Shown: positions 1-64,000 of the stretch, piece by piece
Numbering within the stretch: the first letter of the stretch is position 1
Layout: every line of letters starts with the position of its first letter
Origin: Acidobacteriaceae bacterium
Lineage (GTDB): Bacteria; Acidobacteriota; Terriglobia; Terriglobales; Acidobacteriaceae
Length of the DNA: 64,000 bases
Direction of reading: 5' to 3'
Assembly (NCBI GenBank): GCA_030041435.1
Contig: JASHNW010000077.1
Span: forward strand, 1-64,000
Translations under genes and position numbers: made by a program
The notes under the pieces: generated by a model
The model's database searches: none
Seen by the model: the letters and a program-made list of their open reading frames with translations, nothing else
What the model was told of the DNA's origin: nothing

Positions 1-4
1 TCCC

Positions 5-21
5 CAGGGATGCCCTTTTTG
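5..21 (+). terminator. 3' half of a probable intrinsic terminator cut by the window edge
   Basis: The window opens with a GGGATGCCC arm followed by five T. It resembles the 3' arm of the complete terminator at 459-487 (GGATGCCCTTTTT). The 5' arm would lie left of the window, so this reading is inference. It would end transcription of the gene upstream of the window. Confidence 0.3.
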
Positions 22-125
22 TGTGATTACGGATGTTCCCCGGAAGTACTATGCGCATTGGACTTTTGGGGATTAGCAGCCGGCGGCCAGGAGTAATACA
101 AAGAGTAACGGGAGCCCCGACAGTT

Positions 126-398
126 ATGAAGAAGCAAGCAGCATTGGTTTACCTCCTGGTCTTTTTGGCTGGTCTGATGGGCGCGTACTGTGTGCCGAGC
201 TCGTGGTATCAGAGTCCGGCGCCCACGAAGACAGCAGCCAGGGCAGGCGCGCCAACCAGCGCGAACCTGCTGGCGGAACGCCGCTAACTGTTCGATCCGC
301 AGGACCCTCTCTTTGAGGAGTTTCGCTCTGAGTTCGCGGAGAGCGAGTCAACAGCGCCGATTGCCGTCGAGCGCGGAAACCGTCAACCGAACCGTTAA
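126..398 (+). pseudogene. Small membrane-anchored protein interrupted by an in-frame TAA
   Basis: ATG at 126 opens a frame of 53 codons: MKKQ, then a hydrophobic segment (about residues 6-22), then a Ala/Pro/Thr-rich stretch. It hits TAA at 285-287. The same frame then continues for 36 sense codons with coding-like acidic sequence (LFDPQDPLFEEFRSEFAES) and ends at TAA 396-398. The continuation and the shared frame suggest one 89-residue protein broken by a nonsense change, for example GAA to TAA. Alternatives are a genuine 53-residue protein, a sequencing error or stop-codon readthrough. A purine-rich GGGAG lies about 10 bases upstream of the ATG. The family is not recognised. It sits between two terminators, upstream of rbfA. 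Confidence 0.4.
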
Positions 399-458
399 CT
401 TAGGGAAATCGATCAGCCTGCAGTGCTGTCTGGAACGCAGGCAACTACGTGAACCAGG

Positions 459-487
459 AAAAGGGCATCTTCGGATGCCCTTTTTCT
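459..487 (+). terminator. Intrinsic terminator with UUCG tetraloop
   Basis: AAGGGCATC (461-469) pairs perfectly with GATGCCCTT (474-482) around a TTCG loop closed by C-G, and a T-rich tract follows. It separates the small interrupted gene from rbfA. Confidence 0.85.
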
Positions 488-619
488 CTTGAGAGCAAGA
501 AAGAAAATGTTTTTGGGACAGGCGCACGCAACAGGATTTTGGGCTCCCGGTCTGATATTCTCAAGCGTTTATTCCGTTTCTGCCGGCACCCGTTGCAGAG
601 CGGCAGGAGGATGAAGCCA

Positions 620-1000
620 ATGCCGGAGCAGCGAGGACGAAAGTATCACCAGGAGCGCGTGGCAGAGACGCTGCGCGACGAGATTGGAGCGATGATCGAG
701 GGCGAGCTGTCCGATCCGCGGATCAGCTTCGCTTACGTGAGCCAGGTGGTGCTGAATCCGGGGGCGAAGTCGGCGCTGATCTATGTGGCGGTGGATGGCG
801 GGGCGCAGGAAGAGGAGGACACGCTGGAGGGGCTGATGGCGGCGCGGGGGTATATCCGGCACGAGCTGCTGGAGCGGATGGGCGTGCGCTATGTGCCGGA
901 GCTGACGTTCCATATCGACCGCTCGGAAAAAATGAAGGCGCGGATCGACGACTTGCTGGGACGGAAGAGGAGAAAGCAGCAGACAGGGATTAGAGATTAG
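620..1000 (+). CDS. rbfA: 30S ribosome-binding factor RbfA
   Basis: This 126-aa protein matches RbfA in length and pattern: a basic N-terminus (MPEQRGRKYHQERV), then ETLRDEIGAMIEGELSDPRI, typical of the KH-fold start, then a beta strand with VYVAVDG and a C-terminal RYVPELTFHIDRS segment. RbfA binds the 30S subunit and assists 16S rRNA 5'-end maturation. I chose ATG 620 because AGGAGG at 605-610 is nine bases away; the in-frame ATG at 611 abuts it. nrnA follows closely, a common arrangement (infB-rbfA-nrnA). infB may lie left of the window, but the two terminators suggest rbfA has its own promoter. Confidence 0.93.
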   Translation: MPEQRGRKYHQERVAETLRDEIGAMIEGELSDPRISFAYVSQVVLNPGAKSALIYVAVDGGAQEEEDTLEGLMAARGYIRHELLERMGVRYVPELTFHIDRSEKMKARIDDLLGRKRRKQQTGIRD

Positions 1001-1020
1001 GGTTGAGAGCGGGAAGAGCG

Positions 1021-2088
1021 ATGGCGGTGAGGCAGGACATTCCGGTGGGGCTGGGCGTGGCGTCGGGGCCGCGGCGCGCAGCGGCGCAGGATCTGCGCGC
1101 AGCGCCGGATGCGGTACCCGATGCGGTGGTTGACGCAGTGCGAAGGGGGCGGCGATTCGTGGTGTCATCGCATGCCCGGCCGGATGGGGATGCCGTGGGC
1201 TCGATGCTGGCCTGCGGGATGATGCTGACGCAGATGGGCAAGCACGCGGACCTGGTTTCGGCCGATCCGGTGCCGCTGATTTATCGCGGCATGCCGTGTG
1301 CGGGGACGATCCGGCAGGCGACGCGGCTGGAGGGCGAATACGACGCGGCGATCCTGCTGGAATGCGATGGCGTAGCGCGGACGCGGCTGACCGGGCTGGA
1401 CGGGCGATTCCTGGTGAATATCGATCACCACATCAGCGGGCGGAGGTTTGCGAATGTGAACTGGATCGACACGGACGCGTGCGCGGTGGCGGAGATGGTG
1501 TACCACCTGGCGCGCGCGGCCGGCGTGAAAGTGACGCCGGAGATGGCGACCTGCCTGTATACGGCAGTGCTGACGGACACCGGCTCGTTTTGCTACGAGG
1601 GCACGGATGCCCACGCGTTCGAGGTGGCGCGGGAACTGGTGGGGTGCGGGGCCGATCCGGCAGCCATTGCGCGGGAGGTGTACTTCTCGAATCCGCTGTC
1701 GAAGATGCTGCTGCTGGGAGCGGCGCTGAGCAACCTGCGGCGCGATGGAAAACTGGCGTGGCTGTGGGTGACAAATGCCGATATGCAGCGGACAGGCGCG
1801 GCGGAGGAAGACTGCGAGGGGATTGTGAACTACGCCATTGCGGTGGCGGGAGCGGAAGCGGCGATTCTGCTGCGCGAGTTGCCGGACCGGCGGGTGCGGC
1901 TGTCGCTGCGCAGCAAGGGCGATCTGGATGTCGCGCGTATTGCGGCGCGCTTTGGAGGCGGGGGCCATCTGCATGCAGGCGGATGCACGCTGGAAGGCCC
2001 GCTGCGGTCGGCGACGGAGAAGATTCTGGAGACGATGCGGCGGGAGCTGACGACCAGCGTGCTGGCGCACGGGATGGATGCGGAATGA
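1021..2088 (+). CDS. nrnA: DHH-family bifunctional oligoribonuclease / pAp phosphatase
   Basis: NrnA-type DHH phosphoesterases degrade nano-RNA and dephosphorylate 3'-phosphoadenosine 5'-phosphate. With the start at ATG 1021 the protein has 355 residues. Motif I (SHARPDGDAVGS) lies near residues 50-61, the metal-binding DHH in NIDHHISG near 135-137, and the DHHA1 substrate loop GGGGHLHAGG near 312-321. An upstream in-frame TTG at 1003 exists but adds only six residues. The end overlaps the possible start of the downstream glycosyltransferase (2078), suggesting co-transcription with rbfA and that gene. The N-terminal ~40 residues before the first strand are longer than usual, so a later start is possible. 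Confidence 0.9.
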   Translation: MAVRQDIPVGLGVASGPRRAAAQDLRAAPDAVPDAVVDAVRRGRRFVVSSHARPDGDAVGSMLACGMMLTQMGKHADLVSADPVPLIYRGMPCAGTIRQATRLEGEYDAAILLECDGVARTRLTGLDGRFLVNIDHHISGRRFANVNWIDTDACAVAEMVYHLARAAGVKVTPEMATCLYTAVLTDTGSFCYEGTDAHAFEVARELVGCGADPAAIAREVYFSNPLSKMLLLGAALSNLRRDGKLAWLWVTNADMQRTGAAEEDCEGIVNYAIAVAGAEAAILLRELPDRRVRLSLRSKGDLDVARIAARFGGGGHLHAGGCTLEGPLRSATEKILETMRRELTTSVLAHGMDAE

Positions 2089-4366
2089 TCACCCCGGAAT
2101 CTGTTACGCTGGCTCGGACGTGAAGGATAGCCCGAAGTATTTCCAGGCACAGGCAGGGGAAGGCGGCCAGGTCGACAGAGGACAAGGCGGCGCCGATGTT
2201 GCGCGCTCCGGGGAGCAGGGGCCGGAGCCGTCGAAATGGTTCCCGATGAGGCAGTGGGCGCATTTGTGGGCGCGATTGCCGGCGCTGGAAACTACTGCCG
2301 AGGCAGGAACGCTGTTTATTCTGACAGCGTTTTTTCTTTTTTACGGACTGGTCCCGGTGTTCGGCGGCAACGGCCTTGGGCTGGTGGGCGCCGACGAGCC
2401 GCGCTACGCGCAGGTAGCACGCGAGATGCTCGTGCAGCACGATCGGGACTTGCCGCAGTTCACCGCGCAGGCGCAGGCGGAATTAGCGCGCTTCGGCATC
2501 CACAGCCACGCGTGCGTGTGGCTGCTGCGCGAGGCCCTCTCGACCCAGGACTACATCACGCCCACGCTGTGGGGGCATCCCTGGCTGGAGAAGCCCGCCC
2601 TCTACTACTGGCGCGCCATGTTCGCCTTCCGTGAGTTCGGCATGCACGACTGGTCGGCGCGCCTGCCCTCGGCCAGCTTCGCGTTCATGCTGGTGGTGCT
2701 GATCTACCTGCACATCCGGCGGTTCCGCAACGGCGGGCAGCTGGATGCTGCGCTGATCACGGCATCGTGCGCGGGAATATTGAGCTTCGCTCGCGGAGCC
2801 TCCACAGACATGCAGCTGGCGGCGCCGTTCTGCATTGGGATGCTGGGCTGGTACGCATGGTATGAGACGGACAGCAAGTTCTGGCTGTTCGACCTGTACT
2901 TTTTTGTAGGCGCAGCGACGCTGGCCAAAGGGCCGGTGGCGCCGCTGCTGGCGCTGGTGATCATCGGAATCTTCGCGGCGCTGCGGCGCGAGTGGTCGCT
3001 GTTCCGGCGAAGTCTGTGGTGGCCGGGTTTTGTGCTGTATTTCGCGATGGTGCTGCCCTGGTACATCGCGGTGCAGAGGCGCAACCCGACATTCCTGAAG
3101 ATTTTCTTTCTGCAGCACAATCTCGAGCGGTTTGCCACCAACCGGTTTGAGCACTATCGTCCGTTCTGGTATTACCTGCCGGTGGTGCTGCTGGGGCTGA
3201 CGCCGTGGGCGGTGATTGCGGTGACGGCGTTTGTGGATGCCGTGGGGGGCACGATCAACGAGTGGAAGGCGCGGCGGGCGAAGTACCACTACGTCGGGCA
3301 TATCCGGGCCGGAGACGCGTTTCCGGAGTTCCTGGTGCTGTGGGCACTGGTGGTGATCGTTTTTTTCTCCTTTTCCGAGTCGAAGCTGCCTGGATACATT
3401 CTGCCGGCGCTGCCGCCGCTGGCTATTCTGGCCGGCGATTATCTGAATCGCATTCGGACCCGGGGGCTGAAGGTGTGGCTGCTGGTTTTGCATGCCGCGC
3501 TCACCGGGGTGCTGGCGATGTTTGTGCTGCTGATGCCGCTGCACCTGAGGAACCCGGAGGCGATTCCGCCGCGCATCGCGATTGTGGCGGCGAGCCTGGT
3601 GGGCGTGGCGTCGGCAGTGTTCATCCTGATTACGGTGGCGCGGTTTGGGCTGAAACGGCTGCGCATGGCCACCATGACGCCGATGGTGGTGCTGCTGGTG
3701 TATATGTTCGGGGTGGGGCCGGTTTTCGGGATTGGACCGCTGCCGAACACGAAGCACAACATCAACCTGATTGACATGACCTACTCGGCGCGACCGCTGA
3801 CGCAGATACTGAACGAAATCAGCCCGCCGCCGGATATTGTGGCGGTTTGGCACGTGCGCAGAGAGGTACAGTATGGAATTTCGTTTTACCGCAACAGCCG
3901 GGTCGTGAATTACGATGTGGGGATTACGGTGAGCGATCCGGCGCCGGGCGCGCGGGGCGGGCCGCAGGGCGTAACGATCGACGAGGTCAACGAAGGATCG
4001 TGGGCGGACGAGATCGGCCTGCGGCAGATGACAGGCGACAATATCGTGGCGGTAAACGGCCAGCCGGTGCTGAACGCAGCGGATTTTAACGCGATGGAGC
4101 GGAGCTGGCAGCGGGGTGAGAGGCTGGAATTTGAGCTGATCGATCCAAGGATTCCCATCACTCCACCGCAATTCGTCGGGGGAACGATGCAGGATGGGAT
4201 TCCGCACCAGGAACATCTGCTGGTGGTGCCGGAGCCGTCTGTGAATCAGCTGCGTCAAAAACTTGCAGGAAGGCAGTACGAACCGCTTTTCTACTATCCT
4301 GCGCAAAGCCTCTGGGTTTACGAAGTGGCGGCACGGCAGCAGGGAGAAGCGGCCGGCAAGCAGTGA
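2078..4366 (+). CDS. GT39/ArnT-like membrane glycosyltransferase with inserted PDZ-like domain
   Basis: This is a polytopic GT-C glycosyltransferase of the ArnT/PMT type, which moves a sugar from a polyprenyl-phosphate donor to a lipid or protein acceptor on the periplasmic side. The catalytic loop ADEPRYAQVAREM lies at about residues 105-117. Many hydrophobic helices follow between about 77 and 560. Near the C-terminus, between VVNYDVGI and EHLLVVPEP, sits a PDZ-like segment (about 628-688: EVNEGSWADEIGL, then GDNIVAVNGQPV). ArnT-type enzymes usually run straight across this point. The start is uncertain: ATG 2078 overlaps nrnA, whereas ATG 2246 (residue 57) lies just before the first conserved part. 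The acceptor cannot be told. Confidence 0.78.
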   Translation: MRNDHPGICYAGSDVKDSPKYFQAQAGEGGQVDRGQGGADVARSGEQGPEPSKWFPMRQWAHLWARLPALETTAEAGTLFILTAFFLFYGLVPVFGGNGLGLVGADEPRYAQVAREMLVQHDRDLPQFTAQAQAELARFGIHSHACVWLLREALSTQDYITPTLWGHPWLEKPALYYWRAMFAFREFGMHDWSARLPSASFAFMLVVLIYLHIRRFRNGGQLDAALITASCAGILSFARGASTDMQLAAPFCIGMLGWYAWYETDSKFWLFDLYFFVGAATLAKGPVAPLLALVIIGIFAALRREWSLFRRSLWWPGFVLYFAMVLPWYIAVQRRNPTFLKIFFLQHNLERFATNRFEHYRPFWYYLPVVLLGLTPWAVIAVTAFVDAVGGTINEWKARRAKYHYVGHIRAGDAFPEFLVLWALVVIVFFSFSESKLPGYILPALPPLAILAGDYLNRIRTRGLKVWLLVLHAALTGVLAMFVLLMPLHLRNPEAIPPRIAIVAASLVGVASAVFILITVARFGLKRLRMATMTPMVVLLVYMFGVGPVFGIGPLPNTKHNINLIDMTYSARPLTQILNEISPPPDIVAVWHVRREVQYGISFYRNSRVVNYDVGITVSDPAPGARGGPQGVTIDEVNEGSWADEIGLRQMTGDNIVAVNGQPVLNAADFNAMERSWQRGERLEFELIDPRIPITPPQFVGGTMQDGIPHQEHLLVVPEPSVNQLRQKLAGRQYEPLFYYPAQSLWVYEVAARQQGEAAGKQ

Positions 4367-4432
4367 GGGAGTGCGTGGAAGCGAGGAGGAATCCGCCGGC
4401 AACTGCATCCGCGCACGGACGGGACTGTGTGA

Positions 4433-5464
4433 ATGGGATCGGCGCTACAGTTCGAGGTTCTGGATCTGCGTCATTTTCCGGCGGGGAGCCTGCGGCCGCT
4501 GCTGGAGGCAGAGAGCCGCGTGTGGAGCGAGCGGCTGCACTGGGACTATCGGGGATCGGCTGACCTGCTGCTGCAGTATCTGGATTCACGCGTGCTGCCC
4601 GGCTACGTGGCGGTGGAGAACGGTCGGGTGGTCGGCTATGTGTTCTGCGTGTACGAGGGACACAAGGCGGTGATCGGGGACGTATTCGCGCTGGACGCGG
4701 CAGAGACAGCGGACAGTGTGCGGGATGAGCTGCTGCGGCGTCTGCTGGAGATGCTGCAGAACTCACCGGGGATAACAAGGATCGAATCGCAGCTGCTGCT
4801 GCATCCGCACGGGTCGCACCGCCAGGTATTCGAAGAAGCCGGATTCGAGGTTCACGAGCGCATTTTTATGGAATGGCCGCTGGGTGCGGGGCAAACGCCA
4901 CCCCTGGCGGGTGCGGCAGATCCCGATCACGGCGAGCGGGATGGCGCGCCGCGCGGAGCCGAACTGCGGCGATGGTCGGAAAGCGATTTTGGCGCTGCGG
5001 CGCGGCTGATCGCGGCGGCCTACGAGGGGCACCAGGACAGCCACATCAACGAGCAGTATCGGACGGCGCAGGGCTCGCACCGATTTCTGCATAACATTGT
5101 CCGGTTCCCGGGCTGCGGGTATTTCGACAACGAGTCGTCGCGATCGCTGACGATGCCGGGGACGCATGAACTTGCCGGCCTGCTTCTGTGCTCGCGGGTG
5201 AGGGAGGACGTGGGTCACGTGACGCAAATCTGCGTAGCCCCGGCGTATCGCGGGAGGGGTTACGCCACGCTGCTGATGGAGGCGTGCGCTGCGAACCTGA
5301 CAAGGCGACGGTTCAGCCTGCTGACGCTGACGGTGACAGCATCGAATCGCGGCGCGGTCTCGCTCTACGAACACCTGGGCTTTCGCGGCACGCACCGCTT
5401 CGACGCGATGGTGTGGGACCCGGCGGAGCAGGGGCAGGCGGGAAACCCGCAAGGTGCGGTGTAG
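4433..5464 (+). CDS. Tandem-GNAT N-acetyltransferase
   Basis: This 343-residue protein has two GNAT units. The N-terminal one (about 1-150, with VAVENGRVVGYVFC) is divergent. The C-terminal one (about 165-330) carries the acetyl-CoA loop CVAPAYRGRGYATLLME and the closing strand NRGAVSLYEHLGF. Enzymes of this shape acetylate an amine with acetyl-CoA; the substrate is unknown. The gene starts 66 bases after the GT39 gene on the same strand and could share its transcript. Its 3' end faces the cytidylate-kinase-like gene. Confidence 0.8.
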   Translation: MGSALQFEVLDLRHFPAGSLRPLLEAESRVWSERLHWDYRGSADLLLQYLDSRVLPGYVAVENGRVVGYVFCVYEGHKAVIGDVFALDAAETADSVRDELLRRLLEMLQNSPGITRIESQLLLHPHGSHRQVFEEAGFEVHERIFMEWPLGAGQTPPLAGAADPDHGERDGAPRGAELRRWSESDFGAAARLIAAAYEGHQDSHINEQYRTAQGSHRFLHNIVRFPGCGYFDNESSRSLTMPGTHELAGLLLCSRVREDVGHVTQICVAPAYRGRGYATLLMEACAANLTRRRFSLLTLTVTASNRGAVSLYEHLGFRGTHRFDAMVWDPAEQGQAGNPQGAV

Positions 5465-5561
5465 GCCAGGACACGGGGGACAGCGGGCAGGGACCAGGCG
5501 CGTCTTGCCTGTGCCGTGCCGATCTTAACCTGGCGGGCCGAGCCTGACCTGTCGGGTGGAA

Positions 5562-6209
5562 TTAACCGGCCGCGGCGACTCCGGAGGGTTGCGGCACTGT
5601 TGCCTGCAGGGCTGCCGCGGAGATGGTGGCATCGACCATCGCGTCCATCCCCATACAGGAATTCATCATGAGGTGGTAGAGGCGGCGGTCGTCCCACTCG
5701 CGCTGGTGGTAGCGGCGGATGTATTCGGAGCGGCGGCGGTCGGTGGCGAGGATTTCGCGTTCCGCTTCTTTGGCATGTTCGGGGAAATGCTCCTCAACCC
5801 AGCGAATTTTGCGCGCCATCGAGGCGTAGACGAAGACGTGAAAGGCGCCGGGGGCCCTCGAGAGCATGCAGGCCGCGCCGCGTCCGAGGACGACGCAGTT
5901 GCCCTCGGCGGCGCGTTCAAGCAGGTAGCCGCGGACGAATTGCACCATGCGCTCGCTGTCGAAGACATCGGGATCGCCGGGGAGGCGTTCGAGGGACCCG
6001 AACCAGATGGCTTTGTTGAAGCGATAGTACCAGGGATCGACGCGTTCGTCGCAGCGCTTGACGAGGGTGGGGGCGACGCCGGCTTTGCGGGCTACGTCGT
6101 CGACGATGCAGTTGTCGATGAGTTTCCAGCCGAGGCGGTCGGCGAGGCGGTGAGCGAACTCCGCGCCGTGGCTGCCGTATTCGCGTTCGACGGTAATAAC
6201 CTGGATCAT
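5562..6209 (-). CDS. Cytidylate kinase-like family protein
   Basis: The 215-residue product starts MIQVITVEREYGSHGAEFAHRLA, the degenerate P-loop (REYGSxG) of the cytidylate kinase-like family. A GRGAACMLSRAPGAFHVFVYA strand and RRRSEYIRRYHQREWDDRRLYHLMMNS, a lid and base-binding region, follow. The family is predicted to be a nucleoside-phosphate or related small-molecule kinase; its true substrate is not established. It is convergent with the GNAT gene. The last 15 residues are low complexity. Confidence 0.75.
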   Translation of the reverse strand: MIQVITVEREYGSHGAEFAHRLADRLGWKLIDNCIVDDVARKAGVAPTLVKRCDERVDPWYYRFNKAIWFGSLERLPGDPDVFDSERMVQFVRGYLLERAAEGNCVVLGRGAACMLSRAPGAFHVFVYASMARKIRWVEEHFPEHAKEAEREILATDRRRSEYIRRYHQREWDDRRLYHLMMNSCMGMDAMVDATISAAALQATVPQPSGVAAAG

Positions 6210-6366
6210 GACGTGCCTCGTACGATTCCGAGCCGATGGTGCAACTTTTCCGGGGGCAACGTCAAGGACTTGCCGTCCAGGCGGGCGCGCCTTCGGCGCC
6301 GGTGTTTCAATCCGGGCCAGTAACAGCCATTCACATCCGGACCCACACCAGCATGAGGCCGAGCAG

Positions 6367-6529
6367 TTAGGCTCCGGCCGCGACGAATCCTAAGGCCCAG
6401 GTGTGGAAGAGCCTGAACCCCAAAAATTCCGGCACCCGTGCCGACAGGGATGTAAGTGACAAACAGCCAAAAGAGGCCCTTTCCGTTGGCGATCCATGCT
6501 CCACGCCGTCTTGCAGGATGCGTGCTCAC
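6367..6529 (-). pseudogene. Possible frameshifted remnant of a small membrane protein
   Basis: Read on the minus strand, this stretch contains a strongly hydrophobic segment, KGLFWLFVTYIPVGTGAGI. At a T5G4 homopolymer the frame slips. The next frame reads LGFRLFHTWALGFVAAGA and then meets TAA (6369-6367). The joined reading looks like a two-helix membrane protein of about 50 residues. The open frame itself continues as Arg-rich, non-coding-like sequence. A single inserted base, real or a sequencing error, would explain this. It lies directly downstream of mutS2 on the same strand. The family is not recognised. Confidence 0.3.
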
Positions 6530-6542
6530 AGACTGCGACAGT

Positions 6543-9005
6543 CTACTCTCTCAGTTCGACGATCGTGGCGCCGGCGCCGCCTTCGTTCTGCGGCGGTTCG
6601 GTGACGGAGGCGACCTGCGGCTGATTCCGGAGCCAGGCGCGGAGGGTGCGGCGCAGGACGCCCATGCCGGTGCCATGCACAATGCGGATGCGGGGCAAGC
6701 CAGCCAGGAAGGCGCGGTCGAGGAATTTCTCGACTTCGTCCCGGGCCTCATCGGCGGTGCGGCCGATGACGTTAATCTCGCTGCTCATGACATCGGGTTC
6801 GGCGACGGAAACGGTGATGCCGGAGTGGCGGCGCGCGGCGGCGATGGGCGTTTCGCCGGTGGGGCGGGCAGAGGAGAGCACTTCGGCGATTTCGTCGCGG
6901 GCGATGCGCATCTTCATGGGACCGACGGCGACCTCGAAGGTGCGGTCGTCGATCTGGCGCTGGACGGTGGCGGTTTTGCCGAGGGTGCGGAGTTTGACCG
7001 TGTCGCCGGCGGAGACGTGGCGGGCGATGTGCGGTTGCGCGTTCGAGTCTCCGCGGTCGGCGCCGGTGTGCTGGGCGACAACGGCGGTGTTGAAGCTCTC
7101 GGAGAACTCCCGGCGGAGACGGGCGATGCGCTGCTCGGCCTGTTTGGAAAGCTTTTGCTGGGCGGCGCGGTCTTCGATCGCGCGGACGGTTTCGCGAGCC
7201 TGATATTCGAAGTCTTTGAGCAGGGACTGGAGCTGGGACTCGAGGTCGCGGACTTTGGCGCGCCACTCCTTCATGCCTTCGGCGGCGAGGCGTGCACGCT
7301 CCTGGGCCAGGTCCTGCTCGAGGCGGCGGACACGGAGGCGCTCGGCGTCGAGCGCGGCAAGCTGCTCGTGGAGGCTTTCGAGGAAGCGGGCGATGTCCTG
7401 GGTTTGCGTGCTGAGGCGCCCGCGGGCGGCCTGAACGATGGCCGGACTAAGACCGATCCGCTGCGCGATATTGATGCCGGCGGAGGTTCCGGGTACGCCC
7501 TGGCGGAGCTCGTATGTCGGGGTGAGCGTCCGCTCGTCGAATCCAACCGCGGCGTTGACGGCCCCGGGATTGTTCTCGGCGTAGACCTTCAGGGACGTGA
7601 GATGCGTGGAGACGATGGACCAGGCGCCGGCGCGGAGGAAATGTTCGGCGATGGCGACGGCAAGGGCCGCGCCTTCTTCGGGATCAGTGGAGGAACCGAG
7701 CTCGTCGAGAAGAACGAGGGAATGCGATGTGGCCGCGGCGGCAATGCGGTTGAGGTTGGTGACGTGCGCGGAGAAGGTAGACAGGTCCTGTTCGATGGAT
7801 TGTGCGTCGCCGATGTCGGCGAGGAAGGCGTCGAAGGCGAGGGTGACGGCTTCTTCGGCAGGAACGGGAACGCCAGCCTGGGCCATGATGGCGACGAGGC
7901 CGGCGGTTTTAAGGCTCACGGTTTTGCCGCCCGTGTTGGGGCCGCTGACGATGAGCTGACGGTTGGGGCCGGAGAGCTCGAGCGAGATGGGAACAATTGG
8001 CTTCGATTCGGCACGGAGGCGGCGTTCGAGGAGTGGGTGGCGCGCGGCTTTGAGACGGAATTCGGGGGCGGTCTGCTCGGCAAAGCGGGGCACGACGCAG
8101 TCGTACTGCTGGGCGAAGCGGGCGCGGGCGAGCAGGGTGTCGACCTCGGCGAGCACAGCGGCGCCCTCAAGGATGGGTGCGGCGCACTGCGCGATTTGCC
8201 GCGTCATGTGGAGAAAGATGCGATGGATTTCGGCCTGCTCTTCTTCGAGGAGGCGGACGAGGTCGTTGTTCAGCTCGATGGTCTCGAGAGGCTCGACGTA
8301 GACAGTCTGGCCGGAGGAACTGGCGCCGTGAACGACGCCCTGGACGCGGCGCTTCCACTCAGTTTTGACGGGGATGACGAAGCGCTCGCCGCGGATGGTG
8401 ATGAGGTCGTCCTGCGTGGATCCGCCTTCGGAGTAACGGCGCAGGGCAGAGCGGAGGCTTTCTTCGATGGCGCGCTGCTGGCGCTCCATTTCGCGGCGAA
8501 TGCGGCGCAGGCCGGACGAGGCGTCGTCGGCGAGAGTGCCGTCGGGAAGGATTTTTTCGCGAAGGGACTGGGTGAGCGGGCGCAGGCTGGTGGCGAGGAG
8601 CGCCTGGCTAAGCGCGGTGAGCTCGGGGATTCGGTTAGCAGCGGACTCGGGAGGGGTGCGGATGAGGTCCGTCCACGAGGCGATTTCTTCGGCGAGAGCG
8701 ATGAGGGCGCGCAGCTCGTCCGATTCGAGAGCGACGCCGTCGATGCGGGCTTTGGCGAGAAGGTCGGAAGGATCAAAGAGGGAGCGGGTAACGGGGACGG
8801 CGCCTGCGGTCGACAGCAGGCGCATTTCCGCGACGAGGGCGTGCTGGCGGGCGATCCACGCGCGCTCCTGGGAAGGGATGAGGGCAGCGATCCAGGAGCG
8901 GCCGAGGGCGGACTGGGAATATGTGCCGAGGAATGCGACGAATTTGTCCCATTCGAGCGCGGCGCCGGGGACGACAGGCAGCGGGATGGCCGGCAGCAGG
9001 GGCAT
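6543..9005 (-). CDS. mutS2: MutS2-family DNA/ribosome-associated ATPase with Smr domain
   Basis: The 820-residue protein has the MutS core without the mismatch-recognition domain. Walker A GPNTGGKT lies at about 355-362, then LADIGDAQSIEQDLSTFS and the Walker B/signature region LLDELGSSTDPEEG. A long coiled coil (about 520-640) and a C-terminal Smr nuclease-like domain (about 743-815) with HGTGMG follow. The usual Smr LDLRG motif reads INVIGRTADEA here, so an Asp thought important for nuclease action is missing. Known MutS2 proteins suppress recombination or rescue collided ribosomes. Start codon ATG at 9005; the gene diverges from ilvA. Confidence 0.93.
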   Translation of the reverse strand: MPLLPAIPLPVVPGAALEWDKFVAFLGTYSQSALGRSWIAALIPSQERAWIARQHALVAEMRLLSTAGAVPVTRSLFDPSDLLAKARIDGVALESDELRALIALAEEIASWTDLIRTPPESAANRIPELTALSQALLATSLRPLTQSLREKILPDGTLADDASSGLRRIRREMERQQRAIEESLRSALRRYSEGGSTQDDLITIRGERFVIPVKTEWKRRVQGVVHGASSSGQTVYVEPLETIELNNDLVRLLEEEQAEIHRIFLHMTRQIAQCAAPILEGAAVLAEVDTLLARARFAQQYDCVVPRFAEQTAPEFRLKAARHPLLERRLRAESKPIVPISLELSGPNRQLIVSGPNTGGKTVSLKTAGLVAIMAQAGVPVPAEEAVTLAFDAFLADIGDAQSIEQDLSTFSAHVTNLNRIAAAATSHSLVLLDELGSSTDPEEGAALAVAIAEHFLRAGAWSIVSTHLTSLKVYAENNPGAVNAAVGFDERTLTPTYELRQGVPGTSAGINIAQRIGLSPAIVQAARGRLSTQTQDIARFLESLHEQLAALDAERLRVRRLEQDLAQERARLAAEGMKEWRAKVRDLESQLQSLLKDFEYQARETVRAIEDRAAQQKLSKQAEQRIARLRREFSESFNTAVVAQHTGADRGDSNAQPHIARHVSAGDTVKLRTLGKTATVQRQIDDRTFEVAVGPMKMRIARDEIAEVLSSARPTGETPIAAARRHSGITVSVAEPDVMSSEINVIGRTADEARDEVEKFLDRAFLAGLPRIRIVHGTGMGVLRRTLRAWLRNQPQVASVTEPPQNEGGAGATIVELRE

Positions 9006-9033
9006 GCTGTTCCATTATCCCGCGAGCGGTGGA

Positions 9034-9062
9034 TTGACATTGCGGGCGCGGTCTGGTGTGAT
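9034..9062 (+). promoter_or_regulatory. Predicted sigma-70 promoter for the ilvA leader transcript
   Basis: A perfect -35 box TTGACA (9034-9039) is followed after exactly 17 bases by TGTGAT (9057-9062), a 4/6 match to the -10 box. Seven bases further is position 9069, the A of the leader-peptide ATG. Transcription would therefore start at or very near the first codon, giving a leaderless mRNA. No transcript data are available; this is a prediction from spacing. Confidence 0.6.
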
Positions 9063-9068
9063 CGCGTT

Positions 9069-9152
9069 ATGGTTCGCCCCATCCCGTATGCGGCCGGTTC
9101 TATCGCGATTGCGCGAATTAGCATCGGTGTGCGCGAGGGAGCGGGCGGCTAG
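9069..9152 (+). CDS. Isoleucine-rich leader peptide of the ilvA attenuator
   Basis: A 27-residue reading frame, ATG 9069 to TAG 9150-9152, contains five isoleucines (positions 5, 12, 14, 17, 19) and two valines. Its core reads SIAIARISIGV. There is no clear Shine-Dalgarno sequence; the predicted promoter places the RNA start on the ATG, so it is probably translated from a leaderless transcript. Ilv leader peptides act as sensors: when charged tRNA-Ile is scarce the ribosome stalls on Ile codons and alters folding of the downstream RNA. The next gene, ilvA, makes the first committed intermediate of isoleucine, which fits. The frame is not a shadow of another gene, because mutS2 ends its reading at 9005. 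Confidence 0.7.
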   Translation: MVRPIPYAAGSIAIARISIGVREGAGG

Positions 9153-9214
9153 CGAGCAATCGCAGAAGGAAGTCCGACAGCCATCGCGCTCCGAGCGCCG
9201 GTGGCTTTTTCGTT
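9138..9214 (+). promoter_or_regulatory. Attenuator: mutually exclusive antiterminator and terminator before ilvA
   Basis: Terminator: AGCCATCGCGCT (9179-9190) pairs with AGCGC-C-GGTGGCT (9194-9206, one bulged C), followed by T5 and CGTTTTT. Competing antiterminator: GGAGCG (9138-9143) pairs with CGCTCC (9187-9192), and GGCT (9147-9150) pairs with AGCC (9179-9182). It therefore uses the same 5' arm as the terminator. A ribosome stalled on Ile codons 12-19 would cover RNA up to roughly 9138 and leave the antiterminator arm free. The ilvA start lies about 20 bases after the terminator. Pairings were made by eye without energy calculation. Confidence 0.68.
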
Positions 9215-9229
9215 TTTGGAGAGGAGACT

Positions 9230-10444
9230 GTGGTGAGCGTTACGCTGGAATCGATTCGAGCTGCGCGGGAGCGGATTCGCGGGCATATTTACTTATCGCC
9301 GGCGCGGCATTCGCCGGGGCTGTCGGAGATGACCGGGCAGCAGGTGTATCTGAAGATGGAGAACCTGCAGCGGACGGGAGCGTTCAAGGAGCGCGGCGCG
9401 CTGAACAAAATTCTGACGCTGACCCAGGCAGAACGGGAGCGCGGGGTGATTGCGGCCAGCGCGGGGAACCATGCCCAAGCGGTGGCGTACCACGCCGGCC
9501 AAGAGGGGATACGGGCAAGGATTGTGATGCCGCTGATGACGCCGCTGGTGAAGGTGGCGGCGACGTCGGGGTATGGGGCGGACGTGGTGCTGCACGGTGC
9601 GAACTACGATGAGGCGTGCGCGGAGGCGATCCGGCAGAGCGAGGCAGAGCGGCTGACGTTTCTGCATCCGTTCGACGATGACGCGGTGATTGCGGGGCAG
9701 GGAACGATTGGGCTGGAACTGCTGGAGCAGGTGCCGGAGCTGGAGGCTGTCGTGGCGCCGATCGGCGGCGGAGGGCTGATTGGCGGCGTGGCGTGCGCGA
9801 TTAAAGAGAGCAAGGCGGACGTTCGCGTCATCGGGGTGCAGACGGAGCGGCTGCCGTCGATGCTGCGGGCGAAGGAAGCAGGTCACCCGGTGACGATTCC
9901 GGCCGAAGCGACGATTGCCGACGGCATCGCGGTGCGGCGGGCGGGCGAGAAAACGGTTCCGCTGGTGACGAAGTATGTGGATGAGCTGGTGACGGTGGAC
10001 GAGGAGGAGATTGCCAGCGCGATTCTGGTGCTGCTGGAGCGGGAGAAGACGCTGGCGGAGGGTGCGGGCGCGGCGGCGCTGGCGTCACTGCTGCAGAAGA
10101 AGACGTCGCTCCATGGGCAGCGAACGGCGGTGCTGGTGTGCGGCGGCAATATCGACGTGACCCTGCTGTCGAAGATCATCGAGCGCGGGCTGGTGAAGGA
10201 TGGGCGACGGACCCGAGTGCGGATCCACCTGACGGACAGGCCGGGCGCTCTGCATCAGCTGACCAGGATCATTGCCGATCTGCGCGCGAATATCGTGCAG
10301 ACGGCGCACGACCGGGCTTATTATGGCGTGAGCCTGGGGGATACGGTGATCGATTTCACGCTGGAGACGCGCGGCGCGGGGCATATCGAGGAGATTCGCG
10401 AGGCGCTGACGGAAGCGGGATATCGGCACGAGCGAATTGAATAG
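9230..10444 (+). CDS. ilvA: Threonine ammonia-lyase with C-terminal ACT domain
   Basis: This PLP enzyme converts threonine to 2-oxobutanoate, the entry step to isoleucine. The 404-residue protein has the PLP lysine in GAFKERGALNK (about residue 53), ASAGNHAQAVAYHA, the phosphate-binding loop IGGGGLIGGVA and, from about residue 325, one ACT domain (RVRIHLTDRPGALHQLTRII). Single-ACT enzymes of this length occur in both biosynthetic and catabolic groups; the Ile-coding attenuator upstream argues for a biosynthetic role here. The start is GTG 9230 (or the adjacent GTG 9233), preceded by GGAGAGGAG. It diverges from mutS2. Confidence 0.92.
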   Translation: MVSVTLESIRAARERIRGHIYLSPARHSPGLSEMTGQQVYLKMENLQRTGAFKERGALNKILTLTQAERERGVIAASAGNHAQAVAYHAGQEGIRARIVMPLMTPLVKVAATSGYGADVVLHGANYDEACAEAIRQSEAERLTFLHPFDDDAVIAGQGTIGLELLEQVPELEAVVAPIGGGGLIGGVACAIKESKADVRVIGVQTERLPSMLRAKEAGHPVTIPAEATIADGIAVRRAGEKTVPLVTKYVDELVTVDEEEIASAILVLLEREKTLAEGAGAAALASLLQKKTSLHGQRTAVLVCGGNIDVTLLSKIIERGLVKDGRRTRVRIHLTDRPGALHQLTRIIADLRANIVQTAHDRAYYGVSLGDTVIDFTLETRGAGHIEEIREALTEAGYRHERIE

Positions 10445-10458
10445 GAGTGCAGAATAAA

Positions 10459-10549
10459 CAGTACACAGTGCACAGTGCGCAGTACACAGTGCACAGTACG
10501 CAGTACACAGTGCGCAGTGCACAGTGGGCAGTGCGCAGTACACAGTCGG
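10459..10549 (+). repeat. Tandem array of thirteen 7-bp CAGTRCR repeats
   Basis: Thirteen consecutive heptads occur, each beginning CAGT: CAGTACA, CAGTGCA, CAGTGCG, CAGTACG and a few variants, with CAGTGGG and a terminal CAGTCGG as outliers. The array begins 15 bases after the ilvA stop and ends 5 bases before the stop codon of the four-helix-bundle gene, which reads towards it. The variants differ only at positions 5-7. This is not a CRISPR: there are no spacers. Confidence 0.9.
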
Positions 10550-10554
10550 GCCGG

Positions 10555-10905
10555 TCAGAGTTTGTGACTGAGGGACCAGAGCATCCGGCTGATTTCCTCG
10601 ACGAGCTGTTCAGAGAGAGAAAGCTGTTTGGGCTCTCCGTAACCCAGTTCGCGAGCAACTGTCAGTTGAGTCTGGATTTCAAGCGCTGAGCCGCGTGCCA
10701 TTCCTAAGAAGCTGCGGTATTCGCCCTTCGTTCCTCGACCGGAGCCTTCCGCGATATTACTCGCGACCGAAACGCCTGCCCGCCGCAATTGACTGCTGAG
10801 ACCGTAAATTTCTTCGCGCGGAAACTGCTGTGTGAGGCGGTAGAGCAACGTCGTGAGCCTGATTGCTTTTTGCCAAACCACCAAATCGCGATAAGACTTT
10901 GCCAT
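10555..10905 (-). CDS. Four-helix-bundle protein (S23 / 23S rRNA-intervening-sequence family, Avd-like fold)
   Basis: The 116-residue product begins MAKSYRDLVVWQKAIRLTTL and contains QFPREEIYGLSSQLRRAGVSVASNIAEG, the hallmark of the four-helix-bundle family found in 23S rRNA intervening sequences and related to Avd of diversity-generating retroelements. No reverse transcriptase or variable repeat lies nearby, so it is a solitary member. Its function is unknown. The start is ATG 10905, with AGGAG about eight bases upstream on the minus strand; the open frame extends further up without a convincing start. Heptad repeats lie on both sides, and the unit looks like an insert between ilvA and the next gene. 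Confidence 0.85.
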   Translation of the reverse strand: MAKSYRDLVVWQKAIRLTTLLYRLTQQFPREEIYGLSSQLRRAGVSVASNIAEGSGRGTKGEYRSFLGMARGSALEIQTQLTVARELGYGEPKQLSLSEQLVEEISRMLWSLSHKL

Positions 10906-11015
10906 GCAGTGAACTCCTGAGGAGGAGGCGAGAGGCCAGCCCCTTTGGCGATTGCACCACAGCGCCGCGTCGCGAGGCAGAGCGGGAAGGCGCTCTGGCA
11001 TTACGCGGGTACTTC

Positions 11016-11090
11016 GTGCACTGTGCACCGTGTACTACGAGCCCGCCAACGTTCCCCTGTACCCTGTGCCCTGCGCCCTGTAACCTGTTT
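11016..11090 (-). repeat. Second heptad-repeat cluster, opposite orientation
   Basis: On the + strand three units, GTGCACT-GTGCACC-GTGTACT (11016-11036), and five units, CCTGTAC/CCTGTGC/CCTGCGC/CCTGTAA/CCTGTTT (11056-11090), are separated by 19 bases. Read on the minus strand they become CAGTGCA-like and CAGGGCA-like heptads. They are thus the same kind of CAG-starting unit as the array at 10459-10549 but inverted. The four-helix-bundle gene lies between the two clusters. Confidence 0.75.
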
Positions 11091-11096
11091 TGAGAG

Positions 11097-11714
11097 ATGG
11101 CTGACCAGCTTTATCTGAGCCTGTGGTATCCGAACTTTCGCATGCGGGCGCTGCCGGGCGCGGTGGAGAAAGTGATGGAGCAGTTTGCGGCCGCGGGCGG
11201 GTCGGGGAAGGTTTCGGCTGCGACCGTCTATCCGATTTCGTGGAATGAGGCGCCGGTTTATCAGCAGGTGTATCGCAACGAGGCGGACGACGAGGCCGCA
11301 ACCCCGCAGGCAGCCATTGCCGCGGCAATGGAGAACGGGCACGAGGACTACGCCTGGGAATTCGAGCTGATCTGGGAGCTGTGGGTTCCGGAGAGCGCGC
11401 CGGGCCTGGACACAATGTGGCGGCACGAGCCGTGCGTGGTGCGGGTGGTGGCGTTCGGGCCGGAGTTCGACGACCATGCTTACGAGACAAATGGACACAT
11501 CCGAGTGGATCTCGGGCCGGACACTCCGTTCCTCTACGAGGACATGAACCTCGACCAGGACGCGGTGCAGCGGGTGAAGCAGAATGTGCAGCGGCTGGTG
11601 GAGTTCACGAACGGCGTGCAAAAGAACGGTGGAATTTCCACAAGGCTGCTGTGGTCGGAATCCGGGGAGAGCCTCGCGAAGAAGCTGATTGAGCGGCTGC
11701 AGCAGGTAAACTGA
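11097..11714 (+). CDS. Conserved-looking hypothetical protein
   Basis: The 205-residue soluble protein starts MADQLYLSLWYPNFRMRALP. It has an even, globular composition with a Trp/Glu-rich middle (YAWEFELIWELWVPES), then DMNLDQDAVQRVKQNVQRLVEFTNGV and a helical C-terminus. There is no signal peptide or membrane segment. I do not recognise a domain. The ATG at 11097 directly follows the heptad repeats; no strong Shine-Dalgarno is visible. Confidence 0.7.
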   Translation: MADQLYLSLWYPNFRMRALPGAVEKVMEQFAAAGGSGKVSAATVYPISWNEAPVYQQVYRNEADDEAATPQAAIAAAMENGHEDYAWEFELIWELWVPESAPGLDTMWRHEPCVVRVVAFGPEFDDHAYETNGHIRVDLGPDTPFLYEDMNLDQDAVQRVKQNVQRLVEFTNGVQKNGGISTRLLWSESGESLAKKLIERLQQVN

Positions 11715-11872
11715 ATGCAACCTGTGCTCTCGGTTTGAACGACAACGAATCGAGCGTTCCAGTCTCGGGAAATGCAGCGGATAGTCCGCGTGCTGGGCAG
11801 TGGAGCAGCAGGGATCGCGATGGTGGAATGGGCCGCGCGGAGCAGACGCTCTGTCGCGGCTTAAAAATGTAA

Positions 11873-14393
<2,521 letters not shown>

Positions 14394-14397
<4 letters not shown>

Positions 14398-15527
14398 TCG
14401 ATGCTGAGCAGGTGGAGCGCTGCTTTGCGCAGCAGACGGCCGCCGGCTGTTGGGCGATCCGGGGCAAAAAGAGCGGTGAGCGCGCGGATGGGGAGTGGCG
14501 GGCTGGAGGCGGCGGAGCCGGGTTCGCCGGAGGGAAAGAGGGTCGCGAGCGCCTGGCGGGGGTTGGTTCGCAGCTGATCGACCAGGGCGATGCGATGCAC
14601 GCAAAAGACTGTGCACCAGGGAGCGCAGGACTTGGGTTTGCGGGACTCCCGGTCGATATCGTCCTGGGTGTATTGGGCCAGCGGGATGGCCGGGTAGCCG
14701 CGCTGCGCCATACAGTAGTGGACGAGCCCGTCTTCGCAGACATAGAGATGGCGTCCTCCGGCAGGGCAATGCCAGTCATTGGGCTTGCCCTGGATGAGGT
14801 TGCGGCGCCAGGGGTTATGGCGGGCGAAGGAAAAGAGGGGCTTCGACTCGCGCTCGATCTGCGCGATGACGTCGCGGGATTCCTGGTCGAGGGGCTGCAT
14901 GCGGCCGCTGGGGTCGTGGACGATGCCGGCGCTGTAGCCGATGCCAAGCCTGGTGGCGCGGCGGGCGATGGCAAGAGCGTCAGCCGGTTTGGCGGTGCCG
15001 GCGCCGACGACGGAGTGGATGTGGACCTGGAATTCGGCGTATTGGGAGAGCCAGCGCAGCTTCTGGTCGAGGACGCGGAGGCTCTTCATGGAAACGGAAT
15101 CGGGCTGAACATTGTCGATGGAAATCTGCATGCGGTCGAGGCCGGAGCGGTTCAGGCTGCGGATGCGTTCGATCGAAAGGAGATAGCCGTTGGTGATCGT
15201 GACGGCCAGCATGCCGTGACGGCGAATGCGGGCGATGGTCGTCTCAAGATCCGGGTGCAGGAGGGTTTCGCCGCCGGTTAAGGTCACGGCGGTGGTGCCG
15301 AGGGCGGCCAAGCGGTCGATCCGGGCCAGCATCTCCTGCGTGGGGACGGGTTTGGAAATGGCGTCGAACTCGCTGCAGTAGGAGCAGGCCAGGTTGCAGC
15401 GGCGGGTAACCACGGCGTGGGCAAAGACGGGATGGTGGGGCGACCGCAGGGCCTGGGCAAAAAGCCGCGTCTCCCGGTACAAGCGGCGCCAGCCCCTGGC
15501 GGCACGTCGGATGGCGACCAGACCCAT
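14394..15527 (-). CDS. Radical SAM protein with C-terminal cysteine cluster
   Basis: The 377-residue protein carries the radical SAM cluster motif CNLACSYC (near residue 44), the GGE motif TLTGGETLLHPDL and a later SAM-binding strand. A SPASM-like C-terminus contains CPAGGRHLYVCEDGLVHYC and CAPWCTVFCVH, probably binding one or two auxiliary iron-sulfur clusters. Such enzymes modify peptides or act on diverse substrates; no substrate gene is recognised nearby. ATG 15527 gives MGLVAIRRAARGW. The gene is tail-to-tail with sqdX, overlapping it by four bases. Confidence 0.83.
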
Positions 15528-15725
15528 GGGAATCGCCCTTTCCGGGGCACCGGCAGCGCACCCAGCCCCTGGCAGCGGAGTATAGGAGAGGAATGTTAAC
15601 GGCGTGCAAGACGGCTTGCGAGGCCCGGGAATCGGGAAAATAATCCAGGCGACGATCGCGCCCCAAAAGGCGCATACTACGTCTAATTGACCAGGGTTTA
15701 GCTTGCCCTGGAGAGGGGTTTACCT

Positions 15726-17036
15726 ATGCCCACCCGGAAATTCTCCCTCAACCTGCTGGTGTGCGCGAGTCTGGCGCTCTCGGGTGCCTGTTTGTTTGCA
15801 CAGAGCTCCAGTGCGCCCAGCACCCCCGCCAGTGCTCCGGCGGCTTCGACATCGGATCAGGCCCAGCCGGTGGCGCCCGATACCGCGAGCGATCAGGCGG
15901 CGCAGAACTGCACAGGCCCGGTGCTCCATCGGGCTCCGGGAGCGGGCGGAGATATCTGCTCCGACGGATCGCCTTCTCCGAGCAGGCCGGCTTCCGCCGG
16001 CGGCGACCAAACCGGCAGTGGCGGCGCGCAGGCCCAGACCGATCCGAATCTCAATCCGTTCCCGCAGAAACAGCCGCTGCAGGACGGAATGATGCCCGGA
16101 GTCAAGAAGGGCACGATCGACGACGTAAGTGCGGTGGGCGAGCGCTGCATCGGCTGCCGCGGCATGGGGAACTGGTACTCGACCGATTCCGAAATCAGAA
16201 TGGGCAAGCAATACGCGGACGAGATCGAGAAGAGCACGCGATTCATCACGGACCCGGTGGTGACGGAATACATCAACCGGATCGGGCAGAACATCGTGAA
16301 GAACTCGGACTGCAAGGTGCCGTTCACGATCAAGGTGATCGACACGGATGAGATCAACGCGATGGCGCTGCCGGGCGGATTCTTCTATGTGAACTCCGGG
16401 CTGATTTTGGCGGCGGATGAGGAAGCGGAACTGGCCGGCGTGATGGCGCATGAGACGGCTCACGTATGCGCGCACCATGCGGCGCGGGAGATGACGCGGG
16501 CGAATTACGCGCAGATTGGGATGGTCCCTCTGATTATGATGACGGGCTACAGCTGGACGGGCTACGGGATCTACGAGGCGACGCAGCTGATGATCCCGAT
16601 CACGTTCCTGGAGTTCTCGCGCGAGTTCGAGGCGCAGGCGGACTATCTGGGCGTGCAGTACATGTATCGCGCCGGGTACGATCCGCAGGCGTTTGTGACG
16701 TTCTTCGAGAAGATCGAGAACCTGGAGAAGACGAAGCCGGGCGCTGTGGCGCGCGTGTTCGAGAACCATCCGCAGACGCCGGATCGCATCCAGCACACGG
16801 AAGAGGAGATCGCGACCATCCTGCCGCCGCGAGACCAGTATCTGGTGACGACCTCGGAGTTCAACGACGTCAAGGCGAGACTGGCGAGGATCGAGAACAA
16901 GCGGCGGATTATCGACAACAAGAAGGGCAAACCTTCGCTGCGCCGCGTGAGCGATTCGAACGGCAGCGATAACGGCAACAGCAACGGCAGCGACCAGCCG
17001 ACGCTGCATCGCCGCGACGACAGCAACAGCAATTAG
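15726..17036 (+). CDS. Secreted M48-family metalloprotease
   Basis: The protein has a signal peptide (MPTRKFSLNLLVCASLALSG, probable cleavage after LFA or nearby) and then a Ser/Ala/Pro-rich linker to about residue 110. The M48 domain has zinc motif HETAH at 242-246 and the third ligand in EAQAD (about 302-306). The substrate-strand motif LPGGFFYVNSG precedes it. There is a short CIGC motif near 141-144 and an Asn/Ser/Asp-rich tail. M48 enzymes of the BepA/LoiP type work in envelope protein quality control. TPR repeats typical of BepA are absent. Confidence 0.87.
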   Translation: MPTRKFSLNLLVCASLALSGACLFAQSSSAPSTPASAPAASTSDQAQPVAPDTASDQAAQNCTGPVLHRAPGAGGDICSDGSPSPSRPASAGGDQTGSGGAQAQTDPNLNPFPQKQPLQDGMMPGVKKGTIDDVSAVGERCIGCRGMGNWYSTDSEIRMGKQYADEIEKSTRFITDPVVTEYINRIGQNIVKNSDCKVPFTIKVIDTDEINAMALPGGFFYVNSGLILAADEEAELAGVMAHETAHVCAHHAAREMTRANYAQIGMVPLIMMTGYSWTGYGIYEATQLMIPITFLEFSREFEAQADYLGVQYMYRAGYDPQAFVTFFEKIENLEKTKPGAVARVFENHPQTPDRIQHTEEEIATILPPRDQYLVTTSEFNDVKARLARIENKRRIIDNKKGKPSLRRVSDSNGSDNGNSNGSDQPTLHRRDDSNSN

Positions 17037-17061
17037 TTTCCGATTACGGGAATTGCGCGAG

Positions 17062-17084
17062 AGCCAGCCTGCGGGCTGGCTTTC
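17062..17084 (+). terminator. Probable intrinsic terminator after the M48 gene
   Basis: AGCCAGC (17062-17068) pairs with GCTGGCT (17075-17081) with an extra inner C-G and a TGCG loop, followed by only a short T run. It lies 25 bases after the protease stop. Confidence 0.5.
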
Positions 17085-17154
17085 CTGTCTGTGCGCTTGT
17101 TCTCCGGGGTGGCCGGATGAAAAGATGAGGAGCGGACACGAGGAAGGGAGAACG

Positions 17155-18126
17155 ATGCGTTATCGGGCTTTGGGACGGACGGGATTCAAAGTCAGCGATG
17201 TGGCGTGTGGATTGTGGGGGATGAGCGGGTGGAGCGGGTCGGAAGACGCCGAATCGCTGCGGGCGCTGCAACTGGCCGTCGATTTGGGCTGCAACTTCTT
17301 CGACACGGCGTGGGCGTATGGCGAAGGGAAGAGCGACGGATTCCTGGGGAAGATTCTGGCGGCGAATCCAGGCAAGCGGCTGGTTGCGGCGTCGAAGATT
17401 CCGCCGAAGAACCGGAAATGGCCGGCGCGCCCGCAATACGACTACAACGACGTGTTTCCGGCGGAGCATGTGTTTGCTCATGCGGATATGATCCGGCGCG
17501 CGCTGGGCGTGGAGACGATCGACGTGCTGCAGTTCCACGTGTGGGACGATTCCTGGACGGATCGCAGGGAGTTTCGCGAGACGGTGGAGAAGCTGAAGCG
17601 CGATGGCATCGTCCAGGCGTTCGGACTAAGCCTGAACCGGTGGCAGCCGGCGAATGGGATTCGCGCGATTCGGACGGGTTTGGTGGATGCGGTGCAGGTG
17701 ATCTACAACGTGTTCGACCAGAATCCGGAGGATGAGCTGCTTCCGGTGTGCGAGGAATACAAAGTGGGCGTGATTGCGCGCGTGCCGCTCGATGAGGGAT
17801 CGCTGGGCGGAAAGATGACGCGGGATACGACGTTTCCGGCGGGAGACTGGCGGGCGGGCTACTTCAATGCGGAGAACCTGGAGAACACGATGGACCGCGT
17901 GGATGCGCTGCGGAAGGACTTGCCGGATGGATTGTCGCTGCCTGAGGCGGCGATCCGGTTCATTCTGGCGAATCCCGTGGTGAGCACGATGATCGTGGGC
18001 ATGCGCAGGGAGGGGCACGTGCGCGGCAATCTGGCGATGAGCGATGCGGGCGGGCTGGATGCCGCCCTCCTGGAGCGGATGCGCAAACATCGCTGGGAAC
18101 GCACGCCGGCGCCCTGGTCGGACTGA
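17155..18126 (+). CDS. Aldo/keto reductase
   Basis: The 323-residue protein begins MRYRALGRTGFKVSDVACGLWG. It contains the catalytic tetrad positions of the family: Asp50 and Tyr55 in FFDTAWAYGEG, Lys81 in AASKIPP and His128 in LQFHVWDD. It probably reduces an aldehyde or ketone with NADPH; the substrate is unknown. ATG 17155 is preceded by AAGGGAG. An in-frame upstream extension has no good ribosome site and includes the terminator hairpin. Confidence 0.9.
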   Translation: MRYRALGRTGFKVSDVACGLWGMSGWSGSEDAESLRALQLAVDLGCNFFDTAWAYGEGKSDGFLGKILAANPGKRLVAASKIPPKNRKWPARPQYDYNDVFPAEHVFAHADMIRRALGVETIDVLQFHVWDDSWTDRREFRETVEKLKRDGIVQAFGLSLNRWQPANGIRAIRTGLVDAVQVIYNVFDQNPEDELLPVCEEYKVGVIARVPLDEGSLGGKMTRDTTFPAGDWRAGYFNAENLENTMDRVDALRKDLPDGLSLPEAAIRFILANPVVSTMIVGMRREGHVRGNLAMSDAGGLDAALLERMRKHRWERTPAPWSD

Positions 18127-18190
18127 AACAGGGCTGAGAGCTCAGAGCGCAGGGCTCAGAAATCTCCACTTCCGGCAGTACAGTGACAAA

Positions 18191-19060
18191 GTGAGCACAG
18201 GATATCGCGGACGCATCGCTCCTTCGCCGACCGGACTGCTGCATGTGGGGCATGCGCGGACCTTCTGGCAGGCGTTTGTGCGCGCGCAGGAGGCACACGG
18301 CACGCTCGTCCTGCGCAACGAGGATCTCGATCCCCAGCGGTCGCGGGCGGAATTTGTTGCGGCGATGCTGGAGGATCTGCGCTGGCTCGGCATCCGCTGG
18401 GACGAAGGGCCGGACGTGGGCGGCGAGTTCGGACCATACGAGCAAAGCCGGCGGGGCGCATTTTATCGGGCTGTATGGAGACAGCTGATGCAGGGCGGCT
18501 TCGTGTATCCCTGCAGGTGTTCGCGCAGCGAACTAAGCCGGATCGCGCAGGCGCCGCATGAGTGTGCCGGCGAAGTGCGCCGGGAGTCGGACGAGGGGCC
18601 CATGTATCCGGGGACCTGCCGGCCGGCGCCGGGATCGGAAAAGGCGCTGCGAGAGGTACAAAGTCCGGCCGGCGTAAACTGGCGATTCCGCGTGCCGGAT
18701 GGCGCAGCGATTGAGTTCGAGGACAGGCATTTTGGGCAGCAGCGATTTGTTGCCGGCGAGGATTTCGGCGACTTTCCGGTGTGGCGGCGCGACGATGTGC
18801 CCGCTTATCAACTGGCCGTGGTGGCGGACGACCTTGCCATGGAGATCTCGGAAGTGGTGCGGGGAGCGGATCTGCTGCTGTCAACGGCGCGGCAAATTCT
18901 GATCTATCAGGCGCTGGGAAGGCGGCCTCCGGCGTGGTTCCACTGCGATCTGGTGCTGGACGATCGAGGCGAGCGGCTGGCCAAGCGGCACGATGCACTG
19001 TCGATTCGCGCGCTGCGCGAGCAGGGAAGGCGGCCGGACGAGGTGCTGGGAATCGGCTAA
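18191..19060 (+). CDS. gluQ: Glutamyl-Q tRNA(Asp) synthetase
   Basis: GluQ-RS attaches glutamate to queuosine in the anticodon of tRNA-Asp. The 289-residue protein is a truncated GlxRS catalytic domain without anticodon-binding domains. It has RIAPSPTGLLHVGHA (HIGH-type HVGH at 18-21), a zinc-binding set CRCSRSEL...CAG...YPGTC, and a KMSKS-equivalent loop LAKRHDALS. The likely start is GTG 18191, giving STGYRGRIAPSPTG, which matches the family. No strong Shine-Dalgarno is visible. Confidence 0.9.
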   Translation: MSTGYRGRIAPSPTGLLHVGHARTFWQAFVRAQEAHGTLVLRNEDLDPQRSRAEFVAAMLEDLRWLGIRWDEGPDVGGEFGPYEQSRRGAFYRAVWRQLMQGGFVYPCRCSRSELSRIAQAPHECAGEVRRESDEGPMYPGTCRPAPGSEKALREVQSPAGVNWRFRVPDGAAIEFEDRHFGQQRFVAGEDFGDFPVWRRDDVPAYQLAVVADDLAMEISEVVRGADLLLSTARQILIYQALGRRPPAWFHCDLVLDDRGERLAKRHDALSIRALREQGRRPDEVLGIG

Positions 19061-19097
19061 AGGCATCTCAACACGATGCACCGCCGGGAAGCCGCCG

Positions 19098-19256
19098 TCA
19101 GGCAGTTTCCTCTTCCTCGTCCTCCGTTTCCTCGATCGCCATATCGCGAAATTCGTTGGAGTCGAAGACTTCTCCGCAGTCGAGGCACTCGACGAATTCG
19201 ACGTCATCTTCGCGTGCCACAACCCGGACCCGTGGGTGTTTGCAGACCGTGTTCAT
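19098..19256 (-). CDS. Small zinc-ribbon-like acidic protein
   Basis: The 52-residue protein starts MNTVCKHPRVRVV at ATG 19256, contains CKH...CLDC, a plausible four-ligand zinc site, and ends in a run of Glu/Asp. It is cytoplasmic. The function is unknown; the layout resembles small RNA- or DNA-associated zinc ribbons. It lies divergent from gatC and convergent with gluQ. The open frame extends upstream into gatC's promoter without coding character, so the internal Met was chosen. Confidence 0.65.
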   Translation of the reverse strand: MNTVCKHPRVRVVAREDDVEFVECLDCGEVFDSNEFRDMAIEETEDEEEETA

Positions 19257-19366
19257 GGGGTGTTGAAACGGCAAATCAGATGGTATGGGGCAGATTGTAT
19301 CCGTGCCGAGGCGTCTGTCAACTGCCAACTTTCGCGGCCCGGGTGCGGCCCTGGTAAACTGGTGCC

Positions 19367-19702
19367 ATGCCGGACACGGAGCGGGTAAGTCTCGAAGACG
19401 TGCGACGGGTGGCGGAACTGGCCTATCTGGAGCTGACAACGGAGGAAGAATCGCGCATGCGGCGCGATCTGAACGCCATTTTGGACTACGTGGCCCAACT
19501 GGGCGAACTCGACACCAGCCGCATAGCGCCGATGACGCAGGTTTCCGAGGTGTTGGCGACGGGCGGGGAGACGGCCACGGAAGAGCTGTCGGTGCTGCGC
19601 GACGATTTGCCAGTGCCCTGCCTGGATCGCAATCGGGCGATGGCCTCGGCTCCCGAGACGGATGGGGTTTTCTTCAAGGTCCCCAAGGTGATCGAGCGAT
19701 GA
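19367..19702 (+). CDS. gatC: Asp-tRNA(Asn)/Glu-tRNA(Gln) amidotransferase subunit C
   Basis: The 111-residue protein contains the GatC pattern [33 protein letters not shown], split here as [13 protein letters not shown] and [12 protein letters not shown], then the proline-containing loop and C-terminal [14 protein letters not shown]. GatC stabilises GatA in the transamidation complex. Its stop overlaps the gatA ATG by four bases, indicating coupled translation. gatB is not in the window. Confidence 0.93.
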
Positions 19703-21156
19703 CGACGATGACGGCAGCGGGTTCGATTGAGAGTGTCCGCTCGGCGATTGCGCGGGGAGAAACGACGGCGACGGCACTTGCGGAGAGTTACCTGGCGCGC
19801 ATTGCCGAGGAGGATCCGCGGATTCACGCCTGGCTCAGTGTAGGCCGCGAATATGCGCTGGCGCAGGCTGCGGAGATCGACAAGCTCGCGGCCAACGGCG
19901 AGACGCTGCCGCCGCTGGCGGGCGTGCCGGTTGGGATTAAGGACGTGCTGACGCTGGAGGGATTTCCGGCGACGGCGGGGTCGAAGATTCTCGAAGGCTA
20001 TCGGCCGCCGTATACGGCGACTGCGGTGCGCAAGCTGGCCGACGCGGGCGCGATTTTTCCGGGCAAGCTGAACTGCGATGAGTTCGCCATGGGCTCGTCG
20101 AATGAGAACTCGGCGTACGGTCCGGTGCACAATCCTCACCATCTCGACCGCGTGCCCGGTGGCTCCAGCGGAGGCTCGGCGGCGGCCGTAGCCGCGGGCA
20201 TGGCAGTGGCCACGCTGGGCACGGATACAGGCGGCTCCATCCGGCAGCCAGCGTCCTTCTGCGGCGTAGTGGGCGTGCTGCCCACCTATGGGCGTGTTTC
20301 GCGCTATGGACTGATTGCGTTTGCATCCTCGCTCGACCGCATCGGGCCGTTTGCCGCGAACGTGCGCGACGCCGCGACCGTGCTGGGCGTGATCGCGGGG
20401 CACGATCCGATGGACGCGACGTCCTCGCCCCTGGCGGTGCCGGATTACGCCGCCGATCTTGACAGAAGCGCGGACCAGGGTGTGAGCGGCATGCGTCTCG
20501 GCGTCCCGGCGGAGTACTTTGCCGAAGGGCTGGACGCGGAAGTTCGTGCTGCGATTGAGGGCGGGATCGAACGGCTGCGATCGGCGGGCGCGGAGATTTG
20601 CCCGATTTCGTTACCTCACACGCGCTACGCGATTCCGGCGTATTACGTGATTGCGACGGCGGAGGCCAGCTCCAACCTGGCGCGCTTCGACGGAGTACGC
20701 TATGGTCTGCGCGCGCCGCAGTCGGACACGCTGGCGGCCATGTATCGGAGGACGCGCGATCTGGGGTTTGGCGCGGAGGTGAAGCGGCGCATCATGCTGG
20801 GAACCTATGTGCTGAGCCACGGCTACTACGACGCGTATTATCGCAAAGCGCAGCAGGTGCGCCGTCTGCTGGCCGACGATTTTCTCTCGGCCTTCAAAGA
20901 AGTGGACGCCATTGTGACGCCGACGGCGCCGACGCCGGCATTTCGGATTGGAGAGAAGTCGGACGACCCGGTGGCGATGTACCTGGCGGACATCTACACA
21001 GTGACGGCGAGCCTGGCGGGAATCTGCGGAATCTCGGTGCCGTGCGGGCGGTCGGCCGAAGGGCTGCCGATCGGGATGCAGATTCTTGGGAAGCATTTCG
21101 ATGAGGCGGCGATCTTCCGGGTCGGGCAGGCGCTGGAGAATCTGCTTGCAAGCTGA
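19699..21156 (+). CDS. gatA: Asp-tRNA(Asn)/Glu-tRNA(Gln) amidotransferase subunit A
   Basis: GatA is the amidase subunit that releases ammonia from glutamine for tRNA-dependent Gln or Asn synthesis. The 485-residue protein has the amidase-signature triad: Lys81 in VPVGIKDVL, cis-Ser156 in [10 protein letters not shown] and Ser180 in [11 protein letters not shown]. Its length is normal for GatA. ATG 19699 overlaps the gatC stop (ATGA). Confidence 0.95.
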
Positions 21157-21166
21157 CCCTGTCCCC

Positions 21167-22093
21167 ATGCCTCCACGCCGCGACCTCCAGTGGGTTTTCC
21201 TCGGCCCGCAGGGGTTGCGCGCCGGCTGGGGTATCCTGCTGTTCGCGGCGATATGGTTCGTGCTGTCAATTGGGGCGCAATGGGTGCTGCGGCCGCTTGT
21301 GCACTGGAATCCGAATGCAGCCGTGCCCCCCGCGACCGGCTGCATCGTCGAACTGGCGCAGTTCATTCCTGCGGTGATCGCCACGTGGCTGCTTTCGATC
21401 ATCGAGCGGCGGCCCCTGCTGGCGTATGGATTTCAGGGACGGGCGCGCCTGCTGCGATTTGTTTTCGGCCTCGCGTGGGGGTTTGCGGCAATCTCAGGGC
21501 TGGTTCTTGCGCTGTGGAAGACTGGGCATCTGGTGCTGGGAAGAGGCTCGCTCGGCGCCGGAGCAGCTCTCGAGGACGCCGCGGTGTGGGGAGTGGTGTT
21601 CCTGCTGGCGGGATTCTTCGAGGAGTCGCTCTTTCGCGGTTATGTGCAGTTCACGCTGACGCGCGGCATCGGATTCTGGTGGGGCGCGCTGCTGTTTGCG
21701 TCGATGTTCGGATTCATGCACCGGACGAATCCGGGAGAGTCTCCGGTGGGGCTTGCGTCGGTGGTGGGAGTGGGGCTGGTTTTCTGCCTGAGCCTTTGGT
21801 ACACGGGGTCGCTGTGGTGGGCGGTAGGCTTCCATGCGGCATGGGACTGGGGCCAATCGTATTTCTACGGCACCGCGGACAGCGGCATGGTGGCGCAGGG
21901 ACACCTGCTCCAGGGGCATCCGGTGGGAAGCATTCTGTGGAGCGGCGGCACCACCGGGCCGGAGGGCAGCGTGCTGGTGATCGTGGCGCTGCTGTTGATG
22001 GCTCTGGCGATGGTGCTGTGGTGGGGGCGGCGGGTGCGTTCGCCGTTTGCCGGCGCTGCGTGGAAGCCGCTGCGGCAGACAAGGGCCCAGTGA
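21167..22093 (+). CDS. CPBP (CAAX/Abi) family intramembrane metalloprotease
   Basis: The 308-residue membrane protein has about eight hydrophobic helices. It has the family's glutamate motif EESLFRG (Glu152, Glu153, Arg157) and later histidine motifs FGFMHRTNPGES and FHAAWDWGQS. Such proteins are predicted membrane-embedded proteases; roles include prenyl-protein processing and bacteriocin immunity. ATG 21167 begins ten bases after gatA on the same strand, so read-through transcription is likely. Confidence 0.85.
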   Translation: MPPRRDLQWVFLGPQGLRAGWGILLFAAIWFVLSIGAQWVLRPLVHWNPNAAVPPATGCIVELAQFIPAVIATWLLSIIERRPLLAYGFQGRARLLRFVFGLAWGFAAISGLVLALWKTGHLVLGRGSLGAGAALEDAAVWGVVFLLAGFFEESLFRGYVQFTLTRGIGFWWGALLFASMFGFMHRTNPGESPVGLASVVGVGLVFCLSLWYTGSLWWAVGFHAAWDWGQSYFYGTADSGMVAQGHLLQGHPVGSILWSGGTTGPEGSVLVIVALLLMALAMVLWWGRRVRSPFAGAAWKPLRQTRAQ

Positions 22094-22119
22094 GCGAGCG
22101 CACCTCTCAGCGCTGGAAG

Positions 22120-22137
22120 TGTAATTTATAAGTTACA
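22120..22137 (+). promoter_or_regulatory. Palindromic operator/promoter element of the toxin-antitoxin locus
   Basis: TGTAATTTATAAGTTACA is an 18-bp near-perfect palindrome (one mismatched pair), AT-rich in a GC-rich region, lying just ahead of the toxin reading frame. It includes a -10-like TTATAA. Antitoxins with helix-turn-helix domains usually bind such dyads to repress their own operon. Binding here is inferred. Confidence 0.55.
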
Positions 22138-22145
22138 ATCAGACA

Positions 22146-22464
22146 ACGATCGAGATCCGACGCTACGTCACGCCGGCAGGCAGGGATGTGGTTGGTGACT
22201 GGCTCGCATCTCTGGAAATGAAGGCGCGAGCGAGGGTCGCTGTACGCATCGACCGCCTGGCAGCAGGAAATTTCGGAGACTGCAAGGCGCTGCGCGAGGG
22301 TGTTTTTGAACTGCGCATCGACTGGGGGCCCGGCTACCGTCTGTACTACGCAATGATTGGAAAGACTGCTTTTGTGCGGAGGCGACAAGCGCAAACAGTC
22401 CGCAGCCGTCAGCCGCGCGGTTGAATATCTCGAAGACTACAGGGAGAGGCGGCCGAAATCATGA
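22146..22464 (+). pseudogene. RelE/ParE-family (HI1419-like) toxin, frameshifted
   Basis: From about 22146 one frame reads TIEIRRYVTPAGRDVVGDWL and continues with FELRIDWGPGYRLYYAMIGK, the RelE/ParE fold seen in HI1419-type toxins. After IGKT the frame is lost. The typical next segment, LLCGGDKRKQSAAVSRAVEYL, is encoded one base over and ends in TGA at 22462-22464, overlapping the antitoxin ATG. No ATG, GTG or TTG precedes the conserved N-terminus; the first in-frame start is GTG 22188, after its loss. The gene appears inactivated by a frameshift and possibly by a lost start codon. A sequencing error is the alternative. Confidence 0.65.
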
Positions 22465-22766
22465 AAAAGACCACGAGCATTTCGCACGATGAAGCCATGG
22501 TGAGGGAACTGCGCGAACATCCCGAGTTCGCCGCCGAGTATCTGAAGACAGCGATGGAAGATGCGGGGGAGCCCGAGGTTCTGCTGATTGCGCTGCGCCG
22601 CGTTGCGGAGGCCAGAGGCGGCATGGCGAAGATTGCCCGGGAAGCGGGCATGGAGCGCGAGAGCCTCTATCGCGCACTCTCCGCTCGCGGCAACCCTCGC
22701 TGGTCGACGCTGGTGGCGGTGACCAGAGCTCTCGGTTTGAAGTTGACCGTCGAAACGAACCGGTAG
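22461..22766 (+). CDS. Addiction-module antidote protein (HI1420-like HTH antitoxin)
   Basis: The 101-residue protein has an N-terminal toxin-binding segment (HDEAMVRELREHPEFAAEYL) and a helix-turn-helix (GGMAKIAREAGMERESLYRAL), ending GNPRWSTLVAVTRALGLKL. This is the arrangement of the HI1420/TIGR02684 antidote family. ATG 22461 lies within the TGA that ends the shifted toxin frame. The antitoxin looks intact although its partner is broken. It would bind the toxin and the palindrome upstream. Confidence 0.82.
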   Translation: MKKTTSISHDEAMVRELREHPEFAAEYLKTAMEDAGEPEVLLIALRRVAEARGGMAKIAREAGMERESLYRALSARGNPRWSTLVAVTRALGLKLTVETNR

Positions 22767-22779
22767 GTTCGGCTGCCTG

Positions 22780-23913
22780 CTACCGCTGCTCGACCGGCAC
22801 GTACTTCACCGGATATTCCGGTCCGGTGTACTCGGCGCGCGGGCGGATGAGGCGGTTGTCGTCGAGCTGCTCGATCACATGCGCGGCCCATCCGGCCATG
22901 CGGCTGATGGCGAAGATGGGAGTAAACAGGTCGAGGTCGATGCCGAGGGTGGTGTAGGTGGAAGCGGAGTAGAAGTCCACGTTGGCATTGAGCTTCTTTT
23001 CGTTCTTCACGAAGTCCTCGATGCGGCGGGACATCTCATACCACTTTGTATTTCCTGAATCGCGGCTCAACTGCTCCGACATTTTGCGCAGGTGCGTGGC
23101 GCGGGGGTCTTCCGTCCGGTAGACGCGATGGCCGAAGCCGAAGACCTTCTTCTTCTGCGCGAACAGGCTCCTGACGTACTCCACCGGATCGCCGCCCTCA
23201 TGGGCGATCTTGAAGAGCATTTTCATCACGGCTTCGTTGGCGCCGCCGTGGAGCGGACCCTTGAGCGCGCCGATGGCTCCGGTGATGGCCGAGTGCATGT
23301 CGGCCATGGTGCCGGCGATGACGCGGGCCGCAAAAGTGGAGGCGTTCAGTTCATGGTCGGCATGGAGGATGAGGGCGATATCGAAAGTGCGGGTGGCGGC
23401 CGGGATCGGCTTTTTGCCGTGCAGCATCCAGAGGAAGTTGCCCGCGTGGGTGAGGGAGCGATCGGGCTCGACAACGTCTTTGCCTTTACGGATGCGGTCG
23501 AACGCGGCCACCAGCATGGGGATCTGCGCGGTGAGGGCGAATGCCTTGCGGACATTGGAGTCGTGATCGACGGCGCTCTCGGCAGGATCGTAAAAACTGA
23601 GCGCGGAGACAGCGGTGCGCAGGGCCTCCATGGGGGTCGCGGTTTTCGGGAAGCGGCGGAAGAGGTCGTAAATCTCCGACGGAAGGCGGCGGGCTTCCGT
23701 CAGCTTGCCGGTAAATTCCACCAGCTGAGAGCGGCTCGGCAAACGGCCGTGCCACAGCAGGTAGGTGGTCTCTTCGAAAGTGGACTGTTCGGCTAACTCA
23801 TGGATATCGATGCCGCGATACGCGAGCACTCCGGCATAACCGTCGATCCAGCAAATGCCGGAATTGGCTGCTACTACACCTTCCAGTCCCTTGACCACCG
23901 TCGCTGTTGCCAT
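22780..23913 (-). CDS. gltA: Citrate synthase (citrate/2-methylcitrate synthase family)
   Basis: The 377-residue protein starts MATATVVKGLEGVVAANSGI, has GVLAYRGIDIHELA, PLHGGANEAVMKML with the catalytic His, and FGFGHRVYRTEDPR with the second His and the substrate Arg. It condenses acetyl-CoA (or propionyl-CoA) with oxaloacetate. The short length without an N-terminal beta domain matches the type II-like/2-methylcitrate synthase branch, so a methylcitrate role cannot be excluded. It ends 13 bases from the antitoxin stop (convergent). Confidence 0.9.
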   Translation of the reverse strand: MATATVVKGLEGVVAANSGICWIDGYAGVLAYRGIDIHELAEQSTFEETTYLLWHGRLPSRSQLVEFTGKLTEARRLPSEIYDLFRRFPKTATPMEALRTAVSALSFYDPAESAVDHDSNVRKAFALTAQIPMLVAAFDRIRKGKDVVEPDRSLTHAGNFLWMLHGKKPIPAATRTFDIALILHADHELNASTFAARVIAGTMADMHSAITGAIGALKGPLHGGANEAVMKMLFKIAHEGGDPVEYVRSLFAQKKKVFGFGHRVYRTEDPRATHLRKMSEQLSRDSGNTKWYEMSRRIEDFVKNEKKLNANVDFYSASTYTTLGIDLDLFTPIFAISRMAGWAAHVIEQLDDNRLIRPRAEYTGPEYPVKYVPVEQR

Positions 23914-24156
23914 GTTTACCTTTTTCCTTCGCCGTGCAGTTGAAAATCCTTCCGATCACCAGGATGCCGCGAACGCTCCGCGCGATGCCAGGCTGGCGCT
24001 CTTCCGGCCACGGCAGGATGCATCCGCGCAGGCAAATCCGGTGTGTCTTCTTATAGCTTACGCGAAATAACGCTGTCATTGAGGGGCAGGGCACGCATCT
24101 CGCGATCGAGTTACGAAAGTCAGGTCGGGCCCCCAGGATGCGGCGACGATTCTGTC

Positions 24157-25212
24157 TCAGGACGCTGCGACCGGCGAAGCGAAGCGAGCAATCCTGAAGG
24201 GCGACAGGTCGACCTCCGGTTGCGATCCATCGATCCACTGGCGCAACACGCGGCCGGTTCCGGGGCCCAGCATGATGCCGTTCTTGAAATGTCCCGTCGC
24301 GATCCAGCAACGGTCGGCGGTCTCGTCGATGATGGGCAGACCGTCGCCGGATCCAGGGCGGAGGCCCGTCCAGGTTTCGGCAATGGAGGCATTCTGCAGA
24401 ACCGGCCACAGCTCGATTGCTTTGTGAAACAGCGCCTGGATGCGTTCCGGATCGACTTCCTTGTCGAAGCCGGCGTCTTCGACAGTGGGACCGATGGTGT
24501 AGCGTCCGCTGCCGCGGGGAACGATGTAGACCCTGGGGGTGCGGAGCACGCAGTGCATCTGCACGGGGCCGGGCAACACGGCGGTGAGCATGTGGCCTTT
24601 GCGCGGAGCCACCGGAAGGGGGCCGTGAATGGCAGACGCCCAGGCGCCGGCTGCGTTCAGAAAGCTGCCCGCCGGGAAAGAGCCTGCGGTGGTCTCGAGT
24701 TCGACGCCGCCATTCTCGCCCCGGGCGCGCAAAACGGATATGTGCTCGCGCAGGTCGATGCCGGCTGCACGAACGGCCGCAGGGAGGGATTCGGCGAGAT
24801 CCCATGCATCGAGGCTGCGCTCCTCGATGAGAAAGAAGGACCAGCCACTGGTATTGGCGCGGGGAGCGAGAGACTGCATTTCCGCATCGCTGAGCGAGGT
24901 TGCGCCGTGGGGGAGATACCGGACGCCCTGGAGGGTGGATGTGGTGCGGATGGGGATTTTTTTGCCGGAGAGGTCTTCGACGCGTGCCAGGAAATCAGGG
25001 TACAACGCCAGGCTGAGGCGGGAGAGAGGCTGCAATTCCGGTGGATTCTCGGGATCATTTCCTGCCAGCATGCCGGCTGCGGCGCGGGAGGCCTCCGACA
25101 TGGCTTCGCCTCGATCGAAAACCGTTACCTTGCGCCCGGTGGCCGCCAAATCCAGAGCGGTTGCCAGACCAATCATGCCACCGCCGCCGATGGCTATATC
25201 CGCAGACTTCAT
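24157..25212 (-). CDS. thiO: Glycine oxidase ThiO-type FAD-dependent oxidoreductase
   Basis: The 351-residue protein begins MKSADIAIGGGGMIGLATALDLA (FAD-binding GxGxxG), has EASRAAAGMLAGNDPENP typical of ThiO, and C-terminal TWTGLRPGSGDGLPIID and TGHFKNGIMLGPGTG. ThiO oxidises glycine to the imine used for the thiazole of thiamine; no other thi genes are in view. ATG 25212 has TAGGAGGC directly upstream on the minus strand. A terminator and structured region precede it. Confidence 0.82.
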   Translation of the reverse strand: MKSADIAIGGGGMIGLATALDLAATGRKVTVFDRGEAMSEASRAAAGMLAGNDPENPPELQPLSRLSLALYPDFLARVEDLSGKKIPIRTTSTLQGVRYLPHGATSLSDAEMQSLAPRANTSGWSFFLIEERSLDAWDLAESLPAAVRAAGIDLREHISVLRARGENGGVELETTAGSFPAGSFLNAAGAWASAIHGPLPVAPRKGHMLTAVLPGPVQMHCVLRTPRVYIVPRGSGRYTIGPTVEDAGFDKEVDPERIQALFHKAIELWPVLQNASIAETWTGLRPGSGDGLPIIDETADRCWIATGHFKNGIMLGPGTGRVLRQWIDGSQPEVDLSPFRIARFASPVAAS

Positions 25213-25345
25213 GCCTCCTATTCTAAGTGCTGTCTCCCTGGTGGGGCGACGACGGAAAACGGCACGTGTGCACTGAGGTAAACCGATGCAGTGACCTTTG
25301 TGTGGACGGGCAGAGCAGGAGACGACGGAAGCAGTCCCGGCTGCG

Positions 25346-25375
25346 AAAAAAGAGTGCCGTCCGGAGACGGCACTC
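25346..25375 (-). terminator. Perfect intrinsic terminator reading towards thiO
   Basis: On the minus strand GAGTGCCGTC pairs perfectly (10 bp) with GACGGCACTC around a TCCG loop and is followed by six T. There is no T-tract on the + strand, so it acts in the thiO direction, although no minus-strand gene lies immediately upstream. Confidence 0.8.
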
Positions 25376-25462
25376 GGACACAACAGGGAGGCAACTGGAC
25401 TCCGCTCGGCCAGTCGCACGGGAAGCTCCGTACATGCGCGGGCAGATCCAGTTTGGTACAAC
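25346..25462 (-). ncRNA. Candidate small RNA or attenuated leader upstream of thiO
   Basis: On the minus strand, TTGACA (25497-25492) with a weak -10 (TTACCG, 25474-25469) would start RNA near 25462. AACTGG (25453-25448) can pair with CCAGTT (25398-25393). A second ACTGG (25414-25410) competes for the same partner. An inner hairpin CGCA..CGG/CCG..TGCG lies between. The RNA would end at the strong terminator 25375-25346, about 130 bases before thiO. It may be a free-standing sRNA or a switch controlling thiO. It lacks the TPP-riboswitch core motifs. The call rests on pairings made by eye. Confidence 0.35.
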
Positions 25463-25725
25463 GCGTGACGGTAATCGAGCCGCCAGGCGGTTGTCAACAG
25501 AGATTTTCAATTTATGTGACAGCTACGGTTACGAACCTGGCGGCGCAGGATGGCCGCGGCCGGTCACTGGTCGAGCGCTGGCCGGAAATGCGCCGGCGCG
25601 CACGATTTCTCACCGGCTGCCGGGGCGTACCAGGAGAAGGTCGCAACCCTGCGCCCGAGGAGATGGCTCCGCATTCAGCAGCGGTGCGGGGCCACATTTC
25701 GCCGTGCGCCCGCATCCGTTTTTTC

Positions 25726-25875
25726 ATGATCAGAAAACTGAAGTCCGGAGAATATCGCCTCTATTCCCGTAAAAAGAATGCCGAGACGGGCAAGCGGCGC
25801 AACCTGGGGACTTTCTCCTCGATGGAGAAGGCGAAACAGCACGAGCGCGAGGTTCAGTACTTCAAGAAACACTGA
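25726..25875 (+). CDS. Small basic 49-aa protein paired with DUF3175 gene
   Basis: The protein reads MIRKLKSGEYRLYSRKKNAE and later LGTFSSMEKAKQHEREVQYF. This is a compact, Lys/Arg-rich unit that recurs, to my knowledge, directly upstream of DUF3175 genes. No signal or membrane segment is seen. The function is unknown. ATG 25726 is chosen because the conserved sequence starts there; the longer open frame upstream has no coding character. Confidence 0.65.
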   Translation: MIRKLKSGEYRLYSRKKNAETGKRRNLGTFSSMEKAKQHEREVQYFKKH

Positions 25876-25913
25876 ACTGCGCGTGCTTCCGCGCACGCAA
25901 TGAGGGAAAAGGC

Positions 25914-26225
25914 ATGGCAGCGCGATCGCACACGTCATTGAAGAAACAACCGGCGAAGAGGTGGATCAGGGACGTCACGACCGATTCCACGCATCCGCCC
26001 AAAGACCTCTTCACGAAAAGCGCATCCGAGATTGCCCGCTCGCTCGCGTCGAAGAAAGTCTCGCCAAAGGGGCCTGCTTCGGGGATGCGCATGCTCACCT
26101 ACTTCATCAATCGGGCCGGCAAAGGATTGAGCGCAACGCGCAGAAGAGAGCTGGAGAAAGCCAAAGGCCTGCTCCACGAGCGCATCGAGTCCGGCAAGGC
26201 GAGGCGCGAACACAAGGCGGCCTGA
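25914..26225 (+). CDS. DUF3175-family protein
   Basis: The 103-residue basic protein has RWIRDVTTDSTHPPKDLFTK, then SASEIARSLASKK and SGMRMLTYFINRAGKGLSATRRRELEKAKGLL, the pattern of DUF3175. Its function is unknown. It starts 38 bases after the 49-aa gene and probably forms an operon with it. It is convergent with the permease-like gene. Confidence 0.75.
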   Translation: MAARSHTSLKKQPAKRWIRDVTTDSTHPPKDLFTKSASEIARSLASKKVSPKGPASGMRMLTYFINRAGKGLSATRRRELEKAKGLLHERIESGKARREHKAA

Positions 26226-26234
26226 GCCGGCGCG

Positions 26235-27734
26235 TCAGATCGGTTCCGTACGTGCCGGCGGCGGATCAACGAAGAGACTGAGCCATGAAGGATCGAGGCA
26301 CAGCCAGCGCTGCCTCGAAAACCAGCTGGTGGGCAGCTCGGGGATGTGGAGCAGCCCATGACCGCTGACGCAGATGAGCTCTGTGCCGCTCCAGCTGAGG
26401 AAATTGCAGGAAGCCTGGCCCACGCGCGCCGGGTTCGAGAGCAGGCGCAGGCAGACCGGGCAGCGCCGGCGCTGGTCCTGCAGGATCCAGCGGAAGCCAA
26501 ACAAGAGCGGCAGGAAGGAGGTGAGTGCCTGGATGCCACTCCCGGTCGACAGGTCGAACGACACCGGCCCGAAGGCGAGATCGGTCGACCAGAAGAAGAC
26601 GACAGCCAGGACGAGGAAGAATTTTGCTGCGAGGAATAGCCAGCGACGCAGGATGAGTCGGCGGCCTAAGCCCTGCCGGCGGCGCGGATAGTCGCCGAGC
26701 GACAACGCTGTGACGGCGGGCAAAGCGAGAAGAGCCAGCAGCAGCGAACACGCGAAGGATAAGACGGGCTGCAGCGCGATCGAGTCGAGCGAGATGCAGG
26801 CATACCGGCTGGTGATGCCATCGCGCGTCTCAACCATGGAGCGCCAGCCGGCCCGCGGCGGAGGAAAGGCGGCGTTGCGAATGTCCGCGACCACAAAACC
26901 CTTCAGGCTCGGCGGCAGGTCCGCCAGAGACTGCGCGTCTTCGAGGAGCCAGGCATTGACGCCTCCGGGCAGACGCCAGTCGCCGTCAGGGAGAACGCCG
27001 GCGATGACCACGGATTGGCCGGCGACATTGGCGGTGCGGCCGAAAACGCCTGGATCCTCGCGATAGTCACGACGCCACACAGAGCGGGCCAGATACAGAC
27101 GGGGATGGCCGCCGGCGGCGGAGGACGCGGATACATGCTCGTCACCGACGCCGAGCATGCGGAAAATGTTGCCGCTGGCGACTGCCATGGAGAGGCTTAC
27201 GGTGTTGTGGTGCTTCAGGTGGATTCGTCCAACGGCCGGCTGATAAAACGCAATCTGGCTGTACAGGCTGGCGGTGTCGGTCGTCCACTCACGGTAATCG
27301 GCGAGCGGGATGCTGGGAGCCTGCGTGCCCGGATAGCCGTTGCTGGTAATCATCACCAGATCGGCGGCGCCGCGACAGGGAACACGCAACATGACGCCGC
27401 GCGCGCGGGGCGTGCAGAGCCAGACCGCAACGCCAGCTATGGCAAGCACGGATAGAGTGAGCAGGCATCGCGCCGCCGAACCGCGGTGCAGCGCGAGCCC
27501 CGCGCAGGAACGGAGCCTGTCGCAGCGAATCCAGAACGCATCCTGGATGGCTCCGAGGCTGAAGATGAGTGCGTCCTGGCCAGCGGGCGGGGCCGTGTCG
27601 TCCTCAGCATGGGACACGTGCCAAAGCTCGGCATCCCATTCCGCGGTCCAGTCTGCGCGGCCGGAGCGCGGAACCAACATGGCGGCGGTCCGCACGATGA
27701 AGAGCGGCGCCAGATCCAGCGGATTGCGCTTCAT
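26235..27734 (-). CDS. ADOP-related membrane protein with MacB-type periplasmic core
   Basis: The 499-residue protein starts MKRNPLDLAPLFIVRTAAML and WTAEWDAELWHV, a start seen in PadR-linked acidobacterial permease-like proteins. It has a first membrane helix near residue 95, a periplasmic region with FRMLGVG, VFGRTANVAGQSVVIAGVLP and VNAWLLED as in MacB cores, then helices near 325 and 370. The tail carries CPVCLRLL and further Cys. A full FtsX permease domain is absent. It is probably an envelope sensor or transport accessory. ATG 27734 overlaps the padR stop by four bases. Confidence 0.65.
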   Translation of the reverse strand: MKRNPLDLAPLFIVRTAAMLVPRSGRADWTAEWDAELWHVSHAEDDTAPPAGQDALIFSLGAIQDAFWIRCDRLRSCAGLALHRGSAARCLLTLSVLAIAGVAVWLCTPRARGVMLRVPCRGAADLVMITSNGYPGTQAPSIPLADYREWTTDTASLYSQIAFYQPAVGRIHLKHHNTVSLSMAVASGNIFRMLGVGDEHVSASSAAGGHPRLYLARSVWRRDYREDPGVFGRTANVAGQSVVIAGVLPDGDWRLPGGVNAWLLEDAQSLADLPPSLKGFVVADIRNAAFPPPRAGWRSMVETRDGITSRYACISLDSIALQPVLSFACSLLLALLALPAVTALSLGDYPRRRQGLGRRLILRRWLFLAAKFFLVLAVVFFWSTDLAFGPVSFDLSTGSGIQALTSFLPLLFGFRWILQDQRRRCPVCLRLLSNPARVGQASCNFLSWSGTELICVSGHGLLHIPELPTSWFSRQRWLCLDPSWLSLFVDPPPARTEPI

Positions 27735-28048
27735 GCCCGCTCCAGCTCCGGCGCCGGAATCATTTTTTCGAGCAGGGGGTAGCGCTTGTAGACCGCGTCC
27801 AGCGTGGCCCTGCCGGTGCGGGTGAGCCGGTAGTATTTGCGCGGCGGGCGCTGCTCCGCATCGGCGATCGACTGTTGTTCCCATTTGGAGAGGATGAGGC
27901 CGTCCCGCTCCAGCCGGCGCATCGCCGGATAGACTGTGCCGCTGGGCAGGCCGGTCATGGCCATCACGCTGAACCCGTAGATATGGCCGGCGTGGATGGC
28001 CTGCAGAATCATGGCGGCGGTATGCGAAAGTCGCGCCTCGACGGGCAT
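27731..28048 (-). CDS. PadR-family transcriptional regulator
   Basis: The 105-residue winged-helix protein shows the PadR pattern: AAMILQAIHAGHIYGFSVM, then GLPSGTVYPAMRRLERDGLI, then RKYYRLTRTGRATLDAV. PadR proteins are dimeric repressors. The gene precedes and overlaps the ADOP-related gene and diverges from the ABC genes. A perfect inverted repeat fills the 85-bp gap and is its likely operator. Confidence 0.88.
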   Translation of the reverse strand: MPVEARLSHTAAMILQAIHAGHIYGFSVMAMTGLPSGTVYPAMRRLERDGLILSKWEQQSIADAEQRPPRKYYRLTRTGRATLDAVYKRYPLLEKMIPAPELERA

Positions 28049-28061
28049 GGCAGCGATTGTA

Positions 28062-28111
28062 CCCTATGTAGCATTCTGTTGACGAGACACAAAGCAGTAT
28101 GCTACATAGGG
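28062..28111. promoter_or_regulatory. Perfect 13-bp inverted repeat, probable PadR operators
   Basis: CCCTATGTAGCAT (28062-28074) and ATGCTACATAGGG (28099-28111) are exact reverse complements separated by 24 bp. One lies 14 bp before the padR start and the other 22 bp before the ABC ATPase start. Each half also contains a small dyad, ATG-TAG-CAT. PadR sites usually contain ATGTA/TACAT, as here. A -35-like TTGACG lies between the arms for the rightward promoter. Divergent autoregulation is inferred. Confidence 0.72.
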
Positions 28112-28133
28112 ATGACGGCACAGAGCACTGCCC

Positions 28134-28901
28134 ATGCTTGAACTGCAGCACCTGTATCGGAGTTATCGCGGCATTCCGGCCATCAGCGACGTGAGTTTTG
28201 CGGTGAAACCGGGCGAGATCGTCGGGTTTCTCGGCCCCAACGGCGCCGGTAAATCCACGACGGTGAAGATCATTACCGGGCTGCTGCGGCCGGACGACGG
28301 GCGCGTGCTGTTCGCGGGCAGGAATATCCACGCCGATCTCGTTGCCTGGCGCGCGATGCTGGGGTACATCCCGGAAGAGGCGCATCTGTACGCGTGGATG
28401 TCGGCGATGGAGTATCTGCAGCTGGTGGGGCGGCTGCGCGGGATGGGCGAAAAGCGGATCCGGGAGAAGGCCGAGACCATGCTGGAGCTGCTGGGACTGG
28501 AGTCGTGGCGGTTTTCGCCGATGACGGTCTACTCGAAAGGGATGCGCCAGCGCGTGCTGATGGTGGCGGCGCTGATGCACGACCCGAAGATGCTGGTCTT
28601 CGACGAGCCGCTGTCCGGCCTGGACGTTCTTTCGGCGCGCCTGTTTCGCGATTTGCTGCACGAGCTGGCAGGGGCGGGGAAGTCGGTTCTCTACATCTCG
28701 CATGTGATGGAGATCGTGGAGCAGCTCTGCGATCGAGTCATCGTCATCGCGCAGGGCAGGATTCTTGCGGATGCGCGGCCCGCCGAACTGACCGCGCTGA
28801 TGAAGCTGCCGACGCTGGAGAAGGTCTTCGCTCAACTGGTGCGCCAGGAAGACACGCTCTCCGCGGCGCACGCGATGGTAGAAGCCATGAGGATTGCCTG
28901 A
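28134..28901 (+). CDS. ABC transporter ATP-binding protein
   Basis: The 255-residue ATPase has Walker A GPNGAGKST (about 37-45), a variant signature YSKGMRQRV in place of LSGGQ, Walker B MLVFDEPLSGLD and the H-loop ISHVME. The YSKGM signature is common in ABC-2 type exporters of the Na+/antibiotic/polysaccharide class. It overlaps the next membrane-protein gene by one base (TGATG), so the two probably form one exporter. Substrate unknown. Confidence 0.9.
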   Translation: MLELQHLYRSYRGIPAISDVSFAVKPGEIVGFLGPNGAGKSTTVKIITGLLRPDDGRVLFAGRNIHADLVAWRAMLGYIPEEAHLYAWMSAMEYLQLVGRLRGMGEKRIREKAETMLELLGLESWRFSPMTVYSKGMRQRVLMVAALMHDPKMLVFDEPLSGLDVLSARLFRDLLHELAGAGKSVLYISHVMEIVEQLCDRVIVIAQGRILADARPAELTALMKLPTLEKVFAQLVRQEDTLSAAHAMVEAMRIA

Positions 28902-30724
28902 TGCCCGTTGTGCAGCGCGCGGCCAGACAGCCCAGGCCCAGCCAGCCACGCGATACGGTGCTGTCGCTCTCAGTGCTGGCGCAGAGCGCCCCGGAAGAAC
29001 CGCAGCAGACGACGCAATTCGCTACCCTGGTCCGGCATTTTTTCGATCGCTTTTTTACGAACGAGATGGCTTCTGCCGAAGGAGACGCGAAGACGCGGCT
29101 GGTGCAGGCGGCGTGCGCGCTGGGCGTGCCAGGCCTGGTCGTGGCGCTGTATCTGTACCCGGTTTACCACTTGCCGCACGGCCCGGTCGGCAAGTACTGG
29201 GGCCCGCGATCTTACTGGGCGCAGGCCGGCGATCACTACTTCTATGTGGCTTTCTCCCTGGTCGCCATGGGCCTGGTGACAATCTTCGAGTGGGATTTGT
29301 TCTTTCCGGATCTGCTCGACGTGTTTGTGCTTTCATCTCTGCCGGTGAAGGCCGGCAGGCTCTTCCGCGCGCGCATAACGGCGATCTTTGTGCTCATCGC
29401 TGCCGCGCTGTTCGATTCGAATGCTCTGGCCGTGCTGGTGTTGCCGGCGGCTACCGATCCGCCGCATCTCTTTCGATTTCTGGCGGCTCATATTGTCGCG
29501 GTCGCCTGCGGCGGAATCTTCGGCGCGGCCTTCTTCCTGGCTCTGGAAGGAATACTGCTGGGACTGCTGGGAGAGCGGGTGTTCCGCAAGCTCGCACTCG
29601 GTCTACAGGGAATTTCCGTCGTGGCGCTGTTCACTGTTCTCTTCGTGTACCCGGCGGTCTGCGGCGTGCTGCGAGCGTTGCTGCAGCCTGGCAACCGAGC
29701 CGCGTTATGGTTTCCGCCTTTCTGGTTTCTTGGGATTTACCAGCGCATTCTGGATGGGTCCGCTGCGCCGCTCATCTTCTCGTCGCTCGCGCACATCGGA
29801 TTCGGAGCAACGGCGGTTGCTTTGGCGGCAACTGCGGCTTCGTATCCTGCTGCGTGGTGGAGGAAAACACGCGGCCTGGTGGAAGGCGCGGTTCGGCGGG
29901 ATGGACAAAACCTGGCCACCGCTCCGGTTCACAGAGTGCTGCATGCGACGCTGGCGCGCACGGCGGCTTGTCGCGCCGTCTGGCATTTCATTGACCAGAA
30001 TCTGGTGCGCGTGCCCCGCTATCGCATGGTGCTGGTGATGTATGGAGGCGCGGGTGCGGCGCTGGTCTTTGCAGCGGTGATGAGGCTAAGGGTGGGGGGA
30101 AGTCATTTCAGCTTCGTGTTCTCGCCGGACGGAGTGCGCGCTGCGGTCCCGATTGTGGCGTTCTGGACCGTGTCCGGTTTGCGCAGCACATTCATGGCGC
30201 CGGCGGATCAGCGCGGGCGATGGATCTTCCGCGCGATTCTCGGCAAAGCCGGACTGCCGCAGGTGCGAGCAGCGCAGCGATGGGCCTTTGCGTGGAGTCT
30301 TCTGCTGTCTGAGGCGGCAGCTGCGTTCGCCTGCGCTGCGCAGCCAGCCGCCCTCCGCGACTGGCGATTCGCAGCGGTACAGGCCATCGTCGCCGCCACG
30401 CTGAGCCTGCTTCTGACCGACGCCTTCTTCCTCCGGATCAAAACCATCCCCTTTACCGGAGCCAGGCCAAATTCCGCCACAAATTTCGCGCTGCTGCTTA
30501 TCCCTTACCTGGGCTTCTTTCCCGCGATTGTGCTGTTCACGGTCGCCTTGGAGCCCATGCTGGAAGCCAGCTTCGGGCGTTTGGCAGCGGCGGTTGCGGT
30601 GGCGTGCGGGGCACACTTCTGGCTGCGGCATGTGCATTGCGTCGGGATGGAGGAGCACGTTCTGCAGATAGACGCGGATGAGGACCAGGAAGACTTTCCC
30701 CTGCGGCTCGGCCTTCGCTATTGA
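28901..30724 (+). CDS. Large ABC-associated integral membrane protein
   Basis: The 607-residue protein has around twelve hydrophobic segments (for example VPGLVVALYLYPVYH, FYVAFSLVAMGLVTIF, LVFAAVMRL, FALLLIPYLGFFPAIVLF) and a mid-length soluble loop. I recognise no precise family. Position and coupling to the ATPase suggest that it is the permease. The first 60 residues are soluble and Gln/Arg-rich. ATG 28901 sits in the ATPase stop codon. Confidence 0.75.
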   Translation: MPVVQRAARQPRPSQPRDTVLSLSVLAQSAPEEPQQTTQFATLVRHFFDRFFTNEMASAEGDAKTRLVQAACALGVPGLVVALYLYPVYHLPHGPVGKYWGPRSYWAQAGDHYFYVAFSLVAMGLVTIFEWDLFFPDLLDVFVLSSLPVKAGRLFRARITAIFVLIAAALFDSNALAVLVLPAATDPPHLFRFLAAHIVAVACGGIFGAAFFLALEGILLGLLGERVFRKLALGLQGISVVALFTVLFVYPAVCGVLRALLQPGNRAALWFPPFWFLGIYQRILDGSAAPLIFSSLAHIGFGATAVALAATAASYPAAWWRKTRGLVEGAVRRDGQNLATAPVHRVLHATLARTAACRAVWHFIDQNLVRVPRYRMVLVMYGGAGAALVFAAVMRLRVGGSHFSFVFSPDGVRAAVPIVAFWTVSGLRSTFMAPADQRGRWIFRAILGKAGLPQVRAAQRWAFAWSLLLSEAAAAFACAAQPAALRDWRFAAVQAIVAATLSLLLTDAFFLRIKTIPFTGARPNSATNFALLLIPYLGFFPAIVLFTVALEPMLEASFGRLAAAVAVACGAHFWLRHVHCVGMEEHVLQIDADEDQEDFPLRLGLRY

Positions 30725-30803
30725 GCACAAGTCGCGCACCCTTGCTTCTGCAACTTGCAAGTCATGCTGTGCGGCCTGCAAACTGGGTCGAGGGGTCCAC
30801 GCC

Positions 30804-32651
30804 ATGTCGCGTCATCTTTTATCCCGCAGACGTTTTGTGCAATCCGGCGCCGCTGCTGCGGCTGCTATCGCTGGCAGTGGCGCCTGGAGCAAATTGGCTT
30901 TGGCTGAGCCCACCGCTCCAGGCAACATTCTTTCGCAGTTCGACTACAGCGATGTGTTCCTGTCGAGCGATCTGCACGAGGCGCAGCTGCACGAGACCCA
31001 TGCGGTCCTGATGCAGCTGAGCGACGACAGTTTGCTGAAGCCGTTGCGGCAGATGGTGGGCATGCCTGCGCCAGGGGAAGACCTTGGCGACTGGTACCAC
31101 TACGATCCGGACCTGTCGCGCTTTCCCGGAGATGCGGGATTTGCGCCGGCGTGTACTTTCGGCCAGTGGATATCCGCGCTGGCCCGCATGTACGCCATCA
31201 CCGGCGATGAGGCGACGCGAGCCAAAGTGCTGCGTCTGAATCGGCTGTACGCGCAGACGATCAGCCCCGACTTCTACACGAACAATCGATTTCCGGCGTA
31301 TTGCTACGACAAGATGGTGCTTGCGATGCTTGACTCGCGCAGCTACGCGCACGATCCCGATGCTCTCGCGATTCTGGAGCACACCACCAATACAGCGTTG
31401 CCGTGTTTGCCGCCTCATGCGGTGGAACACGGCGTGTCGTGGAGGCCGGACAGGCACGATCCATCGTGGACGTGGGACGAGTCATACACCATGCCTGAGA
31501 ATCTTTTCCTGGCATACCAGAGAGGAGCGGGGGAGCGGTATCGCGACCTCGCATTTCGCTACCTCGACGACCAGGCCTGGTTCGATCCGCTGGCCCGCGG
31601 CGAAAACGTGCTGGCCGGCCGCCATGCGTACAGCTATGTGAACTCGCTCAGCTCCGCCATGATGGCCTGGATGGTCGGTGGCAGCGAGTCGCATCTGCGC
31701 GCTGCGAAGAACGCCTACCGTTTCCTGATGGAGCAGAGTTACGCAACCGGCGGGTGGGGGCCCGACGAGCAGCTGCGCGCGCCGGGCAGCAACGACGTCT
31801 TTGCCAGCCTCAGCAACACGCACGCCAGCTTTGAGACGCCCTGCGGCAGCTACGCGCACTTCAAACTGACGCGCTACCTGCTGCGGGTAACCCGCGATGC
31901 CCGCTATGGCGACAGCATGGAGCGCACGATGTACAACACCGCGCTCGGCGCCAAACCTCTGCAGGATAACGGCCAGGCCTTCTATTATTCCGACTACAAC
32001 TTCAACGGCAAACGCGTGTATAAGACTGCCCACTGGCCGTGCTGCTCCGGCACGCTGCCGCAGGTTGCGGCGGACTATCGCATTCAGGCGTATTTTCACG
32101 ACGATCGCGATCTCTTCGTGAACCTCTATGTTCCGTCGACGGTGCGCTGGGCGCGGGGAGGCTCGTTATTTTCGCTTACGCAGACCAGCGCGTGGCCGTA
32201 CGATGCAAACATTTCGTTCGAGGTCAACACGGCGGCGCCAGCCGATGCGACGATTTACTTACGCATTCCGCAGTGGACCAGCGGGGCCTCCATAACGGTG
32301 AACGGTAAACGCTGGACAGGACCAGTCGAATCCGGAAGCTTTGCCGGGGTGCGCCGCACCTGGAAAGATGGCGACCGCGTTGAACTGGAGATGCCGCTGC
32401 CGGTACGCCTGGAAGCTATTGACCCGCAACACCCGAATACGGTCGCTGTGATGCGGGGACCGCTGGTGCTTTTTGCAATCAAACCAGAGCAGGACACGCC
32501 CATGCCCGCGTTCGATCGCAATGCATTGCTCGGCATCCGCCAGGTCTCTCAGCGGCTATGGGAGGCTCCGGCAGGGAACTCCACGTTCCGTTTCGCGCCA
32601 TTCACCGAGTTGGGCGACCAGCCTTACACCACGTATCTGCAGACCAGCTAG
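30804..32651 (+). CDS. GH127 (DUF1680) family glycosidase, Tat-exported
   Basis: The 615-residue protein begins MSRHLLSRRRFVQSGAAAAA, a twin-arginine signal (SRRRFVQ). The body has the (alpha/alpha)6-type pattern with VLMQLSDDSLLKPLRQM, ETCGS-like FETPCGSYAHFKLTRY, MYNTALG and the Cys motif HWPCCSGTLPQ. GH127 beta-L-arabinofuranosidases use a cysteine nucleophile in such a CC motif. C-terminal beta strands follow (YLRIPQWTSGASITVNGK). The likely role is trimming arabinofuranosides or similar sugars from plant glycans, in the periplasm. It is convergent with the LacI-linked cluster. Confidence 0.82.
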   Translation: MSRHLLSRRRFVQSGAAAAAAIAGSGAWSKLALAEPTAPGNILSQFDYSDVFLSSDLHEAQLHETHAVLMQLSDDSLLKPLRQMVGMPAPGEDLGDWYHYDPDLSRFPGDAGFAPACTFGQWISALARMYAITGDEATRAKVLRLNRLYAQTISPDFYTNNRFPAYCYDKMVLAMLDSRSYAHDPDALAILEHTTNTALPCLPPHAVEHGVSWRPDRHDPSWTWDESYTMPENLFLAYQRGAGERYRDLAFRYLDDQAWFDPLARGENVLAGRHAYSYVNSLSSAMMAWMVGGSESHLRAAKNAYRFLMEQSYATGGWGPDEQLRAPGSNDVFASLSNTHASFETPCGSYAHFKLTRYLLRVTRDARYGDSMERTMYNTALGAKPLQDNGQAFYYSDYNFNGKRVYKTAHWPCCSGTLPQVAADYRIQAYFHDDRDLFVNLYVPSTVRWARGGSLFSLTQTSAWPYDANISFEVNTAAPADATIYLRIPQWTSGASITVNGKRWTGPVESGSFAGVRRTWKDGDRVELEMPLPVRLEAIDPQHPNTVAVMRGPLVLFAIKPEQDTPMPAFDRNALLGIRQVSQRLWEAPAGNSTFRFAPFTELGDQPYTTYLQTS

Positions 32652-32761
32652 ATGCTCTTAGATCCAGGTCCCGGTGCGACGAATTTATCGCGGTCGCGCC
32701 TTGTCCAGTGAACTCCAATCCTGCAGAATGTCCCGGTGCCCGGTGGAACTTCGGGCCTGCT

Positions 32762-34558
32762 CTAATAGGTCACGAGATATACGCTACCTTTCAGACTTAC
32801 AGGATCTTTTTCCGTGGATTGAAAGGTCAACGTTAGAGGCTCACCGGGGTGGATATCTTTCTGGCTAATTTCGCCGGCCGCCCAGGACAGGCCCGCCCAG
32901 ATCACGCGGTTATATTCCTCGCGAATGGGCAGCTGCCTGTCCCCCTGTTCCGCCCTGAGCAGAAATACCTTGCCCATGTTCGTGCCGTTGGGCGGGCCGC
33001 CGGCCCAGGTACGGCGGAGGCTGCCATCCGGCGCATACTGCTGCATCATGAGACGCAGGTTGCCGCCGGCAGGTGCGGAAATGGTCGCCTGGATTTGACC
33101 TTTGCCCGTGGACGAAAATTTGGCTGTTACGGGACGGATGGCACGAGGGATGACGATATCCTGCTGAACGCCGAAGTCGTAGACAGAGGAGGCGTACTTG
33201 CCGAAGCCTGCGACGGCCATCTGGCCGGGGCCGAGTTGGATCGAATGAGGCGTGAGGCGCGGGACAAAGCCGGCATCACGGAAGAGTAACTTACCTGAAC
33301 CGAGCGGCTTTTGGTCGGGGGACAGCAACGGTAAATTGATGGTGGCGACGTTCTGCGCAGGATTCACGACAACATAGACGCTGCCATCTGAATCGAGAGC
33401 GCCGAAGCCATAGGATTGCACATCGCCGGGAATCCCTCCGAAGCTTCGAATGCGGCCCTCAGACTGAAAATGGAGGAAGAGCGACTGGACGCGAGCGAAC
33501 CACGCGGCGTCGGCCGGTGTCATGAGCTCGAGATTGCCGTAGGTGGTGTTGATCCATCCGCCCCGTGCGAGCATAAGAATGAGCGAACCCTTCCATTCCT
33601 GGAAGCCGCGCCGGTAGATGGTGCCGGTATTGCCGGGCATGAAGCTTGTGGTGTCAATGCGCTCAAGTGGCACGCCGGATTGTTCGTAGCGGCGCGCCTG
33701 GTGGTCGCTGTAGATTTCGAGCGATCGCCAGAAATTCATCTCGGGCACATCGCCGGGGCGGGGATCGCCGCAGTAGAGCGCATCGAAAACCTGGAGCCAC
33801 TGCAGATCGATGGGGTCGTGGAACGGAAAGGGGTAGTAGGTGGAGTCCATGACGCCACCGAAGCCGTTGAAGGCTTCCAAAACGACATCGGGATTTTTGC
33901 GCCGGAAAGCGGCGAGCGCATTACGCAGAGCCGTGGAGTTGCGGCGGACGATTTCTTCTTTGCTGAGTGTAGCTTCAGCCTGTGGGGTGGCGGCGGTGAG
34001 GTCGGCGAAATCAAAGAGATACATGCGGACACCGCGGCCATACCAGTACTGCAGAGTGTTCATGAAGTCGGGGAGGAAACCGCCCTCGAACATCGACATG
34101 GCCGTGCCCTGCTTGTTGAGGGAGTCGCGCCATGCCGGCGCGGCATTGAGATGAACGAGGGTGTTGGTGCTGAACCAGAGGCCGGGGCGGATGCCGTTCT
34201 CGAGGCACTTCTTCAGCCATGCGTCCGGACCGTTGGGCCAGTTCGGTTTTTTCCAGGTGCGATAGGCGCCATCGGGCGCAAACCAGAACGCGTCCATTGC
34301 GTAGTAGTCGAAGCGGACGCCGGCTCTCTTGAGACGCAGGACGTTATCGAGCTCCTGCATGGCTAACTTCTCGGTCAGCGGTACGTTATCGGACAGCTCG
34401 TCGTAGGTAGACCAGTTATCGTAGACAGAAACAGGGCCGGGGATGGTGGGCGAGCCAAGATCGTTTCGGTTATAACGCTGCTGTGGGTAACTATTTGCAC
34501 CGGCGGCAATAATAAGGAGCGCGCTTGCAGCCGCGAGGATGCTACGAAACCTGATCAT
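32762..34558 (-). CDS. Secreted TIM-barrel glycoside hydrolase, alpha-galactosidase-like (GH27/GH36 type)
   Basis: The 598-residue protein has a signal peptide (MIRFRSILAAASALLIIAAG), then a barrel-like domain: SVYDNWSTYDEL, RFDYYAMDAFWF, IRPGLWFSTNTL, GVRMYLFDFADL with a candidate nucleophile Asp, and FHDPIDLQWLQVFDALYCGD. It ends with beta-rich modules. The arrangement resembles clan GH-D enzymes, but the family assignment is tentative. Its ATG overlaps the stop of the beta-helix gene by four bases, so it is the last gene of the receptor operon. Confidence 0.6.
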   Translation of the reverse strand: MIRFRSILAAASALLIIAAGANSYPQQRYNRNDLGSPTIPGPVSVYDNWSTYDELSDNVPLTEKLAMQELDNVLRLKRAGVRFDYYAMDAFWFAPDGAYRTWKKPNWPNGPDAWLKKCLENGIRPGLWFSTNTLVHLNAAPAWRDSLNKQGTAMSMFEGGFLPDFMNTLQYWYGRGVRMYLFDFADLTAATPQAEATLSKEEIVRRNSTALRNALAAFRRKNPDVVLEAFNGFGGVMDSTYYPFPFHDPIDLQWLQVFDALYCGDPRPGDVPEMNFWRSLEIYSDHQARRYEQSGVPLERIDTTSFMPGNTGTIYRRGFQEWKGSLILMLARGGWINTTYGNLELMTPADAAWFARVQSLFLHFQSEGRIRSFGGIPGDVQSYGFGALDSDGSVYVVVNPAQNVATINLPLLSPDQKPLGSGKLLFRDAGFVPRLTPHSIQLGPGQMAVAGFGKYASSVYDFGVQQDIVIPRAIRPVTAKFSSTGKGQIQATISAPAGGNLRLMMQQYAPDGSLRRTWAGGPPNGTNMGKVFLLRAEQGDRQLPIREEYNRVIWAGLSWAAGEISQKDIHPGEPLTLTFQSTEKDPVSLKGSVYLVTY

Positions 34559-36384
34559 TCAGAAGTGACTCCCATTTGCGCGTAGATGGGCTCGCCAAGG
34601 TCGCGGCGGAGCATGTAGCCCATTCCGGCCGGCCCTTCAAATCCATCCCAGTGCACGCCCCCTGCGCCGCCAGGGGCGATCAAGTCGGTTTGTTCCCGAC
34701 CGGTGGCGACAGATTGCGTGACGACAATGCCCTGGAAATCGAGATCGAGGATCGCGTTGCGGAAGGCGGGGTTGCTGAAGAGGGCAGCGTCAGGCGAAAT
34801 AAGGCGCAGGTTGATCCGCAATCCTTTGGATTGATATTGGAGTGCGAAGCTGCGCAGGACGACGATTTGCCGCAGAGCATCGTCGTCGAGCAATCCCTGG
34901 GCATTGAGGGCCACAGGCAGCGTGCAGGAGAGCTGCGGGGCGGATGTGCCGGGCCGTGGTGGTTGCACCGGCCATTGATCGAGCGGCCGCTGTTCGAAGA
35001 CGCTGTGTTGTTCCTGATTCCCTGCACTCTGGATGGCGGCAAGGCTCGAGAAGCGCTGCGTTCCGTGACGCCACTGCGGATGGCCAAGGCCGTAGTAGCG
35101 GTAATGATTATGTGACAGCGACAGCGACGTATTGCTGTCGACGAGCCAGGGCGCGGTGGAGTCGATGGAGTTGTCGCGAAAGACAGCGGAACCGGACGCG
35201 ATGGTGGCGTTATTGAGGAGAGCCGGAGCGTTGTTGAAGGGACGCCAAAGGACGGTATTGTTGTCGATCGTAAGGCCGTCGATGGAGCCGCCATTCCAGG
35301 TGTAGATGAAGATTGCCCCCTGATAGTCAGCCATGCGGGGGCTGCGGCCGTTGTCGATGCATAAGTTGCCGCGCACCACGCTCTGGCGAGTTACAAAGCC
35401 AGCGCCAAAGACAGCGACACAGTAACCCTGGGTATCATGGCCGTAGTTATCGAGTACAGAGTTTCGCGTGTTACCGTAATCGATGTCGTATGCGCCGCCG
35501 TCGACTCCAGGGCTGTCTGTGAGGAAGGCTTCGTTGTTCTGAACGACGCAGTCGTCGCACATCCAGGTCCAGATGGCGTTGGGCGTACCGATGGATTGGG
35601 TGTTTTGCATGCCGGTGTTCCAGGCGACGCTGGAGTCGATCATGCCGTGGCGGACGCGGAAGAGGACGATGCCGTCGCCCGGAACGTCGTGGATCGCGGA
35701 GTTGCGAATAGCGACGTTGCTGCTCCAGTCGGACTCAGGCGGATAGCCGATGTCGCCGCCGCCAACGAGAATGCCGACCCACTGATTGGTGTTCCATGCG
35801 GTGACCCCATCGATGAGCACATCGTCGAAGTGGCACCTGGCGCTGACCGGGGAGACGGCGACGAGGCCGCTTTCCTTGTGCTTCATCGTGCCGCCGATGA
35901 GGTCGTGAACGGCGAGGTTGGCGAGGTGAATGTGGTGGAGGATACCGTTGTCGCCGCTGATGAAGACGCCGTTGATACGGCCGCCGGCGAGGTCGAGCGA
36001 GTCGATCTCCCAATGCTCCTGATTGAAGAGGCGGAGGGCCTGGGCAGCATCGGGATCGGCGACGATCCGCGGGCGTGGACCTTCGCCGTACGCGGTGAGG
36101 CGGATGGGAGCGCCGTCCGATCCGGACCCGGACGGAGCCACGGAGCCGTGGCAGGTGGTTCCGCGGCGGATGGCAATAACATCGCCCGGCCCGTACCTTC
36201 TCGCATTGAGTTGGTCGAGAGAGTTCCACGGAGACTGCGGGGAGAGCCCGTTGCCGCCGGGCGCGCTGCCGCAGTCCAGGTAATAGCTATGAGGAACCGT
36301 GGGCGGCGCGGAGTTCTGCGCCATGCCCACAAGTCCACCACAAAGGAAAGGCAGCAGGCAAAACAGCCTGACTCGCGATGGCAT
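34555..36384 (-). CDS. Secreted right-handed beta-helix protein, polysaccharide lyase-like
   Basis: The 609-residue protein has a signal peptide (MPSRVRLFCLLPFLCGGLVG). It then shows YYLDCGSAPGGNGLSPQSPWNSL, a usual opening of parallel beta-helix enzymes, followed by repeated coils rich in N, G, I and V (RINGVFISGDNGILHHIHLA, NSAIHDVPGDGIVLFRV, RNSVLDNYGHDTQGYCVAVF). It is likely to bind or cleave an acidic or pectic polysaccharide. No catalytic set can be named. It sits between the receptor and the glycosidase, overlapping both by one to four bases. Confidence 0.7.
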   Translation of the reverse strand: MPSRVRLFCLLPFLCGGLVGMAQNSAPPTVPHSYYLDCGSAPGGNGLSPQSPWNSLDQLNARRYGPGDVIAIRRGTTCHGSVAPSGSGSDGAPIRLTAYGEGPRPRIVADPDAAQALRLFNQEHWEIDSLDLAGGRINGVFISGDNGILHHIHLANLAVHDLIGGTMKHKESGLVAVSPVSARCHFDDVLIDGVTAWNTNQWVGILVGGGDIGYPPESDWSSNVAIRNSAIHDVPGDGIVLFRVRHGMIDSSVAWNTGMQNTQSIGTPNAIWTWMCDDCVVQNNEAFLTDSPGVDGGAYDIDYGNTRNSVLDNYGHDTQGYCVAVFGAGFVTRQSVVRGNLCIDNGRSPRMADYQGAIFIYTWNGGSIDGLTIDNNTVLWRPFNNAPALLNNATIASGSAVFRDNSIDSTAPWLVDSNTSLSLSHNHYRYYGLGHPQWRHGTQRFSSLAAIQSAGNQEQHSVFEQRPLDQWPVQPPRPGTSAPQLSCTLPVALNAQGLLDDDALRQIVVLRSFALQYQSKGLRINLRLISPDAALFSNPAFRNAILDLDFQGIVVTQSVATGREQTDLIAPGGAGGVHWDGFEGPAGMGYMLRRDLGEPIYAQMGVTSE

Positions 36385-39300
36385 CAGAAAATAAATTTCC
36401 CCGCTATCTGGGCGATTCTCGGATTGCCGACGCTGGCGCTGGTGATCTGGCCGAAGTTGCCTACGTCGTTCTCGTCGCCGTTTGGATTGTCAAAATGCGG
36501 AGTGTTCAAGGTATTGAACATCTCGAAACGCAATTCCAGGTTATACCTTTCCGCCATCTGGAATGTCTTGAACAGCGACGAGTCCAGGTTGATGTAACCT
36601 GGCCCGTAGAGCAGGTTTCTTGCGGCGTCTCCAGGGGCGTTGCAGGTGACTGAAGTGGGAGTCGAACAGTCGAAGGCCGCGTCGCTGAAGGCAGCGGTGT
36701 TGAAGTAGTGCAGCAGGGTGCGCTGGCTGCGCGGGAGCACGGGATTGCCGATCACGTCCGGACGCAGTCCTGGCAGCACGGAAGAGGGGTTATTGCCGCG
36801 AACGATGTTGACGGGCGTGCCGGTCCGCATGGTGTAGATGGAGTTGATCTGCCAACCACCGAGAATTGCATTGGTGGCCGCATTCCAGTTTGGAAAGAAG
36901 CGCTGGCCCTGGCCCCACGGCAACTTATACAGTCCGCTGAAAACGAAGTTTTGGCGGACGTCGTCATCGGAGTTCCCCCACTCGTCGTGGAGGTTGTACG
37001 GGCTTTGGGGCTCATTGTTGTTGTAGTGACCAAGGTTGAAAGGCGGCGGGCCGTTGTCGAGATTGTGGCTGTAGGTGTAGGCAAGCAGGAAGCTGAGGTT
37101 GCGCGACTGGCGCTTGGTGAACTTCACCTGCAGCGCGTTATAACTGGCGCTGCCGTAATCGCCGAGATACTGAATCTTGCCCAGATTGCTGGTGAGCCGA
37201 TTGTCGTTATGGTTCGCGCCGTTATAAGGGTTTGCGTTGATATCTCCGATCTGGTAGGAGAGGTTGTGAGCCAGCGTGCCGACATAGGAGACATCGAGAG
37301 ACAGATTCGGGCCCAGCGCGCGCTCCACGGCTACATCGAACAACTGTGAAACGCCGGTCTTCAGATGAGGGTCGACAGCGAAGGTGGTTTCCAGGCTGCC
37401 GTTGGAGAGCGTGGCAGGATTGATGCGGCCGCTGGACGGCGCGTTAATGGTTGTGTTGCGAGGAACCCCGGTGTCCAGGACATACTCGTAGGGCGGGCCG
37501 TCGTACCAGTAATTCGTGTAGACAAACTGCTCTGCGAAAGGCGTGTTCTGGGTGAGAAAGTCCTCCCTGCCATCGTTCTCCGGAGAGAAAAAGACACCAT
37601 AACCGGCACGCACAACGGTCTTCGGATTGATGAGATAGCTAATGCCGAAGCGGGGGCCGAAGTCGTCTTTGCGGCCGTTCATCAGTGTGCGGGAGTTGCC
37701 GCCAGCGCCGGCCAGCAGTATGTCGCCGCTGGCGATGTCGTAGTTGGATTCGTAGTTGTGAGCCTCGGTGTAGGGCGCGTAATACTCCCAGCGCAGGCCG
37801 TAGTTCAGGGTCATGCGATCGCTGACCCGAAAAGTGTCCTGGCCGTAGAGCCCGAGATACCAGCTCTGCGTATGAGGCTGCGTCAGTTGCAGGCCGATAT
37901 CGACGTCGAAAGGCAGGCCGAGGAGCAGGTCGGCGATGTCGGAGCCGCCATTGGGAAAGGCAGCGCCGCTGACGTAGTAGCTGTAAGTCGGGTCAGAGGT
38001 TTGGGAGAATCCATAGCTGCCGTAATACTCAAAACCGGTGGGAAAGAGCGAGAAGACGGGATGTGAATTGAGGCCGCGGAACTCCTCGCCGAACTTGAAC
38101 TCGTGTCGCTGGATGGAACTCCAGATGAAGTTGTCAGCAATGGAGTAATTGTCGTCTGTTACATGATAGGGCTTGTAGGTGGATCCGCCGGCGAGGTATC
38201 CGGTGCCAAGATAGATGTATGGGTATCCAATGGTGGCAGTGTAGCCGGGGACAGTGATATTGCCTACCCCATATTTGGCTGAATAATCGGTACCGTTCAG
38301 CAGGCTGTACAGGTTTTCGTGGTAACTGGAAAAGCCGCCGCGCAGTTCGTTGGTGGTGGTGGGGCTGAAAACGTGGGCATAGGTTCCGGAGATGGTCTCG
38401 CCTTCCACATCTTCCTTGTTGGCCTGGTCGGCGTCACCGGCTCCGGGAACCACGGTGTGGCCCCAGTAAGGATCGGTGACAAGCTGGTTGGAATTGAAGT
38501 AGTGGAAGGTGAGATAGATGCGGTCCTTGTCAGATATGTTCTGATCGAACCGCGAGTCCACCTGGTTCTGACGATAATTGACCGGCGAATCGACGAAGAA
38601 GTTGTCGAACCAGCCGTTGTCGATGCCCGGCAAATTCGGTTTGGGGAAGAAGTTGAGCAGTGTATTTTTGCCGGCGGGACTGACCCGATTGGCGGGGATG
38701 ACGTTACCGGCAAACTGCTGGGAGCAGCCGCCGTAGCAGGGATAGGAGACATTGGGGTCGAAGATGTTAACTTTGAGGCCCGCCGGGGCACCGTATCCCA
38801 GCCCTGCAAAGGGGTCGACCATCTGGGACAGATCTGCGGAGCCGTCAGCGAGAAAGCTGATCTGGTTGAGCGGAGGAGTGCCGTCGAGGTAGGTGTAGGC
38901 GTTTGTCTGGCGGGTACCCTCGTAGGAACCGAAGAAGAAAGCCTTGTTGTGGACGATGGGACCGCCCAGTGTGCCGCCGTAGTTGTGCTGTTTGAGGATG
39001 GAAGGAGGCTCTTTGGCGCCCAAAAAGCCATACGGCCGGGCGGCCGTGAAGTTGGGGCGGAAAAACTCATAGGCGTCGCCATGGAACTGGTTCGTGCCGG
39101 CTTTGGTGTCGATGGAGACAACGGCGCCGGCGGAACTGCCAAACTCAGCGTTGTAGGCGGAGGTCGCGACCTTGAATTCCTGAACGGAGTCGACGCTGGG
39201 GACGACAGTGATGTCCTGGGTGCGGTTGGTGGTCGACTCAACGCCGTCGATGGTGATGGAGTTCCCGTATTCGCGGGTACCGTTAGAGGAAATCGAAAAC

Positions 39301-39827
39301 GCATTGATGCTGCCGTTGCCGGTGACTACCCCGGGGACGAGCATGGTGAGGTCATAGAAGTTGCGGCCCAGGAGCGGAAGCTCCTCGATATCCCGGGACT
39401 CGATGACGGCTCCAGCCTCTGAACTTTGCGTCTGGAGCATCGTCGGCGACGTGGTCACCGTGACGGTGGTGGTGGCTGCACCGGGTTTGAGGGTGAAATT
39501 CTGGAGCAGCTTCTGGTCGATGACGATGGTTGCGTTGAGCGCCTCTGCTGTGGCAAAGCCGGGAGCATCCGCGGTCACTTTATAGGTTCCAGGCGTGACG
39601 TTGAGGATGACATAATTCCCGACTTCGTCGCTGCGACCGACGAAGGAGATGCCCTTGTTCACCTCGGTGGCTGTGACGGTTGCGTGCGGGACGACGGCGC
39701 CAGTTGGGTCGGTGATCTGGCCGATGATGGATCCGGTGGTCGCCTGAGCGCCTGCCCGGGGAGCCAGCATTACGAGGAAGGGGAGGATTACGCACAGGCC
39801 AAAACACTTCAAAAAGATGCATTTCAT
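36384..39827 (-). CDS. Oar-like TonB-dependent receptor with carboxypeptidase-regulatory domain
   Basis: The 1147-residue outer-membrane protein has a signal peptide (to about residue 27). An N-terminal carboxypeptidase-regulatory-like beta-sandwich follows (GSIIGQITDPTGAVVPHATVT), then a plug-like region (VIESRDIEELPLLGRNFYD) and a long beta-barrel ending in Phe (IAGKFIF). Acidobacteria carry many such Oar-like receptors for glycan import. The downstream beta-helix and glycosidase genes overlap it in order, so it heads a glycan-use operon. AGGAG lies about nine bases before the ATG. A LacI-type operator lies about 175 bp upstream. Confidence 0.88.
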   Translation of the reverse strand: MKCIFLKCFGLCVILPFLVMLAPRAGAQATTGSIIGQITDPTGAVVPHATVTATEVNKGISFVGRSDEVGNYVILNVTPGTYKVTADAPGFATAEALNATIVIDQKLLQNFTLKPGAATTTVTVTTSPTMLQTQSSEAGAVIESRDIEELPLLGRNFYDLTMLVPGVVTGNGSINAFSISSNGTREYGNSITIDGVESTTNRTQDITVVPSVDSVQEFKVATSAYNAEFGSSAGAVVSIDTKAGTNQFHGDAYEFFRPNFTAARPYGFLGAKEPPSILKQHNYGGTLGGPIVHNKAFFFGSYEGTRQTNAYTYLDGTPPLNQISFLADGSADLSQMVDPFAGLGYGAPAGLKVNIFDPNVSYPCYGGCSQQFAGNVIPANRVSPAGKNTLLNFFPKPNLPGIDNGWFDNFFVDSPVNYRQNQVDSRFDQNISDKDRIYLTFHYFNSNQLVTDPYWGHTVVPGAGDADQANKEDVEGETISGTYAHVFSPTTTNELRGGFSSYHENLYSLLNGTDYSAKYGVGNITVPGYTATIGYPYIYLGTGYLAGGSTYKPYHVTDDNYSIADNFIWSSIQRHEFKFGEEFRGLNSHPVFSLFPTGFEYYGSYGFSQTSDPTYSYYVSGAAFPNGGSDIADLLLGLPFDVDIGLQLTQPHTQSWYLGLYGQDTFRVSDRMTLNYGLRWEYYAPYTEAHNYESNYDIASGDILLAGAGGNSRTLMNGRKDDFGPRFGISYLINPKTVVRAGYGVFFSPENDGREDFLTQNTPFAEQFVYTNYWYDGPPYEYVLDTGVPRNTTINAPSSGRINPATLSNGSLETTFAVDPHLKTGVSQLFDVAVERALGPNLSLDVSYVGTLAHNLSYQIGDINANPYNGANHNDNRLTSNLGKIQYLGDYGSASYNALQVKFTKRQSRNLSFLLAYTYSHNLDNGPPPFNLGHYNNNEPQSPYNLHDEWGNSDDDVRQNFVFSGLYKLPWGQGQRFFPNWNAATNAILGGWQINSIYTMRTGTPVNIVRGNNPSSVLPGLRPDVIGNPVLPRSQRTLLHYFNTAAFSDAAFDCSTPTSVTCNAPGDAARNLLYGPGYINLDSSLFKTFQMAERYNLELRFEMFNTLNTPHFDNPNGDENDVGNFGQITSASVGNPRIAQIAGKFIF

Positions 39828-40000
39828 GTCGATGAACTCCTCATCTGTGAGCGGAGGGTTCGCCCCGAGAACCGATATTGGGGGAACTGTGACCGAAGCG
39901 GGGTTCGATCAGGAGGGTTCCAGGTAAACGAATTCTCGCTTTCCGAGCAGGCTAGTCCTGCGTCAGGTTCTTTGTCAAGGTGGATTTGACAGATCGGGTG

Positions 40001-40014
40001 TGCAATCGATTGCA
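40001..40014. promoter_or_regulatory. Perfect LacI/GalR-type operator
   Basis: TGCAATCGATTGCA is an exact palindrome and matches all ten fixed positions of the LacI-family consensus TGNAANCGNTTNCA. It lies about 22 bp upstream of a TTGACA box reading into the receptor gene. A LacI-family gene lies two genes upstream on the same strand. Confidence 0.75.
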
Positions 40015-40107
40015 GTCCCGGAGAACGGCGCACTGGAGTGGCCGGTCGAAGTTTTGACCGGGAGCGGGGTCAAACCATAACTCCAGTCAGTGACTGAGCA
40101 ACTGTTA

Positions 40108-40121
40108 AGTAAACGTTTGCC
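40108..40121. promoter_or_regulatory. Second, weaker LacI-type operator
   Basis: AGTAAACGTTTGCC matches eight of the ten fixed positions of TGNAANCGNTTNCA, with both outermost positions off. Its centre is 107 bp from the centre of the perfect site, close to ten helical turns, which would suit repression by looping. Confidence 0.45.
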
Positions 40122-40173
40122 AGCGGCATTTCTCTGCCAGCGAAGTCATCCCGAATTCGCCAGGGACGCCAGT

Positions 40174-41472
40174 TCAGGGCGCCGGCGACAGGCTGTAGCG
40201 ATGCCGGGGAATGCGCAGCGCAGCTTCGGCTTTGAGCTCGAACTGGGCTTCACCGGCGCGCAGAATCCTGCTGGCTGCGGGCTGGTCCAGCCCGGTGGTT
40301 TCGGCCAGCAGAATGAAATCGGCGTCTTCGAGTTGCGATCGGCGGGCAAGTGCGGCGTCGTATTCCCGCGCCTGATCCCACATGGGAGTCTTCAGGAGGG
40401 CGAGATTGATGCCCGCGCTCAGCTGGTGGGCGGAGAACGTGGCAATGGATTTTCCGTCGATCGTTAACTTGTAGTTGCCCGGCTGCAGGTCGTTGACCTC
40501 GAGGATTTCCTGATCCCATGCGGCGAGATCGCTGATCTCCACAACGAAATTCATGAGCGCGTTCTCGAAATTGAATGGGAGGGGCAGGGCCTCATCCTGC
40601 TGATCCCAGGTGATCGTGCTACCGGAGACGGAAATGCTGCTGACCTGAGTCCGCTCGCTTCGCGTGGCACTCAGCGATGACGCCGAAAGAGTGACGGAGC
40701 TCACCACGGGGTTGACATGCCAGGCTTTCATGATCGACTCCGCCATGATCCAGTGGAGCGGCTCGGCGGGATGGATACGATCGGGAACGAGGAGGGCAGC
40801 GAACGATGGGTTGGCAGCCCTGGCTCGCTCGAGCAGATTCTCAACCGTGGTGCAGTCGTCGATGACGGGCAGGTGCTCGCGCTGGCCGAGGGCGGGAGTG
40901 GCGCGGGCATTTTGTTCGGTGGTTGCCATGTAGCCGGCGAACTCTGTTCCGTGCGTAATCTCGTCGTAGGGCGTGTTCTCGATCAGGGTGATACGGGATT
41001 GCGGGGCCGCGGCGCGGAGCAGGTCGAGAAGTTTCTCGTAACCCGACTGATAATCGGCGAAGATCGTTGCGTCGGGCGGGAGGTAGTCGCCGTCATTCAT
41101 GCCGAGCATCACGGTGATCACGGTGGGATTCCAGGGTTGCACATCGCGAGCCACGCGCGCCGGTGCTTTGCCTGCATAGCCGCCGGTGACCTTGTCGCCG
41201 GGGACTCCGGCATTGTGATACATCACCTGCAGCGTGGGGTAGCGGGTCTCCGCGAAGTCCTGTACATCGCGGGTATAGAACCGCTGGGCCGTGATGCTGT
41301 CTCCGTAGAAGGTGACGCGGTCGCCGTTGTGGAGATAGAAATCCTGAGCGTGGAGCGGACAGGCCGCCGCGCACAGCAGGGCCACAGCGAGAGAAACGGC
41401 GTTCGTCCAGCCGCACCGCGACGGCGCGGCTTCAGGATGGAGGCACTGCGTGTTGCGCTCCCGGCTGATCAT
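40174..41472 (-). CDS. Secreted SGNH/GDSL hydrolase
   Basis: The 432-residue protein has a membrane-targeting N-terminus (AVSLAVALLCAAACPLHAQ) and the SGNH blocks: FYGDSITAQ (catalytic Ser), HNAGVPGDK (Gly), MLGMNDGDY (Asn) and PDRIHPAEP (Asp/His). A C-terminal beta domain follows. Such enzymes are often glycan O-acetyl esterases; deacetylation of the polysaccharide handled by the neighbouring operon is a plausible role. The ATG overlaps the lacI stop by four bases, so regulator and esterase are co-expressed. The signal peptide begins about 25 residues in, so a later start is possible. Confidence 0.8.
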   Translation of the reverse strand: MISRERNTQCLHPEAAPSRCGWTNAVSLAVALLCAAACPLHAQDFYLHNGDRVTFYGDSITAQRFYTRDVQDFAETRYPTLQVMYHNAGVPGDKVTGGYAGKAPARVARDVQPWNPTVITVMLGMNDGDYLPPDATIFADYQSGYEKLLDLLRAAAPQSRITLIENTPYDEITHGTEFAGYMATTEQNARATPALGQREHLPVIDDCTTVENLLERARAANPSFAALLVPDRIHPAEPLHWIMAESIMKAWHVNPVVSSVTLSASSLSATRSERTQVSSISVSGSTITWDQQDEALPLPFNFENALMNFVVEISDLAAWDQEILEVNDLQPGNYKLTIDGKSIATFSAHQLSAGINLALLKTPMWDQAREYDAALARRSQLEDADFILLAETTGLDQPAASRILRAGEAQFELKAEAALRIPRHRYSLSPAP

Positions 41473-42560
41473 TTGGTGCGTGAGCGGCCTGACCTGGCAG
41501 CCCGTTTCGAGGACGGCTCCTGACTGGCCAGGCCAGTGGATTGCCGCACCGTGAGCCTGGTCTGCACCTTATAGCGCGGGCGGCCGGGCCCCACCTGCGG
41601 ATCGAGATGGTCGCGAAGGGCAAGCACGGCACAGCGCGCCAGCTCGCGGCGCGACATCTGCACCGAAGTCAGCGGGGGCAGGGTGAACTGAGCGAAGTTG
41701 ATGTCGTCAAAGCCGATCACGGAAAAATCGTCGGGCACGCGCGCTCCGGTCCTGTAGAGAGCGTGAAGAACGCCGATGGCGGTCATGTCGTTCGAGGTCA
41801 TGATGGCGGTGGGGGCATCGCCGCTCGCGAGGATCTGACTCATGACGGAGATTCCGCCTTCGAGCGTGTGATCGCCTTCGCGGAGCCAGTCCGGGTGGGG
41901 TGCGAGGCCGACTTCGTCCATGGCGCGAAGAAAAGCCGCTTTTCGGGCCAGGGCCGAATGCAGGTGCAGCGGGCCGCTGATGAATCCAATGCGGCGATGG
42001 CCGAGGACCGCGAGGTGCTGGACGCCCTCCCGGATGCCGTGGAAGTAATCAACTTCAATGGTGCTGAAGAGTGGACCTTTTGGCGAGACATCGACGAAGA
42101 CGAGCGGAATGTCGCGCTGAGCCAGGCGGTCGAGCAGCGGCGCCTCGATGCCGAAGGTCATGACGGCAACTCCGTCCACTTTGCGCTCGAGCATGCGCTG
42201 AATACAGAGCTCCATGCGCTGTGGGTCGTAGTTCGTGGAGCTGATGAGGATTTCGTAGCCGTTCTCGACGGCTACATCTTCGAAGCCCTGGATGAGCTCG
42301 GGAAAAAAGGGGTTAGTGATTTCGGAAATGATGAGACCGAGAAGACGGCTTCGCCCCGACACGAGAGCCCGGGCCTGCGTGTTGGGAGAGTAGCCAAGCT
42401 CGTCGATGGCTTTCCACACGCGCTGCGCAAGGCGTGGATCGACGGTGGAGATATTGTTGATGGTGCGGGAAACGGTGGCGATGGATACGCGGGCAAGACG
42501 CGCGACGGCGTGAATATCCGGACGTGACTGGCCATTCGTATTGCGCTTTGCCCTGCTCAT
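41469..42560 (-). CDS. LacI-family transcriptional regulator
   Basis: The 363-residue protein has an N-terminal LacI helix-turn-helix (DIHAVARLARVSIATVSRTIN), the hinge helix (NTQARALVSGRSRLLGLI) and a periplasmic-binding-protein core (EITNPFFPELIQGFEDVA through VIGFDDINFAQFTLPPLTSV). ATG 42560 has AGAGGAA seven bases upstream on the minus strand; the ATG at 42578 has none. The perfect operator before the receptor operon is its likely target; the effector would be a sugar from that glycan. Confidence 0.9.
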   Translation of the reverse strand: MSRAKRNTNGQSRPDIHAVARLARVSIATVSRTINNISTVDPRLAQRVWKAIDELGYSPNTQARALVSGRSRLLGLIISEITNPFFPELIQGFEDVAVENGYEILISSTNYDPQRMELCIQRMLERKVDGVAVMTFGIEAPLLDRLAQRDIPLVFVDVSPKGPLFSTIEVDYFHGIREGVQHLAVLGHRRIGFISGPLHLHSALARKAAFLRAMDEVGLAPHPDWLREGDHTLEGGISVMSQILASGDAPTAIMTSNDMTAIGVLHALYRTGARVPDDFSVIGFDDINFAQFTLPPLTSVQMSRRELARCAVLALRDHLDPQVGPGRPRYKVQTRLTVRQSTGLASQEPSSKRAARSGRSRTK

Positions 42561-42992
42561 AACGGTTCCTCTGCGCACCGCGGCTCATACGGCGACGCGG
42601 GATCAGGGTAAATGTTTCACCTGGAAAATACCAGATATTTTCGACGATTCCGCGATCCTCCCGATGGGCTCGGGAAAGGTTTTCTCAGGAGCTGTCGGGC
42701 CGGGCCGCATGCGGCGACCGCAACCCTGGTTCTTGCCGCCGGCCCGGCAGATTTGGTTCGAGGGACAACGGCCAACGGAGCTGGGGTGCCGCTGGTTCGC
42801 CCTCCAGGGCGACTGACCTCGTCTGGTAAACTTTCATTGGCAGCGCCGCCGCGTGACCGTCTGCTCGCGCGTGGTCTGCAGGTGGTGGACGAAACGATGG
42901 GCCTTCCAGTACTCCGGGACTGCTGGCGAGGTCGTTGTTCGTGCTCCTGGTGGAGAAACATACAGACGAAGCCGCGTTGCCGTCGGCAAAGC
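42561..42992. other. 432-bp intergenic region before tRNA-Ser
   Basis: This holds the lacI upstream region and the tRNA promoter. I see no coding pattern, no convincing terminator and only degenerate palindromes (for example near 42607-42622). Confidence 0.4.
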
Positions 42993-43084
42993 GGAGAGGT
43001 GGCAGAGCCCGGTTGAATGCACCTGACTCGAAATCAGGCATACTCGTAAGGGTATCGGGGGTTCGAATCCCTCCCTCTCCGCCA
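42993..43084 (+). tRNA. tRNA-Ser(CGA)
   Basis: The acceptor stem GGAGAGG (42993-42999) pairs with CCTCTCC (43074-43080), followed by discriminator G and an encoded CCA (43082-43084). The anticodon arm CTGACTCGAAATCAG gives anticodon CGA, reading UCG. A long variable arm (ACTCGTAAGGGT region) and the T-loop GGTTCGAATCC complete a class II tRNA-Ser. Confidence 0.96.
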
Positions 43085-43307
43085 CCTTACAATGCAAGTT
43101 CGTGATTGTTGGCTGAGGCGGTTCCACTCGTCCAGTACCTCAGGGAAGTGGCGAGTCGATCCGGCGTTCCGGTCCGAAGTCTGGCGAGGCGTCCGAGACA
43201 GCCTGTTCCGGCTCGCTTTCTCTCTCCTTCAGTTTGGAATCGACGAACGGGAAACATGGTCCAGCCAGCCCGCAGTCTAATTGGACGAAGAAGCCCGTGG
43301 CGGCCGG

Positions 43308-43338
43308 GAGGGGCGAGGCGGTTGCCCCGCCCCTCTTT
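43308..43338. terminator. GC-rich hairpin, probable terminator
   Basis: GAGGGGCG (43308-43315) pairs with CGCCCCTC (43328-43335), with an inner GGC/GCC helix. A TTT run exists only on the + strand. It lies just after the 715-aa gene's stop and downstream of the tRNA. Confidence 0.4.
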
Positions 43339-43343
43339 GGCAG

Positions 43344-45491
43344 CTACGCCGAGAACAACACGGTGAACGAGTAATACACGGTTTCCTGGTAGACATCGTA
43401 TTCTGCATCGCAGTTGACGATGTTGCGCTTGTAGACGGTGAGGATCAGGTCGTAGGCGCAGTTTTGGGGGAACAGCGACGAGGCGTCGGCAAAGGTGAGC
43501 GTCATGGTGCCGCCATACCAGAAGGGACGAACGGCGCCCTGGGCGACGGCATCGGCATAACATGGCCCCACCTGAACGCCGATTTCGGTCGTGGAAAGCG
43601 CGCAGGACGGAGTCGGTGGAAGAGCGCACCCGCAGGAAACCAGGGGCACCGGAGCATTGGTCCCCCACTGCAGAGAGAGCGCATAGGAATCCAGGAATCC
43701 CTCCGCATCGCTCGCGGTGAAATTGACCACGAAGGAGAACGGTACGCTGGGTGGCAGCGTCTGGATGCCGCAGGCCGGCAGGGCGGAGCCGTTGAAGTAG
43801 ACGGAGTTGATCGAGGTGTCGGGAGTGGTTTCGCCCGGCGTGGGATTGGCGAAGTACAAGGTGAAGTCGTTGTTGTAGTTGAAGCCAAGCGGGCTGGGCT
43901 TGCCGCAGCCTGCCAGCGCGCCGTTGGACGATATGGTTCCGTCTGTCTGCAGCGTGTAGCCGATGATCTGGAACTCATACGGTCCATCGACAAAGAATCC
44001 GGCCGTTTCGATGGCTGCGACCTGATCGATGTTGTTGGTCCAAACCTGGCCGCTCAACGGGTTGCCCCAGTCGTTTGGCGGCGTGGGATTGCTCAACTGA
44101 AAGAACTGGGGACTTTCGTACACGGTCGCGAACTGGCCAGGCATCCCGGTAAGGGGAAGCGGGGCCGGCGCAAAAACCGGGTTGAACCACTGGTTGGGAA
44201 ACGGCTTTGTGGCGTCGAAGTAGGTCATGGTGAAAGGCTGGAGAGCCGAGGACGGCACAGGCGACCAGCTCGAGGTGCCGGCGGGACGATACTGGACGGA
44301 GTAGTAGTCGGCGTAGTGCAGGTCAGAGGGAATGTAGCCGAATTGGCCGTAGATGTTGACCAAACCGGTGAAGGGGCGGTCTTCGGAGCCGGGATCCGCG
44401 AATCCGGCAAGCGGGCCGGAGCCGGTGATTCCGATGTTCTCCGCGGCAACGCCGCAGGCGCCGGTGAAGAGGAAGCATGCGCCATCGGGCTGCCCGGACT
44501 GCGGTGGAATGGTGCAGGCTTCGGAGTTGGCGGTGAGGGTAACGCTGAGGCTGGTGGGGATGTCGATGCGCGCCTGCCAGACGTTCTCGTCGAGGATCAC
44601 GTTGTTCGATCCGCCGCAGTTCTGGGTCACTTTGAAGATGATGTTGGGCGCGCAATCGAACCAGGGGGTCCACAGGCACCATGGCCACAGACAGAATCGC
44701 TCGAATTCCGGCACCGTGGGCAGCAGGTTCAGGATTTGCTCACGGGTTGCCAAAAGCGCCGTCGGGTCGAGTTTCGGGACGGTCACGGTGCGCCGCGGTC
44801 CTGCCTTTCTGACGGGCGGCAGGGGCTGCGGGTTCAGCGCGGAGAAACTCAGGGAGAGCTCCGGGCTGGGAGAACTGACGCGCAGGGCCGGGTTGAGCTT
44901 GAGGACGGACTGGATCTTATCGACCAGGACGGGATCGAGGCGCCACTCCCGCAATTCCCACCAGTACCAGGGAAGCCAGCCGCAGCACCAGGTGAATTCG
45001 ATGGAGAAATATCCGGTTGGGTCGGTGATGGCGGTGGGGCCGACCTGGTCGGTGGAGGACCACCACCAGAACCAGTCCACGTTGTAAGCGGAAACCTGTG
45101 CGCTGGGAACCGGGTTTCCGTCGGTCCCGTAGACGTAGCCGCTGATGGTGAAGGTGCGGCACCAGATCAGCCACAATCTCCAAATGGGGAGTGTGATGAT
45201 GATCGGGTTGACCTTGTAGATCAGGTTTCCTTCGCCCGCCTGTGGACGCACCGTGACGGTGGGTGTGTTGCGGAGGAAAAGGTCTGCCGCAGAAGTGGAC
45301 TCCGGGCCGACGGCGATGGTGACCGATCCGGATGTATCGAGCTGCAGTTCGGCTCTCGCCTGGCCAGAGGCTACGTCGACAACAGTGGACACGGTCTCTT
45401 TGCCGCTGCGCACGGCGACTCGTATGCGTTGTTTCCCCCGCTCGTCGGCGGGGACTGCGGATGCGTTGACAGGAACAACGATGTTGCTCAT
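43344..45491 (-). CDS. 715-aa Trp/Cys-rich protein with carboxypeptidase-regulatory-like domain, unknown function
   Basis: The protein starts MSNIVVPVNASAVPADERGKQ without a signal peptide; AGAGGAA precedes ATG 45491. A beta domain with FTISGYVYGTDGNPVPSAQVS (about residues 110-175) is carboxypeptidase-regulatory-like but interrupted by unusual aromatic runs (DWFWWWSS, CCGWLPWYWWEL). Later segments include FCLWPWCLWTPWFDCAPN and a beta-rich C-terminus with paired cysteines. I recognise no known enzyme. It follows two small genes on the same strand. It could be a cytoplasmically stored or otherwise exported structural protein. Confidence 0.75.
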   Translation of the reverse strand: MSNIVVPVNASAVPADERGKQRIRVAVRSGKETVSTVVDVASGQARAELQLDTSGSVTIAVGPESTSAADLFLRNTPTVTVRPQAGEGNLIYKVNPIIITLPIWRLWLIWCRTFTISGYVYGTDGNPVPSAQVSAYNVDWFWWWSSTDQVGPTAITDPTGYFSIEFTWCCGWLPWYWWELREWRLDPVLVDKIQSVLKLNPALRVSSPSPELSLSFSALNPQPLPPVRKAGPRRTVTVPKLDPTALLATREQILNLLPTVPEFERFCLWPWCLWTPWFDCAPNIIFKVTQNCGGSNNVILDENVWQARIDIPTSLSVTLTANSEACTIPPQSGQPDGACFLFTGACGVAAENIGITGSGPLAGFADPGSEDRPFTGLVNIYGQFGYIPSDLHYADYYSVQYRPAGTSSWSPVPSSALQPFTMTYFDATKPFPNQWFNPVFAPAPLPLTGMPGQFATVYESPQFFQLSNPTPPNDWGNPLSGQVWTNNIDQVAAIETAGFFVDGPYEFQIIGYTLQTDGTISSNGALAGCGKPSPLGFNYNNDFTLYFANPTPGETTPDTSINSVYFNGSALPACGIQTLPPSVPFSFVVNFTASDAEGFLDSYALSLQWGTNAPVPLVSCGCALPPTPSCALSTTEIGVQVGPCYADAVAQGAVRPFWYGGTMTLTFADASSLFPQNCAYDLILTVYKRNIVNCDAEYDVYQETVYYSFTVLFSA

Positions 45492-45565
45492 GAGTTTCCT
45501 CTTTCGTGGGTTGAATTGCGTTTCGAGAAACCTGCCGCGGGGCCGGACCACGCAGCGAAATCGGG

Positions 45566-45853
45566 TTAGAGAACGGGTCTGAGTCCGGGAACGGAAACCA
45601 ACGACGGAGCGTCAGCAGCATGCACGGCTAAGCGCAGGCCCTTTGCCGAAAAGCGATAGATAGTCCCGGTTGCGGGCCCGATCACCACAATGGGCTTGAC
45701 GCCGTTGAACTCGAAGTTCACGTGGCGGAGGGGCGGGTTTCCCCGCATGGAGGCCGCCGCATTCACTCCGGAGGAGGTGCGTTCGCGTGCCGGAGCAGGC
45801 TGAGGCGGTTGACTGGTACGTTGCGCGGCGCGACGGCCGCCACAGCAGGACAT
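45566..45853 (-). CDS. Small CCGG-motif protein
   Basis: The 95-residue protein begins MSCCGGRRAAQRTSQ, then a Pro/Arg/Ser-rich linker, then a compact strand region (HVNFEFNGVKPIVVIGPATG, TIYRFSAKGLRLAVHAAD). The N-terminal CCGG could bind metal, be acylated or form disulfides. It lies 11 bases after the DUF1360 gene and 74 before the 715-aa gene. The open frame upstream overlaps the DUF1360 gene and lacks coding character, so ATG 45853 was chosen. Confidence 0.65.
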   Translation of the reverse strand: MSCCGGRRAAQRTSQPPQPAPARERTSSGVNAAASMRGNPPLRHVNFEFNGVKPIVVIGPATGTIYRFSAKGLRLAVHAADAPSLVSVPGLRPVL

Positions 45854-45864
45854 ATCTGGTTCTC

Positions 45865-46233
45865 CTATTCCGGCGGCGATGCAGCATCCTCGCGCCACAC
45901 GGCCGGGTTCGCGATGGGGCTGCGCGGGGAGGTTATGCGTTCCAGCAGAATTGCCGCTCCCGTAAGGGCGGTCCACGCCATGGCGCGGCCGGGCCAGGTT
46001 GCGCCGATCCAGCAGCCCAGCGGCAGGGCGATCCAAACGCTCAGGCAGTAAAAACAATCAAGGATTTGACCGGCAAGAGAGCTACCCGCCAGTTTCCGCA
46101 GCCGAACAAAGCAGTTCCAGGGCCCGTCCTCACCCCACAACAAATGGGTCAATCGCCAGGCAGCGAGCGAGGCGATCGAGACATCCGTGAGCGACAACTT
46201 CAGGTCCCACAAACTCTGCATGGCTGAATCCAT
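45865..46233 (-). CDS. DUF1360 membrane protein
   Basis: The 122-residue protein contains SIASLAAWRLTHLLWGEDGPW, a DCFYCLSVWIALPLG cysteine pair in a membrane helix and a second helix, the DUF1360 pattern. DUF1360 proteins occur in spore-coat and other poorly understood loci. It is the first gene of a three-gene set with the CCGG protein and the 715-aa protein. The ATG could be 46233 or 46218. Confidence 0.75.
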   Translation of the reverse strand: MDSAMQSLWDLKLSLTDVSIASLAAWRLTHLLWGEDGPWNCFVRLRKLAGSSLAGQILDCFYCLSVWIALPLGCWIGATWPGRAMAWTALTGAAILLERITSPRSPIANPAVWREDAASPPE

Positions 46234-46537
46234 GGTGAAGCGGGAAGGTAATTCGTATCAGCCAAACGCGGGGAACGTTGAACGGGAAAGCCAGCCTGGA
46301 TTGGCGCGATTTTTGGCGTTGAACGCGTGAGCGTGAACGGACGGGATTTTTCCTTTTGGAATTCCCGGAGCAATCGCTCGAGACTGCGCTGGAGTCGAGG
46401 AGATGTTCGAGACGACGGGGGAGTGCGACAGGAATATGTCAGGGGATTCGGGTGTGGGAACCCACCTGGGCCTCGCGGACGACCCTCCTTGCAAAAAGCT
46501 GAGTGCGGATGGTTTTTTCGATGGGCCCGGGATTTAG

Positions 46538-46648
46538 AGCAGTTTCGGAATACACGCAGACATTTTGAGGCTGGTGCAGGGTGGCTTTTTCCTGATTAAA
46601 AAGCCACTTGAGCGTGTGCCTCCGGTCTACACCATTTCCGAAACTGCT
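46538..46648. repeat. MITE-like element with 13-bp terminal inverted repeats and an inner hairpin
   Basis: AGCAGTTTCGGAA (46538-46550) and TTCCGAAACTGCT (46636-46648) are exact reverse complements. Inside, GTGGCTTTTT (46581-46590) and AAAAAGCCAC (46598-46607) form a perfect 10-bp hairpin. The 111-bp unit has no coding capacity. The layout fits a small non-autonomous mobile repeat; no clear target duplication is visible. Confidence 0.55.
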
Positions 46649-46956
46649 ATAGTGCCGCAGATTGTCGAACAGCCAGAGCCAGGAGTCAAGAAAAAACGTG
46701 TGACTCCAGTTTCCGGTCTCGATCGCCACCGGCGAGCCCAGCCTCGGCCGAGAGCAGGGAGCCTTTCGCAAGGCGTTCATTGCTAACCGATACGAGGTTC
46801 AACCACCTCCGCGACGTCGCCGGCCCCGCAGATGTTCTTCCGTTACAGATCCATCGTGCACGAATCCGTCCCTGTGAGCTGCCGCCTGACGGTGAGCCCC
46901 GGATTTCCCGCTTGACAGTTATTGATCTTGTGCAACACACTATTTTGCGTTTCAAT

Positions 46957-46969
46957 GTGGTCTGACCAC
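46957..46969. promoter_or_regulatory. FadR/GntR-type operator upstream of the pectin operon
   Basis: GTGGTCTGACCAC is a perfect odd palindrome and carries TGGTCnGACCA, the form bound by FadR-subfamily GntR regulators. It lies 77 bases before the receptor ATG. FadR-subfamily proteins often control uronate and pectin genes, so a galacturonate-responsive regulator encoded elsewhere is the likely ligand. Confidence 0.6.
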
Positions 46970-47045
46970 TGTCGCCAAAATCGATCAGATCGTCCCCGAT
47001 AAGAGGGCCTGAAGATGAAGCGAAGTCATTTTAGGGAGGCTTTCA

Positions 47046-50000
47046 ATGAAAAATAAGCCCGTAGAAGTACGGCTGGATGCCAATGAGTCAGCAGGTGGCC
47101 TGGCCCACGCACTCTCGTGCCGCCGGGGATGGGGATGGATCGTCCTTCTGGTCTTCACCCTCATGGGGTCTTTTGGCGCGAAGGCGCAGCTGGGCGGAAC
47201 CGGAACGATCGAAGGGTCGGTCACCGATCCGAGCGGCGCGATGGTGCCCGGCGCTACGGTGACCGCGAAGAATATCGCGACCGGAGTCAGGACGGTCCGC
47301 GCCACCAACAACAGCGGCCTGTACACGGTGGCCCCGCTCGATGCCGGCAACTACTCGGTCATCGTTACGGCGCCGGGTTTTCAAACGCTGGTGCGCGACA
47401 GCGTCCACGTGGACGGAATGCAGGTGCTGACGCTCGACCTGGAGCTGAAGGTCGGATCGGCGAACCAGACCGTGACCGTGACCGCGGCTCCGCCGCCGCT
47501 GGACACAGATAACGCGACCCTGGGCGGCACCCTGGAGAACGAAGTCTATCAGTCGCTGCCTCTGGAGATGGGCGGCGCCAATGGAATCAGCACCGACCAG
47601 CGGCGGGTGACCGACGCCGCCCTGCTCATGCCTGGCGTCAGCAACAACGAAATCAAGAACAACGAATCGGACGAGCCGATGGTCATCGACGGCAACGCCA
47701 GCTCGACAGAGATGTACATCGAGGGCATTCCTCTGGATTCGGCTTCGGTCAGCGGCGATCCGCGCTACATCTGGTCGGCCTTCTCGGTCGATACCGTCAA
47801 TCAATTCCAGGTGGAGACCACCGGTTACTCTGCCGAATACCAGGGGCTTGGCGTAGAGAACTTCACCATCAAGTCCGGGACCAACGACATCCACGGTTCG
47901 GTGTACGACGTGCTGCGCAACACCGCGCTGGACTCGGCCGGTTTTATACCGGCGCAGTACCCCACCACTTATCCGAACGCCGCCCTCGCCGGCACCTGGT
48001 ATAAACCGCCGGAACACATGAACGAATACGGCGCGTCGCTCGGCGGACCCATCTGGCGCAACAAGGTTTTCCTCTTCGCCAATTACATGGGTTTCCGCTA
48101 CTCTGCGCTCACCAAGCCACAGGCGCAAACCATTCCCACGCGGGCCGAGATGTGCGGCGACTTTTCCGCATTTCCCAACCCCATCTACGACCCGACCACG
48201 CAAACGCTCAGCGGCGGCTCGTATGCGCGCACGCAGTTCAGCGGGCCCAGCTACACCAGCGCCGGTTGCGGCACAGGTCCCGTTGCACCGAACGTGATTC
48301 CCCAGAACGAGATTTCCCCCATCGCCCAGTACCTGCAGAAGGGTTGGCAGGCGTCGGATATCAACTACCTCAATGACAATCTCACCAGCAACTACATGGG
48401 CTCGTATAACTGGGGCCTGAACAACTGGTCTACGACATTTCGTCTCGACGGCGATCTGTCCGACCGCAATAAAGCGTCCGTGATCATCGCTGCGGGCCGC
48501 CAGGGCCTGGTAGGCGCGGCCGGCAGTCAGACGACGGACGTCGGTCCGCTGCCTTACCTCTACGCCAAAAACTACGCGCCCGTCACGCGGGTTGGCATCT
48601 TCCAGGACAGTTACGTGGTGAACCAGAACCTGGTGAACCAGTTCAAATACGGCGCCGCGCAATATCACTCGCCCGACCATAACCCCACCTACGGAATTAC
48701 CGGCTTCGCAGCGACCGCCGCCGGCGTCACCGGACTGCCCTCCGGACAGGCTGCCGGCAGCTTCCCGGATGTGAAGTTCAGCGGCGCCGATAATCCGGCG
48801 CAGTGGGGCCCGCAAACCGGGTATGTCGGCAATACCGATACGTATACCCTGCTGGACAACGTGCAATGGATACGCGGCAAGCACTCGTTCACCTTTGGCG
48901 GCCAATACGAGTGGCTCGGCTACAACTATCTCTATGCGGATGGAGGCACCACTCCCATTACCCTGAATTTCGGCGTCAATGAAACCGCTCAGGTCAGCGG
49001 ATCCTCAGCTTCGGTGCAGAGCGGGACCGGGCTCGCCTACGCCAGCTACCTCGTCGGCGCGGTCGATTCGGGGACCTATACCGAATATGCGCCGATTGCC
49101 CAGGAGACCGGCGCGCGTTATCACCCTTTCGCTCTGTATGCGAACGACGACTACAAGGTCACCAGTAAGCTGACGGTGAACGCCGGCCTGCGCTGGGATA
49201 CCATGCCGCCAATGCGCGAGGCGGAGAACCGCTTCTCATTCCTCAATCCCACCCTGACCAATCCGGTCACCGGCTCCTCGGGTGCGCTGCAGTTTGCCGG
49301 CAGCGGGCCGGACAGCTGCGGCTGTGGGACGCCGATGCATACGTATTACAAGGACTGGGGTCCGCGCCTGGGCGTGACCTATGCGCTCGGCGACAAAACC
49401 GTTCTTCGCGCCGGCTACGGCATTTTCTACGCGCATGGCGGCGGCACTTCCGGCGGCGCAACCACGCTGCCCGCCAGCACCATGGAGCTGGGCTTCGCCG
49501 CGGCGCCTAACCCGGTGTCCCCGGGCGACGCCCTGCCCGCCTTTTATCTGAACAACAGCGCGTATTTCACCAGCGGCACGAACGGCACCGCCGCGAATAC
49601 GAGCTTTGGGTCCAGCACCGTGGCCACGCCGCCCATCTATAACCCGGCGTACGCGACCTACTATTCCAGCGCGGCCGTGTCGCCCTACAAAATCTCTTCC
49701 ACCCTGGCCTATCTCGATCCCTTTTACGGCGGGCGTACGCCCACGTTCGAGGGATGGTCTGCCGGCTTCCAGCGTTTGCTGACCCGGAACATCACCGCGA
49801 CGGTCAGCTACGTCGGCAACCAGGGACACTTCCTGCTGGCAACCGGCGCGGCGCGCGGCATCGACAGCAACCAGTTAGATCCGAAATATCTCACCCTCGG
49901 CAGTTCGGTTCTGGGAGCTACTGCCAAGGCGTCCAACATGCCCACCGGCTCGCTGCCCTATCCCACATTCAATAACAAGGTCAGCCAGGCGCTGCTGCCG

Positions 50001-50900
50001 TTCCCGCAGTACAGCGGCGTCAGCGACGTGGTGGGATCGGTGGCCAATTCGAATTACAACGCGTTGCAGCTTTCCATCGTGCAGCGTTACGACCGCGGTC
50101 TGACCTTCATGCTGAACTACACCTACAGCAAGACAATCGACGATGCCGGAACCTTCCGCACCGGTTATGCCATCCCCGCGGGAGCCCTGGCCAACAGCAC
50201 ACAGTCCTGGCCCGTCGACCGCATCGAGCGCTCGCGCGGCACGATTGACCAGCCGCAGGATCTCGTCGCCACCGGCACCTACGATCTGCCCTTCGGCGCC
50301 GGGCACATCGGCGGCGGCAATCCCGTCGTGCGGAACCTGGTCGGCGGATGGCGGCTCTCCAGTATCTTCAGCTACTACGCGGGCGATCCACTGGCGATTA
50401 CCGAGGGCTCCTGCACCGCTCCTGGTCAGGGGACTTGCATGCCGTCCTACGCTCCTGGCTTTACCGGTTCAGCCCGGCAAAACGGCGCATGGGGCCACGG
50501 CGCAACCAGAACGACGCTGGCTTCTATTCAGTACATCAATCCGGCTGCGTTCACGGCCACATCCGCGGTCGCCAATGCCCAGTGCACGGCTGGAACGTCC
50601 TGCGCGGGCATGGTGCTCGGCAACCTTCCTCGCACGGCCGCATACGGGCTGCGCGGCCCCGGCAACGACAACATCGATGGCGATCTTCGCCGGACCTTCA
50701 ATCTCTGGAGGGAAGGAAGGGTAAAGTTCGTCTTCGATGCCAGCGTCTTCAACGCCGTCAACCATGTGTGGTTTGGCAGCACCTCCAGCACGGCCGACGG
50801 CTCGATTGGCACGGCCACCGGGTCCTCCAGCCTGGGAGTCGTGGCAGGCCAGGCCAACAACCCGCGCCAGTGGCAGTTTTCTGGACACATCGACTTCTGA
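47046..50900 (+). CDS. Oar-like TonB-dependent receptor of the pectin operon
   Basis: The 1284-residue protein has a signal segment (WIVLLVFTLMGSFGAKAQ), a carboxypeptidase-regulatory domain (GTIEGSVTDPSGAMVPGATVT), a plug-like region and a long Tyr/Asn-rich barrel ending in Phe (WQFSGHIDF). It is the second such receptor here and is followed 147 bases later by a pectinase gene on the same strand. A role in binding or importing pectin fragments is inferred from that neighbour and from the uronate-type operator upstream. Confidence 0.88.
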   Translation: MKNKPVEVRLDANESAGGLAHALSCRRGWGWIVLLVFTLMGSFGAKAQLGGTGTIEGSVTDPSGAMVPGATVTAKNIATGVRTVRATNNSGLYTVAPLDAGNYSVIVTAPGFQTLVRDSVHVDGMQVLTLDLELKVGSANQTVTVTAAPPPLDTDNATLGGTLENEVYQSLPLEMGGANGISTDQRRVTDAALLMPGVSNNEIKNNESDEPMVIDGNASSTEMYIEGIPLDSASVSGDPRYIWSAFSVDTVNQFQVETTGYSAEYQGLGVENFTIKSGTNDIHGSVYDVLRNTALDSAGFIPAQYPTTYPNAALAGTWYKPPEHMNEYGASLGGPIWRNKVFLFANYMGFRYSALTKPQAQTIPTRAEMCGDFSAFPNPIYDPTTQTLSGGSYARTQFSGPSYTSAGCGTGPVAPNVIPQNEISPIAQYLQKGWQASDINYLNDNLTSNYMGSYNWGLNNWSTTFRLDGDLSDRNKASVIIAAGRQGLVGAAGSQTTDVGPLPYLYAKNYAPVTRVGIFQDSYVVNQNLVNQFKYGAAQYHSPDHNPTYGITGFAATAAGVTGLPSGQAAGSFPDVKFSGADNPAQWGPQTGYVGNTDTYTLLDNVQWIRGKHSFTFGGQYEWLGYNYLYADGGTTPITLNFGVNETAQVSGSSASVQSGTGLAYASYLVGAVDSGTYTEYAPIAQETGARYHPFALYANDDYKVTSKLTVNAGLRWDTMPPMREAENRFSFLNPTLTNPVTGSSGALQFAGSGPDSCGCGTPMHTYYKDWGPRLGVTYALGDKTVLRAGYGIFYAHGGGTSGGATTLPASTMELGFAAAPNPVSPGDALPAFYLNNSAYFTSGTNGTAANTSFGSSTVATPPIYNPAYATYYSSAAVSPYKISSTLAYLDPFYGGRTPTFEGWSAGFQRLLTRNITATVSYVGNQGHFLLATGAARGIDSNQLDPKYLTLGSSVLGATAKASNMPTGSLPYPTFNNKVSQALLPFPQYSGVSDVVGSVANSNYNALQLSIVQRYDRGLTFMLNYTYSKTIDDAGTFRTGYAIPAGALANSTQSWPVDRIERSRGTIDQPQDLVATGTYDLPFGAGHIGGGNPVVRNLVGGWRLSSIFSYYAGDPLAITEGSCTAPGQGTCMPSYAPGFTGSARQNGAWGHGATRTTLASIQYINPAAFTATSAVANAQCTAGTSCAGMVLGNLPRTAAYGLRGPGNDNIDGDLRRTFNLWREGRVKFVFDASVFNAVNHVWFGSTSSTADGSIGTATGSSSLGVVAGQANNPRQWQFSGHIDF

Positions 50901-51047
50901 GACGGGCCTCGTACCATGCGGAGGGACCGCGCCGTCGGCCCCTCCGCTTCTTGTCGCTGTTTATCTGCGGTCCGGACGCAGCTGGTCCCCGAGGCGAGTT
51001 CTGCCTGCCGCCGCACGCCGCCTCAACCAACCCTCCGGAGTCCCTCT

Positions 51048-53399
51048 ATGCATTGGCTCGTCCGCCATTCGCCTGTTGTCGCTCTTGTGTTGTGCGTTGC
51101 TTCGACCCAGGCCGCGCGCGCCCAGGATACCCGCCACGTCACCCAGCCGCGCTTGCCCCATCCCTGCGTGGTGCTGCGGGCGGAACTGGCCGCGCCGCAG
51201 GGATGTCTCTCCGATGCGGCCGAGCAGAAGCTGGATACGGCGCGCATCCAGAAGGCGATTGACGATTGTCCGGCCGGTGAGGCCGTCGAGCTGCGCCGGG
51301 CGCACGGCAAAGATGTCTTTCTCACCGGGCCAGTTCACCTGCGCGGCGGCGTCACGCTGCTGGTCGATGCCAACACTGTGCTCTATGCCTCGCGCGATCC
51401 GCGCCAGTACGACGTTTCGCCCGGTAGTTGCGGCGTTGTGGACCAGAGAGGCCACGGCTGCCAGCCGCTGATTCTTGCCGACGACGCTCCCGGCAGCGGC
51501 ATCATGGGCGACGGCGCGATCGACGGACGCGGCGGCGCGAAGCTGCTCGGCCAGGACGCCACCTGGTGGGACCTGGCGCACAACGCCAAAGTGACGGACC
51601 GCGCCCAGAACTGCCCCCGCCTGCTCATCGTGCGGCATTCGGACAACTTCATCCTCTACCGCATCACGCTGCGCAATTCGCCCAACTACCATGTCTCCGT
51701 GCAACAGACCAACGGCTTTACCGCGTGGGGCGTGAAGATCGACACGCCGGGCACCGCCCGTAACACCGACGGCATCGATCCCTCGTCGTCAACCAATGTC
51801 TCCATCCTCTATTCGTGGATTCGGGCCGGCGACGACGACATAGCCATCACATCCGGCAAGGCGGCTCCGGCGACGCATATTACGGTGGCGCACGATCACT
51901 TCTATTCCGGCCACGGCATGTCGATCGGCAGCGGGACCAGCGGTGGCGTGAGTGCGGTGCGCGTCGACGACCTCACCATCGACGGCGCCGACAACGGCAT
52001 CCGCATCAAGTCCGACCGCAGCCGCGGCGGCCTGGTCGACGACGTTTCGTACGACGATGTATGCATCAGGAACGTCAGAAACCCGCTCTTCTTCACGCCG
52101 ATGTACACCACACATGGCGGCGATTTGCTGCCCGTCTATCGCAACATTGCTCTGACCGATGTGCATATCCTCGCGCCGGGCACGCTGACCCTCGAGGGCC
52201 TCGATGCCGATCACAAGCTGGGGCTCTCCTTTGACAACGTCTTCGTCGACGGGCTTCAGCCTGCGAACATCCGCGCTGCGTTCGCCAACATTGCGGTCGG
52301 ACCACGCCTCGGCAACCTGCTTCCGGCCGGCGAGGACGTGACCGTAACCCAGGCGCCCGGCAGCCATCCCGGAACGCCGCTCGACTGCAGCGCGCGGTTC
52401 GTGCCCTTCCCGCTGGACAAGACAGCGCCGCAGTCGGCTGAGGCCGTTCCACCGGTTGACAAAACCCTCTACGTCGCCGCAGACGGTACCGGCGACTTCT
52501 TCTCCGTGCAGCGCGCCGTCGATGCCGCGCCCGCGGACGGCGCAACGATCCTGGTCGCCCCGGGTACGTATCGCGAGTCCGTCGACATTGACAAGCCGAA
52601 CATCCGCCTCATCGGCAGCAGGCAGGATGCGTCGGAAACCGTGATCGTCGATGACAAGAGCGCGGGCACCTCTGGCGGAACGCTTCATTCCGCCACCATG
52701 AACGTGCGCGCTGACAACTTTCTGGCGGAAAACCTGACCATCCAGAACAACTGGAACGCGACCCACCCCCAGCTTCCTGTGGGATCGCAGGCCCTCGCGC
52801 TCCTCGTCACCGGCGACAAGGCCGTCTTCCACAACGTGCGCCTGCTCGGCAACCAGGACACCCTCTATGCGGGCAGCCGCAACTGCTCGCCCGACGGCCA
52901 GCCCTGCGCTCCCGCGCGGCAGTACTTCAGCGACTGCTATATTGCCGGCAACGTGGATTTCATCTTCGGAGATGGCAAGGCGGTCTTCGATCGCTGCGAG
53001 ATCCACAGCACGCCGCACTCCGAGGGCTTCATCACCGCCCAGGGAAAGCACTACCCCTCGGAAGACAGCGGCTTCGTCTTCACTCACTGCCGCCTCACTG
53101 CCGACCCGGGCGTGAGTGGGGTCTTTCTTGGGCGGCCCTGGCGTCCTTACGCCACGGCCGTGTTTCTCGATACGGAAATGGGCGGCCACATCGTGCCCGG
53201 CGGCTGGCGCGAATGGCATCCCGGCGAGACGCATTCCATCGAGACTGCGTATTATGCGGAGTTCCGGTCCACCGGCCCCGGTGCGCAGACGGCGGAACGG
53301 GAGCCCTGGTCACATCAGCTCACCGCGGGGCAGATTGCGCCGTTTGCCACCGTCACGTTTCTCGATGGATGGGATCCATCCTCAGCGGCTTCACAATGA
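51048..53399 (+). CDS. Bifunctional pectinase: GH28 polygalacturonase fused to CE8 pectinesterase
   Basis: This 783-residue secreted protein (signal MHWLVRHSPVVALVLCVAST) joins two beta-helix enzymes. Residues ~50-440 are GH28: NTDGIDPSSSTNVSI, GDDDIAI, GHGMSIGS and RIKS carry the usual Asp, His, Arg and Lys. Residues ~471-783 are CE8: the acid/base Asp in NQDTLY (about 604), nucleophile Asp in VDFIFGDG (about 637) and Arg in LGRPW (about 696). CE8 removes methyl esters, making homogalacturonan a substrate for GH28. GGAG lies seven bases before ATG 51048. It probably follows the receptor in one operon. Confidence 0.92.
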   Translation: MHWLVRHSPVVALVLCVASTQAARAQDTRHVTQPRLPHPCVVLRAELAAPQGCLSDAAEQKLDTARIQKAIDDCPAGEAVELRRAHGKDVFLTGPVHLRGGVTLLVDANTVLYASRDPRQYDVSPGSCGVVDQRGHGCQPLILADDAPGSGIMGDGAIDGRGGAKLLGQDATWWDLAHNAKVTDRAQNCPRLLIVRHSDNFILYRITLRNSPNYHVSVQQTNGFTAWGVKIDTPGTARNTDGIDPSSSTNVSILYSWIRAGDDDIAITSGKAAPATHITVAHDHFYSGHGMSIGSGTSGGVSAVRVDDLTIDGADNGIRIKSDRSRGGLVDDVSYDDVCIRNVRNPLFFTPMYTTHGGDLLPVYRNIALTDVHILAPGTLTLEGLDADHKLGLSFDNVFVDGLQPANIRAAFANIAVGPRLGNLLPAGEDVTVTQAPGSHPGTPLDCSARFVPFPLDKTAPQSAEAVPPVDKTLYVAADGTGDFFSVQRAVDAAPADGATILVAPGTYRESVDIDKPNIRLIGSRQDASETVIVDDKSAGTSGGTLHSATMNVRADNFLAENLTIQNNWNATHPQLPVGSQALALLVTGDKAVFHNVRLLGNQDTLYAGSRNCSPDGQPCAPARQYFSDCYIAGNVDFIFGDGKAVFDRCEIHSTPHSEGFITAQGKHYPSEDSGFVFTHCRLTADPGVSGVFLGRPWRPYATAVFLDTEMGGHIVPGGWREWHPGETHSIETAYYAEFRSTGPGAQTAEREPWSHQLTAGQIAPFATVTFLDGWDPSSAASQ

Positions 53400-53546
53400 G
53401 CGTGCCGTCAGCCAGTGGTAGTTTGCTCAATTCCCCGACTGTGCGAGAGGTCAGACCTGTCGCGCAGTCTCCCGGTAATGTTTTGCGGCGGAAGACCGCT
53501 TCGCAATCGGCGCAACAACGCTGATTTGAAGGCTGAGTCGCCACCT

Positions 53547-56500
53547 TCACCTGACCGGCGGGGTCACCACATCCGATCCGACAATCCTCAGTGTAACGAT
53601 TTCATGAGGGTGAATCGTAAATTGAAAGGCGTGACGATCCAGCAGCGAAAGTGACGCCTCATTTCTTTCGACCGCATCGGTCTGCCATGCCTGGGTCAGG
53701 TCCAGAAGCGGCGTATGGCAGGAGACCGTCCGCGTCGTGCCTGCCAGATCGAGGAAGCGCAGGATGGTTCCGTTTCCGTCGCTCGCGGGCTTCCACGCTT
53801 CCAGCAGGACGCCGGGATCCGTCACGTCGAGGAAACTGCTCGCGCTGGGCGAGAGCACCCAGGGCGGCCCCGCATTGCTCGCTTCGTGCTGCTCGGCCGG
53901 CAGTTCCGCGCCGCCGCTGCTGCCTGGCGAGACGGCGAGCGCCTTATCCTGGCTTGTCACTGTATCCGCTTCGAGAGGCGTGATCTCTTCCCATCCCATG
54001 CGGCTGAGCGCCTGCGCATCGGTCGAGGCTGCGCTGGTAATCACATAGTGAAAGCGGAAGTGTCCTCCCTGCTCGGCGCGATAGTTTGTGTCCCAGTAGT
54101 TATTCATGGCATAGGAGAAAATCGTGCCGGTGCGCGTGCCGAATTGCAGCGGCCATTCGCCGCGATTGATATCGCCCAACGTCACCAGCGCCGCATCGAG
54201 GGGCATCACTGTGGCAGAGACGCCATCCTGCTGCACGGAGACCCAATGCTGCACCGAAAACCATTCGTGACCCGCGCCCGGATACATGTCTTTCGCCGGG
54301 TCGACGACTCCATTTTGAATTTCATACTGAAACTGCGGATGACTCATGGCAAACGGGAATGCGAAGTAGACAGCCTCCCTGGTTGTCACCTCTTTCTTGT
54401 CGACTTCTTCGGTCAACTCGATCTTCTTTTCGTGGTCGAAGAGTTGTATCTCCGTCACGATGGAAGGTGTGTTGACGTCATGGCTTTCCATGCGCGCGAC
54501 CCAGCCGTAAGGGGTACGGCGAACGAACTGCAGGCTGCCCTGTTCGGCTGGATGGACCACCAGGTCCGGCTTCGGATACACCTGACTGTATTGGAGAATC
54601 GTATTGGGCGCCTTGTCTCCGCCCGAAACGTAGAGATACTGCCCGAAGCGCCATGGAGCATGTGCATTCACGAGTTCACGACCGGCCTGTTTGTCGTAAA
54701 TGCTGCTGATGGCGCCCGTCGCCGGATCCAGCGTCACCCGGTAGAAATCACTCTCCAGGACGGTTCCATCGGCTGACGGAGCCGCTGCGGGCGGGCCGGA
54801 GGCAGCCCGCGTCGCGAACACGCGGTAGCCCATCGCCGGGATATCCCTGGCCACGAAGCGGACATGATCGTAGTCGCTGCCACTGCTCAGCACCTCCACC
54901 GGCACCTGCTGCCCGCTCGCCAGGTTCACCAGTTCCTGTCCTTTGCCCAGGTCGAGCGAGACGATTCCGTCACGCTTCCAGTTCAGACTGTTGAAGACAA
55001 TGACGCTGCCCGGATCGGCTGGGATGGCGTTGGCAAGACTTGCCATGCTGTTGCGCGCAACGAAGTCGATCAACGCGCTGGCGTTGACGGCGTATTGGTC
55101 TTTCACCGCCAGCTGCCCGGTTGCTTCTATGCTGCCGGGACTGGAGATGCTGTTCCAGGAATCCCAGGTGTGCTCGTCCATCAGGACCATGTTCTTCCAC
55201 ATCCGGTCGAGGTCCGTAGTGTCAGCGCGCAGTTGGGGATTCAGCAGGGAAGAGAGTGTGGCAAGCTTTTCTGCGGTCGGCGCCCGCCCCTCATTCCATC
55301 GTTCCATCCCGGCAAAGTATGCATCGGAAGCGATGCCGTCTTCCCAGTACGGCCCGCCGTCACCGCGAATCACCGGGATATCCGGCCCGGATTGTTCCTG
55401 GATGGCGTGCAGTGCTTCAACAAATCCCGAATACTGCAGGTGCGGATACGCATAGATGCTGTTCCATTCCTGCGCCAGCTCCGACTGCTGCGGGAACAGG
55501 TCGGTGTTTTCCACCTGCGTGCCGTAAAGCATCGTCGCGCTGGCACCGTAGCCCGGATGCTCGTACATCTGCAGGAACAGCGGCAGCGTCTCCCGTCCTG
55601 CATCCAGCACCGGGGGCAGCCCAAACAGCATCTGCATTTGCTGGTAGATGCGCGAATACCACAGCAGGACACGCTGGCCGTCCGGCCCCTCCCACCACAT
55701 CGGAGACGCTTCGTTCAGCCGGCCCTGCAGCAAAACCGGGGCTCGGTAGTTGTTGCTGCCGCCGGCCAGATAATGGATTCCCGCTGCCGCGAGGATGGAA
55801 GCATAGGACCAGGACCAGGACGGGACATCGGTGATGTTCGCGTAGTTGAACGGCGCGTTGTGGATCCGGCTGAACTCTGCGCTGGGATAGAGCGAGCGGA
55901 TGAGCGTTTCCGCCGTGGGAAATCCCGTCAGCAGATTGGCGTATTGAGCCGGAACAAACAGCTGCCGATGCTGAATGGCCGCAATCGCGCGCTCGCGCTG
56001 CGCATCGCTGCGGGTTTTCAGGAACTGCTCCAGGTCCCACTCGCCGTCCAGGCTGAAGCGGAAATCGGGATGCCGAGCCGTCATATCCATCGTCTCGTCG
56101 ATAGCCCGGCTCTGGATCGCTGCTACCTTCGGCTGAAAGTCCGAGTATCCAACGTCCAGGTGAATATTCGGCACGACGAATATCGTCCATTGCTTTTGCG
56201 GATCGACGATCTGCTCGTCGGCTGCCCGCCGCCCGTCGATGTCCCATTGCAGGCGTGCGCGGGACTTTGCCGGAAATGCAGATACGAGGAAGTCGAGGCG
56301 CTCTTCACCAAAATCCTGGCCGCCGTGCAAGGTTTGGTTGTACTCGCTGCCGCCGATGGTCAGCTTGACGTCGCTGCCGGGCCTGACGCGCTCCCCATAT
56401 CGTATGACCGCCTCGACCTCTTCCTTCATCTGACCCTGTTCCTGGCGGAAGAAGATCGTGGGGAACAGCCGGGCCGACGTTGCCGCTCGATCCAGGCCGC

Positions 56501-57149
56501 CCGAGGCACGATCGAGTTCTATGGCATCGTAGGTCAGGCCGGCATCCGGCACCGCGTGATTCGCCTCTTCGATCGCCTGGAAGGACAGGATGTTGACACC
56601 CTCCCGCAGAGCGCTGCCGGGGAACTCATATTCGACGTCCGCGTGGGAATAAGCGGGGTAAAACGAGTCCCCCTGGTCCCCATTGCTGTAATCGAGCGCC
56701 GGGTGAAGGTAGAACATCCCAAATTTTCCATTGATCGCAACCCGCAGAGCCGGAACGCTCGCGCTCTCAATGAGCAGGGAGACGCGCAGCCGATACGCGC
56801 CCGCGGGAGCCCGTTGCAGCGTGAATTGGATGGCTCGCGGAGCAGCGGCAATGTCGTTGTTGGCGGCCGCGGCAGCATTAGCCAGCTCTGCGGGTTGCTC
56901 TGCATACCAGTCCTGCGCGGGATTGCTCTGCCCGACGACGAAATCGACGGGACGGCTGGGGCTGCCCGGCGCAAACTCCGCCGAGGACCGGTCGAAGCTC
57001 CCGATGCGAAAGACGACGCTGTCGTTCTTCGCCGGCTGCTGGATCTTTTGGGGCCTGGAGTCGCGGGGCTGGGCAGCCGCCGACAGGCAAGCAAACAGGA
57101 CAACGGTCCACGCAAATGCACTACACATAACAACCTTGCGGTATGGCAC
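53547..57149 (-). CDS. Large secreted GH38-like glycoside hydrolase with N-terminal PL4-type carbohydrate domain
   Basis: The 1200-residue protein has a signal peptide (to about residue 27). A beta-sandwich region (about 45-220: VVFRIGSFDRSS, FTLQRAPAGAYRLRVSLLI, YEFPGSALREGVNILSFQ) resembles the domain III of family 4 rhamnogalacturonan lyases. A GH38-type catalytic core starts at PNIHLDVGYSDF (about 330), has FSLDGEWDLEQFL and WSWSYASILAAAG, and ends in the alpha-mannosidase-type beta domains. Its position beside the pectinase suggests action on a pectic or decorated polysaccharide. The sugar specificity is not readable. It is convergent with the pectinase gene. Confidence 0.7.
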   Translation of the reverse strand: MPYRKVVMCSAFAWTVVLFACLSAAAQPRDSRPQKIQQPAKNDSVVFRIGSFDRSSAEFAPGSPSRPVDFVVGQSNPAQDWYAEQPAELANAAAAANNDIAAAPRAIQFTLQRAPAGAYRLRVSLLIESASVPALRVAINGKFGMFYLHPALDYSNGDQGDSFYPAYSHADVEYEFPGSALREGVNILSFQAIEEANHAVPDAGLTYDAIELDRASGGLDRAATSARLFPTIFFRQEQGQMKEEVEAVIRYGERVRPGSDVKLTIGGSEYNQTLHGGQDFGEERLDFLVSAFPAKSRARLQWDIDGRRAADEQIVDPQKQWTIFVVPNIHLDVGYSDFQPKVAAIQSRAIDETMDMTARHPDFRFSLDGEWDLEQFLKTRSDAQRERAIAAIQHRQLFVPAQYANLLTGFPTAETLIRSLYPSAEFSRIHNAPFNYANITDVPSWSWSYASILAAAGIHYLAGGSNNYRAPVLLQGRLNEASPMWWEGPDGQRVLLWYSRIYQQMQMLFGLPPVLDAGRETLPLFLQMYEHPGYGASATMLYGTQVENTDLFPQQSELAQEWNSIYAYPHLQYSGFVEALHAIQEQSGPDIPVIRGDGGPYWEDGIASDAYFAGMERWNEGRAPTAEKLATLSSLLNPQLRADTTDLDRMWKNMVLMDEHTWDSWNSISSPGSIEATGQLAVKDQYAVNASALIDFVARNSMASLANAIPADPGSVIVFNSLNWKRDGIVSLDLGKGQELVNLASGQQVPVEVLSSGSDYDHVRFVARDIPAMGYRVFATRAASGPPAAAPSADGTVLESDFYRVTLDPATGAISSIYDKQAGRELVNAHAPWRFGQYLYVSGGDKAPNTILQYSQVYPKPDLVVHPAEQGSLQFVRRTPYGWVARMESHDVNTPSIVTEIQLFDHEKKIELTEEVDKKEVTTREAVYFAFPFAMSHPQFQYEIQNGVVDPAKDMYPGAGHEWFSVQHWVSVQQDGVSATVMPLDAALVTLGDINRGEWPLQFGTRTGTIFSYAMNNYWDTNYRAEQGGHFRFHYVITSAASTDAQALSRMGWEEITPLEADTVTSQDKALAVSPGSSGGAELPAEQHEASNAGPPWVLSPSASSFLDVTDPGVLLEAWKPASDGNGTILRFLDLAGTTRTVSCHTPLLDLTQAWQTDAVERNEASLSLLDRHAFQFTIHPHEIVTLRIVGSDVVTPPVR

Positions 57150-57435
57150 CGCGCCAGTATAAGGCCGGCGGTTTCATCCGCGCCGGATGCTTCCTGGCCG
57201 GATGCATCCCGGCCCGAAGCTCCTGCGATGGGCGCCGCGGGAAATCCGGCCTCAATCCAGGGTCGCAGCCGGCCGATCGCACCTCTGTCCGGGTCCCGGA
57301 GACGGCGGGTCAGGGCCTTCCTTCATCTTCAGTCTTCTCGGTCACAGGAAAGCACAGGCCTCCACGTTGCCGCGTATGCCCGCGGCCCGATCTGCCTGAA
57401 CCCTGCGAACCCACTGTGGCATCCTGTAGAGGCAG

Positions 57436-58707
57436 ATGGTTCCGGAGAGAACGCATCACCGCATCTCGTTCGAGAAAACGATCGCGAGCGCCCGTCAAAC
57501 CATGGTGCTCAGCGAGATCGCGCGCCTTGCCATCGACAGCTTTCGCGTGGCCAAAGTGCGGTTTGCGCTGACTGCTTTGGGGATGGTGATTGGCACCGCA
57601 TCGGTGATTCTTGTCGTCACCATCTCAGCGACCGGCCGGCAATATATTCTCAGCGAGATTCAGGGCATTGGGACGAATCTGGTCGAGGTGGACTACGCCG
57701 GCGGCGGATCGAGCGCGGTGGTCAACAACCAGTCCGATTTCCTCACCTACGACGACGAATATGCAATCGACTCCCGGGTGCCGGCGGTGGCCGCTTCCTC
57801 AGTCGTGCTGGAAATGCACCAGCGCATCGGGTTCACGGGCGGCATGGTGCGAGAGGTGCTCGTCCTCGGCGTCGAACCTCAGTATCGCCACGTGAGGAAT
57901 CTGGTGCTGCTGGCGGGTCGTTTCTTCGACGAAGAGGACGAAACGACGCATGCCAAAGTGGCCGATGTGACCGAGCCCTTCGCGCAGGCTATGTTTGGCA
58001 GCTCCGCGGCGGCTGTCGGCCGCACCTTTCAGATCAGCGGGATTCCGTTCACCGTGATCGGCACCTTCAAAGAGGGTGTGGAGACTTTCGGCGAGTCCGA
58101 AATTGCGGAACAGACCATCCTGATTCCATATTCGGTGGGCCGCTACTTTATCGGGACCGACAATGTGAACGAGATTTACTTCACGATTCGCGATCAATCC
58201 GATGTGGAAAGCGCAGCCAAACAAATCGTGGATGCGATCAGAACCCGGCACCTTCCCAACTCGGTCTACAAAGCGTCCACCATGACGGCGCTCATCACCA
58301 TGGCCGGGAAAGTGGTGAACGCGCTGACCCTGATGCTGCTGCTGGTTTCCATGGTGACCCTTGCCGTGGGCGGCGTGGGCATCATGAATATCATGCTGGC
58401 GACGGTGCGGGCGCGTACTCGTGAGATCGGCGTCCGCAAAGCGCTGGGAGCCACCTCGCGGGAGATACGGCTGCAGTTTCTCATGGAGGCCGTCTTCGTC
58501 TCTCTCTTTGGTGGCATCATCGGCACGGTGATTGGGCTGGCGATCCCGTTTTCCGTGCGTTTTCTCACTGCTTACCGTATTCCCGTCTCGGGTTGGTCGG
58601 CAGTGGTGGGGCTGGCCGCCTCCACGGCGGTGGGCGTGATTTTCGGAACGCTTCCCGCCAATCGCGCAGCCCGCATGGATCCCATCGAATCCCTGCGCTT
58701 TGAATAG
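57436..58707 (+). CDS. MacB-like ABC transporter permease
   Basis: The 423-residue protein has a first membrane helix (FALTALGMVIGTASVILVV), a periplasmic core (VEPQYRHVRNLVLLAGRFF, FQISGIPFTVIGTFKEG) and three C-terminal helices of an FtsX domain (MLLLVSMVTLAVGGVGIMNI, TREIGVRKALGATSREI). This is the MacB topology without a fused ATPase. No ATPase or membrane-fusion gene is adjacent, so partners lie elsewhere. The start may be ATG 57436 or ATG 57502, the latter nearer the usual N-terminus. Confidence 0.87.
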   Translation: MVPERTHHRISFEKTIASARQTMVLSEIARLAIDSFRVAKVRFALTALGMVIGTASVILVVTISATGRQYILSEIQGIGTNLVEVDYAGGGSSAVVNNQSDFLTYDDEYAIDSRVPAVAASSVVLEMHQRIGFTGGMVREVLVLGVEPQYRHVRNLVLLAGRFFDEEDETTHAKVADVTEPFAQAMFGSSAAAVGRTFQISGIPFTVIGTFKEGVETFGESEIAEQTILIPYSVGRYFIGTDNVNEIYFTIRDQSDVESAAKQIVDAIRTRHLPNSVYKASTMTALITMAGKVVNALTLMLLLVSMVTLAVGGVGIMNIMLATVRARTREIGVRKALGATSREIRLQFLMEAVFVSLFGGIIGTVIGLAIPFSVRFLTAYRIPVSGWSAVVGLAASTAVGVIFGTLPANRAARMDPIESLRFE

Positions 58708-58849
58708 AGGAACCTGCGCCGGCTCACGGGTGACGGGCGTCGCCGGCCGGTCGGCATCAGCTCGACGGTGGCTGCCCCGTGCTAAAATTTAATTAGGAAA
58801 TTCGCGCCTGTATTGAAGATTGGGCAATTCCCCCAGAGGCTGACAGGAC

Positions 58850-60763
58850 TTGTGCGGCATAGTCGGATTCACAACCAAGAGTTGGGATCCTGGTCCAGAG
58901 CGCATCGCGGACGCAACCGCTACGTTGCTCCATCGCGGCCCCGATCAACAGGGCGTGCATCGGTCGACGAGCTGCTGCCTCGGCGCCACCCGTCTCAAGA
59001 TCGTCGATCTTGCCGGCGGCGATCAGCCTGTTTTTTCCGAAGACGGCGATACCGCGATCGTTTTCAATGGGGAGATCTATAACCATCTGGAAGTGCGCAG
59101 AGAACTGGAGTCGCGGGGCCACCGTTTCGGAACGCACTGTGACACCGAGACGGTTCTGCATGCCTTCCTCGAATGGGATACCGCCTGCTTTGCGCGGCTG
59201 CGCGGCATGTTTGCGGTCGCTCTGTGGTGCAACTCGCGGCAGCGTCTGATTCTTGCCCGCGATCGGGTCGGCATCAAGCCCCTTTATCTCGTCGAGCGCG
59301 GAGAGGATATCTTCTTCGCCTCCGAGCTGAAGGGCATCCTGGTTCATCCCGAGATCGAGCGGCGGCTGAACCTCGACGGTCTCGATCCGTACCTCTCCCT
59401 CAACTACGTCCCCTCGCCCTGGACGATGGTGCAGGGAGTCGCGAAGCTGCCCCCTGGCTCGTGGCTGGAATGGCAGAACGGCCGCATTCGGAGGGATGTT
59501 TACTGGCGCATTCCGGAGATGAAACCGGCCGGCCTGTCGCTGGAGGATGCGAAGGCAGAGCTGAATCGGCTGCTGGAGCAGTCGGTCAGGGAGCACATGA
59601 TGTCCGACGTGCCGCTGGGGGTGTGGGTCAGCGGCGGGCTCGACTCCAGCACCATCCTGCACTACGCGGCGCGCGCATCCGGCTCCAGGCTGAGTACCTT
59701 CTCGATTTCGTTCACCGGCCAGAGTTTCGACGAAACTCCATGGATCCGCGAGGTGGTCGGGCGCTACGCTACAGACCACGAGCAGCTCGACCTCAATCCG
59801 GAACTCGATCTGGAAGGCGCGATTCGAGAGCTGGCGTATTATTCCGATGAGCCGAGCGCGGACGCCGGCGCGCTGCCGGTGTGGTTTCTGTCGAAGCTGT
59901 GCAGAACGCGCTGCACGGTGGCCTTCAGCGGAGAAGGCGCGGACGAGGTTTTTGGCGGGTATCTCACCTATCGCGCCAACCGGATTGCGCGGGTGTTGCG
60001 CCATGCACCCGCCGCGTCCATTCGGGTGGCGCTCAAATGCCTGAGCCTATGGCCCGCATCGAACGAAAAGATCAGCCTGGAATATAAGCTCAAGCGCATG
60101 CTGCAGGGCAGCCTGCTTCCTGCCGAACAGGCTCACGTGTACTGGAACGGAACCTTCTCCGAAGCGGAAAAGGCGCGGCTTCTGAAAACACCGTTATCGG
60201 GCACTCATCTGGACATGCTTTCGGAATTGCAGGCGGCGCTGCCCGGCGACGGAGTCGCGCCTTACCTCGCCTTCGATCAGAAGTACTATCTCGCCGACGA
60301 CATCCTGGTGAAGTCGGACCGCATGAGTATGGCCCATTCTGTCGAGGTGCGGCCGCCGTTTCTCGATCATCGCATTATCGAATTTGCCGCTATGCTCCCG
60401 GCAGAACTGAAGATTCACGGCAAGCGGCAGAAGGTCGTGCTGCGGGAGCTGATGCAGCCCCATCTGGCTCCTTCGATCACCCGGCGCAGCAAGATTGGCT
60501 TCGATATTCCGGCTCACGAGTGGTTTCGCGGCCCATTGCGGAGCCTGCTGATGGACACCTTCGAGTCCGCGCAGGCTGAGCATGGCGACTTGTTCCGCTT
60601 CGACCGTATCTGGGAGCTCACCGAACTCCACATGAACCGCAGCATCAACCTGGGCTACCACCTCTGGGGCCTTCTCACTTTGTTCCTCTGGATGAAGAGA
60701 TGGAATATCAGCTCAGCGCCGAGCCTGCAGTCGAAAAGCCAGGCGCTCGCAGTTGGAATCTGA
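58850..60763 (+). CDS. asnB: Glutamine-dependent asparagine synthase, TTG start
   Basis: This class II amidotransferase begins MCGIVGFTT; Cys2 is the glutaminase nucleophile, so the TTG at 58850 must be the start codon. The glutaminase part has LHRGPDQQG and VFNGEIYNHLE. The synthetase part has the PP-loop VWVSGGLDSS, AFSGEGADEVFGGY and DDILVKSDRMSMAHSVEVR. The 637 residues match the AsnB-like enzymes of polysaccharide or exosortase-type loci rather than housekeeping AsnB alone. Its end overlaps the GT39 gene by 64 bases. Confidence 0.9.
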   Translation: MCGIVGFTTKSWDPGPERIADATATLLHRGPDQQGVHRSTSCCLGATRLKIVDLAGGDQPVFSEDGDTAIVFNGEIYNHLEVRRELESRGHRFGTHCDTETVLHAFLEWDTACFARLRGMFAVALWCNSRQRLILARDRVGIKPLYLVERGEDIFFASELKGILVHPEIERRLNLDGLDPYLSLNYVPSPWTMVQGVAKLPPGSWLEWQNGRIRRDVYWRIPEMKPAGLSLEDAKAELNRLLEQSVREHMMSDVPLGVWVSGGLDSSTILHYAARASGSRLSTFSISFTGQSFDETPWIREVVGRYATDHEQLDLNPELDLEGAIRELAYYSDEPSADAGALPVWFLSKLCRTRCTVAFSGEGADEVFGGYLTYRANRIARVLRHAPAASIRVALKCLSLWPASNEKISLEYKLKRMLQGSLLPAEQAHVYWNGTFSEAEKARLLKTPLSGTHLDMLSELQAALPGDGVAPYLAFDQKYYLADDILVKSDRMSMAHSVEVRPPFLDHRIIEFAAMLPAELKIHGKRQKVVLRELMQPHLAPSITRRSKIGFDIPAHEWFRGPLRSLLMDTFESAQAEHGDLFRFDRIWELTELHMNRSINLGYHLWGLLTLFLWMKRWNISSAPSLQSKSQALAVGI

Positions 60764-62547
60764 GCTCCCGCCGGATTCTGCTCTTTGTAGGACTCTTTGC
60801 TGCCGCGGTGTATCTGGGCACCATCGTGTCTCCGCCATCGCTGATGGACGACGTGGACGCGGTGCAGGCGCAAATTGCGCGCAACATGATCAGCTCCGGC
60901 GACTGGGTCACGGCTCATCTCGATGGCGTGCCCTTTCTTGAGAAGCCTCCCCTCATCTACTGGATGATCGCCGTTTCCGACAAAATTTTCGGTGCGCACG
61001 ACTGGTCGGCGCGCATTCCCTGCGCGTTGTCGGCCATCGCTCTGTGCTGTGTGACCGGGGCTTTCGGTATATGGTCGTTCGGGAAACGCGCGGGATTTTA
61101 TGCCGGGTTGTGCATGTCCACCTGCATCGGCCTGTTTCTCTTCACTCGCATCCTCATACCCGATGTGCTGCTGACTCTCACCATTGCGCTCGCTATGTGG
61201 GCGCTGTTGCGAGCCCTCGAAGAGGAGGAGCGGCACCCCCGCGTGTGGGCAGCGGTGTTCGCCGCCTGCATGGCGGTCGGCCTGCTGCTGAAGAGCCTCA
61301 TCGGCATTGTCTTCCCACTGGGAGCCGCCTTCGTCTATTTGCTGATCACGCATCAGCTCCTGGCCAGGCGCACGTGGCAGCGCCTTCGCCCGTTCAGCGG
61401 CATTCTCATCGTTCTGGCCATTGCCGCTCCCTGGCACGTCCTCGCCACGATTCGGAATCCGCCCTACTTCTACTTCACCATGAAGAGCATCCCCGGCCAG
61501 TATCACGGCTTCTGGTGGTTCTTCTTCATCAATGAACAGCTGCTGCGATTTCTGAACCTGCGCTACCCGCGCGATTACGACACGGTGCCGCGCGTTTGGT
61601 TCTGGCTTTTCAATCTCATCTGGCTGTTTCCGTGGAGCGTCTACCTCCCGGCTACTTTCAAGCTGTCGTATCGGCCGACTGATCGCGCCGGACGGGTGCG
61701 GCTCCTTGCGCTCTGCTGGATCGGTTTCGTGATGGTGTTCTTCACCTTCTCCACCACGCAGGAGTATTACTCCATGCCGATCTACCCCGCCATGGCCCTG
61801 CTGATCGGGTCTGCGATGGTACTGGAGACCAGAACAATTCGTCTGGGAACCCGCGCGGTGACGGTGATCTGTGCGGCGGCCGCGATTGCCGCCATCGCCA
61901 TCCTCGTGGCCGTTCGCCACGTGCCCACACCCGGAGACATTTCCGACGCGCTCAGCCCTCACCCCGCAGCCTATAAGCTCTCGCTCGGACACATGGAGGA
62001 CCTGACGCTCAACTCCTTCGCCTACCTGCGCGTGCCGCTGGGTCTGGCTGCGGCGGCATTTGTGATCGGCGTTGTGAGCACGCTGCGCGTCTCCTGGAAA
62101 GGCGTGTACCTGGGCATCGCGATCATGATGGTGGTGTTCTTCCAGGCCGCGCGACTGGCGATGGTCACCTTCGACCCGTATCTGTCGTCCCGGCCTCTGG
62201 TGAAAGCTCTTGAGCGCTCCCCGCAGGGTGGGCTCATCATCGACCATCACTATTTCTGGTTCTCGTCCGTGTTCTTCTACACGGATCGCTCGGCGCTGCT
62301 TCTGAACGGGAGATTCATGGGTCTGGTGTATGGATCCTATGCGCCCACGGCGGCCCACGTATTCATTGACGACACGCAGTTCCAGCAACTCTGGCGCGGC
62401 TCGGCGCGCTACTACATCTTCGCCAAGGACGACCAGGTTGACAACCTGGAAGCGTTAGTCGGGAAAGATCACCTGATCAAAGTCAGGGGCAGCGGAGGGA
62501 AATTCCTCTTCACGAATCAGCCTATCCCGGCAGCGAACGGCTCGTAG
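60700..62547 (+). CDS. GT39/ArnT-like membrane glycosyltransferase
   Basis: The 615-residue GT-C protein has the acidic loop SLMDDVDAVQAQIARNM (about 48-64), EKPPLIYWM and a series of hydrophobic helices, then a soluble C-terminal domain. It would use a polyprenyl-phosphate sugar to modify a lipid or protein on the periplasmic side. It overlaps asnB, so the two are translated together. Unlike the GT39 enzyme at 2-4 kb it has no PDZ-like insert. Confidence 0.83.
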   Translation: MEYQLSAEPAVEKPGARSWNLSSRRILLFVGLFAAAVYLGTIVSPPSLMDDVDAVQAQIARNMISSGDWVTAHLDGVPFLEKPPLIYWMIAVSDKIFGAHDWSARIPCALSAIALCCVTGAFGIWSFGKRAGFYAGLCMSTCIGLFLFTRILIPDVLLTLTIALAMWALLRALEEEERHPRVWAAVFAACMAVGLLLKSLIGIVFPLGAAFVYLLITHQLLARRTWQRLRPFSGILIVLAIAAPWHVLATIRNPPYFYFTMKSIPGQYHGFWWFFFINEQLLRFLNLRYPRDYDTVPRVWFWLFNLIWLFPWSVYLPATFKLSYRPTDRAGRVRLLALCWIGFVMVFFTFSTTQEYYSMPIYPAMALLIGSAMVLETRTIRLGTRAVTVICAAAAIAAIAILVAVRHVPTPGDISDALSPHPAAYKLSLGHMEDLTLNSFAYLRVPLGLAAAAFVIGVVSTLRVSWKGVYLGIAIMMVVFFQAARLAMVTFDPYLSSRPLVKALERSPQGGLIIDHHYFWFSSVFFYTDRSALLLNGRFMGLVYGSYAPTAAHVFIDDTQFQQLWRGSARYYIFAKDDQVDNLEALVGKDHLIKVRGSGGKFLFTNQPIPAANGS

Positions 62548-62571
62548 GATTTCTCGGAAGGGAAGCGCGGT

Positions 62572-63801
62572 TTAAATGTCGCCCGATGTTTTCTGGGCGT
62601 GCAGGGCCGGAGCATGAGCCTCGGCCGATATCCCGCCGGCCCCGGCCTGGAATTCGCGCATCACTTCCTCGGGCCGCACGGGAACCAGTTCTCCATTCAC
62701 AATGCGGTAGTCATGGCTGCGCCAGCGAATCGTTCGGCGCGTGAAACTCACCAGCCAGAGGCAGGTTGCCAGCGCGTCCCACACCGGAATCAGCACCAGA
62801 TTCGCCCAGACGCCCGGCTGTTTGAGCCCCTTTGCGCCCACCAGCAGCGTCAGCAATGACCGGATCGCAAGATACCCACCCAGATACGCCGCCGCAATGC
62901 CGGATGTGGGCGCAATGGCCGCGGCCAGCAAGGCCCAGGGCAATCCCAGCGTGAAGATCAGCCCCGCGTGTCCCCACGGCCGCATGTGGCGCATCACGGT
63001 CAGCCAGCGCAGGCGTTTCAGGAATAGATCGCGAAATGACTGATAATCCGGAACCGTTGAGATGGCATAGGGCAGCAGGACCACTTCGTGCCCGCACGCC
63101 GCGATGGAGCGCCCCACCAGCAGGTCGTCGCCGGGCTTGTTCTCCATCGAGGGGTAGCCGCCAAACTCGCGCAGATGCGTGCGCGTTGTGCAGATCGTGG
63201 GGCCGAGCGCGAACTTCACCCCGTCGAGTTGTTTCGCGACCAGAATGCCGGGATAGAAGTCAGACAGCATCCCAACGTCCTGCAGGCGCTGAACCCAGTT
63301 GTTCTCCTCGGTAGGAACATAAAAACAGGTGACAGCTCCGGTTTTCGGGTCCGCCATCGGAGCAACGAGGCGGCGCAGATAGTTCGGCTCGACCCGCACG
63401 TCGCTGTCGCTGATGACCAGGTGCTCAAACGACGCCTCGTCGGTCAGCCGCGCCAGCTTGGCCACCTTGTCGTTAGCGGCGATGCGGCCCGATCCGATCA
63501 CAATGCGAATCTTTGTGTCGGGAAAGTCTTCCTGCAAACGCCGCAGAACCGGCCACGCGGGATCGTCGGTGTCGCCGATGCAGAAGAGAATCTCGTAATT
63601 CGGATAGTCCTGACGGCAAAAGCTGGCGAAGTTCTCGTAGGCCTCGGGATCCAGTCCCCGCACCGGCTTCAGGTTGCTGACCGGGGGCAGGAATTCACTC
63701 GATTCAAGTCTGGCACTCAGGAAAAACCGCAGGCAGCTATAGAGGGCTATGCCGTAGTAGATGAAGGGAATCGCGGCTAATCCGAGAAAGACGGTTTGCA
63801 T
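62572..63801 (-). CDS. hpnI: HpnI-type hopanoid glycosyltransferase (GT21-like)
   Basis: The 409-residue protein starts MQTVFLGLAAIPFIYYG with a membrane helix. It has ISDSDVRVEPNYLRRLV (DxD), GDDLLVGRSIA and KRLRWLTVMRHMRP, the (Q/R)xxRW motif of processive GT2/GT21 enzymes, then C-terminal helices. HpnI transfers N-acetylglucosamine to bacteriohopanetetrol. The family also resembles ceramide glucosyltransferases, so the acceptor is inferred. ATG 63801 was chosen over the longer frame, whose first 40 residues lack coding character. Confidence 0.8.
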   Translation of the reverse strand: MQTVFLGLAAIPFIYYGIALYSCLRFFLSARLESSEFLPPVSNLKPVRGLDPEAYENFASFCRQDYPNYEILFCIGDTDDPAWPVLRRLQEDFPDTKIRIVIGSGRIAANDKVAKLARLTDEASFEHLVISDSDVRVEPNYLRRLVAPMADPKTGAVTCFYVPTEENNWVQRLQDVGMLSDFYPGILVAKQLDGVKFALGPTICTTRTHLREFGGYPSMENKPGDDLLVGRSIAACGHEVVLLPYAISTVPDYQSFRDLFLKRLRWLTVMRHMRPWGHAGLIFTLGLPWALLAAAIAPTSGIAAAYLGGYLAIRSLLTLLVGAKGLKQPGVWANLVLIPVWDALATCLWLVSFTRRTIRWRSHDYRIVNGELVPVRPEEVMREFQAGAGGISAEAHAPALHAQKTSGDI

Positions 63802-63978
63802 GGACAAGGTCGCCAGCAGCGCACATGGAGGTGAGCTTTTTGCCAGACACAACCCTGCAAGAATACCATACGCAGGTCGCGCCCGATTCGCGCCCTCACC
63901 GCGCGAGGGGTCCCTGCCCATCCTGACCAGCGCCTCTCCGAACTCGGCCCCCTGGCGCGTTTTTATACAATGAGGCTG

Positions 63979-64000
63979 TGCCTCCTCAACTCGCCGACCA
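63979..64000 (+). CDS. Possible 5' end of a gene cut by the window edge
   Basis: A -10-like TATACAAT (63964-63971) precedes GTG at 63979, which opens an uninterrupted frame (VPPQLAD) to the window edge. The spacing would give a leaderless or near-leaderless mRNA. Seven codons are too few to support a product. An overlapping ATG in another frame (63971) is the alternative. Confidence 0.2.

Follow-up and report, generated by a model that had tools for sequence, protein, structure and literature searches.

The window analysed here, a stretch of 64,000 nucleotides, comes from a soil Acidobacterium (Acidobacteriaceae) and carries ilvA, whose product, threonine ammonia-lyase, is the first dedicated isoleucine enzyme. 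This ilvA appears to be a lone gene. Its divergent neighbour is mutS2, whose coding region begins at 9005, 63 nt from the ATG of a short leader ORF placed ahead of ilvA. Downstream are a tandem repeat and then, on the opposite strand, a gene for a 23S-rRNA-intervening-sequence protein. The repeat lies directly 3′ of ilvA (10446-10546) and has a period of 7/14/21 (CAGTACACAGTGCACAGTACG). The sole tRNA gene of the window, tRNA-Ser(CGA), is located at 42993-43084.

The region upstream of ilvA includes, in order, a putative promoter, the leader ORF and an intrinsic terminator (Table 1). The −10 hexamer TGTGAT occupies 9057-9062, with a TG at 9054-9055 and a spacer of 17 nt to the −35 element. Only six nucleotides, CGCGTT, separate it from the ATG at 9069 and these contain no Shine-Dalgarno sequence. 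The leader peptide, MVRPIPYAAGSIAIARISIGVREGAGG, includes five Ile and two Val. Around its end, GGAGCG (9138-9143) is exactly complementary to CGCTCC (9187-9192) and GGCT (9147-9150) to AGCC (9179-9182), both in the 5′ arm of the terminator. The latter is followed by a second T run (TTTTT, 9213-9217). This layout had been proposed in an earlier, sequence-only reading, together with the 27-codon peptide with its five Ile and two Val and the exact complementarity of the two arms, and direct reading found every element where it had been placed. The same reading put ilvA about 20 bases after the terminator. A start of ilvA at GTG 9230 is possible, but GTG 9233 is more likely, since relatives begin there and the AGGAG sits 6 nt upstream.

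Table 1. Features of the ilvA leader region, in window coordinates
Feature	Position	Strand	Basis
−35 element, TTGACA	9034..9039	+	Read directly; TTGAC at equal spacing in ~40 relatives
Extended −10, TG-n-TGTGAT	9054..9062	+	Read directly
Leader ORF, 27 codons plus stop	9069..9152	+	Ile-rich short ORF, position conserved in the family
Conserved core CGA-ATT-A (Arg-Ile codons), 11 codons ahead of the stop	9114..9120	+	Alignment, codon statistics, stalled-ribosome fold
Antiterminator 5′ arm (segment 2: GGAGCG + GGCT), up to the first base of the stop codon	9138..9150	+	Exact complementarity; cognate versus permuted pairing
Segment 3: 5′ arm of the terminator and alternative partner of segment 2	9179..9192	+	
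Intrinsic terminator, stem 9179-9206 and T run 9206-9210	9179..9210	+	Hairpin and T run in 39/41 leaders; covariation
ilvA Shine-Dalgarno, AGGAG	9222..9226	+	Read directly
ilvA, threonine ammonia-lyase with C-terminal ACT domain	9233..10444	+	TIGR01127, 490.6 bits (cut-off 378.75); Pfam PALP and ACT

Taken alone, the site is unremarkable: its fold has a z of -1.6 and simple consensus scans of the window flag neither the promoter nor the terminator. Comparison with relatives therefore had to decide. IlvA orthologues were gathered from 61 related genomes and from 80 named loci, almost all of which carry Acidobacteriaceae or Acidobacteria in their titles. In about 40 of these relatives the corresponding position ahead of ilvA shows a short ORF, preceded by a TTGAC-17/18-TNNNNT promoter and followed by a terminator. 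Their −10 elements are TG-n-TCTACT, TG-n-TTTCAT or TG-n-TTTCCT at a spacing of 17-18 nt. The leader peptides themselves are strongly diverged, mostly remaining rich in Ile, as in MLQPRSIHAAITIAIARITTPITHGAGG (L038), MHRVMTNAPAIISRIISAIMIIPSP (L053), MSRIMTIPAITISRIIGVMIIIPPS (L056) and the peptide ending in SISICIHIIRISFEQDAGA (L042), and some contain only two or three Ile. Ile occupies 188 of the 1161 leader codons, compared with 40 +- 6 in nucleotide shuffles (maximum 59 in 1000 shuffles); the choice of leader ORF mildly favoured frames with at least three Ile, most loci offering a single qualifying start and frame. The Ile content of the leader frame is 16.2%, that of the other two frames 1.6% and 1.4%, and that of the IlvA proteins themselves 7.4%. 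Val, Leu and Thr show no parallel enrichment. The ilvA leaders are short ORFs enriched in codons for the end product of the pathway, and the conserved Ile-rich frame in relatives, for which the sequence-only reading had suggested a check, favours an attenuator. Sensing of threonine, the substrate of the ilvA product, was considered and set aside: Thr accounts for 4.7% of leader codons against 16.2% for Ile. Neither a T-box, a riboswitch nor any known Rfam leader family matched the window at the gathering threshold, and a lax threshold returned chance-level hits only.

An intrinsic terminator, a hairpin with a T run, lies between the ORF and ilvA in 39 of 41 leaders. In its alignment 92.9% of cells are paired and changes on both sides of a pair occur in 38 cells compared with 10.3 after shuffling, counts which sequence relatedness inflates. 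The covariation score is 0.404, against 0.189 for shuffled alignments and at most 0.172 when the alignment is slid. For the antiterminator, the segment at the stop codon pairs with the terminator 5′ arm of its own leader with a mean energy of -18.8 kcal/mol, compared with -15.5 (sd 0.46) once the arms are exchanged at random between species, and none of 10000 permutations (0/10000) was as good. Here relatedness works against the contrast, because close relatives have near-identical arms. The two arms switch together across lineages, from GGAGC/GCUCC in the window's genus to GCGGG/CCCGC elsewhere. When the whole alignment is given to RNAalifold, the terminator alone is recovered, since the register of the antiterminator shifts between lineages. 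Covariation of the stems, which the sequence-only reading had also suggested as a check, is found in the terminator itself, and each antiterminator pairs best with its own terminator. In combination with the Ile enrichment, the covarying terminator and the cognate antiterminator pairing are decisive in taking the observation beyond chance.

To follow the interplay of the two helices, 35 leaders were folded at the moment at which the terminator loop emerges, with the ribosome placed at different positions. Placed on the core Ile codon, the ribosome allows five or more antiterminator pairs in 34 of the 35 leaders; placed on the stop codon, it allows them in none (0/35). In these folds the antiterminator is mutually exclusive with the terminator, hidden when the ribosome is at the stop and available upon a stall. 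The Arg-Ile core sits 9-14 codons before the stop in 33/35 leaders. In the window RNA without translation, segment 2 is predicted to be taken up by pairing with the 5′ portion of the leader ORF, which lets the terminator form. For the untranslated RNAs of relatives, the full-length fold is the terminator in 32/35 and the antiterminator is present in 22/35 co-transcriptional intermediates, so that termination without translation through such a protector pairing would not be general. At equilibrium the stalled window RNA still prefers the terminator (-33.5, compared with -29.8 for the antiterminator). The switch must therefore be kinetic and would rely on the order of synthesis, as known attenuators do.

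We consider with high confidence that the element is a ribosome-mediated transcription attenuator sensing charged isoleucine tRNA, and that the enzyme is very probably made only when isoleucine runs short. Conservation, Ile enrichment, the pair of alternative helices and the dependence on ribosome position are computed results; promoter use, leaderless initiation, stalling and the regulation itself are inferred, as follows. Transcription would start on or beside the leader ATG and the ribosome would initiate without a Shine-Dalgarno sequence. When isoleucine is plentiful, it would reach the stop codon and cover segment 2, leaving segment 3 to form the terminator, and transcription would end ahead of ilvA. 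When isoleucyl-tRNA is short, it would stall at Ile codons, critically at the ATT of CGA-ATT-A, the probable critical stall site. The freed segment 2 would then pair with segment 3 before the 3′ arm of the terminator exists and the polymerase would read on into ilvA.

Among 41 leaders, 35 have a start codon 6-14 nt past the −10 and no Shine-Dalgarno-like 4-mer, whereas such a 4-mer is present at 28 of 39 ilvA starts. The gap is 6 nt in the window and in three congeners, placing the predicted transcript start on the ATG. The same attenuator might not be leaderless: its RNA could begin further upstream, or just a few nucleotides ahead of the ATG, with the start codon recognised in another way. 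We regard this variant as unlikely. It draws on relatives whose gaps of 9-14 nt predict 5′ ends about 2-8 nt ahead of the start codon rather than at it, and on four congeners (L023, L037, L049 and L066) with a gap of 24 nt, three of which include a Shine-Dalgarno-like 4-mer (AGGA). Against it stand the 6-nt gap of the window, CGCGTT, with no Shine-Dalgarno sequence, and the 63 nt available before the divergent mutS2 coding region. Leaderless initiation is likely in this window. By this evidence a leaderless or near-leaderless start would be the rule among ilvA leaders, and a changeable one. This fits with the prediction that about 13% of acidobacterial genes are leaderless (PMC3160421).

The distribution of the element was examined with a covariance model built from 36 leaders and searched in 300 genomes of the family (79 genera). 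Matches occur in 77 of the 300 genomes and 28 of the 79 genera, counting weak matches on other genes. Cultured relatives that have the element include Acidipila rosea (L048), Paracidobacterium acidisoli (L047) and Occallatibacter savannae (L095). Of the 30 highest-ranking sites, 27 lie ahead of ilvA and the remaining three (in G003, from the window's genus, and in G220 and G244) ahead of PaiB-like and citramalate-synthase-like ORFs. At L147, L148 and L149 an FMN-binding PaiB-like ORF stands immediately ahead of the citramalate-synthase-like gene, under an Ile leader. The citramalate-synthase-like protein is of about 560-570 residues and its best family is TIGR00977, with a score of about 300 bits that lies below the curated cut-off of 450. 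Citramalate synthase is a known alternative entry to isoleucine. These three genomes have no close ilvA and contain only relatives at 39-40% identity. The leader thus seems to track isoleucine rather than ilvA, because in genomes without this ilvA it precedes the citramalate-synthase-like gene. In G019, whose ilvA carries the leader, a citramalate synthase gene is present without one. The element is absent from the closely related G005, G006 and G010 and from ilvA genes of Granulicella/Edaphobacter. Two congeners (L010 and L013) also lack the leader and a small helix-turn-helix-like ORF precedes ilvA instead.

Weaker matches within the family lie before aspartokinase genes, with Thr-rich peptides, before ilvD, and before ilvB, where the core is CGA-GTT-A (Val). 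The aspartokinase leaders (L150, L151, L154, L156, L158, L161 and L163) combine a Thr-rich peptide, CGAATTA or close variants, and a terminator; in L156 and L158 the CGAATTA element occurs twice. At two weak matches, L157 and L164, short unidentified ORFs come next. Outside the family, similar leaders (L181, L182, L184, L185, L188 and L197) precede ilvD, ilvB, threonine dehydratase, homoserine dehydrogenase, prephenate dehydratase and glutamate synthase genes. For the weaker matches inside and outside the family, peptides and stems were judged by inspection and nine of the gene identities were checked. In the genome from which the window derives, no leader is visible directly upstream of the ilvD-ilvB and aspartokinase genes, which closely follow other ORFs. 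The same genome carries a second leaderless-looking attenuator before a peroxiredoxin-like gene (L168; G000:C105:68483-68545, minus strand), with the layout TTGACA-18-TAGGCT-7 nt-ATG, a peptide MIASAPTCMCCCCCRGNMRVCP and a terminator. It would be unusual for a peroxide-defence gene to have a cysteine leader.

The core itself is conserved beyond its coding content. Its Arg codon is CGA in 33 of 34 leaders, compared with 7 of 82 at other places in these peptides, and its Ile codon is ATT in 34 of 34, compared with 93 of 154 elsewhere; the following base is always A. The core is conserved as nucleotides, and a control codon at a fixed place accounts for the Ile but not for the CGA. Slow decoding of CGA immediately upstream of that codon might be the cause, or pausing of the polymerase. 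No consistent pairing partner for CGAATTA was seen in the alignment, which was examined by eye. The Arg-Ile core might alternatively arrest the ribosome as a nascent peptide and sense free isoleucine or another small molecule instead of uncharged tRNA. This would account for a conservation of CGA-ATT-A far past the need for an Ile codon and for the presence of RI(S/T) in the Thr-rich aspartokinase leaders as well. We nevertheless consider it improbable, as the remaining peptide diverges freely with Ile staying abundant, and the core codon is GTT in an ilvB leader, as predicted by tRNA sensing.

The ilvA leader is possibly, and we propose this tentatively, one branch of a phylum-wide, previously undescribed and mostly leaderless set of attenuators in Acidobacteriota sharing a CGA-NTT-A whose role extends beyond codon reading. 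Its members would sense Ile on ilvA and citramalate-synthase-like genes, Ile/Val on ilvB and ilvD, and Thr on aspartokinase and homoserine dehydrogenase genes, and CGA-NTT-A would act on the ribosome or the polymerase.

Two further readings were weighed. The modest statistics of the window alone would allow a constitutive insulating terminator behind a chance ORF, with no amino-acid response. This is very improbable in view of the Ile-rich frame kept in relatives, the covariation of antiterminator and terminator, the leader on the citramalate-synthase-like gene and the computed ribosome-position switch (34/35 versus 0/35). Translational coupling, with the leader ORF mainly supplying ribosomes to ilvA, is scarcely credible either: re-initiation after short leader genes may increase translation across many phyla, including Acidobacteria (PMC4833913), but here the leader stop lies at least 77 nt before ilvA with the terminator in between, and ilvA has its own Shine-Dalgarno sequence.

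The mechanism of the isoleucine attenuator is classical leader-peptide attenuation. In enterobacterial ilvL (ilvGMEDA) and thrL, a ribosome stalled at Ile codons, or at Thr and Ile codons, frees the antiterminator, and the ilvA leader would resemble them in this use of control codons. Unlike it, they are led by a Shine-Dalgarno sequence, control whole operons and respond to Ile/Val/Leu or Thr/Ile. A similar arrangement, a short ORF rich in branched-chain codons followed by a terminator/antiterminator, is found at Corynebacterium glutamicum ilvBNC (IlvL; ilvB-II motif; PMC11857589, PMC10272879), where the leader starts one nucleotide from the transcript start and has no ribosome binding site (PMC11857589). 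It differs in controlling ilvBNC, sensing Ile/Val/Leu with 15-17 codons and belonging to another phylum, whereas the present leader precedes a lone ilvA and would sense Ile alone. The leader peptide of Sinorhizobium meliloti trpL is also leaderless, its RNA beginning at the ATG (PMC7298713), but concerns tryptophan and trpE(G) in Alphaproteobacteria. The ilvB-OMG and Leptospira ilvB RNA motifs likewise have uORFs with many branched-chain codons and occur in various phyla (PMC10272879), but they precede ilvB and not ilvA, and neither matches the window in Rfam. The novelty that the sequence-only reading attached to a leaderless version therefore holds for the phylum and the lone ilvA, but not for leaderlessness as such, since leaderless branched-chain attenuators and attenuator peptides were already known. 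New features are the occurrence in this phylum, the combination of a lone ilvA and a sensor for Ile only, and related leaders ahead of aspartokinase, ilvB, ilvD and homoserine dehydrogenase genes; no earlier description in Acidobacteriota was found in the literature searched, subscription literature lying outside the search.

The arrangement found in this soil bacterium is kept across its family. A signal and a mechanism can be assigned to one leader family in one of the commonest soil phyla, and the leader offers a specific case of an attenuator peptide whose start is probably the RNA 5′ end. Its presence on a citramalate-synthase-like gene where this ilvA is missing suggests that regulation follows the product of the pathway and not the enzyme.
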